Position numbers and translations under genes: made by a program | Notes under the pieces: generated by a model | What the model saw: the letters and a program-made list of their open reading frames with translations, nothing else | Database searches by the model: none | Told to the model about the DNA's origin: nothing | DNA from: Collinsella intestinalis DSM 13280 | GTDB lineage: Bacteria; Actinomycetota; Coriobacteriia; Coriobacteriales; Coriobacteriaceae | Direction: 5' to 3' | DNA length: 64,000 nt | Assembly (NCBI RefSeq): GCF_000156175.1 | Contig: NZ_GG692710.1 | Coordinates: 257,600-321,599 of the forward strand | Shown here: piece by piece, positions 1 through 64,000 of the stretch | How positions within the stretch are numbered: position 1 is the stretch's first letter | Layout of the letters: each line of letters begins with the position of its first letter

Positions 1-2349
1 GAGGAGGCCGAGCGCCGCGCCAAGGAGGAGGCCGAGAAGGCCGCCCGTGAGGCCGAGCTCGAGGCCAAGCGCCGCGCCGTCCCCGCGTCCGACTCCGGCA
101 TGAGGTTCCGCTCCCTGCTCGACCAGATCGCCGAGCAGGAGGTCGTCCTCAAGGAGAAGAAGGCCGCCGAGGCCGCCAAGCCCGCGTCCGACTCCCGCTC
201 CGATCGCGGCGGTCGTCGCGGCGGTCGCAACGCCGGTCAGAACGGCGCCGCCACCACGGACGCTCCGGCCCGCACCCGTCGCCGCAGCTCCGCTCCGGCC
301 GCCAACATGCCCGACAACTTCCCGCCCTCGCCCGACAAGGCCGGCAAGGGCAAGAAGGGCCGCAAGGGCGCTTCCCATGAGAATCACGAGGGCGAGGATC
401 GTTACGCCCGCATGGCCCGTGAGGCCGAGGAGTACAGCCGCGAGAAGGTCCTGGCTGACGCTCGCGCGGCCGTCGAGGAGGCCTCTCGCGAGTCCTCCGG
501 CCGTCGTAAGAAGCGCAAGGAGAAGCGTGCAGCCGAGGCCGCCGCTGCAGCCGAGGAGCGCAAGATCGAGGAGGCGCTCGCACAGGGCATCAACCCCGAG
601 GACCTCGACGCCGTCAAGGTCTCCGAGGGCGTGACCGTCGCCGAGCTCGCTGAGATTCTCGAGGTTTCCGCCAACGACATCATCAAGCGCCTGTTCCTGC
701 TGGGCACCCCGCTCACCATGACGCAGACCATGAGCAACGACCTGGTCGAGCTCGTCGCCGACGACCTGGGCCGCCAGGTGCGCATCGTCACCGCCGAGGA
801 GGAGAACTCCTTCAGCTTCTACGACGCGCCCGAGGACCTCAAGTCCCGCCCGCCCGTGGTCACCGTCATGGGCCACGTCGACCACGGTAAGACCAGCCTG
901 CTCGACGCCATCCGCCACACCAACGTCTGGAGCGGCGAGGCCGGCGGCATCACGCAGCACATCGGCGCTTCCGAGGTCACCATCAACGGTCGCCAGATCA
1001 CCTTCGTCGACACCCCGGGTCACGAGGCGTTTACCGCCATGCGTGCCCGTGGCGCCAAGATCACGGACGTCGTCGTCCTGGTCGTCGCCGCCGACGACGG
1101 CGTCATGCCGCAGACCATCGAGGCCATCAACCACTCCAAGGCTGCCGGCGTGCCGATCATCGTCGCCGTCAACAAGTGCGATAAGCCCGAGGCGAACCCC
1201 GACAAGGTGCGCCAGATGCTGACCGAGTACGGCATCATCCCCGAGGAGTGGGGCGGCCAGAACATGTTCGTCAACGTCTCGGCCAAGAAGGGCCAGGGCA
1301 TCGACGACCTGCTCGAGACCATCTTGCTTCAGGCCGACGTCCTCGAGCTCAAGGCCAACCCGGACACCTTCGCCTCTGGCAACATCATCGAGGCGAAGCT
1401 CGACCGCGGCCGCGGCCCGGTCGCCACGCTGCTCGTCACCCGCGGCACCCTGCATGTGGGCGACACCATCGTGGCCGGTCAGAGCTACGGCTCCGTCCGC
1501 GCCATGCTCGACCAGCACGGCAACCACAAGGACGAGGCCCGTCCCTCCGACGCCGTCGAGATCTTGGGCCTCAACTCCGTCCCGGCCGCCGGTGACGAGT
1601 TCCGCGTCTTCGAGGACGCCCGTGACGCCCGCGACCTCGCCGAGCAGCGCGCCCTCAAGGCCCGCATCGAAGAGCAGAACAAGGTCAAGCACGTCACGCT
1701 CGAGACCCTGTTCGACGAGATGAGCCAGAACGAGCTCAAGGAGCTCAACCTGGTCGTCAAGGCCGACGCCCAGGGCACCATCGAGGCCCTCGCCGACTCC
1801 ATCGGCAAGATGGACCAGTCCGAGGTCCGCATCAACATCATCCACTCCGCCGTCGGCGCCATCTCCGAGACCGACGTCACGCTGGCCATGGCCTCCAACG
1901 CCATCATCATCGGCTTCGGCGTTCGCCCGCAGCCCAAGGCCCGCGACGCCGCGGAGCGCGAGAACGTCCAGATCAAGACGTACTCCATCATCTACAAGGC
2001 GATCGAGGACATCGACGCCGCCCGTATCGGCATGCTCAAGCCCACGGAGGAGGAGGTCCAGACCGGTTCCGCCGAGGTCCGCGACACCTTCCGCGTGCCC
2101 AAGGCCGGCACCATCGCCGGTTGTATGGTCACCGAGGGCGAGATCAGCCGCGACGACAAGGTTCGCGTCGTGCGCGACGGCGTCGTGGTGTTCGACGGCT
2201 CCTTCGGCTCCATGCGTCGCTTCAAGGACGATGTCAACGTCGTCAAGAGGGGCTACGAGTGCGGCCTGGGCATCGAGAAGTTCCAGGACATCAAGGTCGG
2301 CGACATCCTCGAGGCCTACAAGATCGTCGAGGTTGCTCGTACCGAGTAA
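1..2349 (+). CDS. infB: Translation initiation factor IF-2 (5' end outside window)
   Basis: IF-2 is the GTPase that places initiator fMet-tRNA on the 30S subunit and promotes 50S joining. The frame is open from base 1, so the true start lies upstream; 782 codons are visible. The visible N-terminus is a charged Glu/Ala/Lys/Arg-rich linker typical of actinobacterial IF-2. An IF2_N-like segment follows (about bases 630-770). The G domain has G1 GHVDHGKT (871-894), G3 DTPGHEAF (near 1009-1032) and G4 NKCD (1171-1182). Domains II to IV run to the stop. rbfA follows after 84 bases, the usual bacterial order. Identification is secure; only the N-terminal length is unknown. Confidence 0.97.
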
Positions 2350-2433
2350 CGACCGCTCGTGCGGCTCGCGCCAAAAGGCGTGGGCCGCTTTCGGCCCTCA
2401 GGGCCGTTCGCGCTGCATCTAAAGGAGAGAGAC

Positions 2434-2865
2434 ATGAAGCAGACCCCGCTGACTCGCCGACTGGGAGAGCAGCTGCGCGAAAAGCTCGGCTACATCCTCC
2501 TGTTCGAGATCGCCGACCCGCGCCTCGACCTCGTCACGCTCACCGGCGTCGAGGTGGCGCAGGATCGTTCCTTCGCCCGTGTGTACGTGAGCTGCGACGG
2601 CGACCGCTACGAAGAGGTCCTCGAGGCGCTCAATGCCGCCAAGGGTCGCATTCGCAGCCTGCTCGCCCGCGCTCTCGATTGGCGCGTCACCCCCGAGCTC
2701 GCGTTCCAGATCGACCGCTCGACCGACGAGGCCGAGGCCATCTCGCGAGCACTCGAGAACGTCCCCGCGACGCTTTCGGTCGAGAAGGACGAGTTCGGCT
2801 ACCCCCTCGCCGATTCCGAGGGCGAGGATACGGATTCCGATGAGGAAGATGTCGATGAACAGTAG
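2434..2865 (+). CDS. rbfA: 30S ribosome-binding factor A
   Basis: RbfA is a small KH-like factor needed for late 30S maturation and 16S 5'-end processing. The 143-residue product begins MKQTPLTRRLGEQ and carries the family pattern RVTPELAFQIDRS. The ATG at 2434 is chosen because AAAGGAG ends eight bases before it; an upstream in-frame extension has no ribosome site and is rich in Arg/Pro/Gly. The C-terminus is strongly acidic (EGEDTDSDEEDVDEQ). It follows infB and overlaps the next gene by 14 bases, so translational coupling is likely. Confidence 0.93.
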   Translation: MKQTPLTRRLGEQLREKLGYILLFEIADPRLDLVTLTGVEVAQDRSFARVYVSCDGDRYEEVLEALNAAKGRIRSLLARALDWRVTPELAFQIDRSTDEAEAISRALENVPATLSVEKDEFGYPLADSEGEDTDSDEEDVDEQ

Positions 2866-3871
2866 CACCTCGCCGTGCTCCGGTCGGTCCACCACTCCCG
2901 ACATGTGGGAGGGCGTCATCGAGTACGTCGAAAACGCCCGGACCATCGCGATCTCCGGTCACACGAATCCCGACGGCGATGCGCTCGGGTCCTTGCTGGG
3001 GCTCGGCGCCTCGATTCGGGCCCAGTTCCCCGACAAGAAGGTCGACTTGCTGCTCGCCGATGACGGCTCGATCCCGCGCGTCTACCGCTTCCTTGCGGGG
3101 GCCGACGAGCTCGAGCCCGCCGTGCGTCACGATGAGCGTTATGACGTGTTCATCTCGGTCGACGTTCCCACTCTCGGCCGACTGGCCGACTCCGCCGCGG
3201 TCGCCAAGCGTGCCCACGGTCGCGTGGTCATCGACCATCATCCCACGTGCGAGGAGTTCGGCGATGTGACGGTCCGCGTGACGTCGGCCGCCGCCACGGC
3301 GGTCCTCGTCGAGGAACTGCTCAACGCCGCCGGTTGGCCGTGCACCCCCGATATCGCCACGTGCCTGCTCACCGGTGTCGTGACCGACACCGGCAGGTTC
3401 CAGTACCAAAATGCGAACCCTTCCGCCTTCGCCTGCGCCTCGCGCTTGGTTGACGCCGGTGCACAGCCGGCGCGCATCGCGCTCGAGGTGTATCAGAGCC
3501 AGCGTTTGGAGTACCTGCACCTCGAGTCGATCGTCATGAGTCGTATCGAGGGCCGTGCCGGCGGTCGTGTGGCCTTCAGCTATGCGTATGAGGACGATCT
3601 TCGCTCGTGCGGGGTCAAGCCCGCGGAGTGCGATGGTCTGATCGATATCGTTCGCCAGGTCGGCGGCACAGAGTTGTGCCTGTTCCTGCGCGAGGACGAG
3701 CCGGGCTCCGTGCGCGGAAACCTGCGCTCGAAGGGTTCCATCGACATTTCCGGTATCGCCGTCGAGCTCGGCGGGGGAGGACATGCCGCGGCTGCGGGCT
3801 TCACCTTCAAGGGGACGGTGGAGCAGGCTGCGCAAGTCGTGCTGCCCAAGCTCGAGGCGCTTTTGCAATAG
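2852..3871 (+). CDS. nrnA: Bifunctional oligoribonuclease/pAp phosphatase, DHH family (NrnA-like)
   Basis: This is a DHH/DHHA1 phosphoesterase of the NrnA group, which degrades 2-5 nt RNAs and dephosphorylates pAp. Visible motifs are NPDGDALGS (about residue 37), an SVDVPTLGRLAD metal-ligand segment, VIDHHPT (about 126-131), GVVTDTGRF, and the C-terminal GGGGHAAAAGF of DHHA1 (about 307). The ATG at 2852 gives 339 residues, normal for the family, with AGGAAG seven bases upstream. A later ATG at 2903 is possible. It overlaps the end of rbfA and lies before truB, as in many Gram-positive bacteria. Confidence 0.9.
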   Translation, partial: SMNSSTSPCSGRSTTPDMWEGVIEYVENARTIAISGHTNPDGDALGSLLGLGASIRAQFPDKKVDLLLADDGSIPRVYRFLAGADELEPAVRHDERYDVFISVDVPTLGRLADSAAVAKRAHGRVVIDHHPTCEEFGDVTVRVTSAAATAVLVEELLNAAGWPCTPDIATCLLTGVVTDTGRFQYQNANPSAFACASRLVDAGAQPARIALEVYQSQRLEYLHLESIVMSRIEGRAGGRVAFSYAYEDDLRSCGVKPAECDGLIDIVRQVGGTELCLFLREDEPGSVRGNLRSKGSIDISGIAVELGGGGHAAAAGFTFKGTVEQAAQVVLPKLEALLQ

Positions 3872-3970
3872 ACATTCACGGACAGGGGTACCCGTCCCGA
3901 CCGGCCGTCTGGCAATTTGCCCGGCGGCCGGCGGAGGGCGCCACTTCCCGCATACATACGAGAGGACAGC

Positions 3971-4891
3971 ATGGGAAAGCGCAAGCCCAGCGAACTGAAT
4001 CTTCTTCTCGCAATCGACAAGCCCGTGGGCATCACCTCGCATGACGTGGTGTCCAAGGTACGTCGTGCGCTCAACGAGCGTCGCGTCGGCCATGCGGGCA
4101 CGCTCGACCCACTGGCGTCGGGCGTGATGATCGTCGGCGTCGGTCAGGCGACGCGCCTACTCGGTCGGATCACGCTCGACCGAAAGCGATATCTTTCGCG
4201 CATCATGTTCGGAGCCGAGACCACGACCGATGACGCCGAGGGCGAGGTGACCCGCACGGCCCCCATGAGCGACGACCTGCTGTCTCCGATGTTCGCCAAG
4301 CAGCTGCTCGCCGATTTTGTGGGCGAGCTCGACCAGGTCCCGCCGGCGTTTTCGGCTATCTCCGTCGACGGTGTTCGCTCCTACAAGCGTGCCCGCGCAG
4401 GCGAGGATGTCGAGCTGCCCGCACGCACGATCGAGGTGTATTCGGCCGACCTGGTCTCCATCGACGGGGTCGACGGCCACGCCGTGTGGACCGCGTCCTT
4501 CGATGTGAGCAAGGGCACCTACATTCGGGCATTGGCGCGCGATATCGGGCGCGCCGCTGGAAACGCGGCGCATATCGTCGACCTGCGAAGGACCGCCTCC
4601 GGTCCGGTGGGCATCGGGTCGTGCCTTCATGTCGAGGATCTTCACAAAGAACTCGCTCGAGCATCCGCCTTGGACCCCGCGAGCGTTTTGGGGTACCCCG
4701 CGCGCGAGCTGTCCGACGCAGAGCTTGCCGACGTGCTCAACGGCAAGGCCATCGCTTGCGCCGCACGCGACGCGGCGGGCGGCATCGCGCTCGTCCATGG
4801 CGGCCAGCTGCGTGCCATCGGCCTTGTAGAAGGCGGTCGTGTCCGTATGGAGACGGTCTTTCCCCAGGGTGTTGAGGGGGCGCGGAGATGA
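3971..4891 (+). CDS. truB: tRNA pseudouridine(55) synthase TruB
   Basis: TruB makes pseudouridine 55 in the T loop of tRNAs. The catalytic aspartate lies in HAGTLDPLASGV (residues about 41-52), and DKPVGITSHDVVSKVRR near the N-terminus is the family's first motif. The product is 306 residues, a normal length. The ATG at 3971 has AGAGGA four bases upstream; an in-frame extension to 3917 lacks a ribosome site. Its stop overlaps the ribF start (ATGA), so the two are probably coupled. Confidence 0.95.
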   Translation: MGKRKPSELNLLLAIDKPVGITSHDVVSKVRRALNERRVGHAGTLDPLASGVMIVGVGQATRLLGRITLDRKRYLSRIMFGAETTTDDAEGEVTRTAPMSDDLLSPMFAKQLLADFVGELDQVPPAFSAISVDGVRSYKRARAGEDVELPARTIEVYSADLVSIDGVDGHAVWTASFDVSKGTYIRALARDIGRAAGNAAHIVDLRRTASGPVGIGSCLHVEDLHKELARASALDPASVLGYPARELSDAELADVLNGKAIACAARDAAGGIALVHGGQLRAIGLVEGGRVRMETVFPQGVEGARR

Positions 4892-5946
4892 TTTCGCCTG
4901 ACGGTCAGACCCGCCGCAAGGGTGTTATGCCCGCCGTGGAAGAGCTCGCAGCCGATTTCCTGTGCGCTGGGATGGGGGACGACGCGCCGGTGCTGAACGT
5001 CGGCGGAGCGGCCGATGCCCCCGCTGACGGACCACTGTCGTGTGTCATCGCCATAGGCGCGTTCGACGGCGTGCATCGTGGTCATGCCGATCTGCTCCGC
5101 CATGCCATCGACGATGCGCGTGAACGCGGCGTGGCTGCTGTCGCCGTCACGTTCGACCCGGATCCCGATGAGGTGGTGAGCGCTCATCCCGCTCCCAAGC
5201 TGACTTCTATGGATGGGAGGCTGCGTGCGTTGACCTCGATCGGTGTGCGCGTGGCCGTGGTCCCGTTCACCCGCCAGCTCGCCGCCCTCGATCACGTGGC
5301 CTTCTTCGAGGGCGTGCTCGCCCCGTATCTCGACATTCGCGCCATTCACGTGGGAAGTGACTTCAGGCTCGGCGCCCGCGGGGCCTCGACCGTTCCCATC
5401 ATCGCGGATTGGGGAACGCAGAAGGGTATCGCGGTGACGGGGCATGACCTGATCTTGGACGGTGACGCACCCATCACGGCGACGCGCATCCGCTCGCTCA
5501 TCGCTCGCGGCGACGTCGACTCCGCACGCCGCCTGCTCGGCCGTCGCCCCATGCTGCGGGGTCAGGTCGGTCCCGGCAGGGGGCAGGGGACGGGCATGGG
5601 GTTCCCCACCGCAAATGTCGAGGTCCCCGGATATGCGCAGATGCCCGCCGACGGTGTATACGCCGGTTTTGCCGAGGTCGACGGTGCGGTATGGCCCGCC
5701 GCGATCAACGCCGGCGTGCCCCCGATGTTCGCCGACTCGGTTAAATCAGCCCGTCTGGAGGCGAATCTCATCGGGTTCTCGGGAGATCTGTATGACAAGA
5801 AGGTCGCCATCGCCTTCGACCGCCTCCTGCGGCCCTCTCATTCTTTCGAATCGGTCGACGCGCTCATCGAGGCCGTCAACCGCGACATTGAAACGGTACG
5901 TGAACAGTTCGGCGCATCGCCGGTAAGGATCGCGCGTGATTTCTGA
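4888..5946 (+). CDS. ribF: Bifunctional riboflavin kinase / FAD synthetase
   Basis: RibF turns riboflavin into FMN and then FAD. The N-terminal adenylyltransferase half shows GAFDGVHRGH (about residues 57-67) and TRIRSLIARGDV near 200. The C-terminal flavokinase half has GMGFPTANVEVPGYAQMPAD followed by GVYAGF. The product is 352 residues, about 40 longer than common RibF, because of about 40 poorly conserved N-terminal residues. A later ATG at 4927 would remove part of this. The first ATG is kept because it overlaps the truB stop (ATGA). The 3' end overlaps dnaG by 11 bases. Confidence 0.93.
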   Translation: MISPDGQTRRKGVMPAVEELAADFLCAGMGDDAPVLNVGGAADAPADGPLSCVIAIGAFDGVHRGHADLLRHAIDDARERGVAAVAVTFDPDPDEVVSAHPAPKLTSMDGRLRALTSIGVRVAVVPFTRQLAALDHVAFFEGVLAPYLDIRAIHVGSDFRLGARGASTVPIIADWGTQKGIAVTGHDLILDGDAPITATRIRSLIARGDVDSARRLLGRRPMLRGQVGPGRGQGTGMGFPTANVEVPGYAQMPADGVYAGFAEVDGAVWPAAINAGVPPMFADSVKSARLEANLIGFSGDLYDKKVAIAFDRLLRPSHSFESVDALIEAVNRDIETVREQFGASPVRIARDF

Positions 5947-7927
5947 GGATGACAAGAACAAGGTGCGGGACGCCACGGACCTCGTGGCCCTGGTGTCGGA
6001 GACCGTGGAGCTCAGGCCCCGCGGCAACACCGACCTGTGGGGATGCTGCCCGTTTCACGGGGAGAAAACCCCGTCCTTCCACGTGATACCCGCCACCCAG
6101 GTGTGGCACTGCTTCGGCTGCGGTGAGGGCGGCGACGCCTTCACCTACGTGATGAAGCGCGAGGGACTGAGCTTTCCCGAGTCCATCCGCTACCTCGCCG
6201 ACCGCGCCGGCATCGAACTCGAGGAGGACCATTCCTTCAAGCGTTCCGGCACCAAGCGGAACCGCCTGGTCGAGGTATGCGAGGAAACCTGCTCCTTCTA
6301 CCACACGCTGCTGATGCGCGGTAAGGACGCGCGCGGCCGCGACTATTGCAAGGAGCGCGAGCTCGATGCTGAGACCTGTCGCAAGTACCGCCTCGGTTTC
6401 GCGCCGGGCCACGGTATGCTCGTCCGCCATCTTGGGTCCAAGGGCTTCACGCCCCAGGAAATGATCGACGCCAACGTCGCCTTCAGGAGCCGCGGCGGCG
6501 GTCTGGTCGACCGCTTCTTCGACCGCGTGATGTTCCCGATTTTCGACGAGCAGGGGCGTTGCATCGCGTTCGGCGGGCGCGCGCTCGACAAGGAAAAGAC
6601 CAACGCCAAGTACCTCAATTCCTCCGAGACGCCGATTTTCCATAAGGGTAAGAATCTTTACGGCTTCAACTGGGCTAAGGACCATATCGTCAACAACAAC
6701 GAGGCGATCGTCGTCGAGGGCTATATCAGCGCTATGAGCTGCTGGAAGGCCGGTATCGAGAACATCGTGGCGGTACTTGGCACCGCGCTGACCGAGAATC
6801 ACGTGAAGACGCTCATGCGCTTCACAAAGAAGATCGTCTACATGTTCGACGGTGATGCCGCCGGGCAGAAGGCGGCGCGACGCGCGGTCCAGTTCATCGA
6901 GAAGGACGACCTCGACCTGCGCTGTGTGATCTTGCCCAACGGCCAGGACCCCGATGACTTCGTCCGCGCCAATGGGGGAGAGGCCCTACGCGAGCTGCTC
7001 GACAATTCCATTCCGCTCATGGATTTCGTCTTTGGCAAGCTCGAGGAGGAAAGCGATATCTCCACCCCGGGCGGCCGCGCCAAGGCGATGCGTTCGGCCC
7101 TCGAGCTCATCTATCCGTTGCGTGCGAGCTACATGATCGATAGCTATTACATGCAGATCGCCGATCGACTCGGTTTGGATGTCGATACGATCCGCGCAAG
7201 CGCCGGCAAGGTGTTCCGAGAGGTGCAGCAGCGCGAGGAGACCGCGCGTCGTCGTGAGAAGCAGCGCGAGCGCGCCCAGTCGTCTCCCGACACCCAGCAG
7301 GCCGCAGGTGCTCCCGCGCCTGCCCCGTCCGGCTATGACGAGGTTCCCTACGAGGAGGTCCCTTACGACTACGAGCCTGTGGAGGACCCGGTTCAGGGGG
7401 CGCCGGTCCCCACGGAGGCCGATGCCGGTCCCGATGCCGGTAACGGGCTGCTCACCGATCTCGAACGCCGGCAGCTCGCCTGCGAACACGAGTTGCTCAC
7501 GTTGCTGACTACGTATCCCGACAGCTTCCGCGTTTACGCGGAGCGCATCACCGAGGTCGAATGGGTCGACGCCCGCAGCGAGACCATCGCCTGGTCGATT
7601 CTGGCGACGCCCGAGGGGACCGCGCCCGCCGACGCGATGGCCGCCGCCCGCACCGTCTGCCCCGAGGCCGCGCAGCTGGTCGGTTCCGGTCTGCTCTCCG
7701 CTACGAGCAAGCACCCGACGGAGACCAACATCGAGTTCCTCCTCGATACGCTCGAGCTATACACGACGCGCCGCCGCATGAAGACGGCCCAGGCGCGTCT
7801 GCGTTCGAACCGGTCCATGTCGTCCGATGAACGCAGGGAGCTCGCGATCCAGGCGACGCGAGACGCCGCGCGCATCCGTGAGCTCGAGCAGGCCGTCGAG
7901 GGCATCGCCGACCCGTTTAGGGAATAG
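5936..7927 (+). CDS. dnaG: DNA primase
   Basis: DnaG makes the RNA primers for replication. The 663-residue product has a CHC2 zinc ribbon near residues 37-65 (CCPFHGEKTPSF, then HCFGCGEGG), a central catalytic core, and a Toprim domain with VEGY (about 261) and the acidic pair in YMFDGDAAGQKAA (about 302-314). The C-terminal third, presumably the DnaB-interacting region, follows a low-complexity Pro/Glu/Tyr linker. The start is GTG at 5936, inside the 3' end of ribF, with GTAAGGA upstream. Primase followed by the main sigma gene is the classical macromolecular synthesis arrangement. Confidence 0.96.
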   Translation: MISEDDKNKVRDATDLVALVSETVELRPRGNTDLWGCCPFHGEKTPSFHVIPATQVWHCFGCGEGGDAFTYVMKREGLSFPESIRYLADRAGIELEEDHSFKRSGTKRNRLVEVCEETCSFYHTLLMRGKDARGRDYCKERELDAETCRKYRLGFAPGHGMLVRHLGSKGFTPQEMIDANVAFRSRGGGLVDRFFDRVMFPIFDEQGRCIAFGGRALDKEKTNAKYLNSSETPIFHKGKNLYGFNWAKDHIVNNNEAIVVEGYISAMSCWKAGIENIVAVLGTALTENHVKTLMRFTKKIVYMFDGDAAGQKAARRAVQFIEKDDLDLRCVILPNGQDPDDFVRANGGEALRELLDNSIPLMDFVFGKLEEESDISTPGGRAKAMRSALELIYPLRASYMIDSYYMQIADRLGLDVDTIRASAGKVFREVQQREETARRREKQRERAQSSPDTQQAAGAPAPAPSGYDEVPYEEVPYDYEPVEDPVQGAPVPTEADAGPDAGNGLLTDLERRQLACEHELLTLLTTYPDSFRVYAERITEVEWVDARSETIAWSILATPEGTAPADAMAAARTVCPEAAQLVGSGLLSATSKHPTETNIEFLLDTLELYTTRRRMKTAQARLRSNRSMSSDERRELAIQATRDAARIRELEQAVEGIADPFRE

Positions 7928-8023
7928 GGAGTTTGAGGGGCATCATGATCGGGCGTCACGATCGACGGCGGCGTCCCAAAACCGCGTTCATGCATAGAAT
8001 CTGCTCGGATGCTGCAATTTCTT

Positions 8024-8054
8024 CTGACAGACGGGTATAGAAGCGTGGTAAAGT
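8024..8054 (+). promoter_or_regulatory. Possible promoter of rpoD
   Basis: In the 159-base gap between dnaG and rpoD there is a -35-like CTGACA (8024-8029) and an extended -10-like TGG-TAAAGT (8046-8054), 19 bases apart. The spacing is long and the -10 matches only four of six consensus bases, so this is a weak call. It would give rpoD its own transcript in addition to read-through from dnaG. Confidence 0.3.
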
Positions 8055-8086
8055 AGTGAATCCTATGTGCTAAGAAGGGAGCATCT

Positions 8087-9433
<1,347 letters not shown>

Positions 9434-9515
9434 ACGCCGCACACGGGTCGCGTGGGCACTCGGGTTTGCGAGCGTTCGGGATCCGCAAGTGCCAGTTTAT
9501 ATAGCGAGCCTTTTT

Positions 9516-9547
9516 GGCCGCCGGCTTGTGTCGGCGGCCATTTTTTG
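9516..9547 (+). terminator. Rho-independent terminator after rpoD
   Basis: A perfect 8-bp GC stem, GGCCGCCG (9516-9523) and CGGCGGCC (9532-9539), closes an 8-base loop and is followed by ATTTTTTG. It ends the dnaG-rpoD transcription unit. Confidence 0.9.
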
Positions 9548-10010
9548 TGGCTGGTTGGGACGTGCGGATTGCTGGGCCGTGCGGCTCCTCGGGGCCGTCC
9601 GGCCTGTCGGGACGTGTGGCCAGGCACGCAAGCGATGACGCGAGTGTCCTTGCGGGACCGCGCAGGCTTGGAGGTTATGAACGATTGGAGCTTGTGAACG
9701 GTTAGCTAGAGCTTACATTTCCGAGCTTAACAAACCCGCAGGTAGATGCGTCGATGAAATGGAGGTTATGCACGAGTCGTTCAAACCCTCCATTTGTGTA
9801 CACCCAAATCATGCATAAGTTCATGGCTCCCAATCGACGGGCCCTTAATGCGGCGCAGATGGCGGCTCGGAGCGGGCGGTCGCTCAGTGCTGTTGGTCAT
9901 TCGATACGAGCGATGGCCATGTTCATGTATTGCTGCACCGCTGATCAATCGAGGGGAGGCTCAACCCCTGCATAGCAAAAGAGAGGGAGTGGGGCTCATT
10001 CAATGCATAA
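9548..10010. other. Gene-free stretch between rpoD and tRNA-Asn
   Basis: About 460 bases with no coding signal on either strand: the short open frames here have no ribosome sites and no recognisable motifs. It contains an interleaved inverted-repeat element (9757-9818) and two near-identical short direct repeats, TGCATAGCAAAA (from about 9970) and TGCATAACAAAA (from about 10004), just before the tRNA terminator. No integrase or other mobility gene is visible, so an integrated island at this tRNA is not supported. Confidence 0.6.
9757..9818. repeat. Interleaved inverted repeats (pseudoknot-like a-b-a'-b' order)
   Basis: AAATGGAGG (9757-9765) pairs with CCTCCATTT (9787-9795). TTATGCA (9766-9772) pairs with TGCATAA (9812-9818). 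The arms are interleaved rather than nested, so both helices could form together only as a pseudoknot, or alternately as two exclusive hairpins. The 9-bp and 7-bp arms are perfect. The element stands alone between a terminator and the tRNA terminator. It may be an RNA structure, a protein-binding DNA palindrome or a dispersed repeat; the sequence alone does not decide. Confidence 0.5.
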
Positions 10011-10035
10011 CAAAAAGACCCGCCGAAGCGGGTCT
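10011..10035 (-). terminator. Terminator of tRNA-Asn
   Basis: Read on the minus strand, an 8-bp stem AGACCCGC-TTCG-GCGGGTCT (tetraloop TTCG) is followed at once by TTTTTG. It lies nine bases beyond the encoded CCA of the tRNA. Confidence 0.92.
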
Positions 10036-10043
10036 GAAAATTC

Positions 10044-10118
10044 TGGCTCCTCGAGTAGGACTCGAACCTACAACAACGCGGTTAACAGCCGCGGGCTCTA
10101 CCATTGAGCTATCGAGGA
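10044..10118 (-). tRNA. tRNA-Asn (GTT anticodon)
   Basis: The minus strand folds into a full cloverleaf of 75 nt with encoded CCA. The acceptor stem TCCTCGA pairs with TCGAGGA, the discriminator is G, and the D loop contains AATGGTAGA. The anticodon loop CTGTTAAC gives anticodon GTT (Asn). The T arm is GTAGGTTCGAGTCCTAC. A consensus promoter lies 46-73 bases upstream and a terminator directly downstream, so this is a single-gene unit. Confidence 0.97.
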
Positions 10119-10163
10119 ATTGTAAAGTTGCTTTTGGCTGTCTGCTCGCAAGCAACGAAATTT

Positions 10164-10191
10164 ATTATACGGATGGAGGGAATCGTTGCAA
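10164..10191 (-). promoter_or_regulatory. Promoter of tRNA-Asn
   Basis: On the minus strand TTGCAA (10191-10186) and a perfect TATAAT (10169-10164) are separated by 16 bases. The -10 box ends 45 bases upstream of the mature tRNA 5' end, which leaves room for a short 5' leader. Confidence 0.85.
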
Positions 10192-10453
10192 GCCCCAATT
10201 TCAAAATTTTTTAGATTTTGCCCGCTGCCGGTTTTAGAGTGATCAAACTTGCAGGTCAGATGTACCGTTGCCCGAATAAATCGGGTCAAGAGACCTCGGA
10301 AGACTATCATTGAGCGGGCCTGCCGATCGAAATGCCGCAAATGTGCCCGAGCGCCTCGAGGGTGAGATGGCCGTTGTATTGCTTTGCGGCGGAGAGCTCC
10401 TTGTCGCCAGGGACGGCCGGACGTTGCAGAAGGACATGAGGGAGAGGACCACC

Positions 10454-11482
10454 ATGAGCCCTGATCATATGAGCACCGAGGAATCTGTCGTTTCCGGAAC
10501 TGTCAGATGCGCCGAGGCCGCCTCGTCTGCCAAGGGGGTCGCTGGCGTCAATTGCGCCAATGAAACTGAGGCCAATGTGTCTCGCTCGGTAAGCAGCCGC
10601 CTGAGGGGGCGGGGCTTCTCCGTTCTGGGTGATTCCATCAGTACGCTCATGGGCTGGGTTCCCGAGGGCTGGCGGGTTCATTATGAGGGCGAGGTTCACG
10701 TCGATGGTGTCGAAAGCCCCCAAGACACATGGTGGGGGAGAGTCATCGATCACTTCGACGGCCGCCTGGTAGCCAACTCCTCCTTTTCCGGGTCCGTCGT
10801 CGAGGGATACGGCTTCCCTGCGGGCAATAGCGAGAAGCGCATCGCTTCGCTGCTCGGGGCGCAGGGCGAATGCCCCGATGTCGTCCTCGTGTACATGGGT
10901 ATTAACGACTACGGCTGGGGCGGTGGCCGCAGCCAGGTGATGGGCAGGTCGCTTTCCGCGTCAGCGCGTCCCGAGGACCTTGCGGGCGAGCGCTCCGTCG
11001 AATGGGTTGTCGGCCCCGATGCACTGGATCGGTTCGCTTCTGCGTATCGAGATGTCCTCGTCTCGATCCATCGCCTCGCGCCCTCGTCCGAGGTCTGGTG
11101 CCTGACGCTGTGCCCCGCAACGTCCCCGAGCGAGGCGGAGCGCTGTTACAAGTATCAAATGCGCGGCATTGAGCTGGATGCGTACAACCGCGCCATCGTT
11201 CAGGCGGCTCGAGAGACGGGGGCGCATGTCGCCGATGTGCGGGCGTACGGCATCCAATACGACGCGGTGGACGGGTGCCATCCGTCGGCTTTCGGCATGC
11301 GTCAGATCTCAGACATGGTCATCGCGCGGATGGAGGGGTCTTCTGAGATGCCTGCATCCATCGGGGATGCACCGCGCGCCGTTCGGACATGTGGACGCGC
11401 CCATTGCCACGGGTGCCCCATGGACGAGTCGACCGACTCCCGCTGGACGATAGCCTGTCGCGGACCGAAGGACGGACGCTAG
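10454..11482 (+). CDS. SGNH/GDSL-family hydrolase
   Basis: The product looks like an SGNH hydrolase (esterase, lipase or deacylase superfamily). It has block I with the nucleophile Ser in FSVLGDSISTLMG (about residue 59-61), block III YMGINDYGWGGG with Gly/Asn (about 148-152), and the Asp-His pair in DGCHPSAFGM (about 272-277). The ATG at 10454 is chosen for GGAGAGG seven bases upstream; in-frame ATGs at 10367 and 10436 are alternatives. No signal peptide is visible, so it is probably cytoplasmic. The substrate cannot be told. The C-terminal 40 residues are Cys/His-rich (CGRAHCHGCPMD), which is unusual for the family. It stands alone between tRNA-Asn and the pyr operon, with its own terminator. 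Confidence 0.82.
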   Translation: MSPDHMSTEESVVSGTVRCAEAASSAKGVAGVNCANETEANVSRSVSSRLRGRGFSVLGDSISTLMGWVPEGWRVHYEGEVHVDGVESPQDTWWGRVIDHFDGRLVANSSFSGSVVEGYGFPAGNSEKRIASLLGAQGECPDVVLVYMGINDYGWGGGRSQVMGRSLSASARPEDLAGERSVEWVVGPDALDRFASAYRDVLVSIHRLAPSSEVWCLTLCPATSPSEAERCYKYQMRGIELDAYNRAIVQAARETGAHVADVRAYGIQYDAVDGCHPSAFGMRQISDMVIARMEGSSEMPASIGDAPRAVRTCGRAHCHGCPMDESTDSRWTIACRGPKDGR

Positions 11483-11495
11483 CCAAAGACCACGC

Positions 11496-11536
11496 GCACC
11501 GCCCCATTGTGAAGATTGGGGCGGTGCGTGTTTTTT
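11496..11536 (+). terminator. Terminator after the SGNH hydrolase gene
   Basis: A perfect 10-bp stem, GCACCGCCCC (11496-11505) and GGGGCGGTGC (11518-11527), is followed by GTG and six T residues. It separates this gene from the pyr operon leader. Confidence 0.9.
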
Positions 11537-11562
11537 CAGGCCCTTGCCACGGGGGATGCGTG

Positions 11563-11680
11563 TACAATGAACAAGACCTTTAAACGTGGTACGAGATACC
11601 CGCAAGGAGAACATAGCCCGATCGCTTCGGGTCCTCGTGGGATGCTCGTGCCGTGCGTGAACGGTCGGGCATTATTTTTT
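11563..11680 (+). promoter_or_regulatory. pyr operon promoter -10 and probable PyrR attenuator leader
   Basis: A -10 box TACAAT lies at 11563-11568; the -35 is poor (TTGCCA 13 bases upstream). The leader begins CAAGACCTTTAAACG, like the CCTTTAA start of PyrR leaders, with a GGTA-CGAGA-TACC hairpin (11588-11600) and CCCGCAAGGAGAAC next to it. A terminator forms from GCCCGATCG (11616-11624) and CGGTCGGGC (11662-11670; one G-T pair), followed by ATTATTTTTTG. CCCGA (11617-11621) can instead pair with TCGGG (11627-11631), which excludes the terminator. PyrR binding with UMP would shift the balance to termination. The structures are visible; PyrR control is inferred from family knowledge and the adjacent pyrR. 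Confidence 0.72.
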
Positions 11681-11724
11681 GACGCGGCACCGCGCCGGCG
11701 TCGAAGAGGCAAGGAAGGAGTTTG

Positions 11725-12309
11725 ATGGGCATGTCTTCACCGAAGGCGGTCATCATGGACGAGACCGCGGTCAGCCGCGCGATCACCCGTATCGCTCACG
11801 AGATCGTCGAGAAGAACGAGGGCGTTGAGAACCTCGCGCTCGTCGGCATCGTGACCCGCGGCGATTTGCTCGCCAAACAGCTCGTGGACGAGATCGAGCG
11901 GATCGAGGGGGTGCGCGTCGACCTGGGAAGCTTGGACATCAGCTTCTACCGCGACGATTACCTGACCAACTTCGCACCGGCCGTCCACGCCACGAACGTC
12001 CCGTTCAACTTGGACAACAAGCGCATCGTGCTCGTCGACGATATCCTCTACACCGGTCGCACCATCCGCGCCGCTCTGGACGCCCTCATGGACCTCGGTC
12101 GCCCTAGTCGCGTCGAGCTGGCCGTCCTGGTCGACCGCGGCCATCGCGAGCTTCCGATCTGCCCCGACTTCGTGGGCAAGAACGTCCCCTCCTCCCATGA
12201 GGAGAATGTGCGCCTCTACCTCGAGGAGGTCGACGGCCGCACCACCGTTGAGATCACGAACGTCGAGCAGGGCGCCCGTGTGGGCTCCGCTCCGCTGGGA
12301 GGCGAGTAG
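11725..12309 (+). CDS. pyrR: Pyrimidine operon attenuation protein / uracil phosphoribosyltransferase
   Basis: PyrR binds pyr leader RNA in response to UMP and UTP and also has uracil phosphoribosyltransferase activity. The PRPP loop is IVLVDDILYTGRTIRAALDAL split around residues 100-118, and RGDLLAKQL is the usual N-terminal motif. The product is 194 residues. The ATG at 11725 follows AAGGAAGGAG; an internal ATG at 11731 is an alternative. It is the first gene of the pyr operon and follows a leader with terminator and antiterminator pairings. Confidence 0.95.
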   Translation: MGMSSPKAVIMDETAVSRAITRIAHEIVEKNEGVENLALVGIVTRGDLLAKQLVDEIERIEGVRVDLGSLDISFYRDDYLTNFAPAVHATNVPFNLDNKRIVLVDDILYTGRTIRAALDALMDLGRPSRVELAVLVDRGHRELPICPDFVGKNVPSSHEENVRLYLEEVDGRTTVEITNVEQGARVGSAPLGGE

Positions 12310-12312
12310 GCA

Positions 12313-13257
12313 GTGTTCAACAACCACAAGCACCTCATCGATATCTCGGAGTACTCCGACTCCGAGCTCATGACCATCCTGCAGACCGCCAAGGCGTTCT
12401 CCGAGGTCAATGAGCGCACCATCAAGAAGGTCCCCACCCTCAAGGGCAAGACCATCGTCAACATGTTCAACGAGCCCTCCACGCGCACCCGCAGCTCCTT
12501 CGAGCTGGCCGAGAAGCGCCTGTCGGCCGATACGCTGAACTTCGGCGGCTCCTCTACCTCCACGGTGAAGGGCGAGAGCCTCATCGACACCGTCATGACG
12601 CTCGACGCCTACAAGATCGACTGCATCGTCGTGCGCGACAAGCACGCCGGCGCCCCCTACATCGTGTCCCAGGCCAGCCCTGCCGTCGTCATCGACGCCG
12701 GCGATGGCAAGCACGGCCATCCCACCCAGGCCCTGCTCGACCTGTACTCCATCTGGGAGCGCAAGGGTAGCTTCGACGGCCTGAAGGTCGGCGTCGTGGG
12801 CGACATCGGTCACTCCCGTGTCTGCGGCTCCCTCATCCCCGCGCTCAAGATCATGGGCGCCGAGGTCACGGCCGTGGGTCCCAACACCCTCATGCCGCCC
12901 CGCCCCGACATCCTGGGTGCCGATCACGTGTCCAACAGCCTCGATGATGTGCTGCCGGACCTGGACGTCGTCTACATGCTGCGTATTCAGCGCGAGCGCC
13001 TCGAGGGCGCGCCGTTCCCGAGCGAGCGCGAGTACCACCAGCTCTACGGTCTCACCAAGGCCCGCGAGCGTCTCATGAGGCCCGACGCGATCGTGTGCCA
13101 CCCCGGCCCGATCAACCGCGGTGTGGAGTTCGACTCCTACATGCCCGATCACCCGGAGCGCTCCGTCATCCTCGACCAGGTGTACGCCGGTATCTGCGTG
13201 CGCATGGCTGCCCTGTATCTGCTGCTTGGAGGTGCCGATAATGGCCTTGCTTCTTAA
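12313..13257 (+). CDS. pyrB: Aspartate carbamoyltransferase catalytic subunit
   Basis: PyrB condenses carbamoyl phosphate and aspartate, the committed step of pyrimidine synthesis. The carbamoyl-phosphate loop is in NEPSTRTRSSFELAEKRL (about residues 52-69), followed by HAGAPYIV, GHPTQALLDLYS and VVYMLRIQRER. It has 314 residues and starts at GTG 12313, three bases after the pyrR stop. No regulatory subunit pyrI is present here. The 3' end overlaps pyrC by 17 bases. Confidence 0.96.
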   Translation: MFNNHKHLIDISEYSDSELMTILQTAKAFSEVNERTIKKVPTLKGKTIVNMFNEPSTRTRSSFELAEKRLSADTLNFGGSSTSTVKGESLIDTVMTLDAYKIDCIVVRDKHAGAPYIVSQASPAVVIDAGDGKHGHPTQALLDLYSIWERKGSFDGLKVGVVGDIGHSRVCGSLIPALKIMGAEVTAVGPNTLMPPRPDILGADHVSNSLDDVLPDLDVVYMLRIQRERLEGAPFPSEREYHQLYGLTKARERLMRPDAIVCHPGPINRGVEFDSYMPDHPERSVILDQVYAGICVRMAALYLLLGGADNGLAS

Positions 13258-14530
13258 GAATGCCCACGTCGTCGACCCGTCTGTCGAGCTTGACGGACGT
13301 GTAGACGTCCTCGTCGAGGACGACAAGATCGCCGCCGTCGGCGAGAACCTCAGCCACGAGGGTGCCGAGGTCGTCGACCTGTCCGGCAAGTACCTCGTTC
13401 CCGGCCTGGTGGATATGCACGTCCACCTGCGTGAGCCCGGCTTCGAGGCCAAGGGCGACATCGAGTCCGAGACCGCCGCTGCCGCCAAGGGTGGCTTCAC
13501 CGGCGTGTGCTCCATGCCCAACACCAACCCCGTCACCGACAACGGCGTCGTGGTCGAGTACATCAAATCCGTCGCCGCCGCCAAGGGCCACTGCCGCGTG
13601 TACCCCTCCGGCGCCATGACCCGTGGTCTCAAGGGCGAGATCATCTCCGAGATGGGCAACATGGTCGAGCACGGCTGCGTCGCCTTCACTGATGACGGCC
13701 ACGGCATCCAGGGCGCCGGCATGCTTCGCCGTGCCATGGACTACGGCCAGATGTTCGGCAAGGTCTTCATGAGCCACTGCCAGGACAACGACCTGGTCGG
13801 CGACGGCCAGATCAACGAGGGCGCCGTTTCCACCCGCCTCGGCCTGCTCGGCTGGCCCGCGGAGGGCGAGGAGCTCCAGATCATGCGCGACATCATGATC
13901 GCCGAGCTCACCGGTGCCAAGCTGCACATCCAGCACATCTCCACCGCCAAGGGCCTGGAGATGGTCCGCGCCGCCAAGGCCAAGGGCCTGCCCGTGACCT
14001 GCGAGGCCACCCCGCATCACATGTTCCTCACCGAGGACGCCATCGACGGCACCTACAACACCTGCTTCAAGGTGAACCCGCCGCTGCGCACCGCTGCGGA
14101 CGCCGAGGCGCTCATCGCCGGCGTCATCGACGGCACGGTCGACACGATCGCCACCGACCATGCCCCGCACTCCGACTGGGAGAAGTCCCGTGAGTTCGAG
14201 CTCGCCCCGTTCGGTATGACCGGCCTCGAGACCGCACTCGGCCTCGTGATCACCAACCTGGTCAAGACCGGCAAGATCACCTTCGGTCGCATGGTCGAGC
14301 TCATGGCCACCGAGCCCCGTAAGATCCTGGGCCTCGACCAGGTCAAGATCGCCGAGGGCTCTGTCGCCGACCTCACCGTCTTCGACGCCGACCAGGTCTG
14401 GACCGTCTCCGAGGACGACTTCGCCAGCCACGCCAAGAACTCCGGTTTCAAGGGCGTCGAGCTCACCGGTCGTGCCACCGACGTGTTCGTGGGTGGCAAG
14501 CGCACGCTCGCCAACGGCGTCGTTTGCTAA
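13241..14530 (+). CDS. pyrC: Dihydroorotase
   Basis: Dihydroorotase cyclises carbamoyl-aspartate. The metal-binding HxH is in DMHVHLREPG (about residues 58-67); further metal and active-site motifs are LHIQHIST, TPHHMF and the catalytic Asp in IATDHAPHS (about 304-312). The product has 429 residues, matching class I dihydroorotases. The ATG at 13241 is supported by TTGGAGG eight bases upstream and lies within the last codons of pyrB. An upstream reading-frame extension is only the shadow of pyrB. Confidence 0.95.
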   Translation: MALLLKNAHVVDPSVELDGRVDVLVEDDKIAAVGENLSHEGAEVVDLSGKYLVPGLVDMHVHLREPGFEAKGDIESETAAAAKGGFTGVCSMPNTNPVTDNGVVVEYIKSVAAAKGHCRVYPSGAMTRGLKGEIISEMGNMVEHGCVAFTDDGHGIQGAGMLRRAMDYGQMFGKVFMSHCQDNDLVGDGQINEGAVSTRLGLLGWPAEGEELQIMRDIMIAELTGAKLHIQHISTAKGLEMVRAAKAKGLPVTCEATPHHMFLTEDAIDGTYNTCFKVNPPLRTAADAEALIAGVIDGTVDTIATDHAPHSDWEKSREFELAPFGMTGLETALGLVITNLVKTGKITFGRMVELMATEPRKILGLDQVKIAEGSVADLTVFDADQVWTVSEDDFASHAKNSGFKGVELTGRATDVFVGGKRTLANGVVC

Positions 14531-14623
14531 CATAAGCTTCGAGCGCCGCACGGGCCGCGTTTTCGCGCGCTGCCCGTGCGGCATTGTCAATCAACCATGC
14601 CTCGCATGGGGAGGGGAGCATAT

Positions 14624-15418
14624 ATGCCGAATCCTTCGCCTGCGCGCATGCATGACTTCGAGGTCATTTCGAACGAGAAGATCGCCGACGGCATCTTCTC
14701 GCTCGTCATTTCGGCCCCGCGTCTCGCATCCGCGCTCAAGCCCGGTCAGTTCGTGAACATCCGCGTTCCGGGCGACCCGAGTGAGCTGCTGCGCGTGCCG
14801 CTGAGCTACGTCGCCGCCGATCCGGAGCGCGGCACCGTCGAGATCTGGTACGCGGTCGTTGGCAAGGGCACGCAGCGCATGTCCGAGTGGGGCCGTGGCT
14901 TCACGAGCGACCTGCTCGGCCCTGGCGGCCACGGCTGGCGCGTCCCCGAGGGTGCCCGCCGCGTGCTCGTGGTCGGCGGCGGCATCGGCGTTCCCCCGGT
15001 GCTGTGCCTGGCGCGTGAGCTCGCCGAGGCGGGTGTCGCGGTCGATGCGTGCGTGGGCTCCGCCACCGCAGCCAAGCTCGTCGGCGTCGAGGACTTCGAG
15101 GCGCTGGGCGCCGGCGAGGTCTGCGTGGCGACCGATGACGGCACGGCCGGCCTGCACGGTTTTTGCACCGAGTCCGCCTCTGAGCTGCTCTCCTCTCACG
15201 AGTACGACTACGTGGCAACCTGCGGTCCCGGCGTCATGATGAGCAAGGTTGCTGCCTCTGCGGCCGAGGCGGGCGTGTACTGCGAGGCCTCCCTCGAGCG
15301 CATGATGAGCTGTGGCTTTGGTGCATGCAGCACCTGCAATGTCGAGACGACCGACGGCATGCAGGGTGCCTGCATGTGCGGACCGGTCTTTGATGCGACC
15401 AAGGTGGTGGTCTGGTGA
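14624..15418 (+). CDS. pyrK: Dihydroorotate dehydrogenase electron transfer subunit
   Basis: PyrK carries FAD and a [2Fe-2S] cluster and passes electrons from dihydroorotate (via PyrD) to NAD. The FAD-binding segment is RVPLSYVAADPERGTVEIWY, and the NAD-binding glycine loop is VVGGGIGVPPVL. The cluster ligands are CGFGACSTC (residues 229-237) plus CMCG (249-252). The product has 264 residues; the ATG at 14624 follows GGGGAGGGGAGC. It overlaps pyrD by four bases (GTGA), which fits a PyrDB-PyrK complex. Confidence 0.95.
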   Translation: MPNPSPARMHDFEVISNEKIADGIFSLVISAPRLASALKPGQFVNIRVPGDPSELLRVPLSYVAADPERGTVEIWYAVVGKGTQRMSEWGRGFTSDLLGPGGHGWRVPEGARRVLVVGGGIGVPPVLCLARELAEAGVAVDACVGSATAAKLVGVEDFEALGAGEVCVATDDGTAGLHGFCTESASELLSSHEYDYVATCGPGVMMSKVAASAAEAGVYCEASLERMMSCGFGACSTCNVETTDGMQGACMCGPVFDATKVVVW

Positions 15419-16338
15419 GCCAGGTGAATATGGCCGTCGACTTCGGCGGCGTGAAGATGAAAAACCCCATCAACACCGCTTCCGGCACGTTCGGGTACGG
15501 CTGGCAGTTCAGCGAGCTCATGGATGTGAGTCAGCTCGGTGCCATCACCACGAAGGGCTGCGCAGCGGAGGCTTGGCCGGGCAACCCCGCGCCTCGTATG
15601 GCCGAGGTCCCCGGTGGCATGATGAACTCCGTGGGCCTGCAGAACCCCGGTGTGGCGGCTTTTGCCGAGCAGTCTGGCCCGTGGCTGGCCGACCTCACCG
15701 CCAAGGGAACGCAGGTCATCTGCCAGGTCGCCGGTCACTCCACCGAGGAGTACGTCCGCGCGCTCGAGATGTTCGTGGAGCTGTGCCCCTGGGCCGCCGG
15801 ATACGAGATCAACGTGAGCTGCCCCAACATCGCTGCCGGCGGTGCCGCCTGCGGTTCCACCCCCGAAGGTGCCTCCGAGGTCATGCGCGCTTGCCGCAAG
15901 GTGACCGACAAGCCCCTCTTCGTCAAGATGGCTCCCGTGCGCATCCCCGAGATCGCGCGTGCCCTCGAGGCCGAGGGTGCCGACGGCCTGACCGTCATCA
16001 ACTCCATCCCTGGCATGTCCATCGACGTGCGCACGCGCCGCTCCAGGCTCTCCAAGCCCACGGGCGGTCTGTCCGGCCCGCTGTGCCACCCCATCGCCGT
16101 CCGCATGGTCTGGGAGGCCGCCAATGCGGTCGATATCCCGATCTGCGGTGTCGGCGGCGTCATGACGGGTGAGGACGCGGCCGAGTTCATCCTCGCGGGC
16201 GCCTGCTGCGTTTCCGTGGGCATGGCCAACTTCGTCGAGCCCGATGCGTCCGTGCGCATCCTGCACGAGCTCGAGGCCTGGGCCGAGAGCCAGGGAGTCA
16301 AGGACATCAACGAGCTGATCGGAGCCTTCGAATGCTAG
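15415..16338 (+). CDS. pyrD: Dihydroorotate dehydrogenase B (NAD+) catalytic subunit
   Basis: This FMN enzyme oxidises dihydroorotate to orotate. The class 1B catalytic cysteine lies in INVSCPNIAAGG (Cys about 135), and NSIPGMSIDVRTRR and GVGGVMTGEDAAEF are FMN/phosphate-binding segments. It has 307 residues and starts at GTG 15415, overlapping the pyrK stop. The adjacent pyrK identifies it as the NAD-dependent 1B type, which suits an anaerobe. Confidence 0.96.
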   Translation: MSQVNMAVDFGGVKMKNPINTASGTFGYGWQFSELMDVSQLGAITTKGCAAEAWPGNPAPRMAEVPGGMMNSVGLQNPGVAAFAEQSGPWLADLTAKGTQVICQVAGHSTEEYVRALEMFVELCPWAAGYEINVSCPNIAAGGAACGSTPEGASEVMRACRKVTDKPLFVKMAPVRIPEIARALEAEGADGLTVINSIPGMSIDVRTRRSRLSKPTGGLSGPLCHPIAVRMVWEAANAVDIPICGVGGVMTGEDAAEFILAGACCVSVGMANFVEPDASVRILHELEAWAESQGVKDINELIGAFEC

Positions 16339-17057
16339 AGACCGATGCCCGCGACCGCATCATCGTCGCGATCGATTGCGACCGCGACCGCGCCATCGAG
16401 CTTGCCGATGCGTTGTCCGGTCATGCCTCCTGGCTGAAGGTCGGCATGACGCTGTTCTACGCCGAGGGTCCCTCCATCGTCCGTGAGTTCAACGAGCGCG
16501 GTTTCAAGGTTTTCCTCGACCTGAAGTTCCACGACATTCCGCATCAGGTGCGTGGCGCGGCCCGCTCCGCGGCACTCGCCGGCGCCGACCTGCTCTCCGT
16601 GCACGGCTTGGGCTCCGGTGCCATGCTCGCGGCGTGCCGCGAGGGTGCCGAGGCGGCCGCGGAGGTGCGGGGGAACCGCCCCAACCTCGTCGCCATCACC
16701 GTGCTCACAAGCATGAGCCAGGACTCGCTCACCGAGATCGGCGTAGAGTCCCCGGTTGCCGAGGAGGCCGCTCGTCTGGCGTCCCTCGCGCAGGCCAACG
16801 GCATCGACGGCATCGTGTGCTCCCCGGTGGAGGCGCAAGGCATGCGTGAGCTGTTGGGCCCCGACGCGCTCATCGTCACGCCGGGCGTGCGTCCCGTGGG
16901 CGCCGAGCTCGGTGACCAGACACGCGTCGCCACGCCGTCGCAGGCCATCGCCCGCGGCGCGAGCCACATCGTGGTTGGCCGTCCCATCACGGGAGCCGAC
17001 GACCCGGTCGAGGCGTACGAGGCCATCGTCGCCGAGCTGTGTGAGAACGTGAAATAA
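16332..17057 (+). CDS. pyrF: Orotidine 5'-phosphate decarboxylase
   Basis: PyrF makes UMP from OMP. The catalytic Asp-Lys-Asp set is in FLDLKFHDIPHQV (about residues 61-73), with VAIDCDRDRA at the N-terminus and VTPGVRP and VVGRPITGADDP as phosphate-binding segments. The product has 241 residues. The ATG overlaps the pyrD stop region by seven bases. It is the last gene of the operon, and a strong terminator follows five bases later. pyrE and carAB are not in this operon. Confidence 0.96.
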   Translation: MLETDARDRIIVAIDCDRDRAIELADALSGHASWLKVGMTLFYAEGPSIVREFNERGFKVFLDLKFHDIPHQVRGAARSAALAGADLLSVHGLGSGAMLAACREGAEAAAEVRGNRPNLVAITVLTSMSQDSLTEIGVESPVAEEAARLASLAQANGIDGIVCSPVEAQGMRELLGPDALIVTPGVRPVGAELGDQTRVATPSQAIARGASHIVVGRPITGADDPVEAYEAIVAELCENVK

Positions 17058-17061
17058 TGAT

Positions 17062-17090
17062 GAAGCGCAGGTGTCTACCTGCGCTTCTTT
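17062..17090 (+). terminator. Terminator of the pyr operon
   Basis: A perfect 11-bp stem, GAAGCGCAGGT (17062-17072) and ACCTGCGCTTC (17077-17087), with a GTCT loop, is followed by TTTCC. It starts five bases after the pyrF stop. Confidence 0.9.
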
Positions 17091-17261
17091 CCTCTATAGG
17101 GCCTCTATGCAGGGGTTTTGACGCCGATTTTGGCTCGATATCTTGCAATTTGGCAGAGCATGGACTACCCTAGATTGCCGTTGAAGGTTCAAACATGCAC
17201 GTAAAAGCACGTATTGCACCCCGAACGCAGTTAGAAGATGCCTAGTTTTATGGAGGTTCAA

Positions 17262-17570
17262 ATGGCGCTTCCTCAGCTCACCGATGAGCAGCGCAAGGCC
17301 GCTCTCGAGAAGGCCGCTGCCGCCCGTCACGCTCGTGCCGAGCTCCGTGAGAAGATCAAGAAGGGCGAGGTGTCCCTGGATTCCGTCCTGAACTCCGACG
17401 ACCCGATCGCTTCCCGTATGAAGGTCTCCACCCTCATCGAGTCCCTCCCCGGCTATGGCAAGGCCAAGGCCACCAAGATCATGGACGAGCTGGGCATCTC
17501 CGCCACCCGTCGCGTTCAGGGCCTCGGCGTCCGTCAGCGCGAGCAGCTCCTCGAGCAGCTCACCAAGTAA
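17262..17570 (+). CDS. mihF: Integration host factor, actinobacterial type (mIHF)
   Basis: mIHF is a small nucleoid protein of actinobacteria, unrelated in fold to proteobacterial IHF, that bends DNA. The 102-residue product starts MALPQLTDEQRKAALEKAAA, has a basic helical N-terminus, and carries the helix-hairpin-helix-like LPGYGKAKATKIMDELGIS near residues 60-80, ending in a second basic helix. The ATG at 17262 is preceded by TGGAGG. The pyrF-mihF-gmk order is typical of actinobacteria. The 170-base upstream gap presumably holds its promoter, but no good -10/-35 pair could be settled. Confidence 0.92.
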   Translation: MALPQLTDEQRKAALEKAAAARHARAELREKIKKGEVSLDSVLNSDDPIASRMKVSTLIESLPGYGKAKATKIMDELGISATRRVQGLGVRQREQLLEQLTK

Positions 17571-18140
17571 GTGGGCCAGAGCGAGTCAAAGCTCTTTGTG
17601 ATTTCCGGGCCGTCAGGCGCAGGAAAGGGCACTCTTGTCGCGCGTGTGCGTGACCGGGTTCCCAACCTGGGCCTGACGGTTTCCGCTACCACGAGGAGCC
17701 CGCGCGCCGGCGAGGTGGACGGCGTGAATTACTACTTCCTGTCCGAAGATGAGTTCTCGGCCCGCATCGAGGCCGGCGACTTCATCGAGTGGGCACAGGT
17801 GCACGACCATCGCTATGGCACCCTTGCCAGCGAGGTCGATCGCAACCTCTCCACCGGCCAGTCCCTCATCTTGGAGATCGACGTCCAGGGCGCCCTGGCC
17901 GTCAAGGAGCGCTTCCCTGAGGCCGTGCTCATCTTCATCGAGCCCCCGTCGCTCGATGTTTTGCGCGAGCGCCTCCTCGGCCGCGGCTCCGAGACCCCCG
18001 AGTCCCTCGAGCTCCGTCTCCACACCGCCGAAGGCGAGATGGCCCTGCGTGACCGCTACGACGAGATCATCGTGAACGACGATCTCGAGCGCGCCACGGA
18101 GGAACTCATCGCCGTACTGCACCGTCACGAAAGGAATTGA
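17571..18140 (+). CDS. gmk: Guanylate kinase
   Basis: Gmk phosphorylates GMP to GDP. The P-loop GPSGAGKGT is at residues 13-21, followed by TTRSPRAGEVDGVNYYFL, the GMP-binding motif, and an Arg-rich lid with LLGRGSETPESLELRL. The product has 189 residues. The start is GTG directly abutting the mihF stop. It sits upstream of rpoZ, the usual pairing. Confidence 0.95.
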   Translation: MGQSESKLFVISGPSGAGKGTLVARVRDRVPNLGLTVSATTRSPRAGEVDGVNYYFLSEDEFSARIEAGDFIEWAQVHDHRYGTLASEVDRNLSTGQSLILEIDVQGALAVKERFPEAVLIFIEPPSLDVLRERLLGRGSETPESLELRLHTAEGEMALRDRYDEIIVNDDLERATEELIAVLHRHERN

Positions 18141-18146
18141 TCCGAA

Positions 18147-18431
18147 GTGTCTGTTGTGAAGCCTGCCATTGATGACCTGCTGGAGAAGACCGACCACAAT
18201 AGGTTCCTGCTCTCCTCGCTCGCGTCCCAGCGCGCCAGCGACATCAACAACATGCTGCGCGGCCAGCACAGCCGCGTCCTCGCCGTCCAGGACACCGATG
18301 ACCTCACCGTCATGCTGTCCGGCAAGGACACCATCTCCATGGCCATGGAGGAGATCGTGGATGGCACCATCTCCTACGACCACGAGCGTTATGAGGCCGC
18401 CCTCGGCCACATCGACCCCCAGGAGGCCTAA
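18147..18431 (+). CDS. rpoZ: DNA-directed RNA polymerase omega subunit
   Basis: Omega assists RNA polymerase assembly. The 94-residue product starts from GTG at 18147 and contains VVKPAIDDLLEKTDHNRF and the core LSSLASQRASDINNML, equivalent to the RARQI helix region of omega, followed by an acidic tail. It lies six bases after gmk and abuts thiI. The short length and degenerate C-terminus lower confidence only slightly. Confidence 0.88.
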   Translation: MSVVKPAIDDLLEKTDHNRFLLSSLASQRASDINNMLRGQHSRVLAVQDTDDLTVMLSGKDTISMAMEEIVDGTISYDHERYEAALGHIDPQEA

Positions 18432-19673
18432 TTGGCAAGTCGCGTATGCCTGGTGCACTATCACGAGATAGGGCTCAAGGGCAAGAACCGCACGCGGTTC
18501 GAGCGCGTCCTCATGGATTCGTTGAAGGCGGCCTTGGCCGCCTTTTCCGCTTCGTGCGTGACGCGCATCTCCGGCCATATCCTCGTCACCTTCTCCACCA
18601 AGGGCGAGGCTGAGCGCGCCATGCCGCTCATCGCCCAGGTTCCGGGCGTCGCCCGCTGCTCGCTGGCGTTCCACACGAACCGTGAGCCCGATGAGTATTG
18701 CCGCGCTGCGATCGATGCGCTCGCCGAGTTCGGGCCGTTCGAGACCTTCAAGGTCGCCGCGCGCCGTTCGAACACGGACTACGAGCTCACGAGCATGGAC
18801 CTCAACCGTCAGGTCGGCGAGGCGCTCTGCCTCGCGTATCCCGAGAAGAAGGTCCAGATGCGCGAGCCCGATGCCTGTGTGCACGTGCTCGTCGTCCAGG
18901 GCAGCGTGTATGTATACGCCCGCAGCATGCGCGGCGTGGGCGGCCTGCCGCAGGGCAGCGCCGGCAAAGTCGTGACGCTGCTATCCTCCGGTATCGATTC
19001 TCCGGTCGCAACCTGGCAGCTTGCCCGTCGCGGCGCCGTCGTGGTGCCGATCCATTTCTCCGGTCGTCCCCAGACGGCCGATACGAGCGAGTATCTGTGC
19101 CGCGATATCATTGAGCAACTCGCGCCTGCGGTTCAGATCGGCCGCATGTACGTCGTCCCGTTCGGCGATTGCCAGCGCGAGATCTCGATGAAGACCCCGT
19201 CCGATTTGCGCGTGATCATGTATCGTCGCGTCATGTACTCGGTGGCGGAGCGCATCGCGCGCCTCGAGGGCGCCAAGGCCATCGTCACGGGCGAGTCGCT
19301 CGGCCAGGTCGCGTCGCAGACGCTCGAGAACATCATGGCCGTCAACGAGGTCGTGGATATCCCGGTGTTCAGGCCGCTCATCGGCTCGGACAAGCAGGAG
19401 ATCATCGAGCGCGCAAAGCGGATCGGCACGTACGAGATCTCGTGCGAGACCGCGCCCGACTGCTGCACACTGTTCATGCCGCGTCGTCCCGAGACCCATG
19501 CGAAGCTCGATGAGGTTCACGAGGCATGGGAGATGTTCGATCATGAGGCGATGATCGATTACCTGGTCTCCCATGTCGAGTACGTCGATTTCGAGGCGCC
19601 GGTGTATAAGCGCCCCCGCTGCATGCGCGAACGCCACAGCGAGATCGAGATTCGCTACCAGACCGCCGAGTAA
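18432..19673 (+). CDS. thiI: tRNA 4-thiouridine synthetase ThiI
   Basis: ThiI makes s4U8 in tRNA and can supply sulfur for thiazole synthesis. It has a ferredoxin-like N-terminus, a THUMP domain (about 60-165) and a PP-loop ATPase with SSGIDSPVATWQLARRG (about 184-200). The C-terminal rhodanese domain of enterobacterial ThiI is absent (413 residues against 482), as in many Gram-positive bacteria. GESLGQVASQTLENIMAVNE and the DCCTLFMPRRPETHAKLDEV segment are family hallmarks. It starts at TTG 18432, abutting rpoZ. No IscS partner is nearby. Confidence 0.93.
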   Translation: MASRVCLVHYHEIGLKGKNRTRFERVLMDSLKAALAAFSASCVTRISGHILVTFSTKGEAERAMPLIAQVPGVARCSLAFHTNREPDEYCRAAIDALAEFGPFETFKVAARRSNTDYELTSMDLNRQVGEALCLAYPEKKVQMREPDACVHVLVVQGSVYVYARSMRGVGGLPQGSAGKVVTLLSSGIDSPVATWQLARRGAVVVPIHFSGRPQTADTSEYLCRDIIEQLAPAVQIGRMYVVPFGDCQREISMKTPSDLRVIMYRRVMYSVAERIARLEGAKAIVTGESLGQVASQTLENIMAVNEVVDIPVFRPLIGSDKQEIIERAKRIGTYEISCETAPDCCTLFMPRRPETHAKLDEVHEAWEMFDHEAMIDYLVSHVEYVDFEAPVYKRPRCMRERHSEIEIRYQTAE

Positions 19674-19702
19674 TCCACACGCCTCCCCATAATCTGGCTC
19701 TA

Positions 19703-19747
19703 AATCTGGCCGCAATCTGCCCACGATGGACAGGTTGCGGCCAGATT
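19703..19747. repeat. 13-bp perfect inverted repeat between thiI and comEA
   Basis: AATCTGGCCGCAA (19703-19715) and TTGCGGCCAGATT (19735-19747) are exact reverse complements around a 19-base spacer. A further AATCTGG lies just upstream (19691). No T-tract follows on either strand, so it is not a classical terminator, although it could still end transcription from thiI. It resembles the other intergenic palindromes in this window in length and position. Confidence 0.6.
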
Positions 19748-19832
19748 GCCATACAGACCGACCGGCGCCACTTCATATTGTCGGTGCCTCGCGCCTCCCG
19801 TCTTGCGATGCTTGATGAGGGGAGGTGCGCAT

Positions 19833-20573
19833 ATGGCACAAGTGCAAGAGGAGAGAATGACATGGGCAAGACGTTGCAGGCTCTATGCGAGGCAGCGGCC
19901 GGTGGTGCTAGTGATCGGGGCGGTTGTCGCGGCTCTCTTGATCATGGCCCTTGGAGCGGGAGTGACGGGGGCCCTCGGGGCGGCGGGTGCCGGTGACGGG
20001 GGAGTTCTGGTCACGCGTTCGGATACTGGGAGTTCGGAGCGAGGTGCGGCAGAGGTCGAATATGACGACGCTGCTTCGGATGACGGCGTCTCGGGATCTG
20101 AGAGTAAACCGGAGAAGCAAGAGGTCATCGTAGTTGATGTTGCTGGCGCCGTAGGCGCTCCTTCCCTTGTGACCCTGCAGGCCGATTCGCGAGTGGGGGA
20201 TGCCATCGAAGCTGCCGGTGGGTTTGCCGCAGATGCCGATGCGGCTCGCGTCAATCGAGCCGCAAAGCTGCAAGACGGGCAGCAGGTGTATGTACCGCGT
20301 ATGGGGGAGGCGGGCGGTGGTGGTTCGGGCGCCGTGGCTCCCGATGTCGGAGCGTCTGCGCAGGGGGCCGCCACTGCCGACGGGCCCGTCGACATCAACC
20401 GCGCCTCGGAATCGGACCTTGACGCGTTGCCAGGGGTGGGGCCGTCGACCGCACGCGCCATCGTCGAGGATCGCGACGCGAACGGCCCGTTCTCGACCAT
20501 CGAGGATCTCATGCGCGTGAGTGGCATCGGCGAGAAGAAGTTCGAAAAGCTCAAAAGCTCGATATGCGTGTGA
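19833..20573 (+). CDS. comEA: ComEA-like competence DNA-binding protein
   Basis: ComEA is a membrane-anchored receptor that binds incoming double-stranded DNA during transformation. The 246-residue product has a basic N-terminus, one membrane helix (about 22-48) and an acidic linker. An SLBB-type domain follows (IVVDVAGAVGAPSLVTL), then a Gly/Ala-rich linker and C-terminal tandem helix-hairpin-helix motifs (INRASESDLDALPGVGPSTA and LMRVSGIGEKKFEKL). The ATG at 19833 has GGGGAGG upstream; 19857 is an alternative. It overlaps comEC. Confidence 0.92.
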   Translation: MAQVQEERMTWARRCRLYARQRPVVLVIGAVVAALLIMALGAGVTGALGAAGAGDGGVLVTRSDTGSSERGAAEVEYDDAASDDGVSGSESKPEKQEVIVVDVAGAVGAPSLVTLQADSRVGDAIEAAGGFAADADAARVNRAAKLQDGQQVYVPRMGEAGGGGSGAVAPDVGASAQGAATADGPVDINRASESDLDALPGVGPSTARAIVEDRDANGPFSTIEDLMRVSGIGEKKFEKLKSSICV

Positions 20574-22927
20574 TGGGCATGGTGGGTAGCGGCAGGGATT
20601 TGCCGGTTCGTCCGTATGTTCCGCCCACGGCGTTTCTCGCAGCGGGCGTATGCGCATCGGCGCTGCTCATGCTCGAGGCGGGGTGGCGACTGCACGATTG
20701 CGGCGACGTGGTGTCCTGGCCCGGCGCTTTGGCGTTGAGTTTGATGTCCGTCTTGGCGTTCACCCTCGCTCGCCGTTTGCGAGGGTCGGGTCGCTTCGGC
20801 TCCATCGCTCGCCCGATTGCGATGTCCGGCATGGGTGTCTTGATCGGCTGCGTCGCCGCAACCGGCTGGCTGTTGAGATGGCGGGCGGGGAGTCACGCGG
20901 TCCTTGGTGCGGGCGGCGGGGCGTGCGCCCTGCTCATTCGTGGCGATCCTTCTGCCGGCGAGCGGGGTTTCTCATCGACCGCTCTCATGGTCGACGTCGA
21001 TACGGGAAAGCGCCTTGGGCCGGTTCGCGTCCTGAGTGACGCGAAGCTTGAGAATGGATCTTCAGTTCGCGCCGTATGTCGCGTGAAAGCGCTTGATGAC
21101 TCCGACTATGCGCGAAGCCGATTTGCGAAAGGGGAGGTCGCCTCGGCCCGTATCGTGTCGATCTTGGAGCAAGGGACCGAGGCGCGCGGCGTGTCGATTG
21201 GGTCGCTTCGGGTCCGAGCGCTGCGCGTTCTCGACGCGGGAGGGAGCGATTATCGGGCGCTGGTTGCCGGGACGGTGTGCGGTAGGACGACGGAGCTCAA
21301 CCAGTCGGAAGCTCAGGCCGATTTCTCCGCTTGCGGGCTCACGCACCTCGTGGCGGTTTCGGGAAGCCATTTCGCTTATATCGCGGCCATGCTTGAGCGA
21401 GCGCTTCGCCATGCGGGGCTCTCAAAAGGAGCGCAGCAGCTGGTCATGCTTCTCGTTATGGCTGCGTACATGGTGTTCACCGGGGGAGCCCCTTCTGCGA
21501 TCCGCTCGGTTTGCATGGTGGCGATCGCATCGGCGGCGATCATGGGCCATCGCCGAGCGCATGCGCCTTCGGGACTTGCGATCGCGGTGGCCGCCCTGGT
21601 CGCCGTCGATCCTGGTGCCGTTTATGACCTTGGATTTCGGCTTTCGGTTGCGAGTGTGCTGTTCATTATCCTGTTCGGCCCCTATGTCCGGCACCATCTA
21701 TGCGCTCTGCATGTCCCCGCGCCCATTGCGGACGCCTTGTCCATTACGTTGGTGGCCCAATGGGCCACGCTGCCGTTGACTTTGCCGGTGTTCGGCGAGG
21801 TGTCGCTCGTTTCGCCGCTGGCGAACCTGCTTGTCGGCCCGGCCATGAGCGGCTTGCTTGTGACCGGACTGCTTGGCACGGGGGTGGCAACTATATCTGA
21901 CATGCTTGCCCAGGTTACGGGTGTGTCCGGCGCAGCCGGGGCCATCGCCGAATTCGCCCTGACGCCCGCCGACGGCCTTGCGCGCATATCCGTCTTTTTC
22001 GCGCAGGTGTGTGCGGGCATTCCGTTTGCGCTCGTTTCGGTAGAGTCGTCGTGGGTAGTAGCGCCGATCGCTTACGGTGCGGCACTCCTGGTGTATGTTC
22101 GCTGGAAGCCCGTCATGCCGAAGCGTCTTGTTCTCGCGCTCGCCCTCATATTCGCCTGTATCGTCGTGCATGTTTCCTATTGGACCCGCTTTGCTCCTCC
22201 CGAGGTCATTGTGCTTGATATCGGGCAGGGAGATGCGATCTTGATACGCGACGGGCCGTCGACGCTGCTTGTTGATGCGGGGATAGGGGAGGCGACTCGG
22301 ACGGCCCTGGCGCGCAATCATGTCTTTGGGCTCGACGGTGTTGTGATCACGCATTGGGATAAGGACCACTGGGGCGGCCTTCCCGATGTTCTCGAGGGTG
22401 TGCGGGTCGATCGGCTGTACGTTGCGGATGGTGCGGCGGACCATATTCCGGCGGAATTGTCCGATGGGCCCGCCGTGAGCGAGCTGCGCGAGGGCGATGC
22501 GGTGCGGGTCGGCTCCTTCGTCTGTGAGCTTATTTGGCCGGATGCCGGGGTTCGTGGCGACGAGAACGCAGACTCGGCGGTGCTGGATGTTTCCTATGAG
22601 GGGGCACGCGGGGGCCTTCGCGTTTTGTTGACCGGTGATACCGAGCGGGATGAACTCGAATCGTATATGGGGGAAGTGGGCGATATCGATGTCTTGAAGC
22701 TCGGGCATCACGGGTCCCGCGTTTCGGTATCTGCCAAGGCGCTTGACTCGCTGCTGCCGGAGCTTTGCGTGGCGAGTGCCGGCGAGGGGAATCGCTATGG
22801 GCACCCCAATCCCACATGTGTGCGCATGGTCGAGGCGTCGGGATCGATGTTCTTGTGCACTAAGGACGTAGGCGATATTCATGTGACGCCGGGGCATCCG
22901 TATCCTCGGTTTCGAACGCAGCGCTGA
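20564..22927 (+). CDS. comEC: ComEC/Rec2-type DNA-uptake channel protein
   Basis: ComEC forms the membrane channel for single-stranded DNA in transformation. The 787-residue product has N-terminal membrane helices, a soluble DUF4131-like segment and a competence domain with many helices including FSACGLTHLVAVSGSHFAYI. The C-terminal metallo-beta-lactamase-like domain (from about residue 548) has VLDIGQGDAILIRDGP, THWDKDHWGGL (about 594-604) and LGHHGSRVS (about 713). All three parts are intact. Start: ATG 20564 or 20573, both overlapping the comEA stop; neither has a clear ribosome site, which suggests coupling. Confidence 0.93.
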   Translation: MRVMGMVGSGRDLPVRPYVPPTAFLAAGVCASALLMLEAGWRLHDCGDVVSWPGALALSLMSVLAFTLARRLRGSGRFGSIARPIAMSGMGVLIGCVAATGWLLRWRAGSHAVLGAGGGACALLIRGDPSAGERGFSSTALMVDVDTGKRLGPVRVLSDAKLENGSSVRAVCRVKALDDSDYARSRFAKGEVASARIVSILEQGTEARGVSIGSLRVRALRVLDAGGSDYRALVAGTVCGRTTELNQSEAQADFSACGLTHLVAVSGSHFAYIAAMLERALRHAGLSKGAQQLVMLLVMAAYMVFTGGAPSAIRSVCMVAIASAAIMGHRRAHAPSGLAIAVAALVAVDPGAVYDLGFRLSVASVLFIILFGPYVRHHLCALHVPAPIADALSITLVAQWATLPLTLPVFGEVSLVSPLANLLVGPAMSGLLVTGLLGTGVATISDMLAQVTGVSGAAGAIAEFALTPADGLARISVFFAQVCAGIPFALVSVESSWVVAPIAYGAALLVYVRWKPVMPKRLVLALALIFACIVVHVSYWTRFAPPEVIVLDIGQGDAILIRDGPSTLLVDAGIGEATRTALARNHVFGLDGVVITHWDKDHWGGLPDVLEGVRVDRLYVADGAADHIPAELSDGPAVSELREGDAVRVGSFVCELIWPDAGVRGDENADSAVLDVSYEGARGGLRVLLTGDTERDELESYMGEVGDIDVLKLGHHGSRVSVSAKALDSLLPELCVASAGEGNRYGHPNPTCVRMVEASGSMFLCTKDVGDIHVTPGHPYPRFRTQR

Positions 22928-22979
22928 GCGCTTCGCTATACTGAGACGTCAGTTGACCGGTGAGAGAGGGGCTGCACAT

Positions 22980-23951
22980 ATGGCGGAGTTGTTGCCGGGA
23001 TACCTCGTCGTGGGCTCCGACGAGCTCAAGAGCTCGCACACGATCGAGAAGATGAAGGCGCGCTTGGATGCGTCCGGCATGGCTGCGTTCAACCTTGATG
23101 AACGGGATATGGCCAAGGACCCGCAGATCGACGACATCATTGCCTCCCTCAACACCTTCCCCATGGGGTCAGAGTTCCGTTTGGTCATTTTGAGAAACTG
23201 TGACAAGCTGCCCAAGGCGGTGAGCGAGCCGTTGGTGGAGTATTTTGCCAATCCCTCTCCCACGACGGTGTGTTTGGTGGTTGCCACAACGCTTGCGAAG
23301 AACACGAGGCTCTACAAGGCGATCGCAAAACTTGGGGCGAAGGCCGTCATCTCCTGTGCTCCCATGAAGGCGTATGAGCTTCCACCCCGCGTGGCGAAGA
23401 TGGCGCAGGCACACGGGAAGGCGATGGGCATCCCCGCCGCCGAGGCCCTGGTTTCTCGCGCTGGCGAGAACATGCGCATGCTCGACAACGAACTTAAGAA
23501 ACTCGCCTCGATGATCGACGGCCCCGAGATCACGCTCGCCGACGTCGAACGGCATGTCATGCGTACCGCCGAGGTCAAGCCGTGGGAGCTTCTCAATGCG
23601 GTGGCCGCCCGCGACCTTACCCGTTCGCTTGAACTGCTCAAGCTGCAGCCGGCCAAGAGCGAGGTCCGAATCTGGTCATTGTTGGTGACGCGCCTGCGCG
23701 AGCTTATCATCGCGAAGTCCCTCGATGCCCGCGGGCAGGCCGGGCAGCTGGCCTCTGCCCTGGGCGTCCAGACCTGGCAGGTCAAGAACCACGCCTCATG
23801 GGCCCGTCGATGGAAGATGGACGAGCTGCTCGAGGCACTGTCCTCGGCGGTTGATGTCGAGTTGGCGCTGAAAGGGTCGCGCGACGGCGAGCTGGCGCTC
23901 CAGATGTGGGTCATGGGCATGTGCCGCCCCCAGCAGCGCCGGGGCAGGTAA
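22980..23951 (+). CDS. holA: DNA polymerase III delta subunit
   Basis: HolA opens the beta clamp within the clamp loader. The 323-residue product matches delta in layout: an N-terminal AAA-like domain without Walker residues (GYLVVGSDELKSSHTIEKM, LNTFPMGSEFRLVILRNCDK), a central helical domain (AGENMRMLDNELKKLA) and a C-terminal collar domain. The ATG at 22980 is preferred over an upstream in-frame codon because AGGGG lies ten bases before it. A -10-like TATACT (22937-22942) precedes it. comEA-comEC-holA-rpsT is a common order in Gram-positive bacteria. Confidence 0.92.
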   Translation: MAELLPGYLVVGSDELKSSHTIEKMKARLDASGMAAFNLDERDMAKDPQIDDIIASLNTFPMGSEFRLVILRNCDKLPKAVSEPLVEYFANPSPTTVCLVVATTLAKNTRLYKAIAKLGAKAVISCAPMKAYELPPRVAKMAQAHGKAMGIPAAEALVSRAGENMRMLDNELKKLASMIDGPEITLADVERHVMRTAEVKPWELLNAVAARDLTRSLELLKLQPAKSEVRIWSLLVTRLRELIIAKSLDARGQAGQLASALGVQTWQVKNHASWARRWKMDELLEALSSAVDVELALKGSRDGELALQMWVMGMCRPQQRRGR

Positions 23952-24029
23952 ATCCTCGGTCATTGTGGCGAGTTGGTGGGTGAACTTGTGAATAATCCCG
24001 CGCAACCTGCACATATTGCTTGATTTCTG

Positions 24030-24058
24030 TTGCGTGAGCTGGGTTGCGCGTGTAAAAT
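24030..24058 (+). promoter_or_regulatory. Promoter of rpsT
   Basis: TTGCGT (24030-24035) and TAAAAT (24053-24058) are separated by exactly 17 bases, 82 bases upstream of the rpsT start. The roughly 75-base leader has no terminator-like structure. Confidence 0.75.
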
Positions 24059-24139
24059 ACTCGCCCGTATGACCTCAACAACCGTGTCTCAGAGGCCGGA
24101 TAGTAAGACCTTGTAAGTACCCGAAAGGAACCGAACCCG

Positions 24140-24400
24140 ATGGCAAACATCAAGTCTCAGAAGAAGCGCATCCGCACCAGCGAGGTTGCTCGCGTCCGCA
24201 ACAAGGCGATCCGCTCCGAGCTCAAGACCGTTATCAAGCACGTCAAGGCCGCCGTTGAGGCTGGCGACAAGACCGCTGCCCAGGCTGCTGCCACCACCGC
24301 CTACCGCAAGCTGGACAAGGCTGTCGCCAAGGGCGTCATCCACAAGAACCAGTCTGCCAACCGCAAGTCCGGCATCCAGAAGCTCGTGAACACCCTCTAA
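24140..24400 (+). CDS. rpsT: 30S ribosomal protein S20
   Basis: S20 binds the 5' and 3' minor domains of 16S rRNA. The 86-residue, Lys/Ala-rich helical protein starts [20 protein letters not shown] and ends with the family's [25 protein letters not shown] is the ribosome site. It has its own promoter and terminator, so it is a single-gene unit. Confidence 0.97.
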
Positions 24401-24426
24401 GGTATCGCGAACATAGCTTGTTCTTT

Positions 24427-24455
24427 AACGGGTCCCGCTTGCGGGGCCCGTTTTG
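24427..24455 (+). terminator. Terminator after rpsT
   Basis: AACGGGTCCCGC and GCGGGGCCCGTT pair over about 11-12 bp with one G-T pair and a very small loop, followed by TTTTG. It lies 26 bases after the rpsT stop and just upstream of the ribosome site of the next gene. Confidence 0.85.
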
Positions 24456-24468
24456 CATAGGAGGTGCC

Positions 24469-24906
24469 ATGAAAATCGCGGTAAGCGCCTGCCTTCTGGG
24501 CGAGAACTGCAAATACAGCGGCGGCAATAACCGCAGCGAACGTTTGCTCTCGGAGCTGGCAAAGCATCCCGAGATCGAGATCATTCCGGTATGTCCCGAG
24601 GTGGCGGGCGGTCTTCCCACACCTCGTCCTCCCGCGGAGATCGTTGACGGGGAGGTTGTGAACAACTGCGGAGTCAGCGTCGATGCCGAATACCGTGCGG
24701 GCGTTGCCGCTGAGATGACGCGGCTTAAACCGCATATCGAGTCGGGCGAGCTGGCCGCCGCCGTCCTGCAGTCACGTAGCCCGAGCTGCGGCGTGCACGA
24801 GGTGTACGATGGAACGTTCACCGGTCGCTTGATTCCCGGTCAAGGGCTGTTCGCGGAGACCCTTGAGCGCGGGGGAGTGCGAATCGTGGACGTGGCCGAC
24901 GTCTGA
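24469..24906 (+). CDS. DUF523 family protein
   Basis: The 145-residue product matches the DUF523 family of unknown function. It has a cysteine-containing N-terminus SACLLGENCKYSGGNN, the central CPEVAGGLPTPRPPAEI, and SRSPSCGVHEVYDGTFTG near the C-terminus. The conserved cysteines suggest metal or cluster binding, but no activity is established from sequence. The ATG at 24469 follows AGGAGG. It lies in a short interval between the rpsT terminator and a long palindrome. Confidence 0.88.
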   Translation: MKIAVSACLLGENCKYSGGNNRSERLLSELAKHPEIEIIPVCPEVAGGLPTPRPPAEIVDGEVVNNCGVSVDAEYRAGVAAEMTRLKPHIESGELAAAVLQSRSPSCGVHEVYDGTFTGRLIPGQGLFAETLERGGVRIVDVADV

Positions 24907-24931
24907 GTTCACCGAATGCCGGTATATTGGG

Positions 24932-25015
24932 GCAAAACGTTCCCCAAAACGTACACTTTGAAATCCGAATCCTGGGGTTTTGCAAAATAAGTGTACGTTT
25001 TGGGGAACGTTTTGC
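24932..25015. repeat. Group I long palindrome, copy A (27-bp perfect arms, conserved loop)
   Basis: Bases 24932-24958 and 24989-25015 are exact reverse complements over 27 bp (arm starts GCAAAACGTTCCCC). The 30-base spacer contains TCCGAATCCTGGGG followed by TTTTGCAAAATAA. The stretch 24964-24990 matches 54603-54629 at 24 of 27 positions, although the arms of the two copies are unrelated. There is no U-tract. It lies between the DUF523 gene and the ileS leader. Confidence 0.85.
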
Positions 25016-25107
25016 GCTGATTTAGCGTGGCGTTGCGGCGCAGGGCCACATGATCGTTTGCTCGACGTGGTCGGGCTGTGAGTTTCGCCCTCTGGGCGCT
25101 CCGCCCG

Positions 25108-25116
25108 TGCTATCAT
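25108..25116 (+). promoter_or_regulatory. Extended -10 promoter of the ileS leader
   Basis: TGC-TATCAT (25108-25116) fits an extended -10 element, with no good -35. Transcription would start near 25123, just upstream of the T-box stem I. Confidence 0.5.
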
Positions 25117-25122
25117 GTCGAC

Positions 25123-25415
25123 TCACAGGCGTTGATGGGGACGAGTAGGTCGGACCCGCACGGCGAAGAGAGCCCGGGGAGCTGCGATCCGGGTGCGTGC
25201 GGCCGCATCGAATATCACCCCGGAGCCGCGGCCCCAACGGCGCGTTCGCGCCCAGTAGGCGTCGCCGGGATGGTCGTCGTGACAGACCAGCCGAGTACGA
25301 GGGGAGCGCGATCGCGCGAACCTTTGAGCTGGGTGGTATAGCGAAACGCACGCGGGTCTGCTTCCCGCATTCATAGGCGCTTCGTCCCAGCTTGAGCTAG
25401 GACGGGCGCTTTTTT
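25123..25415 (+). promoter_or_regulatory. T-box riboswitch controlling ileS
   Basis: The leader has the T-box layout. Stem I begins near GATGGGGACGAGTAGG, and a specifier-loop candidate GAATATCACC carries ATC (Ile). The T-box core GCTGGGTGGTATAGCGAAAC (about 25328-25347) can form an antiterminator with CCCAG (25386-25390). The competing terminator is GCGCTTCGTCC (25377-25387) with GGACGGGCGC (25400-25409) and six T residues (25410-25415). Uncharged tRNA-Ile would stabilise the antiterminator and switch ileS on. The Ile codon agrees with the downstream gene. Confidence 0.9.
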
Positions 25416-25443
25416 CATGCGCCCACAACAGAGAGGGGTATTC

Positions 25444-28245
25444 GTGGCAAACGAGTACAAGCAGACCATGAACCTGCCCAAGACCAAGTTCCCCATGAGG
25501 GCGGCCCTGGCGCAGCGCGAGCCGGAGCGTCTCAAGCGCTGGCAGCAGAACCACGTGTACGAGCTCATGCTCAAGAAGAACGAGGGCCACGAGAAGTTCG
25601 TCCTGCACGACGGTCCTCCCTACGCCAACGGCCCCATCCACCTGGGTCACGCGATGAACAAGATCGCCAAGGACATGATCAACCGCTACAAGGCCATGCA
25701 GGGTTATGAGACCCCGTACGTGCCCGGTTGGGACTGCCACGGCCAGCCTATCGAGCACAAGGTCGAGACCCAGATGGGCACCGAGAAGTTCAACCAGGCC
25801 TCCACGGCCGAGATCCGCGAGCTCTGCAACAAGTTCGCCGTCGAGAACATCGACCTGCAGCGCGAGGGCTTCAAGCGTCTGGGCGTTCTGGGCGATTGGG
25901 ACAACCCCTACCTCACGCTCTACCATCAGCATGACGCCGCCGATATCGAGGCCTTCAAGGCCATGTTCGACCGCGGCATGGTGTACCGCGGCCACAAGCC
26001 GGTGCATTGGTGCAAGCACTGCCACACCGCGCTCGCCGAGGCCGAGATCGAGTACGCCGACGAGACGAGCCCGTCCATCTACGTCCGCTTCGAGCTGACG
26101 AGCAAGCCCGCCGGTCTCGAGTCCTTCGATGGCCCGGTCGACTTCGTGATTTGGACCACCACGCCCTGGACCATCCCGTCGGACCAGGCGGTCTCTCTCA
26201 AGCCCGAGGCGATCTATACCGCCATCGAGCACGACGGCCGCGCCGAGATCATGCTCAAGGACCTCGCCGAGAAGGTCTGCGGCATCGCCGGCTGGGATGT
26301 CACTCCCGTGATGGTCGACGGTAAGCCCTACGAGGTGCCCGCCGAGGTGCTCGACCACCTGCATTACAAGCAGCCTGTCTTCGACGGTGTCGAGGGCGTC
26401 GCCCTGCTGGCCGACTACGTGGGCACCGAGGACGGTACCGGTATCGTTCACAACTCGCCCGGCCACGGTGTGGACGACTACTACGTCTGCATGAAGGAGG
26501 GCATGGACGTCTGCATGCCCGTCGACGACGACGGCCGCTTCTACAACGGCGACGAGTTCGGTGCCGGCGGCCCGTTCTCCGGCATGGACACCGACGAGGC
26601 CAACCCGCACATCATCCAGTTCCTGCGCGACCGCGGCATGCTCGTGGCCGAGGTCAAGATCACCCACAGCTACCCGCATTGCTGGCGCTGCAAGAACCCG
26701 GTGCTCTTCCGTGCCACCGATCAGTGGTTCGTCTCCATGGACAAGACCGGCCTGCGCGAGCAGGCGCTCGACCAGGTGCGCAACCACGTGTCCTGGTATC
26801 CCGAGCACGCCGTCAACCGCATTGGCGCCATGGTGGAGCAGCGTCCCGATTGGTGCATCTCCCGTCAGCGCAACTGGGGCGTGCCGATTCCGTCCTTCAC
26901 CTGCGCCGACTGTGGCGAGAAGATCATGAACGACGACACGCTCGACGCGGTCATCGCTCTGTTCCATGAGAAGGGCTCCGACGCCTGGTTCACCGATGCT
27001 CCCGAGTCCTACCTCGGCGACGCCTGCGTGTGCCCCAAGTGCGGCGGCCATCACCTCAAGGCCGATCGCGACATCCTCGACGTGTGGTGGGACTCCGGCG
27101 TGTCCTGGAAGGCCGTGTGCGAGTACCGCCCCGAGCTCAAGTATCCGGCGGACGTCTACCTCGAGGGTTCCGACCAGCACCGCGGCTGGTTCCAGTCCTC
27201 GCTGCTGACTTCCGTGGGCACCAACGGCATCGCTCCGTACAAGGCCGTCATCTCCCAGGGATTCACCCTGGACGGCCAGGGCCGCAAGATGTCCAAGTCG
27301 CTCGGCAACGTGATCGACCCCAACAAGATCTGCGACGAGATGGGCGCCGACATCATCCGTCTGTGGGTTGCTTCCGTGGACACCTCCACCGATGTCGCCT
27401 GCGACCACGAGATCCTCGCCCGCACCTCCGACGCGTACCGTCGCTTCCGCAACACCCTGCGCTTCCTGCTGTCCGTGCTCGAGGGCCAGTTCGAGCCCAC
27501 GACCGACGGTGTGGCCTTTGACGAGCTCATGCCGCTCGACAAGCTCATGCTCGCCCGCCTTACGCAGGTGCAGGCCGAGGTCGACGCCGCCTACGAGGGC
27601 TTCGAGTTCAACCGCGCGTACCGCACGCTGTACGACTTCGTGGTCACCGAGCTCTCCAACGTTTACCTTGACGCGCTGAAGGACCGCCTGTACTGCGAGA
27701 GGCCCGGCAGCCACGAGATGCGCAGCGCGCAGACCGTCGTGGCCGAGCTGCTCTCCATGCTCATGCGCGACCTGCAGCCGATTCTGTCCTACACGGTCGA
27801 TGAGGCCATGGAGTTCGCTCCCGCCGGTTGCCGCGACAACCAGGAGTACGCGGCCCTTCTCGATTGGTACAAGAGCCCCATCACGCTCGAGCAGGCCAAC
27901 GAGTTCGCCGGCGTCCTCGAGGCGTCGCTCGAGCTCCGCAGCGTCGTCACCAAGGCCATCGAGGCCGCGCGCGCCGAGGGCACCTTTACCAAGAGCCAGC
28001 AGGTTCGCGTGAAGGCGACCGCCCCGGCAGAGGCTTTCGCCCTGCTCACCGGTGACAAGGCCGTTGACCTTGCCGAGTTCTACATCGTCTCCGAGGTGGA
28101 GCTGGCCGAGGGCGATCAGTTTACCGCTGAGATCGAGGGTGCGCATGGCGAGGCCTGCGACCGCTGCTGGAACTTCCGCGAGAGCACGGGCGTCCATGGC
28201 GAGCATGCGCACATCTGCGACCGCTGCGCCGCCGCGCTGGCCTAA
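25444..28245 (+). CDS. ileS: Isoleucine--tRNA ligase
   Basis: IleS charges tRNA-Ile. The 933-residue product has the class I HIGH motif in PIHLGHAMNKIAKDM, a large editing domain with WTTTPWTIPSDQAV, the KMSKS motif GRKMSKSLGN, and a C-terminal zinc knuckle (ACDRCWNFRE and HICDRCAAAL). The start is GTG at 25444, preceded by GAGAGGGG. An in-frame ATG at 25417 lies on the edge of the leader terminator and is unlikely. Expression is controlled by the upstream T-box. Confidence 0.96.
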   Translation: MANEYKQTMNLPKTKFPMRAALAQREPERLKRWQQNHVYELMLKKNEGHEKFVLHDGPPYANGPIHLGHAMNKIAKDMINRYKAMQGYETPYVPGWDCHGQPIEHKVETQMGTEKFNQASTAEIRELCNKFAVENIDLQREGFKRLGVLGDWDNPYLTLYHQHDAADIEAFKAMFDRGMVYRGHKPVHWCKHCHTALAEAEIEYADETSPSIYVRFELTSKPAGLESFDGPVDFVIWTTTPWTIPSDQAVSLKPEAIYTAIEHDGRAEIMLKDLAEKVCGIAGWDVTPVMVDGKPYEVPAEVLDHLHYKQPVFDGVEGVALLADYVGTEDGTGIVHNSPGHGVDDYYVCMKEGMDVCMPVDDDGRFYNGDEFGAGGPFSGMDTDEANPHIIQFLRDRGMLVAEVKITHSYPHCWRCKNPVLFRATDQWFVSMDKTGLREQALDQVRNHVSWYPEHAVNRIGAMVEQRPDWCISRQRNWGVPIPSFTCADCGEKIMNDDTLDAVIALFHEKGSDAWFTDAPESYLGDACVCPKCGGHHLKADRDILDVWWDSGVSWKAVCEYRPELKYPADVYLEGSDQHRGWFQSSLLTSVGTNGIAPYKAVISQGFTLDGQGRKMSKSLGNVIDPNKICDEMGADIIRLWVASVDTSTDVACDHEILARTSDAYRRFRNTLRFLLSVLEGQFEPTTDGVAFDELMPLDKLMLARLTQVQAEVDAAYEGFEFNRAYRTLYDFVVTELSNVYLDALKDRLYCERPGSHEMRSAQTVVAELLSMLMRDLQPILSYTVDEAMEFAPAGCRDNQEYAALLDWYKSPITLEQANEFAGVLEASLELRSVVTKAIEAARAEGTFTKSQQVRVKATAPAEAFALLTGDKAVDLAEFYIVSEVELAEGDQFTAEIEGAHGEACDRCWNFRESTGVHGEHAHICDRCAAALA

Positions 28246-28280
28246 TCTCCTGCTCGCGAAGCATGCGAATTGAACATGCC

Positions 28281-28317
28281 GAGGCTCGGGCGGGGCGCTT
28301 GACCCCTCCCGAGCCTC
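28281..28317 (+). other. GC-rich hairpin between ileS and lspA
   Basis: GAGGCTCGGG (28281-28290) pairs perfectly with CCCGAGCCTC (28308-28317), and inside it GGGG pairs with CCCC after one mismatch. No T-tract follows. It ends five bases before the lspA ribosome site, so it could be a weak terminator, a processing site or a translational element. It lies in the 89-base gap between the two genes. Confidence 0.6.
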
Positions 28318-28334
28318 TGATGAAAGGGGCCGAC

Positions 28335-29006
28335 GTGGCAGACAAGAAGACAGAAGCGGCCTTCTGGCCGTCTCTATCGTGGCGTGCCTGCGTGGCGTTG
28401 ATCGCCGCCGTCACAACGCTCGCTCTCGACTACGTCACGAAGGTGTTCGTGAAGAACACCCTCATGGTGACGGGGGAGAGCGTCTCCGTGATCCCGGGGA
28501 TCTTGAGCTTCCGTTTTGTGGCGAACAAGGGCGCTGCCTTCAGCCTCGGCGAGGGCATGGGCCTGATCTTCGTCGCCTTTGCGGCCCTTGTGATCGTCGC
28601 CATCCTGCAGTACCTGACTCGCACCCGTCAGGTCTCCAAACTCGAGACGCTCGGGTTGGGCCTTGTGGCCGGAGGAGCGCTTGGCAACGCGATCGACCGC
28701 CTGATGCTCGGCTATGTCGTCGATTTCATCGCCACCGATTTCATCGACTTCCCGGTTTTCAACGTCGCGGATATCGGTATCTGCGTCGGCGTCTTCTTCG
28801 CGTTCGTGGGCTTTATGTTCCTTTCGCCCGCGGCAAAGGTCGATGCGACGGCTGAGCTGAACGCCCGTGATGAGGCCGCGGTAGCGCGTCGCGAGAAGCG
28901 TCGCGCCGAGCGTGTCCGTCGCGCGCGTGCCGCTTCCAATGCGCAGGGCGGAGATACTGCACGCCCGGAGGGCGAGGACGTCCCCGCTGACGGCGGTGAT
29001 GCGTAA
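28335..29006 (+). CDS. lspA: Lipoprotein signal peptidase (signal peptidase II)
   Basis: LspA removes signal peptides from prolipoproteins in the membrane. Four membrane helices are visible. The catalytic aspartates lie in GGALGNAIDRLMLGYVVDFI and FPVFNVADIGICVG, and the N-terminal signature is LDYVTKVFVKNTL. The start is GTG at 28335, with GAAAGGGG upstream; ATG 28320 is an alternative. The product has 223 residues, about 50 longer than usual, because of a charged cytoplasmic tail rich in Arg/Ala/Glu. Its stop overlaps the next start. Confidence 0.93.
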   Translation: MADKKTEAAFWPSLSWRACVALIAAVTTLALDYVTKVFVKNTLMVTGESVSVIPGILSFRFVANKGAAFSLGEGMGLIFVAFAALVIVAILQYLTRTRQVSKLETLGLGLVAGGALGNAIDRLMLGYVVDFIATDFIDFPVFNVADIGICVGVFFAFVGFMFLSPAAKVDATAELNARDEAAVARREKRRAERVRRARAASNAQGGDTARPEGEDVPADGGDA

Positions 29007-30022
29007 TGGCAGCCGACGTGCATCTGCTCGTTCCGTCCGAGGCGGCCGGTGAGCGCCTCGACGCCTATCTGGGGGCCCAGGATGCCTGTCCCTCACGCTC
29101 TGCCTGTGCGAAGCTGGTCGAGGCCGGCGCCGTTGCCGTCAACGGTGAGACATGTCTGTCCAAGAAGCAGGTCGTTTGCGAGGGTGACCGCATCTCCATC
29201 GAGCTTCCCGAGGTGCGCGAGCCGGGGGCGATCGTGCCTCAGGCCATTCCGCTCGACATCCGCTATGAGGACGACCATCTCCTTGTGCTGTCCAAGCAGC
29301 GCGGCCTGGTGTGTCATCCCGCTCATGGACATGAGGACGGCACCCTGGCCAACGCACTTGTCTACCATTGCGGGATCGAGCACCTTGGCACCGTCCAGGG
29401 CGAGGATCGTCCCGGCATCGTGCACAGGCTCGACCGCGACACGTCTGGCCTTATGCTCGCGGCTAAGGATGACGAGACCCAGCGCGCCCTGCAGAATCTG
29501 ATTCGTACGCGCACGCTCGACCGTCGCTACATCACGCTCGTCCACGGCGAGATCGTGATGGATGAGGGCACGATCAACACCGGCATCGCGCGGTCCACGC
29601 GCGACCGTGTGAAGATGGCCGTATCCGACGATCCATTTGCCCGTCAGGCCATCACCACCTTCCAAGTGCTCGAGCGCTTCGAGCCCGCGCGTGGAGATGA
29701 GGGATACACGCTCGTCGAGTGCCATCTCTACACCGGACGCACCCATCAGATTCGCGTGCACATGCGCCATATCCACCATCCGCTCGTGGGCGACCCGCTC
29801 TACGGCAAGGGCAACGGGCGCATGAACCTTGACCTCGATCGTCAGTTCTTGCATTCGTGGAGCGTCCAGTTCGAGCATCCCATCACCGGTGAGGTCGTGA
29901 ACTGTCGCGACGAGCTGCCCTGGGACTTGGCCGCCGCTCTCGAGGAGCTGCACGATCGCTCGCTCGGCCGCACGGCCGCGGGCGATGTCATCGTTCCGCA
30001 ACTCGGCTTGCTCGAGGACTGA
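29006..30022 (+). CDS. rluD: RluA/RluD-family rRNA pseudouridine synthase
   Basis: This family makes pseudouridine in 23S rRNA or tRNA. The 338-residue product has an N-terminal S4-like RNA-binding segment (ERLDAYLGAQ, KLVEAGAVAVNGE) and a catalytic domain with RPGIVHRLDRDTSGLMLAAK carrying the catalytic Asp. Further motifs are RTHQIRVHMRHI and DPLYGKGNG. The ATG overlaps the last base of the lspA stop. lspA-rluD is a very common pair. The exact target cannot be told from sequence, so the symbol is by similarity of layout. Confidence 0.88.
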   Translation: MAADVHLLVPSEAAGERLDAYLGAQDACPSRSACAKLVEAGAVAVNGETCLSKKQVVCEGDRISIELPEVREPGAIVPQAIPLDIRYEDDHLLVLSKQRGLVCHPAHGHEDGTLANALVYHCGIEHLGTVQGEDRPGIVHRLDRDTSGLMLAAKDDETQRALQNLIRTRTLDRRYITLVHGEIVMDEGTINTGIARSTRDRVKMAVSDDPFARQAITTFQVLERFEPARGDEGYTLVECHLYTGRTHQIRVHMRHIHHPLVGDPLYGKGNGRMNLDLDRQFLHSWSVQFEHPITGEVVNCRDELPWDLAAALEELHDRSLGRTAAGDVIVPQLGLLED

Positions 30023-30154
30023 GTTTGGGGGCGCGCCCGCTGTTCATCGGCGTGGTGCACCCGCCTCAGTCATGTTCATATCCTGCCGGATGCCATAAGG
30101 CCCATCCAGTGGCGTACACTTGAACGGTCTGCACCCTTCGTCTCGGGAGATGCT

Positions 30155-31429
30155 TTGACTCCGATTGTCATCTTCAACACCATCGTCGGTCTGGTGTTCT
30201 CTGTCTGCTTCCTGTATCAGGTGGTTTTCTTCTTCATCGGTCTCATTCGCGGCCAGGTGAAGATTCCCCCGGCGAAGAAGCAGCATACCTATGCGTTCTT
30301 CATCGCCGCCCATAACGAGGAGGCGGTCATCGCCAACCTGGTCAAATCGATCAAGGACCAGGATTATCCGTCCGAGTTGATCGACGTCTTTGTGGTGGCC
30401 GACGCCTGTACGGATAACACCGCCCAGGCCGCGCGCGAGGCGGGGGCCATCGTCTACGAGCGCAACGACCTCTCGCGTAAGGGCAAGAGCTGGGTCATGG
30501 ATTACGGATTCGATCGGATCCTTCGTGAGTACCCCGGCAAGCACGAGGCGTTCTTCATCTTCGACGCCGACAACCTGCTCTCCCGTGATTACGTCACCAT
30601 CATGAACGATGCGTTCGACCAGGGCTATCTCGCGCTCACGAGCTACCGCAACTCCAAGAACTTCGGCAGCAGCTGGATCTCCTCGGCTTATGCGACCTGG
30701 TTCATCCGCGAGGCCCGCTATCTCAACAACGCACGCATGATCTGCCATACCTCCTGCGCCGTGTCGGGCTCGGGGTATCTGGTGAGCGCCAAGCTCATCG
30801 AGGGCATGAAAGGCTGGGATTTCCATACCCTGACCGAGGACATCCAGTTCTCGACGTTCTGCGCCATCCACGGCGTTCGGATCGGATACGCGCCGGCCGA
30901 GTTCTTCGATGAACAGCCGGTCACGCTCAAGGCCTCGATCAAGCAGCGCATGCGTTGGACAAAGGGCTTTTACCAGGTGCTGTTCACTTACGGACGCCAT
31001 ATGTTCAAGTCCATCGGCAAGTTCCATCGGTTTGCGGCCTACGACATGCTCATGGTCGTCGGTCCGGCGATGCTGCTGACCCTCATGTGCCTGCTTGTCA
31101 ACGTGACGTTTATCGCGGTAGGCAGCTTGAGCCACGGCTTCTTGGCCACGGATGCCGAGATAGAGATGGCGATCGGGTCGATCATCATGATGCTCGCCTA
31201 CATGTACGGCACGTTCTTCGTGATGGGCCTGTCCACCACCATCACCGAGTGGAAGCACATTCACTGCCCGCAGAAATGGCGCATCTTCACCAACCTGTTC
31301 ACGTTCCCGCTGTTCATGTTCACCTACGTGCCGCTTACCGTGGCCGCCCTGTTCCTCAAGGTCGACTGGGTGCCCACGCCGCACGATGTGAGCGTCACGC
31401 TGGACGAGGTGCTCGACGGCGCAAAGTAG
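30155..31429 (+). CDS. Membrane glycosyltransferase family 2 protein
   Basis: The product is a processive-type GT2 enzyme. It has one N-terminal membrane helix, then a GT-A domain with FFIAAHNEEAVIANLV, DACTDNT, the DxD-type FIFDADNLLSRDYV, the acceptor/base segment LTEDIQF and the (Q/R)xxRW motif KQRMRWTKGFYQV. Three to four C-terminal membrane helices follow. It has 424 residues. The start is TTG at 30155 because the upstream ATG leads to an immediate stop; GGGAGA precedes it. The polymer made (cell wall, capsule or glycolipid) is unknown; no other polysaccharide genes are adjacent. Confidence 0.85.
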   Translation: MTPIVIFNTIVGLVFSVCFLYQVVFFFIGLIRGQVKIPPAKKQHTYAFFIAAHNEEAVIANLVKSIKDQDYPSELIDVFVVADACTDNTAQAAREAGAIVYERNDLSRKGKSWVMDYGFDRILREYPGKHEAFFIFDADNLLSRDYVTIMNDAFDQGYLALTSYRNSKNFGSSWISSAYATWFIREARYLNNARMICHTSCAVSGSGYLVSAKLIEGMKGWDFHTLTEDIQFSTFCAIHGVRIGYAPAEFFDEQPVTLKASIKQRMRWTKGFYQVLFTYGRHMFKSIGKFHRFAAYDMLMVVGPAMLLTLMCLLVNVTFIAVGSLSHGFLATDAEIEMAIGSIIMMLAYMYGTFFVMGLSTTITEWKHIHCPQKWRIFTNLFTFPLFMFTYVPLTVAALFLKVDWVPTPHDVSVTLDEVLDGAK

Positions 31430-31430
31430 C

Positions 31431-31470
31431 GAAGGACCCCGCGGCCCGATGATGGGCGGCGGGGTCCTTC
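31431..31470. terminator. Hairpin between convergent genes, probable terminator
   Basis: A perfect 12-bp stem, GAAGGACCCCGC (31431-31442) and GCGGGGTCCTTC (31459-31470), lies between the glycosyltransferase gene and the convergent minus-strand gene. The T-tract after it is weak (GGTCTTAAG), so termination strength is uncertain, but the position suits a bidirectional terminator. Confidence 0.65.
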
Positions 31471-31495
31471 GGTCTTAAGCTTGTTCGGACGGGCG

Positions 31496-31849
31496 CTACG
31501 CGTTGCGATGACTGCTGTGGTACTCGTCCCACAGCTGGTCTTCGAATTCCTCGAGCTCGCTCGAATAGTCATCCCAAGAATCGGTGTGGGACTCCTCCAT
31601 GTGGTCGTACATGTAGGGGGCGGTTACGGCGGACTGCATGACGCCGAAGGCCAACCACAGGAACGCGATGGTGAACACGGCGAGGCCGCCCAAGACGCAT
31701 CCGGTAAGGATGTAGGCGAAGTTCGAATCGTTCGCCTGATTCGCGGTGGACGCGCTGGCGCTCTCGATCAACGGCTGGCGCGAAACGAGATCGGTATCCT
31801 CGGGGGCGTTCGGTGCTATCTTGCTGTAATCAAAAGAGGGTGCTTCCAT
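31496..31849 (-). CDS. Small single-span membrane protein with acidic tail, unknown function
   Basis: This is the only clear minus-strand protein gene in the window. The 117-residue product begins MEAPSFDYSKIAPNAPEDTD, has a Ser/Ala/Asn-rich linker and one strong membrane helix (FAYILTGCVLGGLAVFTIAF and onward). It ends in a very acidic tail (SSELEEFEDQLWDEYHSSH). The ATG at 31849 has GAGGA five bases upstream and a consensus -10 about 34 bases upstream, which argues against a longer in-frame extension. I do not recognise the family. Confidence 0.75.
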   Translation of the reverse strand: MEAPSFDYSKIAPNAPEDTDLVSRQPLIESASASTANQANDSNFAYILTGCVLGGLAVFTIAFLWLAFGVMQSAVTAPYMYDHMEESHTDSWDDYSSELEEFEDQLWDEYHSSHRNA

Positions 31850-31860
31850 GGTGTCCTCGC

Positions 31861-31911
31861 TTGCATTCGCGGTTTTTAACCCATTATACCGATGGTGAAG
31901 GAGGCGGTCAT
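31861..31911. promoter_or_regulatory. Overlapping divergent promoters
   Basis: On the minus strand TATAAT (31888-31883) lies 17 bases from ATGACC (31911-31906), serving the small membrane protein. On the plus strand TTGCAT (31861-31866) lies 17 bases from TTATAC (31884-31889), serving the prepilin peptidase gene. The two -10 boxes share the same bases, so the two polymerases could not bind together. The minus-strand box is the stronger. Confidence 0.6.
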
Positions 31912-32368
31912 GCCCACGCAACTGTCGACCGTCCTCGACATGCTCGTTTCGGTCATCCTTGCGGGCGAGATTGCGGCGGCCGCCTTTATCGATGCGCGTG
32001 AGCGACGGTTCCCGCATGCTCTTTCGGTCTTGTTGGCGGCCACGAGCGCCATCTTTGGGTTGATGTATGGCGGCATCCGCGGTTTTGCCTGGCATGCATT
32101 GGCGGCCGTTGCGGTGATGGCGTTGTTGCTTGCGACCGAGACCCTTTGGCGCCGCATGCACAGCGGAGCCGCAGGGCTCGGTGGGGGAGACGTCAAGTTC
32201 CTCGCCGCGCTCATGTTGGCCGACCCGCTCTATGCGCTTGCTTCGTTTATCTTGGGATTGTGCCTGCTCGCCGTTTGCGGCTTGCTGGCGCGACGAGACG
32301 CCCTGCCGCTGCTGCCGTTCGTCGCCATTGGGTGTGCGCTCGTCCCGCTCGCTTCTTTGCTTCCGTGA
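31910..32368 (+). CDS. A24-family prepilin peptidase, short form
   Basis: This is a membrane aspartic protease of the type IV prepilin peptidase (PilD/ComC) superfamily. The first catalytic Asp is in FIDARERRFPHAL (about residue 29), and the second is in the GxGD motif GLGGGDVKFLAAL (about 87-99). About five to six membrane helices fill the 152 residues. The N-terminal methylase domain is absent, as in archaeal FlaK and short bacterial forms. The ATG at 31910 follows AAGGAGG. No pilin genes are adjacent, but comEA and comEC occur in the same window. Confidence 0.85.
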   Translation: MPTQLSTVLDMLVSVILAGEIAAAAFIDARERRFPHALSVLLAATSAIFGLMYGGIRGFAWHALAAVAVMALLLATETLWRRMHSGAAGLGGGDVKFLAALMLADPLYALASFILGLCLLAVCGLLARRDALPLLPFVAIGCALVPLASLLP

Positions 32369-32439
32369 AACTGGACCGTGTTTTGTCCTCTCGGTATGCG
32401 ACTATAAGCGCATGAAATCGTGAGAGATTGGATGAGCAC

Positions 32440-33678
32440 ATGAGTACGACCGAGAGCACCTTGTTCGACCGCCTAAATTCCATGCCCGACCAGCTGTCCC
32501 ATGCGCTCGTCGAGCGTATGGAGGACGACCGCGCACGGGGATGGGTCAATCCCTACCGTGCATTCGATGAGGACGTGATCCGCAGGGAGGACCGCCCGGC
32601 CGATCGCAACAGCATCTGGCGCCCCTCCTATGTTCGCGACACCGAGAAGATCTTGCATCTTCCCGCATATAACCGCTATAACGGCAAGACGCAGGTCTTC
32701 AGCTTCCGCAGCAACGACGATCTGTCCCGTCGCGGCCTGCACGTGCAGCTCGTGGCCCGTATCGCGCGCGACATCGGTCGCGCACTCGGCCTCAATTGCG
32801 ATCTCATCGAGGCGATCGGTCTCGGGCACGACCTCGGTCATACGCCCTTCGGACATACGGGGGAGGCGTTGTTGAACGACATCAGCGAGGCTCGGACCGG
32901 CCGTTCGTTTTTCCACAACGTCCATTCCGTCCGCGTCCTGGACGGGCTGTACGGCAGGAATCTCTCGCTGCAGACCCTCGACGGAGTGCTCTGCCATAAC
33001 GGCGAATACGAGCAGCGCGTTTTCGAGCTGTCCGGCTTGAGTGGATTTGAGGAGTTCGACGCAGTCGTCGATCGTTGCTATGCGAGCGATTTCGACTACG
33101 TGAAGACGCTTCGTCCCATGACGCTCGAGGCCTGCGTGGTCCGCATCTCCGACATCATCGCCTATGTCGGGCGCGACCGCCAGGACGCCATCGAGGCGGG
33201 TCTTGTGGATGAGGGCGCGTTTGCCGACGGTATGGGCGGCCGGTATAACTCGTGGATCCTAACGCGTGCGTCGATCGATATCGTCGAGCATAGTTACGGC
33301 AAGGACCGTATCGAGATGAGCGAGGAGCTCTTCGAGGAGATTCGCCGTGCCAAGCGTGAGAACTACGCGATGATCTACCATTCCGTCGCGATCGAGGAGG
33401 AGCGCAAGGACATGATGGCACGGGCGTTCAGCCTCATGTACGAGCACTTCCTCGGCGACCTCAAGGCGCATGACGAGCATAGCACCATCTTTAGGCACCA
33501 CATTGCCAGGATCGACAAAGCGCTTGCGCATTACGGCCGCACGTACGATTGGTCGAGCGACTTTGACCAGACGGTGATCGACTATATTGCCAGCATGACG
33601 GACGGCTACTTCATCGAGCTCGCATGTACGCTGTTCCCCGAGCTCGATTTTCCGCAGCGCACCTACATCAACGAGTGA
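32440..33678 (+). CDS. dgt: HD-domain dNTP triphosphohydrolase (dGTPase-like)
   Basis: The product resembles dGTP triphosphohydrolases that control dNTP pools. It has an HD domain with HVQLVARIARDIGRAL, LIEAIGLGHDLGHTPFGH (the metal-binding H-HD set), LCHNGEYEQR and VRISDIIAYVGRDRQD. The product has 412 residues. The ATG at 32440 is favoured over an upstream TTG; the ribosome site is weak (GGATGA). A TATAAG box lies near 32402. Substrate preference is inferred from the family only. Confidence 0.82.
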   Translation: MSTTESTLFDRLNSMPDQLSHALVERMEDDRARGWVNPYRAFDEDVIRREDRPADRNSIWRPSYVRDTEKILHLPAYNRYNGKTQVFSFRSNDDLSRRGLHVQLVARIARDIGRALGLNCDLIEAIGLGHDLGHTPFGHTGEALLNDISEARTGRSFFHNVHSVRVLDGLYGRNLSLQTLDGVLCHNGEYEQRVFELSGLSGFEEFDAVVDRCYASDFDYVKTLRPMTLEACVVRISDIIAYVGRDRQDAIEAGLVDEGAFADGMGGRYNSWILTRASIDIVEHSYGKDRIEMSEELFEEIRRAKRENYAMIYHSVAIEEERKDMMARAFSLMYEHFLGDLKAHDEHSTIFRHHIARIDKALAHYGRTYDWSSDFDQTVIDYIASMTDGYFIELACTLFPELDFPQRTYINE

Positions 33679-33692
33679 ATACGAACAGGTGT

Positions 33693-33720
33693 TTGAATAG
33701 GGCTGGTCGTTTGATACACT
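33693..33720 (+). promoter_or_regulatory. Promoter of rarA
   Basis: TTGAAT (33693-33698) and TACACT (33715-33720) are 16 bases apart in the 75-base gap before rarA. Confidence 0.6.
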
Positions 33721-33753
33721 CTTGTTTGAATGAACGATCGTCGGAGAAGGCCC

Positions 33754-35079
33754 ATGGACACGTTATTTTCCAGCAACGAGCGCGTAAAACAGCTCAAGAA
33801 CGCACCGCTTGCGGTTCGCATGCGCCCGTCGACGCTCGATGATTACGTGGGTCAGAAGAAGGCCGTGGGCCCGGGCTCCTGGCTTCGATCCGCCATCGAG
33901 CACGACGTGCTTTCCAGTGTGATTCTGTACGGACCCGCAGGTACGGGCAAGACCACGTTGGCGCATATCATCGCCTCGCACACCAAGAGCGAGTTCGTGG
34001 AGGTCTCCGCCGTTACGGGCACCGTCAAGGACCTGCGCCGAGAGATCGATGAGGCAAAGCACCGCCTCATGATGTTCGACCGCCGCACCATCTTGTTCAT
34101 CGACGAGATCCATCGCTTCTCCCGTTCCCAGCAAGATGCCCTGCTCCACGCGGTCGAGAACCGTACGGTCGTCATGATCGGCGCCACGACGGAGAACCCG
34201 TACTTCGAGGTGAACTCAGCGTTGCTGTCGCGCAGCCGCGTCGTGGAGCTCGAGCACCTGGCCGATGAGGACGTCGAGCGCCTGGTCCGCCGTGCTCTGA
34301 GCGCACCGGAGGGGCTCGACGGGCGCTTCAGCGCCAGTGATGAGGTTATTCGCGCGATCTGCACGCTCGCCGCCGGCGACGGGCGCAGTTCGCTCACCAC
34401 GCTCGAGTTGGCGAGCGAGATCGCCCTTACCAGGCCCGGTCGCGAGGGCGAAGCCCCGGCCGATTCCGCATCTCCCATCCCGATCGAGCTCGAAGATGTG
34501 AAGCAAGCCAATCCGCGCCGCGGCCTGTCGTACGACAAGTCCGGCGACATGCATTACGACATCATCTCGGCTTTCATCAAATCCATGCGCGGCAGCGATC
34601 CCGACGCGGCGGTGTATTGGCTCGCCCGCATGATCGACGCGGGGGAGGACCCCAAGTTCATCGCCCGGCGCATCATGATCCAGGCGAGTGAGGACATCGG
34701 CAATGCCGACCCCACCGCGCTCCTTGTGGCCGAGGCCGCATTTAAGGCGGCTGAGGTCATCGGCTATCCGGAGTGCCGCATCAACCTTGCACAGGCCGCC
34801 ATTTACAACGCCCTCGCGCCCAAGTCGAATGCTGCCGAGGCCGCCATCGACGCCGCTCTGGCCGACGTTCGCACAAGCGGGCAACGTGAGGTTCCCAGCT
34901 ACTTGCGCGACCGTCATCGCCCCGGTTCAGACGAATATGGCGACTACAAGTATCCGCACGATTACCCCCAGGGCTGGGTGGAGCAACGCTATTTGCCCGA
35001 GGGCCTGGAACGCGGGGTGTTTTGGCAGCCCAGCGGTCGCGGTTGGGAGCAATGGCGGGCGGAGAACAAGCCGCGCTAG
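33754..35079 (+). CDS. rarA: Replication-associated recombination protein RarA (MgsA-type AAA+ ATPase)
   Basis: RarA acts at stalled or damaged replication forks. The 441-residue product has LAVRMRPSTLDDYVGQKKAV, Walker A ILYGPAGTGKTTLAHIIA (about 62-79), Walker B TILFIDEIHRFSRSQQDALL, sensor 1 IGATTENPYFEVNSALLSR, and the C-terminal tetramerisation domain (YDIISAFIKSMRGSDPDAAV, ASEDIGNADPTALLVA). The ATG at 33754 is preceded by GGAGAAGG. Length and motifs are complete. Confidence 0.94.
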   Translation: MDTLFSSNERVKQLKNAPLAVRMRPSTLDDYVGQKKAVGPGSWLRSAIEHDVLSSVILYGPAGTGKTTLAHIIASHTKSEFVEVSAVTGTVKDLRREIDEAKHRLMMFDRRTILFIDEIHRFSRSQQDALLHAVENRTVVMIGATTENPYFEVNSALLSRSRVVELEHLADEDVERLVRRALSAPEGLDGRFSASDEVIRAICTLAAGDGRSSLTTLELASEIALTRPGREGEAPADSASPIPIELEDVKQANPRRGLSYDKSGDMHYDIISAFIKSMRGSDPDAAVYWLARMIDAGEDPKFIARRIMIQASEDIGNADPTALLVAEAAFKAAEVIGYPECRINLAQAAIYNALAPKSNAAEAAIDAALADVRTSGQREVPSYLRDRHRPGSDEYGDYKYPHDYPQGWVEQRYLPEGLERGVFWQPSGRGWEQWRAENKPR

Positions 35080-35159
35080 GGTTTGGGCCTTGTTTGCGCC
35101 CGGTCCTTGTGGGGTATCATCAACCTTACGTGTGTCGCTCGTTTGCAATGGAGGCATCC

Positions 35160-35723
35160 ATGGAACCTATGCAGATCGTCCTTGTCGTGCTCGCCTTGGT
35201 CGGCGTTTGGGCCGTCGCGGAGCTCGCGCTTACCTTGCGTCGCACCCGCGACGTCGTGGCTTCGCTCGACAAGACGGTGGAGCAGGTCAACAGCACTATC
35301 GAGGAGGCTCGTCCTGTCGTAGCCAAGCTCGACGGCGTCGTCGATGAGCTTCAGCCCGCAGTTGCCCAGGTCGAGCCGCTGCTCAAGCAGGCAACCGTCG
35401 CCGTTGAGGCGCTGTCTGCCGATTTGATCGAGGTCAATGGCGTTCTGCGCGATGTCTCCGCCGTGAGCGGTGCCGCCAGTAGCGCTTCTAACGCCGTCAC
35501 CGAGCTTGCCGACGCCGCATCCGGTAAGGTCCAAAGGTTGCTCCACCGCGGCCACAAGGCCGCAGCCCCCAAGGCCGTAAAACCCGCGCCCGCGCACGAT
35601 GACGAGCCCGTTGCCCAGTCTGCGGTCCAGCCTGCCGAGGCGCCCGCGCCTGAGGGCGAGCCCCAGGCCGAGCCCCGCATCTACTTCACCTACAACCCCG
35701 GCGAGGAGACCATCAATGAATAA
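35160..35723 (+). CDS. DUF948-like membrane-anchored coiled-coil protein
   Basis: The 187-residue product has one N-terminal membrane helix (MQIVLVVLALVGVWAVAELA), then a heptad-rich helix (ASLDKTVEQVNSTIEEARP, KLDGVVDELQPAVAQVEPLL). A Pro/Ala/Glu-rich tail ends IYFTYNPGEETINE. The layout resembles DUF948 proteins such as B. subtilis YtxG, often linked to general stress genes. The ATG at 35160 follows GGAGG. It overlaps the RsbW-like gene, so the two are probably translated together in an operon with the sigma factor. Confidence 0.78.
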   Translation: MEPMQIVLVVLALVGVWAVAELALTLRRTRDVVASLDKTVEQVNSTIEEARPVVAKLDGVVDELQPAVAQVEPLLKQATVAVEALSADLIEVNGVLRDVSAVSGAASSASNAVTELADAASGKVQRLLHRGHKAAAPKAVKPAPAHDDEPVAQSAVQPAEAPAPEGEPQAEPRIYFTYNPGEETINE

Positions 35724-36102
35724 CCCCACTGCCATCTCTCTCGTCGTTTCGTGCGACCCCGATCTGGCCCGTCTCGTCCGTATGACCGCGGCGAACGTCG
35801 CCACGCTCTCCTCCATGTCGGTCGAGTGCGTCGAGGATATCCGCATGGCTGCCGAGGAGGCCTTTATCTACGCGTGTGCCACTTCGCCCGACGAGACCCT
35901 CACCATCGATTTTGATGTCGACTCCACGCGCGTGGCCATGACGTTCACCCTCGAGGCGGATGCCTTTGCGGAGCCCTCTGCCGACGATCCCACCGCCGCG
36001 TACGCCGATTTGATCCTCGGCTCCGTCTGCGATGTCTATCAGAAGGTCGAGACTCCCGCCCGTCTCGTGCTCGAAGTGAAGGCGGACGTCGATGACCTCT
36101 AA
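35716..36102 (+). CDS. RsbW-like anti-sigma protein with degenerate ATP-binding site
   Basis: The 128-residue product aligns in style with HATPase_c anti-sigma factors. The N-box helix appears as VEDIRMAAEEAFIYAC, and the beta-strand segment LTIDFDVDSTRVAMTF follows. The usual DxGxGF (G1) and GRGL (G2) boxes of RsbW/SpoIIAB are not visible; instead there is an acidic/Ala/Pro loop (FAEPSADDPTAAYADLIL). It overlaps both neighbours, including the sigma gene by 11 bases, which supports a sigma-regulator role. It may bind sigma without kinase activity. Function is inferred from context. Confidence 0.7.
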   Translation: MNNPTAISLVVSCDPDLARLVRMTAANVATLSSMSVECVEDIRMAAEEAFIYACATSPDETLTIDFDVDSTRVAMTFTLEADAFAEPSADDPTAAYADLILGSVCDVYQKVETPARLVLEVKADVDDL

Positions 36103-36877
36103 GACCTCGGGTAAGAGCGCTTGGGATAAGGAGAAGACCCGCGAGCTCTTCCGCCGATTCAAGGAGGAAGGGGATATGGACGCGCGCGAGAAGCTCGTCA
36201 TGTCCCATCTGAATCTCGTGCGCTTCATCGCAAATAAATTCAAGAACAGGGGAGAGCCCATCGACGATCTGATTCAGGTCGGGTACCTCGGTCTGCTCAA
36301 GGCGATCGACCGTTTTGACCCTAGTCGCGGGCTTGAGTTCACCACCTTCGCCACACCCACCATCATGGGCGAGATCAAGCGCCATTTCCGCGATAAGGGC
36401 TGGTCGGTCCGCGTGCCGCGCCGCCTGCAGGAGCTTTCGGCCAAGGTCAACCAGGCCACAGACACGCTCACCTCGCAGCTGCAGCGCTCTCCGACCATCG
36501 CCGAGATCGCCGATTACCTCGACGCGACCGTGGACGAGGTCCTCGAGGCCATGGAGTCCTCCTCTGCGTACAGCTCGGTCTCCCTCGAGGCCCCGTCTGG
36601 CGCCGACGACGATGACACCCCGTCGGTCATCGATCGCTATGCGACCGAGGATTCCGATCTCGCGTTCACGGACGACCGTATCATCATCGAGGAGGCGCTT
36701 GCGAGCTTCTCCCCGAGGGAGCGTGACGTCATCGAGATGCGCTTCCTCAAGGGCATGACGCAGATCGAGATCGCCGAGAAGCTCGGCATCTCCCAGGTCC
36801 AGGTCAGCCGCCTGCTGCGCCGGACGCTCAAGAAGATCCAGGATAAGATCGACCCCGAAGGGGTCATGACCGGTTAA
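36092..36877 (+). CDS. SigB/SigF/SigG-type alternative sigma factor
   Basis: The 261-residue protein is a group 3 sigma-70 factor. Region 2 contains MSHLNLVRFIANKFKNRGEP, DDLIQVGYLGLLKAIDRFDP and LEFTTFATPTIMGEIKRHFR. Region 3 starts RVPRRLQELSAKVNQATDTL. Region 4 contains FSPRERDVIEMRFLKGMTQI and LGISQVQVSRLLRRTLKKI. The TPTIMGEIKRHFRDKGWSVRVPRRLQE pattern (given here only by its parts) is the hallmark of the SigB/SigF group. It overlaps the RsbW-like gene, the usual anti-sigma/sigma pairing. No RsbV-type anti-anti-sigma gene is adjacent. Confidence 0.9.
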   Translation: MTSKTSGKSAWDKEKTRELFRRFKEEGDMDAREKLVMSHLNLVRFIANKFKNRGEPIDDLIQVGYLGLLKAIDRFDPSRGLEFTTFATPTIMGEIKRHFRDKGWSVRVPRRLQELSAKVNQATDTLTSQLQRSPTIAEIADYLDATVDEVLEAMESSSAYSSVSLEAPSGADDDDTPSVIDRYATEDSDLAFTDDRIIIEEALASFSPRERDVIEMRFLKGMTQIEIAEKLGISQVQVSRLLRRTLKKIQDKIDPEGVMTG

Positions 36878-36928
36878 ACCCGGCCGTCGCGCCATCTTCG
36901 GCGATGCGCCGGATGCATAAGGGGAATC

Positions 36929-38296
36929 ATGAAGCACGACACCGCCCGCACCGAGCGCCTCATGCGCACGACGTTTTTGAACATTTGGATCGTCATCGGA
37001 GTGATCATCATCTGCGCGGTGGTGTTCCAGCTCATCGGGTCCCTGTCCAACGTCCTGATTTTCCTTTCGGTTGGTGCGATCTCGGCTTTCATGGCCTCCC
37101 CGATCGTGAACTTCCTCGAGCGGCGCGGTCTGCCGCGCGCCGGTGGCGCCCTCATCGGCCTGCTCGTCGTCATCGTGGGCTTTGTCCTGCTCTTTGCCCT
37201 GGTGATCCCTATGGTCACCGGTCAGCTGATCGACCTTTTGCGCGACGCCCCCGCCAAGCTCGCTGCCCTGAGTTCCTGGGCCATGCGCATGGAGAACAAA
37301 TTCGCCATCGTCGAGCACCTGAACGATGTGGTGAATATCGAGTCGCTGTTCGCCTCCGCGCAGGACATGATCAATCAGGCGCTCTCGGGCCTGCTCTCCG
37401 CGGTCCGCGACGGTATCGTGCCCATGGTGAATAACATCGCCTCCATGGTGTTCACCGTCTTCCTTGGATTCGTGTTGGCGTTCTGGCTCGCGTGTGACTA
37501 TCCGCGCATCAACGAGGAGATCTGCCGCATCCTGCCCGAGGATAAGGCCGACGATTATCGCCTCATGGTCGCGGTGCTCAGCCGTTCCGTGGGCGGCTAC
37601 CTGCGTTCGACCCTGATCAACTCCATGATCCAGGGATTCCTGGCGTTCGTCGGATTCATGATCGTGGGCCACCCTTATGCCATCACGATGGGCATCCTCT
37701 CGGGCATTTTGAACATCATTCCGGTGGTCGGCCCTTCGATCTCGGCTATCATCGCGACGCTCATCGCCCTGGTGTACAGCCCGATCATGGCTATCTGGAC
37801 CATGGTCATGGCCATGCTCTCGCAAAACATCACCGACAACGTGATCGCCCCCAAGATCAATCAGTCCACCATGCAGGTCCATCCCGTGCTTTCGCTCACG
37901 GCTCTCGTGGTCGGTTCCACCTTTGGCGGGGCGATCGGCATGATCGTCGCGTTGCCGCTCGTGGCGGTCATCAAGTCGCTGTTCATCTTCTATTTCGAGA
38001 CCCGTACCGGCGAGCAGATCGTCTCGTATGAGGGTGCGCTGTTTCGCGGCGCCCCGTTCCGCGACGCGCAGGGACGTCCCGTCCCCGCGTTCGACGCGCT
38101 GGGCGACGACACCTTCGTCGCCGACTCGCAGATTCTTGCGAGCGATTCGGTGCCCGAGGCCGAGGCGCTGCCCAAGCCCGAGCTCGAGAATCCCTGGGCG
38201 AAGCTCATCGATTTTGAGATGCCCTTCTCCGCGCACGAGCGGGTGGAGGATGCTAAGAAACCCGAGGAAACCGACACAACTGACGACGTGCGTTAA
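36929..38296 (+). CDS. AI-2E family transporter (TqsA/YdiK-like permease)
   Basis: The 455-residue membrane protein has about eight helices. Signatures are PIVNFLERRGLPRAGGALI, FWLACDYPRINEEICRILP, GILSGILNIIPVVGPSISA, SQNITDNVIAPKI and the C-terminal LALPLV-like IVALPLVAVIKSLFIFYF. AI-2E family members export AI-2 or small ions in different bacteria; the substrate here is not known. A roughly 90-residue soluble acidic C-terminal tail follows the last helix. The ATG at 36929 has AAGGGGAA upstream. It lies 51 bases after the sigma gene. Confidence 0.87.
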   Translation: MKHDTARTERLMRTTFLNIWIVIGVIIICAVVFQLIGSLSNVLIFLSVGAISAFMASPIVNFLERRGLPRAGGALIGLLVVIVGFVLLFALVIPMVTGQLIDLLRDAPAKLAALSSWAMRMENKFAIVEHLNDVVNIESLFASAQDMINQALSGLLSAVRDGIVPMVNNIASMVFTVFLGFVLAFWLACDYPRINEEICRILPEDKADDYRLMVAVLSRSVGGYLRSTLINSMIQGFLAFVGFMIVGHPYAITMGILSGILNIIPVVGPSISAIIATLIALVYSPIMAIWTMVMAMLSQNITDNVIAPKINQSTMQVHPVLSLTALVVGSTFGGAIGMIVALPLVAVIKSLFIFYFETRTGEQIVSYEGALFRGAPFRDAQGRPVPAFDALGDDTFVADSQILASDSVPEAEALPKPELENPWAKLIDFEMPFSAHERVEDAKKPEETDTTDDVR

Positions 38297-38298
38297 CG

Positions 38299-38359
38299 TA
38301 TAATAGCTGGGTTTGGAAACTGTTCCCCCTAGGTGGGGACGCGAATTGAACCCAGGGAG
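38299..38359 (+). promoter_or_regulatory. alaS promoter -10 and palindromic leader
   Basis: A perfect TATAAT (38299-38304) with no clear -35 is followed by nested inverted repeats: CTGGGTT (38307-38313) with AACCCAG (38349-38355), and inside it TCCCC (38324-38328) with GGGGA (38335-38339) around CCTAGG. The downstream arm runs into the ribosome site AGGGAG (38354-38359). It could act on translation or as a DNA operator. The predicted start near 38311 would clip the upstream arm, so the RNA model is uncertain. No T-box core is present. Confidence 0.5.
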
Positions 38360-38366
38360 TTTACGC

Positions 38367-41021
38367 ATGGCCGCTGACTATCCCACCATGTCTACTGCCG
38401 AGATTCGCTCGGCCTATCTCAACTTCTTCGAGGAGCGTGGCAACAAGCTGTATGCCAGCTCGTCCCTCGTCCCCGACGACCCCTCGCTGCTTCTCGCCAA
38501 CGCCGGTATGAACCAGTTCAAGGAGTACTACCAGGGCAAGAAGGTCATGAAGGAGATCGGTGCCTGCTCGTGCCAGAAGTGCGTGCGTACCAACGACATC
38601 GACATCATCGGCTCCGACGGCCGTCACGCCTCGTTCTTCGAGATGCTCGGCAACTTCGCCTTTGGCGGTGTGACCAAGGAGCAGGCATGCACCTGGGCCT
38701 ACGAGCTGATCACCGAGGTCTTCAAGCTTCCAAAGGAGCGTCTGCACTTCACCGTCTTCACTGACGACGACGAGACGCATGACGTCTGGCGCGCCCTCGG
38801 CGTTCCCGAGGACCACATTACCCGCCTCGGCGAGGACGACAACTTCTGGGCTGCCGGCCCCACCGGCCCCTGCGGTCCCTGCTCCGAGATTTACTTCGAC
38901 CTCGGCGAGGAGGTCGGCTGCGGCTGCCCCGACTGCGCCCCCGGCTGCGATTGCGATCGCTTCCTGGAGTTCTGGAACCTCGTGTTCACGCAGTTCGATC
39001 GCCAGGAGGACGGCTCCATGCCCGAGCTGCCCCACCGCAACCTCGATACCGGCATGGGCCTCGAGCGCATGGCCGCCATCATGCAGCACAAGAGCTCCTT
39101 CTTCGACGGCGACGTCATGCAGAGCCTCATCAAGCTGGGCGAGGAGATCTCCGGTAAGACCTACGTCGATAACGAGTACACCGGCGCCTCCCGCTCCCTG
39201 CGCATCATCGCCGACCACGCCCGCTCCGTCGACTTCCTCATCTCCGACGGCGTCCTGCCCGGCAACGAGGGCCGTGGTTACGTCCTGCGCCGCCTGCTGC
39301 GTCGTGCCGTGTTCCACGGCCGCCTGCTGGGCATCGAGGACGCGTTCCTCGGCCGCTTCATCGATGCGGTGAACGACGTCATGGGCGATGCCTATCCCAA
39401 CCTCGTCGAGAACGCCGGCCTGGTCAAGGGCATCGTGAACGCCGAGGAGGAGCGCTTCTCCACCACGCTCAACAACGGTCGCGTCTACCTCGACGAGCAG
39501 CTCGGTGCCCTGGGCGAGGGCGAGCAGCTCTCCGGCAAGGCCGCCTTCATGCTGCACGACACCTTCGGTTTCCCGATCGACCTCACCGTCGAGATCGCCG
39601 AGTCTGCCGGCCATGCCGTCGACATCGACGGCTTTGACGCCGAGATGGCCGAGCAGAAGGCCCGCGCCCGCGCCGCCGCCAAGGGTGACGCCTGGGGTTC
39701 CTTCAACGACGTTTGGACCGAGCTCGCCGACCAGCTCCCGGCCACCGAGTTCGCCGGTTACGAGGAGGAGAGCATCGAGGGCGCTCATGTTCTCGCCATC
39801 GTCGTGAACGGCGAGCGCGTGGCGTCCGCCGAGAACGCCGCCGAGGCCTCCGTCGTGCTCGATCGCACCCCGCTGTACGCCGAGATGGGCGGTCAGCTGG
39901 GCGACCACGGCCTCATCGACACCGCCGACGCCCAGTTCTTCGTCTCCAACACCGTTTCCAAGGGCGGCCTGTATGTCCACGAGGGCAAGCTCATCGGCAA
40001 GCTCTCCGAGGGTGACACCGTCTTTGCCGGCTACGACCTCAACCGCCGTGGCCTGCTCGCGCGCAACCACACCGCGACCCACCTGCTCGACGCCGCCCTC
40101 AAGGAGGTCCTGGGAGACCATGTGAACCAGGCCGGCTCGCTCGTCTCTCCAGAGGCCCTGCGTTTCGACTTCACCCACTTCGAGGCCATGACCTCCGAGC
40201 AGATCCGTGCCGTCGAGGACCTCGTGAACGAGCAGATCCTCGCCGCTAAGCCCGTGGTCACCCGCGTGATGGGCATCGAGGAGGCCAAGGCCTCCGGCGC
40301 CGTCGCCCTGTTCGGCGAGAAGTACAGCGACACTGTCCGCGTCGTCTCCATCGGCGCCGAGGACGAGCCGTTCTCCCGCGAGCTGTGCGGTGGCACCCAC
40401 GCGGCCAACACCGCCGAGCTCGGTCTGTTCAAGATCGTCTCCGAGTCTTCCACCGGCTCCAATGTCCGTCGCATCGAGGCTGTGACCTCTACCGGCGCCA
40501 TTGCCTACCTCGAGCAGCGCGCCGCGCTCGCCGAGTCTGCCGCTTCGCAGCTCAAGTGCCGCATCGAGGAGGTTCCCGCTCGCATCTCCTCCCTGCAGGC
40601 CGAGCTTCGCGAGTCCAACCAGAAGCTCAAGAAGGCGCTCACCGGCGGCGGTTCCGACGCCATTTCCTCCGCCATCGAGAACGCCCAGGACATGGGTGGC
40701 TACAAGCTCGTCGTGGCTGAGCTCGCCGGCCTCGAGGCCTCCGACCTCCGCAACGTTTGGGACACCATCCGCCAGAAGGTCTCCGGCGCTTGCGCCTGCG
40801 TCCTCGCTACGGTGACCGAGAAGGGCACGCCCGCTCTCATCGCCGCCGCTACCGATGACGCGGCTTCCGCTGGCTTCCATGCTGGAAACGTCATCAAGCA
40901 GATCGCCCCGCTGGTCGATGGCCGCGGCGGTGGCAAGCCCACCATGGCCCAGGCCGGCGGCAAGGACGCCCAGGGCGTCGCGGCGGCTCTCGAGGCCGCT
41001 CGCACCGCGCTCGGCGCGTAA
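38367..41021 (+). CDS. alaS: Alanine--tRNA ligase
   Basis: AlaS charges tRNA-Ala and edits mischarged Ser/Gly. The 884-residue product has the class II catalytic domain (SLLLANAGMNQFKEYYQG, NDIDIIGSDGRHASFFEMLG, NLDTGMGLERMAAIMQ). The editing domain has the zinc/editing set in LLARNHTATHLLDAAL and SRELCGGTHAANTAELG. The C-terminal DHHA1-like domain ends GGGGKPTMAQAGGKD-like (seen as GRGGGKPTMAQAGGKDAQ). The ATG at 38367 is supported by AGGGAG seven bases upstream; 38388 is an alternative. A second Cys cluster (VGCGCPDCAPGCDCD) lies within the catalytic domain. Confidence 0.96.
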   Translation: MAADYPTMSTAEIRSAYLNFFEERGNKLYASSSLVPDDPSLLLANAGMNQFKEYYQGKKVMKEIGACSCQKCVRTNDIDIIGSDGRHASFFEMLGNFAFGGVTKEQACTWAYELITEVFKLPKERLHFTVFTDDDETHDVWRALGVPEDHITRLGEDDNFWAAGPTGPCGPCSEIYFDLGEEVGCGCPDCAPGCDCDRFLEFWNLVFTQFDRQEDGSMPELPHRNLDTGMGLERMAAIMQHKSSFFDGDVMQSLIKLGEEISGKTYVDNEYTGASRSLRIIADHARSVDFLISDGVLPGNEGRGYVLRRLLRRAVFHGRLLGIEDAFLGRFIDAVNDVMGDAYPNLVENAGLVKGIVNAEEERFSTTLNNGRVYLDEQLGALGEGEQLSGKAAFMLHDTFGFPIDLTVEIAESAGHAVDIDGFDAEMAEQKARARAAAKGDAWGSFNDVWTELADQLPATEFAGYEEESIEGAHVLAIVVNGERVASAENAAEASVVLDRTPLYAEMGGQLGDHGLIDTADAQFFVSNTVSKGGLYVHEGKLIGKLSEGDTVFAGYDLNRRGLLARNHTATHLLDAALKEVLGDHVNQAGSLVSPEALRFDFTHFEAMTSEQIRAVEDLVNEQILAAKPVVTRVMGIEEAKASGAVALFGEKYSDTVRVVSIGAEDEPFSRELCGGTHAANTAELGLFKIVSESSTGSNVRRIEAVTSTGAIAYLEQRAALAESAASQLKCRIEEVPARISSLQAELRESNQKLKKALTGGGSDAISSAIENAQDMGGYKLVVAELAGLEASDLRNVWDTIRQKVSGACACVLATVTEKGTPALIAAATDDAASAGFHAGNVIKQIAPLVDGRGGGKPTMAQAGGKDAQGVAAALEAARTALGA

Positions 41022-41042
41022 CAAACGGCAGGAAGGTAGCAC

Positions 41043-41471
41043 GTGGTAGCTCTTGCCCTCGATATCGGCGGCACGCGCACCGGCATCGCGGTCTCCGACC
41101 GCACCGGTCGCGTGGCCATGCCGCTCAAGGTCCTGCCCGCGTGCGAGGTGGAGGGCATGGCCCGTTCCTTCCGTATGATCTTGGAAGACCATGAGCCCGA
41201 TGTCTTGGTCTGCGGCCTGCCGCAGACCATGTCGGGCGAGGAGGGCCCACAAGCCGAGCACATTCGGGAGGTCGCCGGCCGTATTGCCGCCGCGACCGGC
41301 CTTCCGCTCGAATTCATCGACGAGCGCCTCACGTCCACCGAGGCAAAGCGCATCCTGCGCGAACAGGGTTTGAACGAGAAACAGATGCGCGGTAAGGTCG
41401 ATATGATTTCCGCCTCCCTGTTCCTGCAGGCCTGGCTCGATTCCCATGGACGAAAGGACGATCGTGGCTAA
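41043..41471 (+). CDS. ruvX: RuvX/YqgF family pre-16S rRNA nuclease (putative Holliday junction resolvase)
   Basis: RuvX has an RNase H-like fold and acts in 16S 5' processing or junction resolution. The 142-residue product has ALDIGGTRTGIAVSD (usual motif DxGxxRxG), VLVCGLPQTMSGEEGPQ and the catalytic LEFIDERLTSTEAKRIL and KGKVDMISA-like KVDMISASLFLQAWL. The start is GTG at 41043, 21 bases after alaS. alaS-ruvX-mltG is a standard order. Confidence 0.92.
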   Translation: MVALALDIGGTRTGIAVSDRTGRVAMPLKVLPACEVEGMARSFRMILEDHEPDVLVCGLPQTMSGEEGPQAEHIREVAGRIAAATGLPLEFIDERLTSTEAKRILREQGLNEKQMRGKVDMISASLFLQAWLDSHGRKDDRG

Positions 41472-41790
41472 CGACTACGGCTCGCATCGCGATCAGTGGG
41501 ACCAGCGTCCCGCCGGCAAGCGATTCCGCACGAACGCCCCGGCTCCGACCCCGCGCCCCGCAGCGAACGCCCCGCGACCCGCTCGTGGGGCGGCGCCGCG
41601 TCCTCAGCGCGTTCAGGCGCCGTCCCAAGCTCGCGCGCACGGCCGCTCCGGTGGCGTGCACCCCGTCTACGCGCAGGCTGCAGCCAAGCGCTCCAAGCTC
41701 CCCGTCCATCTTCGGCGTGCTTATCGCCATAGCCGTGGTTGCCGTGGCGGCCGTTTTCGTGTTCCCGCGCGTGCTCGGCGGTTCGGGTGA
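41464..41790 (+). pseudogene. mltG: N-terminal part of mltG in a different frame (frameshifted)
   Basis: GTG 41464 opens a frame reading ANDYGSHRDQWDQRPAGKRF and then a Pro/Arg/Ala-rich cytoplasmic stretch ending GGVHPVYAQAAAKRSKLP near 41703. This is the expected cytoplasmic N-terminus before the MltG membrane helix. The helix itself (SIFGVLIAIAVVAVAAVFV) continues in the next frame. Removing one C from the CCCC at about 41700-41703 joins the two as KLPSIFGVLI. Past that point this frame is nonsense until the stop at 41790. The break is either a real mutation, a sequence error or, less likely, programmed +1 shifting. Confidence 0.65.
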
Positions 41791-42727
41791 GGCCATCGAG
41801 GCCGGACAGCCCGTGAACGTCGTCATCCCCGAGGGCGCGACGGGCGACGTCATCGCGCAGACCCTGGTCGAGAACCACGTCGTTGAGGACGCCGGCGAGT
41901 ACTACGCCGCCGTCAAGAAACTCGGCGCCGAGATGCAGCTCAAGCCCGGCGAGTACCGCTTCGAGACCTTGCAGGACCCCATCTCCGTGGTCAAGCAGCT
42001 CGTGGCCGGTCCCAACGTCGAGGGCGTCAAGCTCACGGTCCCCGAGGGCAAGACCGTTGCCCAGACCGCCCGCATCGTCGAGGAGGTTTACGGAATCCCC
42101 GCCGACGACTTCATCGCGCAGGCCAAGGCTTCCAACTACGTTGCCGATTTCGCGTTCCTCTCCGATGCCGCTGACGACTCCCTCGAGGGCTTCCTGTTCC
42201 CCAAGACGTACACGTTCCAGGGCACGCCGACCGCCGACCAGATCATCCGCGCCATGCTCGGCCAGTTCCAGGTCGACGTCCTCGACGCGTTAGATTTCAA
42301 TGCCGGTCTGGCTTCCATCAAGGCGAGGTTCGGCGTCGAGCTCACTGCTTATCAGCTGCTCGATCTTGCCTCCATCGTCGAGCGCGAGGGTCTTCACGCG
42401 GAGCAGCGATCTCACGTCGCGTCGGTGTTCCTGAACCGCCTTGCCGGTAAGGGCGACTTCGCCGGGCGTCCGTACCTGCAAAGCGATGCCACGCTCATGT
42501 ACGTGACGGGTGGCGAGGTCACCGCCAACGACATCCAGACTATCGACAGTCCGTACAACTCGTACAAGAACGCCGGTCTTCCCCCAACGCCGATCTGCTC
42601 TCCGTCTGCGGAGGCCATCAGCGCCACGTTGAATCCCACCGATTCCAACGATCTGTATTTCTTCATCACGCAGGACGAGGAGTTCTTCTCCGAGACCTAC
42701 GACGATCATCAAAAGTCCTGGGAGTAG
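41585..42727 (+). CDS. mltG: Endolytic transglycosylase MltG (main frame; N-terminus frameshifted)
   Basis: MltG cleaves nascent peptidoglycan glycan strands outside the membrane. This frame carries the membrane helix (about residues 44-62), LysM-like strands (VNVVIPEGATGDVIAQTLVE, VKLTVPEGKTVAQTARIVEE) and the YceG catalytic region with the Glu of LASIVEREGLHAEQRSHVAS. It then has VFLNRL, SDATLMYVTGG, TIDSPYNSYKNAGLPPTPI and the C-terminal DLYFFITQDEEFF. Conserved coding starts only near 41704. The upstream part from GTG 41585 overlaps the out-of-frame N-terminus, which looks more like real MltG. If the GTG at 41585 is used, the protein may still be functional. Confidence 0.85.
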   Translation: MGRRRVLSAFRRRPKLARTAAPVACTPSTRRLQPSAPSSPSIFGVLIAIAVVAVAAVFVFPRVLGGSGEAIEAGQPVNVVIPEGATGDVIAQTLVENHVVEDAGEYYAAVKKLGAEMQLKPGEYRFETLQDPISVVKQLVAGPNVEGVKLTVPEGKTVAQTARIVEEVYGIPADDFIAQAKASNYVADFAFLSDAADDSLEGFLFPKTYTFQGTPTADQIIRAMLGQFQVDVLDALDFNAGLASIKARFGVELTAYQLLDLASIVEREGLHAEQRSHVASVFLNRLAGKGDFAGRPYLQSDATLMYVTGGEVTANDIQTIDSPYNSYKNAGLPPTPICSPSAEAISATLNPTDSNDLYFFITQDEEFFSETYDDHQKSWE

Positions 42728-42732
42728 CGCCT

Positions 42733-43230
42733 ATGAGCATCTTTTCCCCCAGCCGCTACATCACGTGCGTCGAGCACATCGACCTCGATGCCCTGTGGGC
42801 GTCGGGTAAACGCGCGATCCTGCTCGATCGCGACAACACCCTCGTTCCGCGCGACCGTACCTGTGCGCCCGAATCCGTGGCAGCCTGGCTCGATCACGCC
42901 CGTGAGCTCGGCTTCGAGCTCATCATGGTCTCCAACAACTGGCATGTGAGTCACGTCTCGCGCTCCGCGGGCGAGCTCGGCATGGACTATATCTCCTTCG
43001 CCTGTAAGCCGCTTCCGTTCGCCATCGCGGCGGGCATGAAGCGCCTGGGCGCCCGTAAGGAGGAGGCCGTCATGGTCGGCGACCAGCTTTACACCGATGT
43101 GTGGGGCGGCAAGCTCGCCGGCGTGACCACCATCCTCGTCAAGCCGCAGTCCACCGCCGATCTGTGGTACACGCAGATCTTCCGCATCTTCGAGCGCATG
43201 GCGCTGCGCGGCGTTCCCTGCGAGGAGTAA
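42733..43230 (+). CDS. YqeG-type HAD-IIIA phosphatase
   Basis: The 165-residue product has the HAD motif I ILLDRDNTLVPRD (about residues 28-40), motif II in LIMVSNNW, a Lys in SFACKPLPFAIAAGM and motif III MVGDQLYTDVWGGKLAGV. This matches the YqeG family (a phosphatidylglycerophosphatase relative; GEP4-like). In Gram-positive genomes yqeG sits beside aroE/aroK-type genes, as here. It starts five bases after mltG. Confidence 0.88.
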   Translation: MSIFSPSRYITCVEHIDLDALWASGKRAILLDRDNTLVPRDRTCAPESVAAWLDHARELGFELIMVSNNWHVSHVSRSAGELGMDYISFACKPLPFAIAAGMKRLGARKEEAVMVGDQLYTDVWGGKLAGVTTILVKPQSTADLWYTQIFRIFERMALRGVPCEE

Positions 43231-43237
43231 CGCTGTC

Positions 43238-43771
43238 ATGACCTCTACCGTGAAGCGCGGATGCGACCATATCTTCTTCGTCGGGTTCTTGGGGGCGGGC
43301 AAGTCCACGCTCGCACGCAACCTCGGGCGTATGTTCCATCGGCGTTTCGTCGACACCGATCGCCTCGTCGAGCGCAAGTGCGGCCAGACGGTCTCGCAAA
43401 TCTTCGAGGCCGAGGGCGAGCAGCGTTTCCGCACGCTCGAGACCGAGGCCCTCGAGAGCCTCGCCTCCGAGCGCAGCCTGCTCGTCTCTTGCGGCGGGGG
43501 AGTGGTCGAGACCCCTCGCAACATCGAGCTCATCCACGAAATGGGCTTCTGCGTCTACCTCGAGGGCGACATCGGCGATTCGCTTCGCCAGATCCGCCGC
43601 TCCGACACCCGACCCGATTTTCGCAGCGCCGAGCATGCCGCCCGGCTGCTCGAACATAGGCGCCCGCTGTACGAAAGCGCCGCAGACCTCACCGTGGATA
43701 TCCGCGGCACCTCGTTCACCGAGGTTTCCTATACCGTTGCCGAGCTTCTCTTGGAGCGTGGTCTTATATGA
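43238..43771 (+). CDS. aroK: Shikimate kinase
   Basis: AroK phosphorylates shikimate. The 177-residue product has the P-loop FVGFLGAGKSTLARNLG (about 14-30), the substrate Asp in FVDTDRLVERKCGQTVSQIF, FRTLETEALESL, SCGGGVVETPRNIEL and RPDFRSAEHAARLLEHRRPLY split as usual. All key residues are present. The ATG lies eight bases after the YqeG-like gene, and the stop overlaps the next start (ATGA). Confidence 0.9.
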   Translation: MTSTVKRGCDHIFFVGFLGAGKSTLARNLGRMFHRRFVDTDRLVERKCGQTVSQIFEAEGEQRFRTLETEALESLASERSLLVSCGGGVVETPRNIELIHEMGFCVYLEGDIGDSLRQIRRSDTRPDFRSAEHAARLLEHRRPLYESAADLTVDIRGTSFTEVSYTVAELLLERGLI

Positions 43772-44859
43772 CGATTCGTCGCAAGTTGCTTTCCTTCGGT
43801 TCGAGGAGCACCGATGTCCGCCTTGGCTTCGGGGCTCTCGATGAGCTTCCCAAGTTCCTCTCCGGTGCGGTTGGCAAGCCCTCGCGCGCCTATGTGCTGA
43901 GCTCCGATGACATCGATCCCGTCCATATCGAGACCGTGCGTCGCGCGCTCGTCGACAGCGGGTTCAACGCTGCCGTTCGATGCGTCGCGGCCTCCGATGC
44001 GCTTGAGGCCGAGACCGCACTTGCGCAGTATGCCGAGCTTTCCGCGGCCGGTATCACCGCCGAGGACCTGATCGTGGGCGTGGGTGGCGACGAGGTGTGC
44101 TCCCTGGCGAGCTACATTTCCCGCACGTGGTGCGGCGGCGTGTCGTGCGCGCTCGTTCCCACCACGCTCGATGCCATGATCCGCTGCTCCACGCAGATGA
44201 CGCCCCTCTCTGTTTCAGGGGGTTCCCTCGTCAGCCTCGAGCCCGAGGTCTCGCTCGTCGTGTGCGACCTCGCGTTGGTTGGCGATTACCCGATCGAGGA
44301 GAATGGCCTGGGCTATGCGCTCATGTGCGGTGCGTATCTCTCCGAGAGCCGAGCCTGCTGGGATAGCCTTGGCACTGCCGTTCGCGGCATCGTCGAAAAG
44401 AACGAGACGTCGCTGTCCGATGCGCTTTCCACTACGCTCACCGCACGATTGAACATCGCCAAGTCCGTGAGCCCCTCTGCTCGTCGTGCCCTGCTGTTCG
44501 GCCATACCACCGCCCGCGCCCTGTCTGCGTGCCTGGGCGAGGGCGCGCACCCGTATTACCTGCTCCTCGCCGAGGGCATGCGCTTCGAGGCCCGCTTGGC
44601 CATCGACGCTTGTGACTTCTCGGTCGATGAAGTCTTTGCGCTCGACGATCACCTCGAGGATCTCGGCATCGGCGAGCTGTCGTTTGACATCGATCCCGCT
44701 GCGTTCATCGAGGCCCTTCGCGCCGAGCGCTTCCGCGTCGCCAACCGCTTCCAGCTCGCGCTGCCCAAGTACCCCGGCGTCATCCGCCTTTCGTCCATCG
44801 ACGACGAGGTCCTTGAGCGCCATGCGCGCGCGTTCATCGCCTCACGCAAACCCGAGTAG
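43768..44859 (+). CDS. 3-dehydroquinate synthase-like protein lacking catalytic residues
   Basis: The 363-residue product has the dehydroquinate synthase fold pattern (LGFGALDELPKFL, IVGVGGDEVCSLASYISRTW, SCALVPTTLDAMI, LLFGHTTARALSA). Key sites are altered: the usual VDSSVGGKTGVN becomes IRCSTQMTPLSV, the metal-ligand NGLAE(I/V)IK becomes NGLGYALMC, and the HGEAVAxGM segment becomes YYLLLAEGM. Only the GHT histidine is kept. It occupies the aroB position after aroK and overlaps it by four bases. A divergent enzyme or a non-catalytic relic under selection is more likely than a working AroB. Confidence 0.75.
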   Translation: MTIRRKLLSFGSRSTDVRLGFGALDELPKFLSGAVGKPSRAYVLSSDDIDPVHIETVRRALVDSGFNAAVRCVAASDALEAETALAQYAELSAAGITAEDLIVGVGGDEVCSLASYISRTWCGGVSCALVPTTLDAMIRCSTQMTPLSVSGGSLVSLEPEVSLVVCDLALVGDYPIEENGLGYALMCGAYLSESRACWDSLGTAVRGIVEKNETSLSDALSTTLTARLNIAKSVSPSARRALLFGHTTARALSACLGEGAHPYYLLLAEGMRFEARLAIDACDFSVDEVFALDDHLEDLGIGELSFDIDPAAFIEALRAERFRVANRFQLALPKYPGVIRLSSIDDEVLERHARAFIASRKPE

Positions 44860-44895
44860 GCCTGTTTACACATCTTTCGCGAGAAAGGAACCGAT

Positions 44896-46026
44896 ATGTC
44901 CGAAATCCTCAACGGTCCCGCTGGGCGCATCGCCCGCCTGCGCACCCTCATGGCCGAGCGTGGCTACGATGCCGTGGTCGTGCGCGACGAGGCCAACCTG
45001 CGTTGGCTCACCGGCGCCATGCGCGTCTTCGACTACACCGGCGAGTACCCGCACGTGGCGTTCGTCACGGCCGACGAGTGCTTCCTGCACACCGACTCGC
45101 GCTACTTCAACTCCTTCGAGGAGAACATGCCGGCCGGTAGCCCCTGGAAGCTCGATATGGACGAGATCGACATGCCCCGCTGGGTTGCCGAGCACGCCCG
45201 CTCCACTAAGAGCCGCGTTGTCGCCGTCGAAGACGACATGCACATCAACTTCTTCCGCGGTATCGAGCGCGGTCTTGAGGATTGCTCGATTTGCGCGAGC
45301 CTCCCGCTCATGCACGGCGACCTCCAGCTCATGCGCGCCATCAAGGACGCCGAGGAGATCGAGCTCATGCGCCACGCGCAGTCCATCACCGACGCCGCAT
45401 TCGCCCATATGTGCGAGTTCATCCGTCCCGGCCTCACCGAGAAGCAGCTCCGTACCGAGCTCGAGACCTTTATGTTCGATCACGGCGCGGACGACCTGGC
45501 CTTCGGCTCCATCGTCGCATCCGGCCCCAACACCGCCAACCCGCACGCCATTTCCAGCGACCGTGTGGTGGAAAAGGGCGACTTCGTCCTCATGGACTAC
45601 GGTGCGGGCTACCGCGATTACAAGTCCGACATGACCCGCACGGTCTGCGTGGGCGAGCCGAGCGAGAAGCAGCGCGAGATCTACGACATCGTCCGCCGCA
45701 CGCACGAGGAGTGCGTCGCAGCTATCCACGCCGGCGTGGACGGCCACGACATCTACCTGCTCTCCAAGAAGATCATCGGTGACGCGGGCTACGGCGAGTA
45801 CTACGGGCACGGCCTCGGCCACGGTGTGGGCATCGACATCCACGAGCTTCCGGTCTTCGGCCGCAAGAGCAACATCGTGGAGGAGGGCGCGGTCATCACC
45901 GTTGAGCCCGGCATCTACCTGCCCGGCGTGGGCGGCGTGCGCCTGGAGGACTACGGCGTGGTCACCAAGGACGGGTACGAGCCCTTCACGACCTCTACGC
46001 ACGAGCTGGTCGTCATCGACTGCTAG
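44896..46026 (+). CDS. M24-family Xaa-Pro aminopeptidase
   Basis: The 376-residue product is a metallopeptidase of the pita-bread fold (PepP/PepQ type). The dinuclear metal ligands are visible: the two Asp in LMDYGAGYRDYKSDMTRT, the His in YYGHGLGHGVGIDIHELP, and the Glu in VEPGIYLPG and VRLEDYGV. The N-terminal creatinase-like domain spans residues 1-130. The ATG at 44896 follows GAGAAAGGAA. It lies between the aro genes and efp, a very common Gram-positive order. Confidence 0.92.
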   Translation: MSEILNGPAGRIARLRTLMAERGYDAVVVRDEANLRWLTGAMRVFDYTGEYPHVAFVTADECFLHTDSRYFNSFEENMPAGSPWKLDMDEIDMPRWVAEHARSTKSRVVAVEDDMHINFFRGIERGLEDCSICASLPLMHGDLQLMRAIKDAEEIELMRHAQSITDAAFAHMCEFIRPGLTEKQLRTELETFMFDHGADDLAFGSIVASGPNTANPHAISSDRVVEKGDFVLMDYGAGYRDYKSDMTRTVCVGEPSEKQREIYDIVRRTHEECVAAIHAGVDGHDIYLLSKKIIGDAGYGEYYGHGLGHGVGIDIHELPVFGRKSNIVEEGAVITVEPGIYLPGVGGVRLEDYGVVTKDGYEPFTTSTHELVVIDC

Positions 46027-46045
46027 GTCGTTTTGCGAGTATAAT
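46016..46045 (+). promoter_or_regulatory. Promoter of efp
   Basis: A perfect TATAAT (46040-46045) is preceded at 18 bases by TCGACT (46016-46021), a four-of-six -35 match inside the end of the peptidase gene. Transcription would start about 30 bases before efp. Confidence 0.6.
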
Positions 46046-46079
46046 TCCTAAGTTCGATTCTTCTACAGAAAGGCAAGCC

Positions 46080-46643
46080 ATGGCTTCCATCACCACCGCC
46101 GACTTCCGCAACGGCATGGGTCTCAAGATCAAGGACAAGTACTACACCATCGTCGAGTTCCAGCACGTCAAGCCCGGCAAGGGCGGCGCCTTCGTCCGCT
46201 ACAAGACCAAGGACCTCAAGACCGGTCGCGTGGTTGAGAACACCTGCAACGCCGGTTCCAAGTTCGAGAGCGTGCAGCTCATTACCAACGAGATGCAGTA
46301 CCTCTACAACGACGGCGACAACTACTACTTCATGGACATGACCTCCTACGAGCAGATCGCCGTCCCGGCCGACTTCATCGGCGATAACTCCAAGTGGCTG
46401 CGCGAGAACGACAACGCCCAGCTGCTCTACGCCGACACCGAGCTGCTCGGCGTGAACCCGCCCATGTTCATCGAGGCCGAGGTCGTCGAGACCGTCCCGG
46501 GCGCCAAGGGCAACACCGTCCAGGGTGCCACCAAGCCGGCCACCATCGACACCGGTGCGGTCGTTCAGGTCCCCATGTACCTCAACGAGGGCGAGCGCAT
46601 CAAGGTCGACACCCGCACCGGCGAGTTCGTCCAGCGCCTCTAA
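46080..46643 (+). CDS. efp: Translation elongation factor P
   Basis: EF-P rescues ribosomes stalled at polyproline. The 187-residue product has the KOW-like domain 1 with the loop VKPGKGGAFVRYKTKDLKTG, whose tip lysine (PGKGG, about residue 32) is the usual modification site. OB domains follow, with the C-terminal signature TGAVVQVPMYLNEGERIKVD. No epmA/epmB or deoxyhypusine-type partner is adjacent, so the modification cannot be told. The ribosome site is AGAAAGGCA. Confidence 0.96.
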   Translation: MASITTADFRNGMGLKIKDKYYTIVEFQHVKPGKGGAFVRYKTKDLKTGRVVENTCNAGSKFESVQLITNEMQYLYNDGDNYYFMDMTSYEQIAVPADFIGDNSKWLRENDNAQLLYADTELLGVNPPMFIEAEVVETVPGAKGNTVQGATKPATIDTGAVVQVPMYLNEGERIKVDTRTGEFVQRL

Positions 46644-46715
46644 CCGCTCTCATCCAGTGCACGTCCGTCGCGCGGCCCGCATGAGGCCGCGCGCTTACCA
46701 CGTAAAGGAGTGGGC

Positions 46716-47075
46716 ATGTCGCAAGAGATCACCATCGCCGGCATCGGTATCGCGCCCGAGGTGCTGACCGCCATCGTTTCCCGCGCCGTCGAGGAGGTCG
46801 AGGGCATCGCGTCCGTGGGCGTGAAGGACCTCGCCACCAACCTCGTCTCCATGTTCTCCACCAAGTCCGTGCCCATGGGCGAGGACGTCGAGGCCGAGGT
46901 GGTCGACGACAAACTTCGCCTGACCGTGCACCTCACGGTCTTCTTCGGCTATCCGTTCAAGCCCCTGGCCGAGGCCGTGCGCATCGCCGTCGCCAATGCC
47001 ATCGACGCCCAGGTCGGCGTTGAGGTTGAGTGCGTGAACATCTGCATCGACAGCCTCGTCTTCCCCAAGGAGTAG
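46716..47075 (+). CDS. Asp23/Gls24 family envelope stress protein
   Basis: The 119-residue product starts MSQEITIAGIGIAPEVLTAI and carries the family pattern AVEEVEGIASVGVKD, then VVDDKLRLTVHLTVFFGYPF and the C-terminal VGVEVECVNICIDSLVF. Members are small cytosolic proteins attached to the membrane in some firmicutes and linked to alkaline or envelope stress. The ATG at 46716 has AAAGGAG upstream. It lies between efp and nusB, where this family (YqhY in B. subtilis) is regularly found. Confidence 0.9.
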   Translation: MSQEITIAGIGIAPEVLTAIVSRAVEEVEGIASVGVKDLATNLVSMFSTKSVPMGEDVEAEVVDDKLRLTVHLTVFFGYPFKPLAEAVRIAVANAIDAQVGVEVECVNICIDSLVFPKE

Positions 47076-47078
47076 CGC

Positions 47079-47729
47079 GTGGCAAGTCTCAAAGTCAATC
47101 GCGGGCGCACGCTCGCCCGCAGCCAGGCGCTGCAGATCCTGTTCCAGTCCGAGATGCGAAAAGTCTCCGTCGAGGACGTCCTGGCAGGGGATTACACCCT
47201 GTCCAAGGGTCCGCTGGCACCGTACGCCATCGAGATCGCGCGCGGCGTTTCCGCCAACCGCGATCGTATCGACTCCGCGCTTCGCGCCGTCTCCGCGAAC
47301 TGGACCCTCGAGCGCATGCCGGGTGCCGATCGCAACCTGCTTCGCGCAGCCGTTTACGAGCTGTACTTCCAGGTCGCCGACACGCTCGACGCAGCCGTCG
47401 TCATCAACGAGGCCGTCGAGATCGCCAAGGCCTATGGCACCGATGAGTCCGCCGGCTTTGTGAACGGCGTGCTCGGTCGCATCGTGCGTGATCGTCACCT
47501 GCCGAGTCTGCAGCACGTCGCCTGCACCATCACTGCCGAGGATGCTGAGGCCGCTTGCCTGGCCGCCCTGTGGTTCGAGATCGACCCCAAGCGCCTGGCA
47601 GCCGAGGAAGAGGCCGCCCGCGCCGCCGAGGAGGCCCGTGCTCGTTTCGAGGCCGACGACTACGGCTTTGCCGAGGACGACCTCGATCACATCTTCAACG
47701 ATCCCTTCGACGCCGAGGCCGGCGAGTAG
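47079..47729 (+). CDS. nusB: Transcription antitermination factor NusB
   Basis: NusB with S10 supports rRNA antitermination. The N-terminal RNA-binding region is RTLARSQALQILFQSEMRKV, and the C-terminal half has RNLLRAAVYELYFQ and VVINEAVEIAKAYGTDESAGFVNGVL given in parts. At 216 residues it is about 70 longer than typical NusB; the extra C-terminal part is Ala/Glu-rich then acidic (DDLDHIFNDPFDAEAGE). The start is GTG 47079, three bases after the previous gene. Confidence 0.92.
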   Translation: MASLKVNRGRTLARSQALQILFQSEMRKVSVEDVLAGDYTLSKGPLAPYAIEIARGVSANRDRIDSALRAVSANWTLERMPGADRNLLRAAVYELYFQVADTLDAAVVINEAVEIAKAYGTDESAGFVNGVLGRIVRDRHLPSLQHVACTITAEDAEAACLAALWFEIDPKRLAAEEEAARAAEEARARFEADDYGFAEDDLDHIFNDPFDAEAGE

Positions 47730-47732
47730 CGC

Positions 47733-47996
47733 ATGGCCGAGGGCAACTTCGACGAGATCACCGAGCGCCTGGACGAGATCATCGCCCAGGTCCGCTCCAA
47801 GGACACGTCCCTCGAGCGCAGCCTCGACCTGTTCGACGAGGCGATTGAGCTCGGCTCCCGCGCCGTGGACATGGTCGATTCGTTCGAGCTGTCCCCGCGC
47901 GAGGCCGATATGCTCGATACAGAGCTTGCGACCGAGGCCCAATCTGAGCAGCCTGCCGAGCAGGCCGAGACCGACCCCGATCCGAGCGGGGCATAA
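47733..47996 (+). CDS. xseB: Exodeoxyribonuclease VII small subunit
   Basis: XseB is the small helical subunit of exonuclease VII. The 87-residue product has FDEITERLDEIIAQVRSKD then SLERSLDLFDEAIELGSRA, which matches the family pattern of an F-E-x-L motif followed by SLE-x-x-L. A 30-residue acidic tail follows. The large subunit gene xseA, normally directly upstream, is absent: nusB ends three bases before this start. Either xseA lies elsewhere or the small subunit is an orphan. Confidence 0.85.
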   Translation: MAEGNFDEITERLDEIIAQVRSKDTSLERSLDLFDEAIELGSRAVDMVDSFELSPREADMLDTELATEAQSEQPAEQAETDPDPSGA

Positions 47997-48008
47997 GGAA
48001 GGCGCCAC

Positions 48009-48824
48009 GTGGCACGCGTTCGTTTGGATGATGAATTGATTTCCCAGGGCATCTGCGAGAATCGCGCAGATGCCCTGCGCACGTTGATGGCCGGTTTGGT
48101 TTCGTCCGGCGGCGAGCGCTTGAGCTCGCCCGGCATGATGGTCAAGCCTGGCATCGAACTGCACGTGAAGGGGCGCATTCCCTATGTGGGGCGTGGCGGG
48201 CTCAAGCTCGCCGGCGCCCTCGATGCGTTCCGAGTGGACCCTTCCGGCCTCAACTGCCTGGATGTTGGATGCTCCACCGGCGGCTTTACCGATTGCCTGC
48301 TCAAACGCGGTGCGGCCCATGTCCTGTCCGTGGACGTGGGGCGGGCGCAGTTCGACTGGTCGCTGCGCCAGGATGAGCGGGTGACCCTGCTCGAGCGCAC
48401 CAACATTGTGGACGTTCCCGAGCTCGGCTATCGTTCGAGCGCCGACCTGGCCGTGTGCGACGTGTCGTTCACGAGCATCGCCACGATCCTGCCTGCGGTG
48501 CTCGATCTCCTCACGCCCAACGGCGCTTTCCTGACCCTCGCCAAGCCTCAGTTCGAGGCGCCGCAGGGCGAAGTGGGGGAGGGCGGCATCGTTCGCGACC
48601 CTGCCGTGCATGCGCGGGTCCTTGCCGATGCGGTCGAGCTCTTCCGCGAAAACGGGCTTTCCCCGCTGGGGCTGTGCGCCTCACCCATCACGGGCGCCAA
48701 GGGCAATCGCGAGTTCTTCCTCCTGGGCGCACGCGGTGCATCCGCCGCATCTCGTGAGGAGATGGACGCATCTGCCGTTTCCGCGCGCATCGACGCGCTG
48801 GTGTATTCGGAGGTTCCTCGATGA
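48009..48824 (+). CDS. tlyA: TlyA family RNA methyltransferase / hemolysin-like
   Basis: TlyA methylates 16S and 23S rRNA 2'-O positions in mycobacteria. The 271-residue product has an N-terminal S4 domain (RVRLDDELISQGICENRADA) and an FtsJ-like methyltransferase domain. SAM binding is seen in LDVGCSTGGFTDCLLKRGA, and further motifs are VLSVDVGRAQFDW, CDVSFTSIATILP and LAKPQFEAPQGEVGEGGIV. The start is GTG at 48009. It overlaps nadK by four bases (ATGA). Confidence 0.92.
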   Translation: MARVRLDDELISQGICENRADALRTLMAGLVSSGGERLSSPGMMVKPGIELHVKGRIPYVGRGGLKLAGALDAFRVDPSGLNCLDVGCSTGGFTDCLLKRGAAHVLSVDVGRAQFDWSLRQDERVTLLERTNIVDVPELGYRSSADLAVCDVSFTSIATILPAVLDLLTPNGAFLTLAKPQFEAPQGEVGEGGIVRDPAVHARVLADAVELFRENGLSPLGLCASPITGAKGNREFFLLGARGASAASREEMDASAVSARIDALVYSEVPR

Positions 48825-49681
48825 AGGTCCTGCTCGTCCCCAATTACTACAAGCAAGAGGCCGTTGAGAGCGGCCTCACCCTCGAGCTGTGGCTCACGCG
48901 ACAGGGCTTTGAGGTCGAATGGGCCGCCGACCAGCGCTCCGGTATCGAGTCGATCCCCGACCTCGCGGGCTGTGGCCTTGTCATCTCCCTCGGCGGCGAC
49001 GGCACGCTCCTGCGCGCCGCGCGCACCGTGGGGTATCGCGAGATTCCAATCCTCGGCCTGTCCTATGGTCACCTCGGGTTTCTCACCGCGGCGAGCCCTC
49101 AGGACAAGAACATCCTCTCGGTTGTGTCCGACGCGCTTGCCGGCGAGCTGCATGTGAGCCGCCGCGCTACGCTCGCCTGCGAGATCATGAGCGTGAATGA
49201 ACGCGGTGAGGAAGAGGTCTGCACCGGCTTTGCCCTGAACGACCTCGCGCTCGCCCGCGGCCCGCTCTCCGATATGGTCGAGTTCGACATCACCGTTTCC
49301 GGCCATCACATCGATCGCCTGCGCGGGGACGGCGTGGTGGTTTCCACGGCCACCGGCTCCACGGGGTACGCCCTGTCCGCCGGCGGCCCCATCGTGAGCC
49401 CGGAGTACACCGGCATGGTCTGCGTGCCCATCGCGCCCCACACCATCCAGGCCCGCGCCTTCCTCACGTCCCCGTCCGACGTCGTGGAGATATCCGTGTC
49501 CAAAGATCGCCCGTCGGCCCCCACCATTGCCCTCGACGGCCAGTTCATCACGCCGTCCGGCGAGGTCGAGCGCGCCGTCGTGCGTCGCGGCGATGCCGAC
49601 ATCCTGCTGCTCGATTACGGCCCGGAGAGCTTTTACACGTCCGTGAGCCGCGTCTTTTACGGGGTGCGCAATGATCGATGA
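48821..49681 (+). CDS. nadK: NAD kinase
   Basis: NadK makes NADP from NAD. The 286-residue product has the GGDGT motif in LVISLGGDGTLLRAAR (about 53-68), GLSYGHLGFLTA, the NDLALARG segment, and the NAD-binding VVSTATGSTGYALSAGGPIV. The ATG overlaps the tlyA stop, and the 3' end overlaps recN by 11 bases. tlyA-nadK-recN is a typical cluster. Confidence 0.95.
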   Translation: MKVLLVPNYYKQEAVESGLTLELWLTRQGFEVEWAADQRSGIESIPDLAGCGLVISLGGDGTLLRAARTVGYREIPILGLSYGHLGFLTAASPQDKNILSVVSDALAGELHVSRRATLACEIMSVNERGEEEVCTGFALNDLALARGPLSDMVEFDITVSGHHIDRLRGDGVVVSTATGSTGYALSAGGPIVSPEYTGMVCVPIAPHTIQARAFLTSPSDVVEISVSKDRPSAPTIALDGQFITPSGEVERAVVRRGDADILLLDYGPESFYTSVSRVFYGVRNDR

Positions 49682-51305
49682 GATCCATGTCGAGAACATC
49701 GCGCTGATTAAATGCGCCGACCTGGTGCCCGGTCCCGGTCTCACGGTCCTCACCGGCGAGACGGGCGCGGGCAAGACCGCCCTGCTTTCCGCCCTCAAGC
49801 TGCTGATGGGCGAGCGTGCGGATTCCGCGACGGTTCGCGAGGGGAGCGACGGTGCGCTTGTCGAGGGACGTCTGTTCAGCGGCGCTCGCGACGAGGAGGG
49901 CTTCGTTATCCAGCGTCGCCTAGGTTCCGACGGCCGTTCCCGCGTGCGTGTGGACGGCTCGCTTGCGAGCGTGCGCGAACTGTCCGAGCGCGTGAGCCCC
50001 CTGATTGACCTGTGCGGCCAGCACGAGCACCAGCGACTGCTCGACCCCGCCTCCCATGTTGGGATGGTCGATGCCTGGGCCGGCGCGGGCGTTGCCGAGG
50101 CACTCGCCGCGTATCGCGACGCACTTGCGCGTGCGAACGAGGCCGCGCGCGAGCTCGAGCGCGTCGAGCAGGCGAGCCGCACGCAGGGCAGCCGTCTTGA
50201 GGAGGCGCGGTTTGCCCTCGAGCGCATTTCCGATGTCGATCCCAAGCCCGGCGAGCTCGAGGAGCTTGAGGAGCGCCTGCCCCGCGTCGAGCACGCGGAG
50301 AGCCTCGCATGCTGCGCCAACGATGCCGCTGAGGCCCTGACCTGCGAGGGTGGCGCGCTCGATGCACTCAATACCGCCATCGCGGAGCTGTCCCGCATGG
50401 CCCGCGTCGACGTCAAGCTCTCCGAGTTTGCCGACCAGCTTTCCGGCGCTGCCATCACGGTCGAAGATGCGGCTGCGGAGCTGCGCAGATACCGCGATTC
50501 GGTCGATTTTGACCCGGCGGAGCTGGCCGCCGCACAGGAGCGCTACTCGGCGTTCAAGGGCTTGCTGCGCCAGTGGGGTCCGCATATGGAGGACGTCTTT
50601 GCCCGTCGCGATGAGGCGGCCGAGCTGCTCTCGCTCGTCGATGACGCCGAGGCCCGCGTGAGGCGCGCCTGCGACGCCCGCGATGCCGCCGAGGCCGAGC
50701 TTGCCGAAGCCGCACGGACGCTGACCAAACGCAGGAACGCTGCGGCGCCGCGTTTTTGCCGCGAGGTGGGCAAGCAGATGGCGCGTCTCGAGATGGGCCG
50801 CGCTGAGCTCGTGTGGGACAGCAAGCCGCTCGCACGTGAGCGCTGGACCGTCCAGGGCCCAACCGCTTGTGAGCTGCTCTACCGCAGCGGTGCCGGCATG
50901 ACGCCTCGTCCGCTGCGCCGCATCGCCAGCGGTGGCGAGCTTTCGCGCGTCATGCTCGCTTCCAAGGTGGTCCTCGGCGAGGCGGACGCCGTCGACACGC
51001 TCGTGTTCGACGAGGTCGACGCCGGCGTCGGCGGCTCCACGGCCCGCTCCCTCGCGCAGGTGCTCGCAGACCTGGCGCGCACCCATCAGGTGATCGTGGT
51101 CACGCATCTGGCCCAGGTGGCCGTGCAGGGCTCCGTCCACTACGTGGTGCGCCGCGACGATGCGGCCGACATCCCCGAGACGAGCCTCATCCGCGTCGAG
51201 GGCACCGACCGCATTGCCGAGATCGCCCGCCTCCTCTCCGGAGACGCCACCGAAGAGTCCCTCGCCCACGCCAAGCAACTCCTCGCCGAAGCAGGAAGGC
51301 TCTAA
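49671..51305 (+). CDS. recN: DNA repair protein RecN
   Basis: RecN is an SMC-like ATPase in double-strand break repair. The 544-residue product has Walker A TGETGAGKTALLSALKLLMG (about 28-47), a DLCGQHEHQRLLDPASH segment, long central coiled coils, and the C-terminal ABC signature IASGGELSRVMLASKVVL with Walker B LVFDEVDAGVGGSTARSLAQ (about 443-462). The length is normal. The start is ATG 49671 inside the end of nadK. Palindromic elements follow. Confidence 0.95.
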   Translation: MIDEIHVENIALIKCADLVPGPGLTVLTGETGAGKTALLSALKLLMGERADSATVREGSDGALVEGRLFSGARDEEGFVIQRRLGSDGRSRVRVDGSLASVRELSERVSPLIDLCGQHEHQRLLDPASHVGMVDAWAGAGVAEALAAYRDALARANEAARELERVEQASRTQGSRLEEARFALERISDVDPKPGELEELEERLPRVEHAESLACCANDAAEALTCEGGALDALNTAIAELSRMARVDVKLSEFADQLSGAAITVEDAAAELRRYRDSVDFDPAELAAAQERYSAFKGLLRQWGPHMEDVFARRDEAAELLSLVDDAEARVRRACDARDAAEAELAEAARTLTKRRNAAAPRFCREVGKQMARLEMGRAELVWDSKPLARERWTVQGPTACELLYRSGAGMTPRPLRRIASGGELSRVMLASKVVLGEADAVDTLVFDEVDAGVGGSTARSLAQVLADLARTHQVIVVTHLAQVAVQGSVHYVVRRDDAADIPETSLIRVEGTDRIAEIARLLSGDATEESLAHAKQLLAEAGRL

Positions 51306-51311
51306 CTGTCC

Positions 51312-51428
51312 GCCCAGCGGGAACGTATAAGATTCGGCGTTCGGTCAGTCCTGACTCGCGACGAAGGCCCCACTGGGGCCTTCTGCTCGTGCGGAATCTA
51401 CGCTGAACCTTATACGTTCCCGCTGGGC
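51312..51428 (+). repeat. Group II nested palindrome, copy 1
   Basis: The outer arms 51312-51339 and 51401-51428 are reverse complements at 26 of 28 positions, the outer 20 bp perfectly (GCCCAGCGGGAACGTATAAG). Inside, a perfect 9-bp hairpin GAAGGCCCC-ACT-GGGGCCTTC (51363-51383) sits in a core running from TTCGGTCAGTCCTGAC to CGTGCGGAATCTACG. That core recurs in two other copies, while the outer arms do not. It starts seven bases after the recN stop and may also end that transcript, although no U-tract is present. Confidence 0.85.
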
Positions 51429-51500
51429 TGCGTTGAGCTTATGCTCACTGGCGGTTTCCAGGCGGAATCTCGTTGTGAATGCGCGACCGTCGAGCCTTGG

Positions 51501-51611
51501 GGCTGGGTCGGGTGCGTGTTTGCCGTAGATTCCGCACGCAAAGAAGAGCCCAGTGGGCTCTTCGTCTTGCGCAGGACCTGACCGAGCGGCAAACACGCAC
51601 CCGACTCAGCC
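51501..51611 (-). repeat. Group II nested palindrome, copy 2 (inverted)
   Basis: The outer arms 51501-51525 and 51587-51611 match as reverse complements at 24 of 25 bp (left arm begins GGCTGGGTCGGGTGCG). The inner 9-bp hairpin is GAAGAGCCC-AGT-GGGCTCTTC (51543-51563). Read on the minus strand its core follows copy 1: CTCGGTCAGGTCCTG, then the hairpin, then CGTGCGGAATCTA. The hairpin shows compensatory changes relative to copy 1 (GGCCCC/GGGGCC against AGCCC/GGGCT). It ends 22 bases before the lepA start. Confidence 0.85.
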
Positions 51612-51633
51612 AATTTCAGGTAAGATGGTCAGC

Positions 51634-53438
<1,805 letters not shown>

Positions 53439-53442
<4 letters not shown>

Positions 53443-54431
53443 TCGACCTGCGCGAACAATTCAAACGTCAGCCGTTTCTGATGGCGCCCATGGCGGGCGT
53501 CACGGATGCGGCGTACCGCATCATGTGCCGCCGTCGCGGTGCTGAGATGGCCTATACCGAGATGGTGAGCGTGGCCGGCCTCTCCTATAAGAGCGCCAAG
53601 ACCTGGGTGCTCGTGGAACCGGAGCCCGAGGAGCCGCAGATCTGCGTGCAGCTTTTTGGCACCAAGCCCGAGCAATTCGCGTTTGCCGTGAACGCCGTGC
53701 AGGAGCGCGTGGGGGACAAGCTCACGCTCATCGACATCAACATGGCGTGCCCGGCGCGCAAGGTCATTACCAAGGGCGAGGGCTCCGCGCTCATGAAGGA
53801 ACCCGAGCTTGCCGCTTCACTGGTGGAGGCATGCGTGCGCGAGGCGCGCGTGCCCGTTACGGTCAAGATCCGCCGCGGTTTTGCGGCGGGGGAGAACACG
53901 GCCGCCGAGTTCGCCGCCCGCATGGAGCAGGCCGGCGCCGCCGCCGTTGCCGTGCACGGGCGCACTGCCAACCAGCTGTATACCGGCGAGGCCGACTGGT
54001 CCACCATCGATGAGGTCGCCGCGCGCGTGGGCGTGCCCGTGATTGGCTCGGGCGACGTGTTCTCCGCGGAGGACGCCGCGCGGATGTTGGCCAAGACGGC
54101 TGCCGACGCCGTTTTCATCGCGCGCGGTACGTATGGGAATCCCTGGGTGTTCGGCGATGCCCGCGCGCTCGCCCTCGACGGCGTGCCGGTGCCCGAGCGC
54201 GGCGCCCTCGAGCGTATCGAGGCCCTGCGCGAACATCTCACGCTGTTGCACGAGACGCAGCCGTTCATGGCACGCGGCCGCGCGTTCTCGAGCTGGTACC
54301 TCAAGGGCCTGCCGCATGCCGCTGCGTGGCGTGGCCGCGTGGTGCAGTGCACAACCTACGACGAATTCATGGCCCTGCTCGACGAGGCCGAGGCCGAGTT
54401 GGCGGTGGGGCCTGACGCGGACGGCCGATGA
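53439..54431 (+). CDS. dusB: tRNA-dihydrouridine synthase (DusB-like)
   Basis: Dus enzymes reduce uridines in tRNA using FMN. The 330-residue product has [20 protein letters not shown], the catalytic Cys in [45 protein letters not shown] and [17 protein letters not shown] with [13 protein letters not shown]. The start is TTG at 53439, overlapping the lepA stop (TTGA). DusB is the best fit; the target position is inferred. Confidence 0.92.
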
Positions 54432-54579
54432 CGCCTGCTTGCCGGAGTTTTGGAGCCCAGTTTTTGATGCGGCGTTGCCCTGGTTTGCCTCGCGGGCTCG
54501 CATGTACGCCGCGGGAGCCGCAAGCCGCCGCTTCGTGCGGGGTATGTTTCTTCGGATATCTGGCATAGTTCGAAACTAA

Positions 54580-54646
54580 TTACCAAAAGTCGACGAATTT
54601 TTTCCGAATCCTGGGGAAATGCAAAATAAACTTCGGGTTTTGGTAA
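54580..54646. repeat. Group I palindrome, copy B
   Basis: TTACCAAAA (54580-54588) and TTTTGGTAA (54638-54646) are perfect 9-bp arms, with weaker pairing further in (CGA with TCG). The interior 54603-54629 reads TCCGAATCCTGGGG then AAATGCAAAATAA and matches copy A (24964-24990) at 24 of 27 positions. It lies in the 265-base gap between dusB and hemW, which is otherwise empty. The rest of that gap shows no gene. Confidence 0.8.
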
Positions 54647-54696
54647 CTAGGGTTGAGTATCCGCAATCGGTACCTTGGATTTGGGGGTCGCTATTT

Positions 54697-55893
54697 GTGA
54701 AGCCGCGCGCTCTGTACCTGCATATTCCGTTTTGCAAGGCAAAATGCCTGTACTGCGATTTTGACTCGCGCGCCTTGGGCGGTTGTGAGCTCGACGCCGC
54801 GATGGACCGCTACTGCATCGCCCTCACATCTCAGATCGACACATACGGTGCCGCGGGCGAGCTCGACGAGGTGGAGACGGTCTACATCGGAGGGGGAACG
54901 CCGAGTATCTTTGGCGCGCGCCTTGTTTCGCTGGTCGAGCGCGTGCGTGGGTATTGCGATCCTACCGAGTTCACCTGCGAGGCTAATCCCGAGTCGTTCA
55001 CGCTCGAGCTCGCGCAGGCCCTGCGCGAGGCCGGTGTCACGCGTATCTCCCTCGGCGTTCAGACGCTTGATGCGGGCGAGCTAAAGGCCATCGGTCGTAT
55101 TCATTCCGCTGAGCAGGCCATGCTTGCCATTGCCCAGGCCAAGGCAATTGGCTTTTCCACCTCGTGCGATGTTATGTGCGGCTTGCCCGGGCAGACGCTC
55201 GAATCGTTCGGCCGTACGCTCGAGACCCTTATGACGCTGCGGCCCGATCACATCTCGGTGTACCCCCTGCAGCTCGAAGAGGGCACGCCGCTTGCGCGTT
55301 TGGAGGAGCAGGGTCGCATCGCGGTCCCCGATGAGGACTTCCAGGCCGCATGCATGGACCTTGCCGCCGGGAAGCTAGCGGGCGCGGGCTTTGAGCGATA
55401 CGAGGTCGCGAGCTACGCCCAGCCTGGTCAGCGCTGCCGCCACAACATTGCGTATTGGACCGGTAAGCCCTATCTGGGTCTCGGCCGCTCCGCCGCCGGC
55501 ATGTTTGACATCCCTGTCACTTCCGAGATGTGTAATTTGGGGACGTACCCCTTTTACACATCGGGCGCGAACCCCTCGAGTGCCCCGCAGGAGGGGCGTG
55601 TTCGCTACCGCCAGCTCGACAATGAGGGCACGCAGTTCGACACTGAGCACCTTACGCCGCGCGAGGCCATGGCTGAGGACCTGATGCTCGCCTGCCGCAT
55701 GACCGACGGCATCCCGCTCGACCTGCTTGCACGGGCTGCTTCCTGTATTCCGGAGGCGGACCTGCGTGCGGCCTGCGAGACCGCTATTTCCTCCGGTCTC
55801 GCGACGTGGGACGAGGACGCGCTCAGGCCCACCCACCTCGGCTGGCTCGATGGCAACGAGTTGTTCGGCCTATTCTGGGGCCTCGCCGAGTAG
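54697..55893 (+). CDS. hemW: Radical SAM protein HemW (coproporphyrinogen III oxidase-like)
   Basis: HemW is a radical SAM heme chaperone often misnamed HemN. The 398-residue product has YLHIPFCKAKCLYCDF, whose CxxxCxxC (about 13-20) binds the 4Fe-4S cluster, then YIGGGTPSI, EANPESFTLELAQALREAGV, RISLGVQTLD, DVMCGLPGQTLESF and HISVYPLQLEEGTPLA. The C-terminal HemN_C domain is present. The start is GTG 54697 with GGGGGTC upstream; an ATG at 54619 lies inside a palindrome and is unlikely. A 34-base palindrome (55528-55561) is read in frame near residues 278-288. Confidence 0.9.
   Translation: MKPRALYLHIPFCKAKCLYCDFDSRALGGCELDAAMDRYCIALTSQIDTYGAAGELDEVETVYIGGGTPSIFGARLVSLVERVRGYCDPTEFTCEANPESFTLELAQALREAGVTRISLGVQTLDAGELKAIGRIHSAEQAMLAIAQAKAIGFSTSCDVMCGLPGQTLESFGRTLETLMTLRPDHISVYPLQLEEGTPLARLEEQGRIAVPDEDFQAACMDLAAGKLAGAGFERYEVASYAQPGQRCRHNIAYWTGKPYLGLGRSAAGMFDIPVTSEMCNLGTYPFYTSGANPSSAPQEGRVRYRQLDNEGTQFDTEHLTPREAMAEDLMLACRMTDGIPLDLLARAASCIPEADLRAACETAISSGLATWDEDALRPTHLGWLDGNELFGLFWGLAE
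55528..55561 (+). repeat. Group III-like palindrome inside hemW
   Basis: ATGTGTAA (55528-55535) pairs with TTACACAT (55554-55561) and GGGG (55539-55542) with CCCC (55548-55551) around ACGTA. It shares the GGGGAC and TTTTACAC words with the intergenic group III elements. It is translated as MCNLGTYPFYTS without breaking the frame, in a part of HemW after the core radical SAM domain. Confidence 0.65.
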
Positions 55894-55978
55894 CAGCATC
55901 GGCATATTTCCCGCGGACCCCTTGCGCGCCGCCGCTGGTTGCGCCATGCTGTGCAAAACCGTTTGAGAGGAGAGCGCC

Positions 55979-56449
55979 ATGCCCGGTAAACGCGAAAATG
56001 TGATCAGCTGGGACGAGTTCTTCATGCGCGCCGCCGTTGCGGCATCCCTGCGCAGCAAGGACCCCAACACGCAGGTGGGCGCTTGCATTGCCGATACGAA
56101 CAACCGCATCCTCTCGGTGGGTTACAACGGCACGCCGTCAGCGCTGAACGACGATGATTTCCCCTGGGGCACCGCGGACGACCCGCTGCATGACAAGCAC
56201 AACTACGTGATTCATGCCGAGGCCAACGCGATCCTCAACTACCGTGGTTCTCTCAAGGACATGGCGGGTGCGACTGTTTACGTCACCCTGTTCCCGTGCC
56301 ACGAGTGCGCCAAGACCCTCGTGCAGGCGGGCGTCGGCGAGGTTGTGTACCTGGACGACAAGTACTGCGACACCGAGGACAACCTTATCTCCAAGAACAT
56401 CCTCGATCGCTGCGGCATCACGTATCGCCAGGTCCAGCTCGAGGACTAA
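55979..56449 (+). CDS. Deoxycytidylate (dCMP) deaminase family protein
   Basis: The 156-residue product is a zinc-dependent deaminase. The ligands and catalytic Glu are in VIHAEANAILNYRG (His, Glu) and LFPCHECAKTLVQAGV (two Cys). The N-terminus has SWDEFFMRAAVAASLRSKDP and VGACIADTNNRILSVGYNGT, typical of dCMP deaminases (ComEB type). It would feed dUMP for thymidylate synthesis. The ATG at 55979 has GAGAGGAGA upstream. It stands alone between hemW and a group III repeat. Confidence 0.88.
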   Translation: MPGKRENVISWDEFFMRAAVAASLRSKDPNTQVGACIADTNNRILSVGYNGTPSALNDDDFPWGTADDPLHDKHNYVIHAEANAILNYRGSLKDMAGATVYVTLFPCHECAKTLVQAGVGEVVYLDDKYCDTEDNLISKNILDRCGITYRQVQLED

Positions 56450-56453
56450 CATC

Positions 56454-56556
56454 TCAATTGGGGTCAGGTACAAATTGATCCGTCGCGTGCTCGCGCGTGT
56501 AAAAGGGGACGGGTGCAAATTGCACATTGTGCGGTTTGCACCCGCCCCATTTACAC
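56454..56556. repeat. Group III GGGGAC palindrome cluster after the dCMP deaminase gene
   Basis: A short unit TCAATTGGGGTCAGGTAC then AAATTGATCCGTC (56454-56484; TCAATT pairs with AATTGA) is followed by a long palindrome. 56497-56519 (GTGTAAAAGGGGACGGGTGC...) pairs with 56535-56556 over about 21 bp with one mismatch and one bulge. The short unit nearly repeats a stretch inside phoH (61398-61427). No U-tract follows. It occupies most of the 212-base gap before the first dnaJ gene. Confidence 0.8.
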
Positions 56557-56613
56557 ATTGGGGGCATTTGGTGCCCGATGGCGCTCCGTGGGTGTGCCGG
56601 GTGGTCATCGGGA

Positions 56614-56619
56614 TATAAT
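56614..56619 (+). promoter_or_regulatory. -10 box upstream of the first dnaJ gene
   Basis: A perfect TATAAT at 56614-56619 lies 42 bases before the ATG. The hexamer 17 bases upstream (GGTGTG) is a poor -35, and no CIRCE (HrcA) inverted repeat is visible. Confidence 0.4.
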
Positions 56620-56661
56620 GTCTCCCACTGAATACAGCCGTAGCAGGGAGTTTTTTGCCAT

Positions 56662-57765
56662 ATGGCAGGAATGAACGATAAAGACTACTACGCCATCCTC
56701 GGCGTGGATAAGGACGCCTCGGCCAAGGACATCCAGAAGGCGTTCCAGCAGAAGGCCCGCAAGCTGCATCCCGATGTGAACAAGGAACCGGATGCCGAGG
56801 AGCGCTTCAAGGAGGTCTCCGAGGCCTACGCTGTCCTCTCCGACGAGCAGAAGCGCGCCCGGTACGACGCCATGCGCTCGGGCAACCCGTTTGTCGCCGC
56901 AGGCGGTCCCGCACCCGCCTCGGGCGGGTACTCCGGCGGCTACACCGGCTTTGGGGGCTTTGGTTTCCCGTTCGGCGGCATGGGCGGCTTTTCTACGCAG
57001 CGCCGCCGCGGCGCCTCCGCATACAACCCCTCGATCGGCGCGGACGTGGTCGTAGAGGTCAAGCTCTCCCGCGAGCAGGCGCGCGACGGTGCGCGCGTCG
57101 CGGTCAAGTACCCGCGCTACGAATCCTGCGATAACTGCCACGGTTCCGGCTCGGTGGCCTCCGAGCACCATCGTGCGTGTCCTACGTGCGGCGGCACCGG
57201 CTCCATCGCCGTTGACCTGGGTATGTTCGGCATGGGCCAGGCCCGCATGGTGTGCCCCGAATGCGGCGGCTCCGGCAAGGTCGTTGCCGATCCGTGCCCG
57301 GTGTGCGGCGGCGAGGGTCGCACGCGCGTCCAGGGCGAGGCCGTGGTCGAGTTCCCAGCAGGCACGCACGACGGCGACCTGGTCCGCATGAAGGGCCGCG
57401 GTAACGCCGGCACCAACGGCGGCGAGACGGGCGACCTGGTCGGCCGCGCCCACGTGAGTGCTGAGCGCCTCGAGGGCCGTGCCCGCTCGGGCTTCTACAC
57501 GCTCGGCTTGGTAACGCCCTTCCTGGTGCTCTCCTCGTTCTCGGGCACGTTCTCCATGTTCTTGCTGCTGTGCGCGATTCCGCTCGTCATGGGCCTGGTC
57601 ATGGTCCTTTCCGACGACGTGTTCCATCGCAGTGGCCTGTGGTGGAAGCGCGGCTTGCAGGTGTTTGCCAGCGGCGTTTCGAACGGTCTGATCTTCGCCT
57701 TGATCTCCGTGTGGTTCTCCAGCTGCACGCAGGCCATGTTCTTGGGGCCGTATCGGTATATGTAG
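56662..57765 (+). CDS. DnaJ-like protein with C-terminal membrane segment
   Basis: The 367-residue product has a complete J domain ([20 protein letters not shown] near 35), a Gly/Phe-rich linker and all four zinc motifs ([32 protein letters not shown], about 155-220). Then, instead of two beta-sandwich domains and a dimerisation end, only about 45 residues of client-binding region remain before three hydrophobic helices ([54 protein letters not shown]). It is therefore probably a membrane-tethered co-chaperone. Start ATG 56662 or 56671. A normal dnaJ follows 212 bases later, in a gap with no visible gene. Confidence 0.85.
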
Positions 57766-57977
57766 CGTGCGCCCAATGCGCCCGAGTCATTTTGGGCGTG
57801 TGAGGCTGCCGCGCTTTGGGTAGAACGAAAAGCGTCGGTGCGCTGCCCGGGGCCTTATGCGGTCCTGGAGGCGGCGCCGGCATGCCGCATCCGTCGGGGG
57901 TGCGGCGCGACCGGCAGGGCGTTCGCGTCCCGCGCGGCCGCATGAGTTAAGGAAAACCTTGGGGGAGGGTCCACACA

Positions 57978-59141
57978 GTGGCGGACAAGAGGGATTACTA
58001 CGAGGTGCTTGGCGTCGATCGCGATGCCACGCCCGATCAGATCAAGCGCGCGTTCAGGAAGAAGGCGGTCAAGCTGCATCCCGACCATAACGATGCGCCC
58101 GATGCGAACGAGCAGTTCGCCGAGCTGAACGAGGCCTACTCGGTCCTGTCCGACGAGCAGAAGCGCTCCATGTATGACCGCTACGGCACCGTCGACGGCA
58201 TGCCCGGCGGCTCCGGTTTTGTCGATTTCTCCGACATCTTCGGCGGCATGGGCGTCGATGACATCTTCTCCTCGATCTTCGGCGGCTCCGGCGGCGGCAC
58301 GCGCGACCGCGCCCGCGATCGGGCTCGTCGCCGCGCCGGCCGTGATATGGCCATCTCGCTTTCCATCACCCTCGAGGAGGCGGCCCAGGGCTGCAAGAAG
58401 ACCATCACGTTCGACCGCCTCGGGCCGTGCGAGGACTGCGACGGCTCCGGTAGCGAGGACGGAGGCCAGGAGCAGCCGTGCCCGCACTGCAACGGCACGG
58501 GCTACGTGACCACGGTCCAGCAGTCCATCTTCGGTGCCATGCAGTCCAGCTCCCCGTGCCCTGATTGCAAGGGCGAGGGCACCGTCATCGACAAGCCCTG
58601 CTCGCACTGCCACGGCGACGGCCGCGTCCGCACCCATGAGCGCCTGGACGTCGAGGTCCCGGCTGGCGTGGGCACCGGCCGCCAGCTGCGCCTGCGCGGC
58701 TACGGCGAGGCGGGCTTCCGCGGCGCTGGTGCCGGCGACCTCATCGTGACCATCCAGGTCGAGGCCGACGAGCGCTTCGAGCGCCACGGGGACGACCTGC
58801 TGAGCGAGGTTCACATCGGCATCGCCGAGGCGGCGCTGGGCTGCACGGTCGATGTTGAGGGCATCCTGCCCGATGAGCATTTCGAGCTCGATGTACCCGC
58901 GGGCACGCAGTACGGCGAGGCCCTTGTGGTGGACGGCTACGGCATGCCCCGCCTGGGCACCGGCAGCCGCGGCAGGTTCGTCGCCCGCATCGTGGTCGAC
59001 GTCCCCACCAAGCTCTCCGACGACGCCCGCGAGGCGCTTGAGCGCTTTGCCGAGGCGGCGGGCGAGAACGCGTCCGGCTCCAAGAAGCATCGCACCATGG
59101 GCGACCGCATCCGCGACGCCATCGACGAGATCCTCGATTAG
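57978..59141 (+). CDS. dnaJ: Chaperone protein DnaJ
   Basis: This is a canonical type I Hsp40. The 387-residue product has a J domain (DYYEVLGVDRDATPD, KLHPDHN near 33), a Gly/Phe region, zinc motifs CEDCDGSG, CPHCNGTG, CPDCKGEG, CSHCHGDG (about 152-213), and both C-terminal client-binding domains (LDVEVPAGVGTGRQLRLRGY, FELDVPAGTQYGEALVVDGY). The start is GTG 57978 after GGGGGAGGG. No dnaK, grpE or hrcA is adjacent. Confidence 0.94.
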   Translation: MADKRDYYEVLGVDRDATPDQIKRAFRKKAVKLHPDHNDAPDANEQFAELNEAYSVLSDEQKRSMYDRYGTVDGMPGGSGFVDFSDIFGGMGVDDIFSSIFGGSGGGTRDRARDRARRRAGRDMAISLSITLEEAAQGCKKTITFDRLGPCEDCDGSGSEDGGQEQPCPHCNGTGYVTTVQQSIFGAMQSSSPCPDCKGEGTVIDKPCSHCHGDGRVRTHERLDVEVPAGVGTGRQLRLRGYGEAGFRGAGAGDLIVTIQVEADERFERHGDDLLSEVHIGIAEAALGCTVDVEGILPDEHFELDVPAGTQYGEALVVDGYGMPRLGTGSRGRFVARIVVDVPTKLSDDAREALERFAEAAGENASGSKKHRTMGDRIRDAIDEILD

Positions 59142-59153
59142 GACGGTAGCCAT

Positions 59154-60437
59154 ATGACGCGTCCCTTCGCATGCGTGGTCAACCTGGGGTGCCGGGTCAA
59201 CCGCGTCGAATCCGACCGCATCACCTCCGACCTCGTGGGCGCCGGCTTTTCGCTGGTCGATCAGGACGAGGCCGACATCATCGTCATCAATACCTGCGCC
59301 GTCACGGGCGAGGCGGAGTCCAAGACGCGCAAGGCCGTGCGCCATGCGCTGGGGCTCCCGCGCGAGCCGATCGTGGTGGTGACGGGCTGCGTGGTCAACC
59401 TGCATCCCAGCGAGCTCACCGACCTGTCGCCGCGGGTCATTGCCCAGCCCTCCAAGATCGACGTCGCCCGCACCGCCGCCGACGCGGCGGGCCTGCCCGC
59501 GCGCACGGTCAACCTCGGCGAGGGGCATGACCTCGCCGACCTACTCGGCCGCTCGCGACTGGGCGTCAAGGTGCAGGACGGCTGCAACAACCGCTGCTCG
59601 TACTGCATCGTGTGGAAGGCGCGCGGACCGGAACGTTCCGTGCCGGTTGCCTCCGTGCTCGAACAGGTGCGCCGCGCCGAGCGCGCGGGCATCCCCGAAG
59701 TCGTCCTCACCGGCGTGAACCTCGGCGCCTACGACGGCGTCGATGCGTCCGACTCGCATGTCGAGATCGACGAGCTGCTCGACATCATCCTCGAGCAGAC
59801 GAACATCCCCCAGGTGAGGCTGTCTTCGCTTGAGCCCATGGATGTCCACGACCGCCTCATCGACGCCATGGTCGCGGGCGGGGAGCGCGTCGCCCCGTTC
59901 CTGCACCTGCCGCTACAGTCCGGCTGCACGGCCACGCTCGAGCGCATGAACCGCCCCTACACGGCCGAGCAATACGAGGCCATGGTCGACCGCATCCGCA
60001 CCAAGCTCCCGAACGCCGCCATCTCCTGCGACATCATCGCAGGCTTCCCCGGCGAGACGGATGAGGAGTTTGCCGAGAGCCGCGCCCTGTGCGAGCGCGT
60101 GGGCTTTTCCCGCATGCACGTGTTCCGCTACAGCGCCCGCCCCGGCACCCCCGCCGCCACCGCTCCCGGACAGGTGGCACCCGAGGTCATGGCAGCCCGT
60201 TCGAGCGAGCTTCGCCATGTGGCCGAGAGCACCTCGCAGGCCGACGCGCGTGCGCGCATCGGTGCGTGTGAGACGGCCGTGCTCGAGTTTGGCAACCGCG
60301 GTACGCTCGGTAGCTTCCATCGCGTGATCGTGGACGATGCCGGGACCGACCGCACGGGCCAGCTCGTCCGCGTGAAGATCACGGGCATGGACGACCGCGG
60401 CCTGCTGCATGCGAGCATGGGGGAGTGCGGGCTATGA
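59154..60437 (+). CDS. mtaB: tRNA (N6-threonylcarbamoyladenosine(37)-C2)-methylthiotransferase MtaB
   Basis: MtaB adds a methylthio group to t6A37 of tRNAs. The 427-residue product has the UPF0004 domain with three cluster cysteines (NLGCRVNRVES, INTCAVTGEAESKTR, VVTGCVVNLHP), the radical SAM CxxxCxxC in VQDGCNNRCSYCIVWKARG (about 143-150), ISCDIIAGFPGETDEEF and a degenerate C-terminal TRAM domain. The start is ATG 59154. dnaJ-mtaB-phoH-ybeY matches the order in many Gram-positive genomes. Confidence 0.93.
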   Translation: MTRPFACVVNLGCRVNRVESDRITSDLVGAGFSLVDQDEADIIVINTCAVTGEAESKTRKAVRHALGLPREPIVVVTGCVVNLHPSELTDLSPRVIAQPSKIDVARTAADAAGLPARTVNLGEGHDLADLLGRSRLGVKVQDGCNNRCSYCIVWKARGPERSVPVASVLEQVRRAERAGIPEVVLTGVNLGAYDGVDASDSHVEIDELLDIILEQTNIPQVRLSSLEPMDVHDRLIDAMVAGGERVAPFLHLPLQSGCTATLERMNRPYTAEQYEAMVDRIRTKLPNAAISCDIIAGFPGETDEEFAESRALCERVGFSRMHVFRYSARPGTPAATAPGQVAPEVMAARSSELRHVAESTSQADARARIGACETAVLEFGNRGTLGSFHRVIVDDAGTDRTGQLVRVKITGMDDRGLLHASMGECGL

Positions 60438-61504
60438 GCACCGGGACCGCGCGTGTGCGCCTGAGCATCCCCGAGGGCGTTGACCCCGGTGCCGTTACCG
60501 GGGCGTCTGACGAGTTGCTTCGCGCGATTGAGGCGCTGAGCGATGCGGACGTCACGCTACGCGGCGACACCGTCTCGATCGCGGGCGATCCCGCGGAAGT
60601 CGAACTTCTCACGCGCGTGTTCCAGCAGCTGTTCGCGGCCGCCCGCGAGGGCGATTGCCTCCGCGCCGATGACGTCGAGCGCCTCATCGGCGCCTTTCGC
60701 CGCGAGGATGCGCGCGCACTGCGCTCGCACGATGACGTTCTGCTCACGTATCACGGTAAGGCCATCCGTGCCAAGACCCCCGGTCAGCGCCGGTACATCG
60801 AGGGCATCCGCAACAACACCGTGACGTTTTGCCTCGGACCTGCGGGCACAGGCAAGACCTATCTGGCCATGGCCATGGCCGTGTGTGCCCTGCAGCGCCG
60901 CGACATCGGCCGCATCGTCCTTACGCGCCCGGCCGTGGAGGCCGGCGAGAACCTGGGCTTTTTGCCCGGTACGCTCGAGGAGAAGGTGGACCCTTACGTC
61001 CGCCCGCTCTACGACGCGCTGTTCGACATGATGGACGCCGATCGCGTCCACGAGCTCGTCGAGCGCGGGGTCATCGAGATCGCGCCGCTGGCCTACATGC
61101 GCGGCCGTACCCTGAACGACGCGTTCGTCATCCTGGACGAGGCGCAAAACACCACGCCCGAGCAGATGAAGATGTTCCTCACCCGTCTGGGCTTCAATTC
61201 CAAGTTCGTGATCACCGGCGACGCCACGCAGCGCGACCTGCCTGGCAAACGCGGCGGCCTGACCGACGTGGCGAGCATCCTTTCGGGCGTGGAGGACATC
61301 GCGTTCGTCGAACTCGAGCGCGCCGATGTGGTCCGCCACAGCCTGGTTGGTAAAATCGTGGAAGCCTACGAGGCCTTCGACGCCCAGCCCCATGGTCTCA
61401 ATGGGGGACAGGTACAAATTGATACGTCCGGTGCCGGTTGCAAGGCCGCGGGGAAGGGCCGTCACAAGGGAAAGGATGATGGACATGTCCGTGCTCATCA
61501 GTAA
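60434..61504 (+). CDS. phoH: PhoH-like ATPase
   Basis: PhoH proteins are P-loop ATPases/RNA helicases paired with YbeY. The 356-residue product has TPGQRRYIEGIRNNTVTFCL, Walker A GPAGTGKTYLAMAMAV (about 135-150), RPAVEAGENLGFLPGTLEEK, Walker B FVILDEAQNTTPEQMK and ITGDATQRDLPG. The ordinary domain ends near KIVEAYEAFD (about 310). The last 40 residues come from a GGGGAC-type repeat unit (61398-61430) and the run-out beyond it (GAGCKAAGKGRHKGKDDG), so the C-terminus looks extended by repeat insertion. The ATG at 60434 follows GGGGGAG and overlaps mtaB. The 3' end overlaps ybeY. Confidence 0.92.
   Translation: MSTGTARVRLSIPEGVDPGAVTGASDELLRAIEALSDADVTLRGDTVSIAGDPAEVELLTRVFQQLFAAAREGDCLRADDVERLIGAFRREDARALRSHDDVLLTYHGKAIRAKTPGQRRYIEGIRNNTVTFCLGPAGTGKTYLAMAMAVCALQRRDIGRIVLTRPAVEAGENLGFLPGTLEEKVDPYVRPLYDALFDMMDADRVHELVERGVIEIAPLAYMRGRTLNDAFVILDEAQNTTPEQMKMFLTRLGFNSKFVITGDATQRDLPGKRGGLTDVASILSGVEDIAFVELERADVVRHSLVGKIVEAYEAFDAQPHGLNGGQVQIDTSGAGCKAAGKGRHKGKDDGHVRAHQ
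61398..61430 (+). repeat. GGGGAC-type repeat unit within the 3' end of phoH
   Basis: The unit TCAATGGGGGACAGGTAC then AAATTGATACGTCC matches 56454-56484 at about 27 of 30 positions (differences are T/G, T/A, C/A). In phoH it is read as NGGQVQIDTSG. The arm that would pair (TCAATT) is mutated to TCAATG, so the short hairpin is weaker here. Confidence 0.7.
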
Positions 61505-61994
61505 CGACGCGAACCTTGACACGCTGCTGTCCGAGGACGAGGTCTGCGCGATCGCCGCGCACGTGCTCGCCGCCGAGGGTGTGGAGCGCGATGTCGAGAT
61601 CTCGCTCTCCTACGTGGATGAGGACGAGATGCACGACCTCAACCGCCAGTGGCGCGACATCGACCGCACCACCGACGTGCTCTCGTTCGAGTGTGATTCC
61701 GCCTTTGACGAGGATATCCCGCTGGACGAGGTCCTCGAGCTGGGCGATATCATCCTCGCGCCCGAGGTCATCGCGCGGCAGGCGCCGGGCTTTGGCAACG
61801 ACCCTACCGATGAGTGCCGCCTCATGCTCGTTCACGGGCTGCTGCACCTGCTCGGCTACGACCATATCGAGGACGACGAGGCCGAGGAGATGGAGGCGCG
61901 CGAAGACGCGCTTCTGCGCGAGCTGGCCGTCCAGCGCGGCGACGACCCTTCCAAGGTGGAGGTCGGCCCCATCACCAACCACGCGCACGACTAG
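61485..61994 (+). CDS. ybeY: Endoribonuclease YbeY (rRNA maturation factor)
   Basis: YbeY is a zinc endoribonuclease for 16S 3'-end maturation and ribosome quality control. The 169-residue product has the zinc motif LVHGLLHLLGYDHIEDDEAE (HxxxHxxxxxH, about 116-126), LNRQWRDIDRTTDVLSFE and LGDIILAPEVI. Start options are ATG 61476, 61479 and 61485; the last gives the best spacing (nine) from AAAGG. The start lies within the repeat-derived tail of phoH. Confidence 0.93.
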   Translation: MSVLISNDANLDTLLSEDEVCAIAAHVLAAEGVERDVEISLSYVDEDEMHDLNRQWRDIDRTTDVLSFECDSAFDEDIPLDEVLELGDIILAPEVIARQAPGFGNDPTDECRLMLVHGLLHLLGYDHIEDDEAEEMEAREDALLRELAVQRGDDPSKVEVGPITNHAHD

Positions 61995-62002
61995 GAGCTG
62001 CC

Positions 62003-62392
62003 ATGATCCCGGGTTCCAATAAGGACCATCCGTCCTTCATTCGTTCGTTCGGCTATGCGATCGAGGGATTTGTCACCGCGGTCAAGACCGAGCGCAACAT
62101 CAAGGTAATGCTGGTTGCCGGCGTGTTGACGGTGATCATGGGCTTTGTGGCCAAGCTGCAGCTCATCAGCTGGGCGCTGATCGTCATTTGCATCGGCCTG
62201 GTGATCTTTGCCGAGCTGTGCAATACCGCTATGGAGGCCATTGTCGATCTGGCCACGCAGGAGCTGCACCCGCTTGCCAAGCGCGCCAAGGACATCGCAG
62301 CCGCCAGCGTGTACGTGCTGTCCATCACCGCCGCGATCGTGGGCATCCTGGTGTTCGCCCACGACTTCGGCCTGATCGGCTCCTGGCACTAG
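62003..62392 (+). CDS. dgkA: Diacylglycerol/undecaprenol kinase family protein
   Basis: The small membrane kinase phosphorylates diacylglycerol or undecaprenol. The 129-residue product has an N-terminal amphipathic segment (FIRSFGYAIEGFVTAVKTER), three membrane helices, and the family signature AELCNTAMEAIVDLATQELH followed by KRAKDIAAASV. It is probably the undecaprenol kinase type common in Gram-positives, beside ybeY and era. The ATG at 62003 has AGGAG upstream, eight bases after ybeY. Confidence 0.9.
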   Translation: MIPGSNKDHPSFIRSFGYAIEGFVTAVKTERNIKVMLVAGVLTVIMGFVAKLQLISWALIVICIGLVIFAELCNTAMEAIVDLATQELHPLAKRAKDIAAASVYVLSITAAIVGILVFAHDFGLIGSWH

Positions 62393-62409
62393 CGCTAGAT
62401 GCTGCCCGC

Positions 62410-62497
62410 GGTGTGCAATTGGGGACGGGTGCGTTTTACGCATCCGGCACACCGCGTTGCAAGATGTGTAAAACGCACCAATCCCCAATTGCACACC
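62410..62497. repeat. Group III long palindrome between dgkA and era
   Basis: Bases 62410-62439 and 62468-62497 are reverse complements at 28 of 30 positions (left arm begins GGTGTGCAATTGGGGACGGG). The 28-base loop begins GCATCCGGCACACC. Only TTTAG follows, so termination of the dgkA transcript is possible but weakly supported. It uses the same GGGGACGGGTGC and GTTTTAC words as the elements at 56.5 and 55.5 kb. Confidence 0.85.
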
Positions 62498-62529
62498 TTT
62501 AGTTCCAACGTATCTGTTGAGGAGTACCT

Positions 62530-63552
62530 ATGTCCGACACCATGACCGATTTCGACCCGTTCGCCGACCTTTCCGACGATGAGCTCGATGCCATGATCGA
62601 GGCGGGGGAGTTTCCCGGCGCCATGGACGCGCCCGCCCTGTGCGCCGATGTCCCCGAGGGCTTCCGCTCCGGCTTTGTCGCGCTGGTCGGCCGCCCCAAC
62701 GCCGGAAAGTCCACGCTGCTCAACGCCTGCTACGGCGAGAAGGTCGCCATCACCTCGCCGGTCGCCCAGACCACGCGCCGCCGCCTGCGCGCCGTGGTCA
62801 ACCGCGAGGACTGCCAGCTGGTCATCGTGGATACCCCCGGCATTCACAAGCCCAAGGACGGCCTGGGCAGCGAGCTCAACAAGAGCGCCCTGGGCGAGCT
62901 CTCGGACGTGGATGTTATCGCCTTTGTGATCGACGCGAGCGCGCCCATCGGCCGCGGCGACGCCTGGGTTGCCGAGCGCGTGGCTGCCGCCAAGGCGCCC
63001 AAGGTCCTGGTGCTCACCAAGGCCGACCTTGCGAGCCCGGAGGAGATGCTCAAGCAGCTCGAGGCGGCCCGCGCCCTCGTCGAGTTCGACGACGAGATCG
63101 TGGTTTCTTCCACCGAGGGCTTCAACGTGGAGGCCTTCGTCGACGTGGTGGCCAACTATCTGCCGGAGGGTCCGCGCTGGTTCCCCGAGGGCATGGGCAC
63201 CGACGAGGCCGACGAGGTCATGGTCGCCGAGTTCGTGCGTGAGAAGGTGCTGCGTCACACGCGTGAGGAGATCCCGCATGCCGTGGGCGTTATGTGCGAC
63301 GAGTTTGAGCGCCCCAAGCGCGACCTGCTGCGCCTGCACGCCACCGTGTATGTTGAGCGCGAGGGCCAGAAGGGCATCATCGTGGGCAAGGGCGGCGAGA
63401 TGATCAAGCGCATCGGCGTCGAGGCGCGTCGCGACCTTGAGCGTATGTTCGGGTGCCGCGTGTTCCTGGGGCTCGACGTGAAGGTCAAGCCGCATTGGCG
63501 CGAGGATGCCCGCGAGATTCGCCGTTTTGGCTACGCGGCGGACGATGAGTAG
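62530..63552 (+). CDS. era: GTPase Era
   Basis: Era binds 16S rRNA near its 3' end and aids 30S assembly. The 340-residue product has G1 VALVGRPNAGKSTLLNACYG (about 50-69), switch I TSPVAQTTRRRLRAVV, G3 VDTPGIHKPKDGLG, G4 LTKADL and a C-terminal KH domain with GQKGIIVGKGGEMIKRIGVE. An acidic N-terminal extension of about 45 residues (FDPFADLSDDELDAMIEAGE) precedes the GTPase domain and is not usual in Era. The ATG is at 62530 with GAGGAG upstream. Confidence 0.95.
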   Translation: MSDTMTDFDPFADLSDDELDAMIEAGEFPGAMDAPALCADVPEGFRSGFVALVGRPNAGKSTLLNACYGEKVAITSPVAQTTRRRLRAVVNREDCQLVIVDTPGIHKPKDGLGSELNKSALGELSDVDVIAFVIDASAPIGRGDAWVAERVAAAKAPKVLVLTKADLASPEEMLKQLEAARALVEFDDEIVVSSTEGFNVEAFVDVVANYLPEGPRWFPEGMGTDEADEVMVAEFVREKVLRHTREEIPHAVGVMCDEFERPKRDLLRLHATVYVEREGQKGIIVGKGGEMIKRIGVEARRDLERMFGCRVFLGLDVKVKPHWREDAREIRRFGYAADDE

Positions 63553-63574
63553 CACCCATCCCCGGGCGCCTCGA

Positions 63575-63663
63575 CCTATACATCGCCTGCTCGGACAGTC
63601 CTGCTCGCTCGAAGGCCCCACCGGGGCCTTCGGCTCGTGCGGAACTCGCATTCGACGTATAGG
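63575..63663 (+). repeat. Group II nested palindrome, copy 3
   Basis: The outer arms CCTATACATCG (63575-63585) and CGACGTATAGG (63653-63663) pair at 10 of 11 positions. The inner hairpin GAAGGCCCC-ACC-GGGGCCTTC (63611-63631) and flanks CTCGGACAGTCCTGCTCG and CTCGTGCGGAAC match the core of copies 1 and 2. It occupies most of the 148-base gap between era and recO. Confidence 0.8.
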
Positions 63664-63700
63664 CCGTGACGCGGGAACGGTCCATCTGGTTGCGAGCGGC

Positions 63701-64000
63701 CATGGCCGGTAGCAGGACGTATCGCACAAAAGCCATCGTGCTGGACAAAACCAAGCTCAAGGAGACCGACCTCATCCTGACGCTCGTCGATCAGGCCGGT
63801 CGGCAGGTCCGCGCGGTGGCCAAGGGCGCGCGCAAGCCCGGCAGCAGGCTGGCCGCCCGGTGTGAACTGTGCTGCGAGGTCGATCTGCTGCTGGCACATG
63901 GTCGCAGCCTGGACATCGTATCCCAGGCGGAACTCGTTGCAGCGCCGCTGGGGTCGCAGCCCAGCTACGAGTTGCTCATGTCTGCGAGCGCGGTGGCCGA
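63701..64000 (+). CDS. recO: DNA repair protein RecO (3' end outside window)
   Basis: RecO loads RecA with RecF/RecR. The first 100 codons are visible: AGSRTYRTKAIVLDKTKLKE, then TDLILTLVDQAGRQVRAVAK, GARKPGSRLAARCE and DLLLAHGRSLDIVSQAEL. These match the RecO N-terminal OB domain. The start ATG at 63701 has no clear ribosome site; an in-frame TTG at 63689 is possible. era-recO is a standard pair. The frame is still open at the window end. Confidence 0.9.

Follow-up and report, generated by a model that had tools for sequence, protein, structure and literature searches.

REPtrons combine a TnpA_REP gene with adjacent and dispersed cognate inverted REP doublets (PMC3116915, PMC8266576). In these REPIN/RAYT systems there is one gene per repeat class, and the enzyme and its repeats change together (PMC3116915; PMC8266576), as is also the case, where it could be checked, for the elements described here. 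Dimerisation on targets of close to 60 bp was reported for EDxHD enzymes (PMC3943268). The Rpn (YhgA-like) nucleases are reported to be multi-paralogue PD-(D/E)XK proteins that were once called transposases (PMC5350276), a likeness to the protein family considered below.

Here, we analyzed a stretch of 64,000 nucleotides (nt) from Collinsella intestinalis (the window), in which a preliminary description had pointed out two palindromes, A and B, with a conserved interior between different arms. Copy A, a short-form element of the class named alpha below, occupies positions 24932-25015. Its 27-bp arms (24932-24958 and 24989-25015) are perfect, as originally described, and enclose a loop of 30 nt (24959-24988). 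Among the inverted repeats of the window with loops of 15-140 nt, it has the longest perfect arms, and its predicted single-stranded DNA fold is far more stable than those of shuffled sequences (z = -11). A DUF523-type gene ends 25 nt before the element, and an isoleucyl-tRNA synthetase-like gene follows it (all gene names in the window were read from translations). Copy B, a short-form element of the class beta, lies between dusB-like and hemW-like genes at 54576-54650. Its outer arms (54576-54588 and 54638-54650) read CTAnTTACCAAAA/TTTTGGTAAnTAG, while the inner arms are imperfect and this inner part is weaker; for copy B as a whole, the fold has z = -3.1 relative to shuffles. Both loops contain a core on the minus strand, which reads GCAAAACCCCAGGATTCGG at 24965-24983 in A and GCATTTCCCCAGGATTCGG at 54604-54622 in B. 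The reported match of the two 27-nt interiors at 24 of 27 positions was reproduced; the next-best 27-mer of the window matched at 17 of 27, and the interior pattern was expected 0.00 times in shuffled sequences.

Whether such elements are more widespread depended on how they were searched for. With up to three mismatches, the 27-nt interior was found only at A and B in the 1.81-Mb genome; the sister species (genome G026; the window's genome is G000) has a single match, which deviates at one position. A wider family was uncovered only via the arms or via an 18-nt core written with IUPAC freedom. BLAST with A detected its arm motif, alpha, on both strands at many loci of G000 and G026, and the arm motif of B, beta, defined a second set. 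In G000, alpha is present at approximately 10 loci and beta at 5. Alpha was counted 20 times in G000 and 18 times in G026, and beta 10 times in each (control matches, 0-2). A secondary alpha match at C3:299798 is inside an ORF and was set aside as probably due to chance. Most arm motifs form inverted pairs at a fixed distance, 121-122 nt for alpha and 111-112 nt for beta. In the short form, represented by A, B, and the G000 locus C3:1119007, the arms face the opposite way and are separated by 47 nt in alpha and by 56 nt in beta. Thus, the arms of A and B do belong to distinct classes, but they are not the unrelated one-offs of the preliminary description: each is a motif repeated genome-wide, and the two have a CCnAAAAC segment in common.

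Thirteen of the 15 G000 loci could be paired with a G026 locus by their neighbourhood. Between the two species the arms differ in concert (mostly CCTTCCCC versus CCTGCCCC, and TAATTACC versus TAGTTACC). A search of 393 further genomes of the order yielded no exact alpha pairs, and a single Collinsella MAG was the only GTDB entry to have them. In G000, 7 of the 15 elements are at most 45 nt from a gene 3' end (as deduced from ORFs that G026 also has in conserved form), a placement that resembles the preference of REP sequences.

The core links these two classes to others. In genome G037, the hairpin of the orthologous dusB-hemW spacer has perfect arms of 21 bp that differ from those of B, and its loop of 30 nt matches that of B. 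Searches were performed with a covariance model of the short form (used for searching only; one N was inserted in two seed sequences to keep the arms in register) and then with the core pattern GCRTTTSCSCAGGATTCG. The pattern matched at 57 places, distributed over 23 of the 65 Coriobacteriaceae genomes and five genera, and gave no control matches; the central part of the interior is thus present in related genomes as well, as anticipated. Many cores are flanked by inverted arms that differ per lineage; as also anticipated, arms vary between loci and species and remain inverted partners. Some arms are themselves palindromic (TTCATTCATGAATGAA in G014 and CCGAGAATATATATATTCTCGG in G019), and a G186 element has three tandem motifs on either side. 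Single core matches without clear arms, for example in G187, G189, G028, G038, and G190, may be due to chance. In the elements with a clear core (n = 39), the distance of the core is mostly 35-41 nt to one arm and 39-46 nt to the other, and a second conserved inverted pair, GAGTAGAC/GTCTACTC, is located in between. Hairpins A and B belong to a large, dispersed, and apparently undescribed family of short elements with a common core and class-specific arms.

Two other origins of the elements were considered and rejected. Core matches in viral contigs lack arms and look like chance, and no phage protein matched. An invertible promoter was rejected because the core has the same relative place in the spacer in all classes and because the spacers of one G000/G026 ortholog pair (L012 and L013), compared by eye, look co-oriented. 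Covariance-model matches in G002, G004, G006, G007, G012, G025, and G030 (L205-L210 and L216) have arms of the type ACCTGCCAAAAAGGGACAGGTTTATTTTGGCAGGT and interiors that are distantly core-like; they probably represent another family.

The elements are accompanied by a gene. In genome G206, a gene of 353 amino acids (aa) lies between two inverted elements, and the two classes of G000 each have a counterpart outside the window. The alpha gene (393 aa, near G000:C3:1044231-1045409) is 45 nt from one alpha element, and the beta gene (353 aa, C3:1029074-1030132) is beside one beta element. Their products are 26% identical (E ~1e-24). The gene family was matched in 64 of 65 Coriobacteriaceae genomes, with 2-10 paralogues (matches) each. 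The protein was annotated as 'hypothetical protein' in the records examined, and no description of the gene-element system was found in the open-access papers searched.

Once noticed, the link between gene and element was counted in an enlarged set, including the first cases, of 59 full-length homologues, which are mostly best-scoring members and not a random sample. A gene was scored as having an adjacent element if an inverted repeat that encloses a 75-130-nt loop lay no more than 450 nt away. Such a repeat was present on one or both sides of 51 of the 59 genes and was missing, at this threshold, from 8. Among the controls, the counts were 4 of 175 segments, none of 59 shuffles, and 3 of 58 genes that belong to two other families. 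The last comparison gives a Fisher p of 9e-21, a value that overstates the number of independent cases because there are several close relatives among the 59. The control genes serve as an independent check of the link, as do matches in two genomes. The two dispersed elements seen in G037 have the same arms as the elements beside this genome's own genes L259 and L287. One of the control matches, L147 in G022, carries the arm of L318, G022's own family member, as the model predicts.

Arms of gene-adjacent elements are private to each paralogue, and the loop lengths cluster at 85-99 nt. Arm similarity tracks protein similarity: arms are alike where the proteins are at least 80% identical and unrelated below approximately 65% identity (Mantel r = 0.53, p = 2e-4). 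Cognate genes for the palindromic classes of G014 and G019 and for a short element of G003 and G025 (see below) were not among the loci examined. A 1785-bp circular record ('plasmid 11') contains a truncated gene of the family beside a seemingly unrelated mobile-element coding sequence; since the gene is truncated and no element was found, we regard this record as an assembly product and not as an excision circle.

The cognate protein of approximately 350-400 aa resembles, by its sequence, EDxHD/DUF559-type PD-(D/E)XK nucleases. Its C-terminal domain matched MTES_1575 REase in 23 of 53 members and DUF559 in 10 of 53, all weakly and below curated cut-offs where these were shown. When PDB sequences were searched with the family profile, the sole match was 3r3p ('Mobile intron protein'; E = 0.015 over 54 residues, a weak match), which we take to be the catalytic domain of I-Bth0305I. 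None of the 59 homologues deviates at residues E207, D252, E267, H274, and R286, which may correspond to the EDxHD catalytic core. The N-terminal region gave no match. PADLOC gave no consistent match across members, only isolated weak matches to AbiEi and HEase, and no phage record with a matching protein was found.

These features place the system next to several known ones without making it a member of any. As in REPIN/RAYT systems, the repeats of a class adjoin the cognate gene and are dispersed in extragenic DNA as inverted pairs with a spacer. In contrast to those systems, however, the arm classes have no common GTAG-type tag (listings were read by eye), the arms are longer, asymmetric, and at fixed spacing, the core is common to all classes, and there are tens of copies at most, not hundreds. 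Moreover, the HUH tyrosine enzyme that defines RAYTs was looked for and no Y1/HUH domain (PF01797) was found in 53 members, and the system is therefore not filed as RAYT/REPIN. The earlier suggestion of a mobile, REPIN-like unit of paired REPs was thus partly borne out, by dispersed inverted pairs sorted into classes, by a cognate gene per class where this could be checked, and by near-identical full-length copies in unrelated flanks in G014, but the cognate protein lacks the enzyme domain of REPIN systems. EDxHD homing endonucleases, with which the protein shares the match to I-Bth0305I, differ in three respects: here the gene stands alone next to its sites and is part of neither an intron nor an intein, there are several paralogues per genome and dispersed families of sites, and the N-terminal region has no match. 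The cognate gene is found in spacers, amid its own elements. As insertion of the gene into a target that it cleaves was not evident, the system is not classed with the homing endonucleases. The DUF559 and MTES_1575 REase proteins are related through the C-terminal matches given above, and Rpn differs in that PF04754 matched none of 53 members. To our knowledge, neither the DUF559/MTES_1575 domain families nor Rpn have cognate dispersed elements.

Evidence of both spreading and long-term maintenance was found. One class in G014 has four copies with conserved interiors; in two of them (L335 and L338), similarity stops at the arm tips and the flanks are unrelated. No target-site duplication is visible in the four copies. 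In G000, by contrast with the 0.53-0.84 identity of orthologous alpha spacers, those of different alpha loci show 0.51 identity versus 0.47 for shuffled sequence. These values indicate that the elements of the focal genome are old and that arms, core, and length were held while spacers drifted; unrelated spacers are not expected from recent copying. A short element is also present at the orthologous G0_1119 locus in the more distant genomes G003 and G025, with changed arms (orthology was judged by ADFFINR, the gene end that the loci share). Two elements of G000 have no counterpart in the orthologous G026 spacers, the flanks of which are too diverged to define ends, and no clean empty site with a defined junction was found. 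L237 and L252 (G039) differ in their arms from L334, L335, L338, and L343 (G014) and have a longer interior (GCRTTTCCGCAGGATTCAACTGG...) in common with them. A G195 copy, L243, also has a GCRTTTCCGCAGGATTCAACTGG-type interior, and its flanks nearly match those of L334, pointing to either horizontal transfer or a more extensive unit in common.

We consider it probable that A and B represent, as dispersed non-coding elements, the alpha and beta classes of a two-component Coriobacteriaceae system, in which a nuclease-like protein would bind the arms, act at the core, and spread the elements. The protein component is represented by one divergent paralogue per class. The DNA component comprises elements with two inverted, class-specific motifs of 12-30 bp at a fixed distance around the core of all classes; one or two long elements flank the gene and the others reside in spacers, often just behind gene ends. 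A dimer of the protein could bind the two inverted arms and nick or cut at the core between them. Recognition of the arms would fix their spacing, and co-divergence of protein and arms would follow, as would spread of the element via break repair or strand transfer. As proposed for RAYT enzymes with REPINs, the protein may once have spread the element and in some lineages may still do so, while in the focal lineage the sites would now be kept through recognition by the protein and not by fresh copying. The architecture of the elements and the linkage of class to gene were observed, whereas DNA binding, cleavage, and mobility are all inferred from sequence comparisons.

The strong predicted folds of A and B, together with the identical partner arms of short-form alpha elements, are what a structured RNA would show, and the preliminary description had offered an RNA structure under selection as one explanation. 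The hairpin and its conserved loop would then act as RNA, and the arms would be kept for pairing. This was not supported by a comparison of partner arms with arms of different elements. For alpha, the mean number of differences was 2.0 between partners and 2.1 between non-partners (p = 0.38; p = 0.40 in G026). For beta, p was 0.05 and 0.47; the short beta element of G026 was out of register in this test. Since alpha partners are no more alike than non-partners, the alpha arms look like two copies of one DNA motif and not like a co-varying helix; taken together with the co-similarity of arms and proteins, this fits two copies of the protein's DNA motif better than a helix kept by pairing, although in the short-form alpha elements, given their identical partner arms, pairing may have a role. 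Pairing also does not need the same arm motif across loci, the hairpins had no Rfam match, and a search for an intrinsic terminator at A found none. A structured RNA is thus very unlikely. Arms acting as independent motif copies are compatible with a regulon, in which the protein would be a sequence-specific transcription or termination factor that binds via its nuclease fold and the elements would be operators, with a looped complex across the arms. Because the focal sites behave as maintained sites, being old, orthologous, and held while spacers drift, this is the main rival explanation, and the difference of approximately 10 bp between alpha and beta spacing, roughly one helical turn, is in line with it. 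However, the catalytic-type residues are invariant and full-length copies are dispersed in G014. Of the gene-adjacent elements, 35 are downstream and 27 upstream, and they are therefore not simply promoters; likewise, the G000 sites that follow a gene end are no fewer than those that precede a gene start. On balance, we regard a regulon as rather unlikely.

Inverted ends and dispersed copies would also be expected of ordinary MITEs of a conventional transposon, with the arms as terminal inverted repeats and the linked gene incidental. But the gene is linked to elements across dozens of unrelated arm classes, no target duplication was seen in the four G014 copies, and in the focal genome the interiors are not conserved, yet arms, core, and length are; the chance that this explanation holds appears slight, marginally below that of an RNA. 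The smallest chance of all is given to a role in defence or addiction, in which the nuclease would act on incoming DNA and the elements would mark or restrain it. Rapid turnover of specificity between paralogues, the number of paralogues per genome (2-10), and the isolated matches to AbiEi and HEase would suit such a role, but the PADLOC matches are not consistent across members and the search of phage records for the protein was negative.

More tentatively than the two-component reading of A and B itself, and at somewhat less than even chance, the family may be a new class of bacterial 'nuclease-and-landmark' system. It would comprise paralogous EDxHD-like nucleases, each with its own fast-changing specificity of 12-30 bp and with dispersed elements built on a universal core, still spreading in some lineages and domesticated as stable sites in others. 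If this is true, nearly every Coriobacteriaceae genome examined, including those of human-gut Collinsella, harbors a second, independently evolved counterpart of REPIN/RAYT based on an unrelated nuclease. The co-diverging pairs of enzyme and site, up to approximately 10 per genome, would provide natural data on the evolution of long DNA specificities. The system also makes it testable whether dispersed hairpins are spread by a neighbouring enzyme or kept as regulatory sites.

Several other structured stretches were noted in the window and in related genomes. Behind copy A, at approximately 25120-25240 and ahead of the isoleucyl-tRNA synthetase-like gene, there is a conserved leader-like stretch (GGGGACGAGTAG ... 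AATATCACCCCGGAGCCGCGG), which is also present in the Collinsella loci L143, L146, and L148. It is possibly an actinobacterial T-box, and it had no Rfam match at the gathering score. Beside DUF523-like genes of many Collinsella genomes (L149-L169), short hairpins of the form ACGCCCCATTTGAG-7 nt-CTCAAATGGGGCGT were observed, in which the stem is kept and the loop changes. Ahead of lepA, the window contains two inverted repeats (51312-51428 and 51507-51605) with different arms of 19-20 bp. Their interiors are similar to each other in opposite orientation and also resemble L173:276-393 of G027, which has yet other arms; these repeats probably constitute a second family with a conserved interior and changing arms. 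Finally, nested palindromes with CAATTGGGGA-type arms are located at 62410-62497 of the window and at L171:745-830, and L171 contains CAATTGGGGACAGGTAC, which recalls RAYT-type REP sequences.

Follow-up and report, generated by a model that had tools for sequence, protein, structure and literature searches.

The recN-lepA intergenic region

The window analysed here is a stretch of 64,000 nucleotides from Collinsella intestinalis DSM 13280 (contig NZ_GG692710.1). Within it, recN (49671..51305, + strand; TIGR00634 above cut-off) is followed by lepA, which encodes EF4 (51634..53442, + strand; TIGR01393 above cut-off), and the recN stop at 51305 and the lepA start at 51634 enclose a gap of 328 bp. 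This gap harbors two nested palindromes. Copy A (51312-51428, + strand) begins 6 nt past the recN stop with a left outer arm of 29 nt (51312..51340), which is 93% paired with the right outer arm (51400..51428), its reverse complement. Between the arms lies a conserved core (51341..51399) that recurs in the same genome as well as across Coriobacteriia and is composed of TCGGTCAGTCCTG (51341-51353), a 10-bp inner hairpin (51363-51383) and CGTGCGGAATC (51388-51398). After a spacer of 72 bp (51429..51500, no strand), copy B follows on the - strand (51501-51611). Its outer arm of 25 nt (51501..51525) is 96% paired with the other outer arm (51587..51611), which reaches to within 22 nt of the lepA start codon. 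The core of copy B (51526..51586) contains the inner hairpin at 51543-51563. Both copies share one plan, a 25–29 bp outer stem, an asymmetric conserved middle and a 10-bp inner hairpin, which is flanked by TCGGTCAG(G)TCCTG on one side and CGTGCGGAATC on the other.

This arrangement largely agrees with the original prediction, made from the letters of the window. The two palindromes in opposite orientation and both conserved motifs were found as described, and the compensated change of the inner hairpin (GGCCCC/GGGGCC in one copy, AGCCC/GGGCT in the other) was confirmed. Only the statement that the gap consists almost wholly of palindromes was too strong, since the copies cover 228 of the 328 bp (70%) and are separated by the spacer. 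A third copy had also been announced and is located at about 63566-63672 (+ strand, core match 63596-63644). Its arms are weaker, with 19 of 25 positions paired; those of its orthologue in the related genome G028 (L208) are better paired.

Among relatives the gap varies between one and three copies, as had been predicted for copy number at a fixed locus. Two are present here, three in G028, one each in G035 and G034, and one, which is decaying, in G014. The additional copy of G028 (L049) is decayed and lies in the part of the gap that corresponds to the A-B spacer. Copy B and its counterpart in G035 (L051) have an identical core, while 5 of the 25 arm pairs differ, all of them compensated.

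Loss of the family is under way in G014, a reduced genome, in which orthologous sites show cores in decay, arms without pairing, and deletions (the recN-lepA gap, L050, as well as L201, L210, L213 and L216). In the C. aerofaciens-like genomes (L067, L069, L071, L073, L076), lepA is preceded by what appears to be rpsT and a canonical terminator rather than by recN.

On the lepA side, the end of copy B is followed after 9 nt by a -10-like TAAGAT (51621-51626). This motif stops 7 nt short of the lepA ATG (window 51621-51636), and given this closeness the lepA transcript may be leaderless. Copy B abuts the predicted promoter.

Distribution of the family

About 11 copies were found by BLAST in the own genome of 1.81 Mb, and three closed C. 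aerofaciens-like genomes gave 28, 24 and 21 matches. The elements have a median length of 121 bp and occupy extragenic sites at gene borders. The core was detected in 60 of 100 relatives and in 11 of 36 genera. When named genomes were scanned with an exact pattern, almost all of the matches listed belonged to Coriobacteriia, the genera among them being Collinsella, Enorma, Adlercreutzia, Gordonibacter, Ellagibacter, Slackia, Paraeggerthella, Enteroscipio and Tractidigestivibacter. Among 246 genomes from the phylum, those outside the order yielded marginal matches alone (E about 5e-4, two genomes), and phages and IMG/VR contigs yielded no core. As far as searched, the family is confined to Coriobacteriia.

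No Rfam 15 family was matched at the gathering threshold, the best sub-threshold hit reaching 12.6 bits (E=0.55). A published description of the family was not found in a literature search, most subscription journals being outside its reach.

Two database records carry doubtful labels. A MAG labelled Corynebacterium contains the element (L104, NZ_JAUNLS010000012.1); the contig probably belongs to Coriobacteriia and is either mislabelled or mixed. Furthermore, the C. aerofaciens record NZ_OY725717.1 (899,693 bp) is listed as a plasmid; it is of the same size as contig G006:C6, which carries lepA and a gene of the site termed site 2 below, and is probably a piece of the chromosome.

Position relative to genes

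The elements have a fixed polarity toward the genes. With the core as reference for orientation, 39 sites have the left end of the element no more than 30 nt past the stop codon of a long ORF, and only 6 have the right end there (p=5e-7); the distances from stop codon to element are mostly 3–20 nt. In elements preceding a gene, the left end again tends toward the coding sequence. Copies on the - strand by gene starts are represented by copy B at lepA, where the element is directly upstream of the -10-like TAAGAT. Divergent gene pairs are rare surroundings, with 5 of 126 copies that a crude ORF caller could classify; all gene calls around the elements were made by such simple ORF rules.

Pairing and sequence of the outer arms

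The arms are about 20–45 bp long and those of different copies are unrelated in sequence. That outer arms differ between copies and are nevertheless self-complementary, as noted originally for copies A and B, holds in many further copies. Pairing was tested directly on the copies rather than through a covariance model. Self-complementary flanks above threshold were present at 251 of 266 cores located by sequence alone, and at none of 266 random intervals. A set of 110 copies, the arms of which are dissimilar to one another, has 92.5% of its positions paired, compared to 32% with shuffled partners; the former value is inflated, since the arms were located by maximizing complementarity, while the count of 251 has a matched control. 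Nearly all arm positions of these 110 copies use all four pair types. The median arm is 31.5 bp long with 97% identity in C. aerofaciens-type copies, 26 bp with 93% in other Coriobacteriaceae and 24.5 bp with 90% in Eggerthellaceae and allies.

With many additional copies present and their pairing retained, neither of the two outcomes that would have spoken against the original observation occurred, and the earlier suggestion that pairing is maintained is supported. What takes on another meaning is the compensation, which is unlike stepwise RNA covariation in that whole arm blocks are exchanged with no GU intermediates and cores are inverted. On the transcribed strand, the arm mismatches comprise 39 GU and 46 AC (p=0.5), hence no GU preference is visible; an earlier wobble count that ignored the transcription strand was dominated by junction positions and was set aside. 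Block changes without a wobble preference are not what stepwise RNA covariation predicts.

Changes at orthologous sites

Nearly all copies of three related genomes are located at orthologous sites, and 44 sites with orthologous copies revealed a bimodal distribution of arm comparisons. In the first class the arms are near-identical and differ mostly by one-sided point changes. In the second class they are 25–75% identical and display 5–14 compensated changes with usually 0–3 one-sided ones; here the flanks are still about 90–95% identical and some cores are unchanged. The pair L089/L114 has an arm identity of 0.39 with 14 compensated and no one-sided changes around an identical core, and similarly massive, compensated changes were found in the sets L027/L267 and L165/L232/L282. 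Orthologous copies are related by descent, therefore these counts are not independent events. Across the compared genomes, inheritance is shown to be mostly vertical at fixed intergenic sites.

Three sites, picked because copies are missing in one genome and therefore biased toward variability, were followed further. At site 1, compared in about 22 genomes, a mid-arm block of 6–8 bp occurs in several matched left/right alleles, and five chimeras have unmatched left and right halves. The persistence of these mismatched chimeras indicates that pairing is not strictly required there. At site 2, one genome is chimeric with the switch point inside the apical loop. Upstream of valS, three allele classes lie between nearly identical flanks. 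Two of these are nested palindromes with unrelated arms and the third, present in 6 of 22 genomes, is a core-less hairpin, in which the arms of the first class surround a 4-nt loop.

At site 1 in G024 and at site 2 in G013, one-armed states had suggested an inverted target duplication as origin of the arms. This was dropped at site 1, where about 20 further genomes are nearly all filled and the one-armed state of G024 is for this reason a deletion. With respect to the marks of a MITE or transposon derivative, a target-site duplication and a clean empty site, core-less alleles were seen at one site and the absences at another look like deletions. In two site 2 copies (L320, L312), an intrinsic terminator lies upstream, and its T-tract and 3' stem are paired with the outer arm (GCCCTTTTGCT / AGCAAAAGGGC).

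Conservation, inversion and possible spread of the core

The conserved, asymmetric core comprises about 50–60 bp. Conservation of its middle extends across families, whereas the inner stem, which keeps its pairing despite sequence variation, and the apical loop are lineage-specific. Here, 66 of 72 C. aerofaciens-like copies have a ACATTAAGTG-type loop, while all 10 of 10 copies in the own genome have CCAC[TCG]GG. The inner stem of 9–10 bp strongly covaries; an RNAalifold run on a MAFFT alignment of the cores was only partly usable because columns were shifted.

Between homologous arms, the core is inverted at 3 of 6 sites comparable between the own genome and G035 (L003/L199, L004/L203 and L015/L217), a count over few sites, and the inverted core at the L015 site is also found in G028. 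Of the apparent flips among C. aerofaciens-like genomes (19 pairs), most, including G024_1998968 vs. G043_731657, turned out to be head-to-head double copies and were left out.

Core types are also swapped between orthologous sites, and inner arm stretches of 17–25 nt are common to non-orthologous sites. In G035, one element has been duplicated together with part of its left flank. The lineage-wide identity of the loop looks like concerted evolution through copying between sites.

Template switching as a possible mechanism

We interpret the family as REP-like border hairpins with a conserved core, the arms of which would be kept for structure only and be re-symmetrised by replication template switching, a reading to which we give an even chance. 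Here, the arms would be a single freely drifting sequence plus its mirror image. Recombination between strains, which is presumed to be frequent, or mutation would first produce half-and-half stems. When a replication fork crosses such a palindrome, hairpin-templated DNA synthesis could restore complementarity and would occasionally flip the core, too. Selection for a hairpin at that position probably helps. For the host, we propose more cautiously that the elements act as REP-like border hairpins, of which the core would be the recognized part. They might stabilize mRNAs at the 3' side, insulate transcription or be bound by a conserved host protein.

Replication template switching is predicted to leave multiple simultaneous compensatory changes and loop inversions as footprints (PMC8794818). 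Both types are present: compensated changes come several at a time, with no wobble intermediates, and at three sites the loop is inverted between unchanged stems. As predicted footprints, they support template switching. Such palindromes may be tolerated because an SbcD-type hairpin nuclease is not detected in the genus. In E. coli, SbcCD and RecA counteract the rearrangement of interrupted palindromes, down to a length of 85 bp (PMC3315005). SbcD was undetected in all 45 of 45 genus genomes, with the control search being positive in 13 of 14 well-known genomes. Since the genus g6 of the same family has SbcD and still 1–4 copies per genome, the absence of SbcD may favor the elements and is not required. 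Several further genera of the order have SbcD as well.

Several observations count against this reading. Template switching re-symmetrises stems and does not by itself make new blocks of 6–25 bp. The near-identical orthologues with mostly one-sided differences indicate that conversion is not fast. Furthermore, the fixed polarity points to a strand-specific function or biased insertion, for which template switching alone does not account, and the uniformity of the core loop within a lineage (66/72 vs. 10/10) looks like the result of copying between sites.

The hairpins of RNA genes for which these footprints were described likewise have simultaneous compensatory changes and inverted loops (PMC8794818). 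However, their stems are 2–10 bp with loops of 4–8 nt, whereas the present repeat family has arms of 20–45 bp and inverts a core of about 60 bp. In chloroplast DNA, segments of 5–50 bp flip between inverted repeats of 11–24 bp (Kim and Lee 2005, cited in PMC12928735). The flipping of a segment between inverted repeats is the same; as far as that secondary citation describes them, the chloroplast inversions differ in having no repeat family, no conserved core and no hypervariable arms.

REPs measure 20–40 bp, their stems are family-specific, and they bear a tag, either GTAG or CGTC (PMC3733652). The elements resemble the REPs and BIMEs of the RAYT-associated GTAG and CGTC superfamilies, since these too are short, many-copy extragenic palindromes near coding regions that occur singly or as pairs of opposite orientation. 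In contrast, the arms of 20–45 bp are free in sequence here, the core is internal and tags are not conserved: of 220 copies, 19 have GTAG and 13 have CGTC at the junction of core and arm, counting either strand. The Y1 transposase (PF01797) had no match in the own genome (G000) or in G034, both carriers of the element, and is present in 39 of 45 genus genomes. The family is a REP in the loose sense of a many-copy extragenic palindrome, and it fails on the tag and on the RAYT. Mobilization by a RAYT was dropped in view of the missing Y1 match in the own genome.

Alternative explanations

The elements might instead be structured RNAs, i.e., a 3' UTR stabilizer, a processing signal or a small RNA, the arms of which covary because the transcript must fold. 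The polarity with the + strand 3–20 nt downstream of a stop codon, the strongly covarying inner stem of 9–10 bp and the scarcity between divergent genes would fit to this. Yet the arms have no wobble preference, both are replaced in blocks without intermediates, and cores invert; the copy at site 2 sits behind a canonical terminator with a T-tract, and an Rfam match is missing. We consider an RNA element unlikely.

Equally unlikely is a mobile element, in which the core with about 8 bp of inner arm would be a non-autonomous unit that enters hairpin loops or copies itself between sites via a putative enzyme, the outer arms being pre-existing hairpins or inverted target duplications. The core-less alleles at the valS site, the lineage-wide loop, the inner arm stretches common to non-orthologous sites and the duplication in G035 speak for such a unit. 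Nevertheless, orthologous sites account for almost all copies in three genomes, the losses at site 1 are deletions with nearly all other genomes filled, neither the own genome nor G034 gave a match to a RAYT-type Y1 transposase, viral contigs and phages contain no copies, and the G035 duplicate takes in flanking DNA.

It is rather improbable that the core actively imposes palindromy through a dedicated enzyme, which would fold and nick the core, prime mirror-image rewriting of one flank and move cores between stems. If true, the inherited feature would be a shape and not a sequence.

Very improbable are integron-like recombination sites, i.e., folded single-stranded hairpins that are recognized by structure like attC. 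The length range, the poor sequence conservation, the conserved unpaired bases and the place right behind a gene are shared with attC (PMC2727003), as would be the structure-based recognition of a folded hairpin, a likeness in shape only. Against this, R boxes of the attC type (R'/R'') at both feet occur in 0 of 220 copies, the conserved part is central and not at the foot, and the copies are flanked by housekeeping genes of conserved synteny instead of forming part of cassette arrays.

Bidirectional intrinsic terminators with oversized stems would explain the placement after stop codons and between convergent genes, but T-rich stretches right after the arm (20 of 138 vs. 44 of 414 control windows) have little or no enrichment; without a clear T-tract enrichment this explanation was dropped as highly improbable. 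Guide hairpins of a CRISPR- or siRNA-like type, suggested by variable arms of captured foreign or self sequence around a conserved core, have a negligible probability and were dropped, because the tested arms gave no credible phage match and arms of the own genome match their own copies alone.

Implications

Compensated changes are usually taken as proof of RNA structure. The elements represent a natural and replicated case in which DNA arms of up to 45 bp are replaced wholesale in matched pairs, and such matched turnover of DNA arms means that covariation alone would mislead RNA-motif finders. With dozens of independent sites per genome, in hosts in which SbcD is not detected, they offer a system to measure template switching, core inversion and the tolerance of hairpins. 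Furthermore, the family points to a candidate core-reading factor conserved across Coriobacteriia.

Additional palindromes in the window

Other long palindromes without the core are present in the window at 62410-62497, 56502-56552 and 24920-25027, with arms of 25–40 bp that are 84–88% complementary. Two of these contain GGGGACGGGTGC and one GTTTTGGGGAACG, and they apparently represent one or more separate palindrome families.
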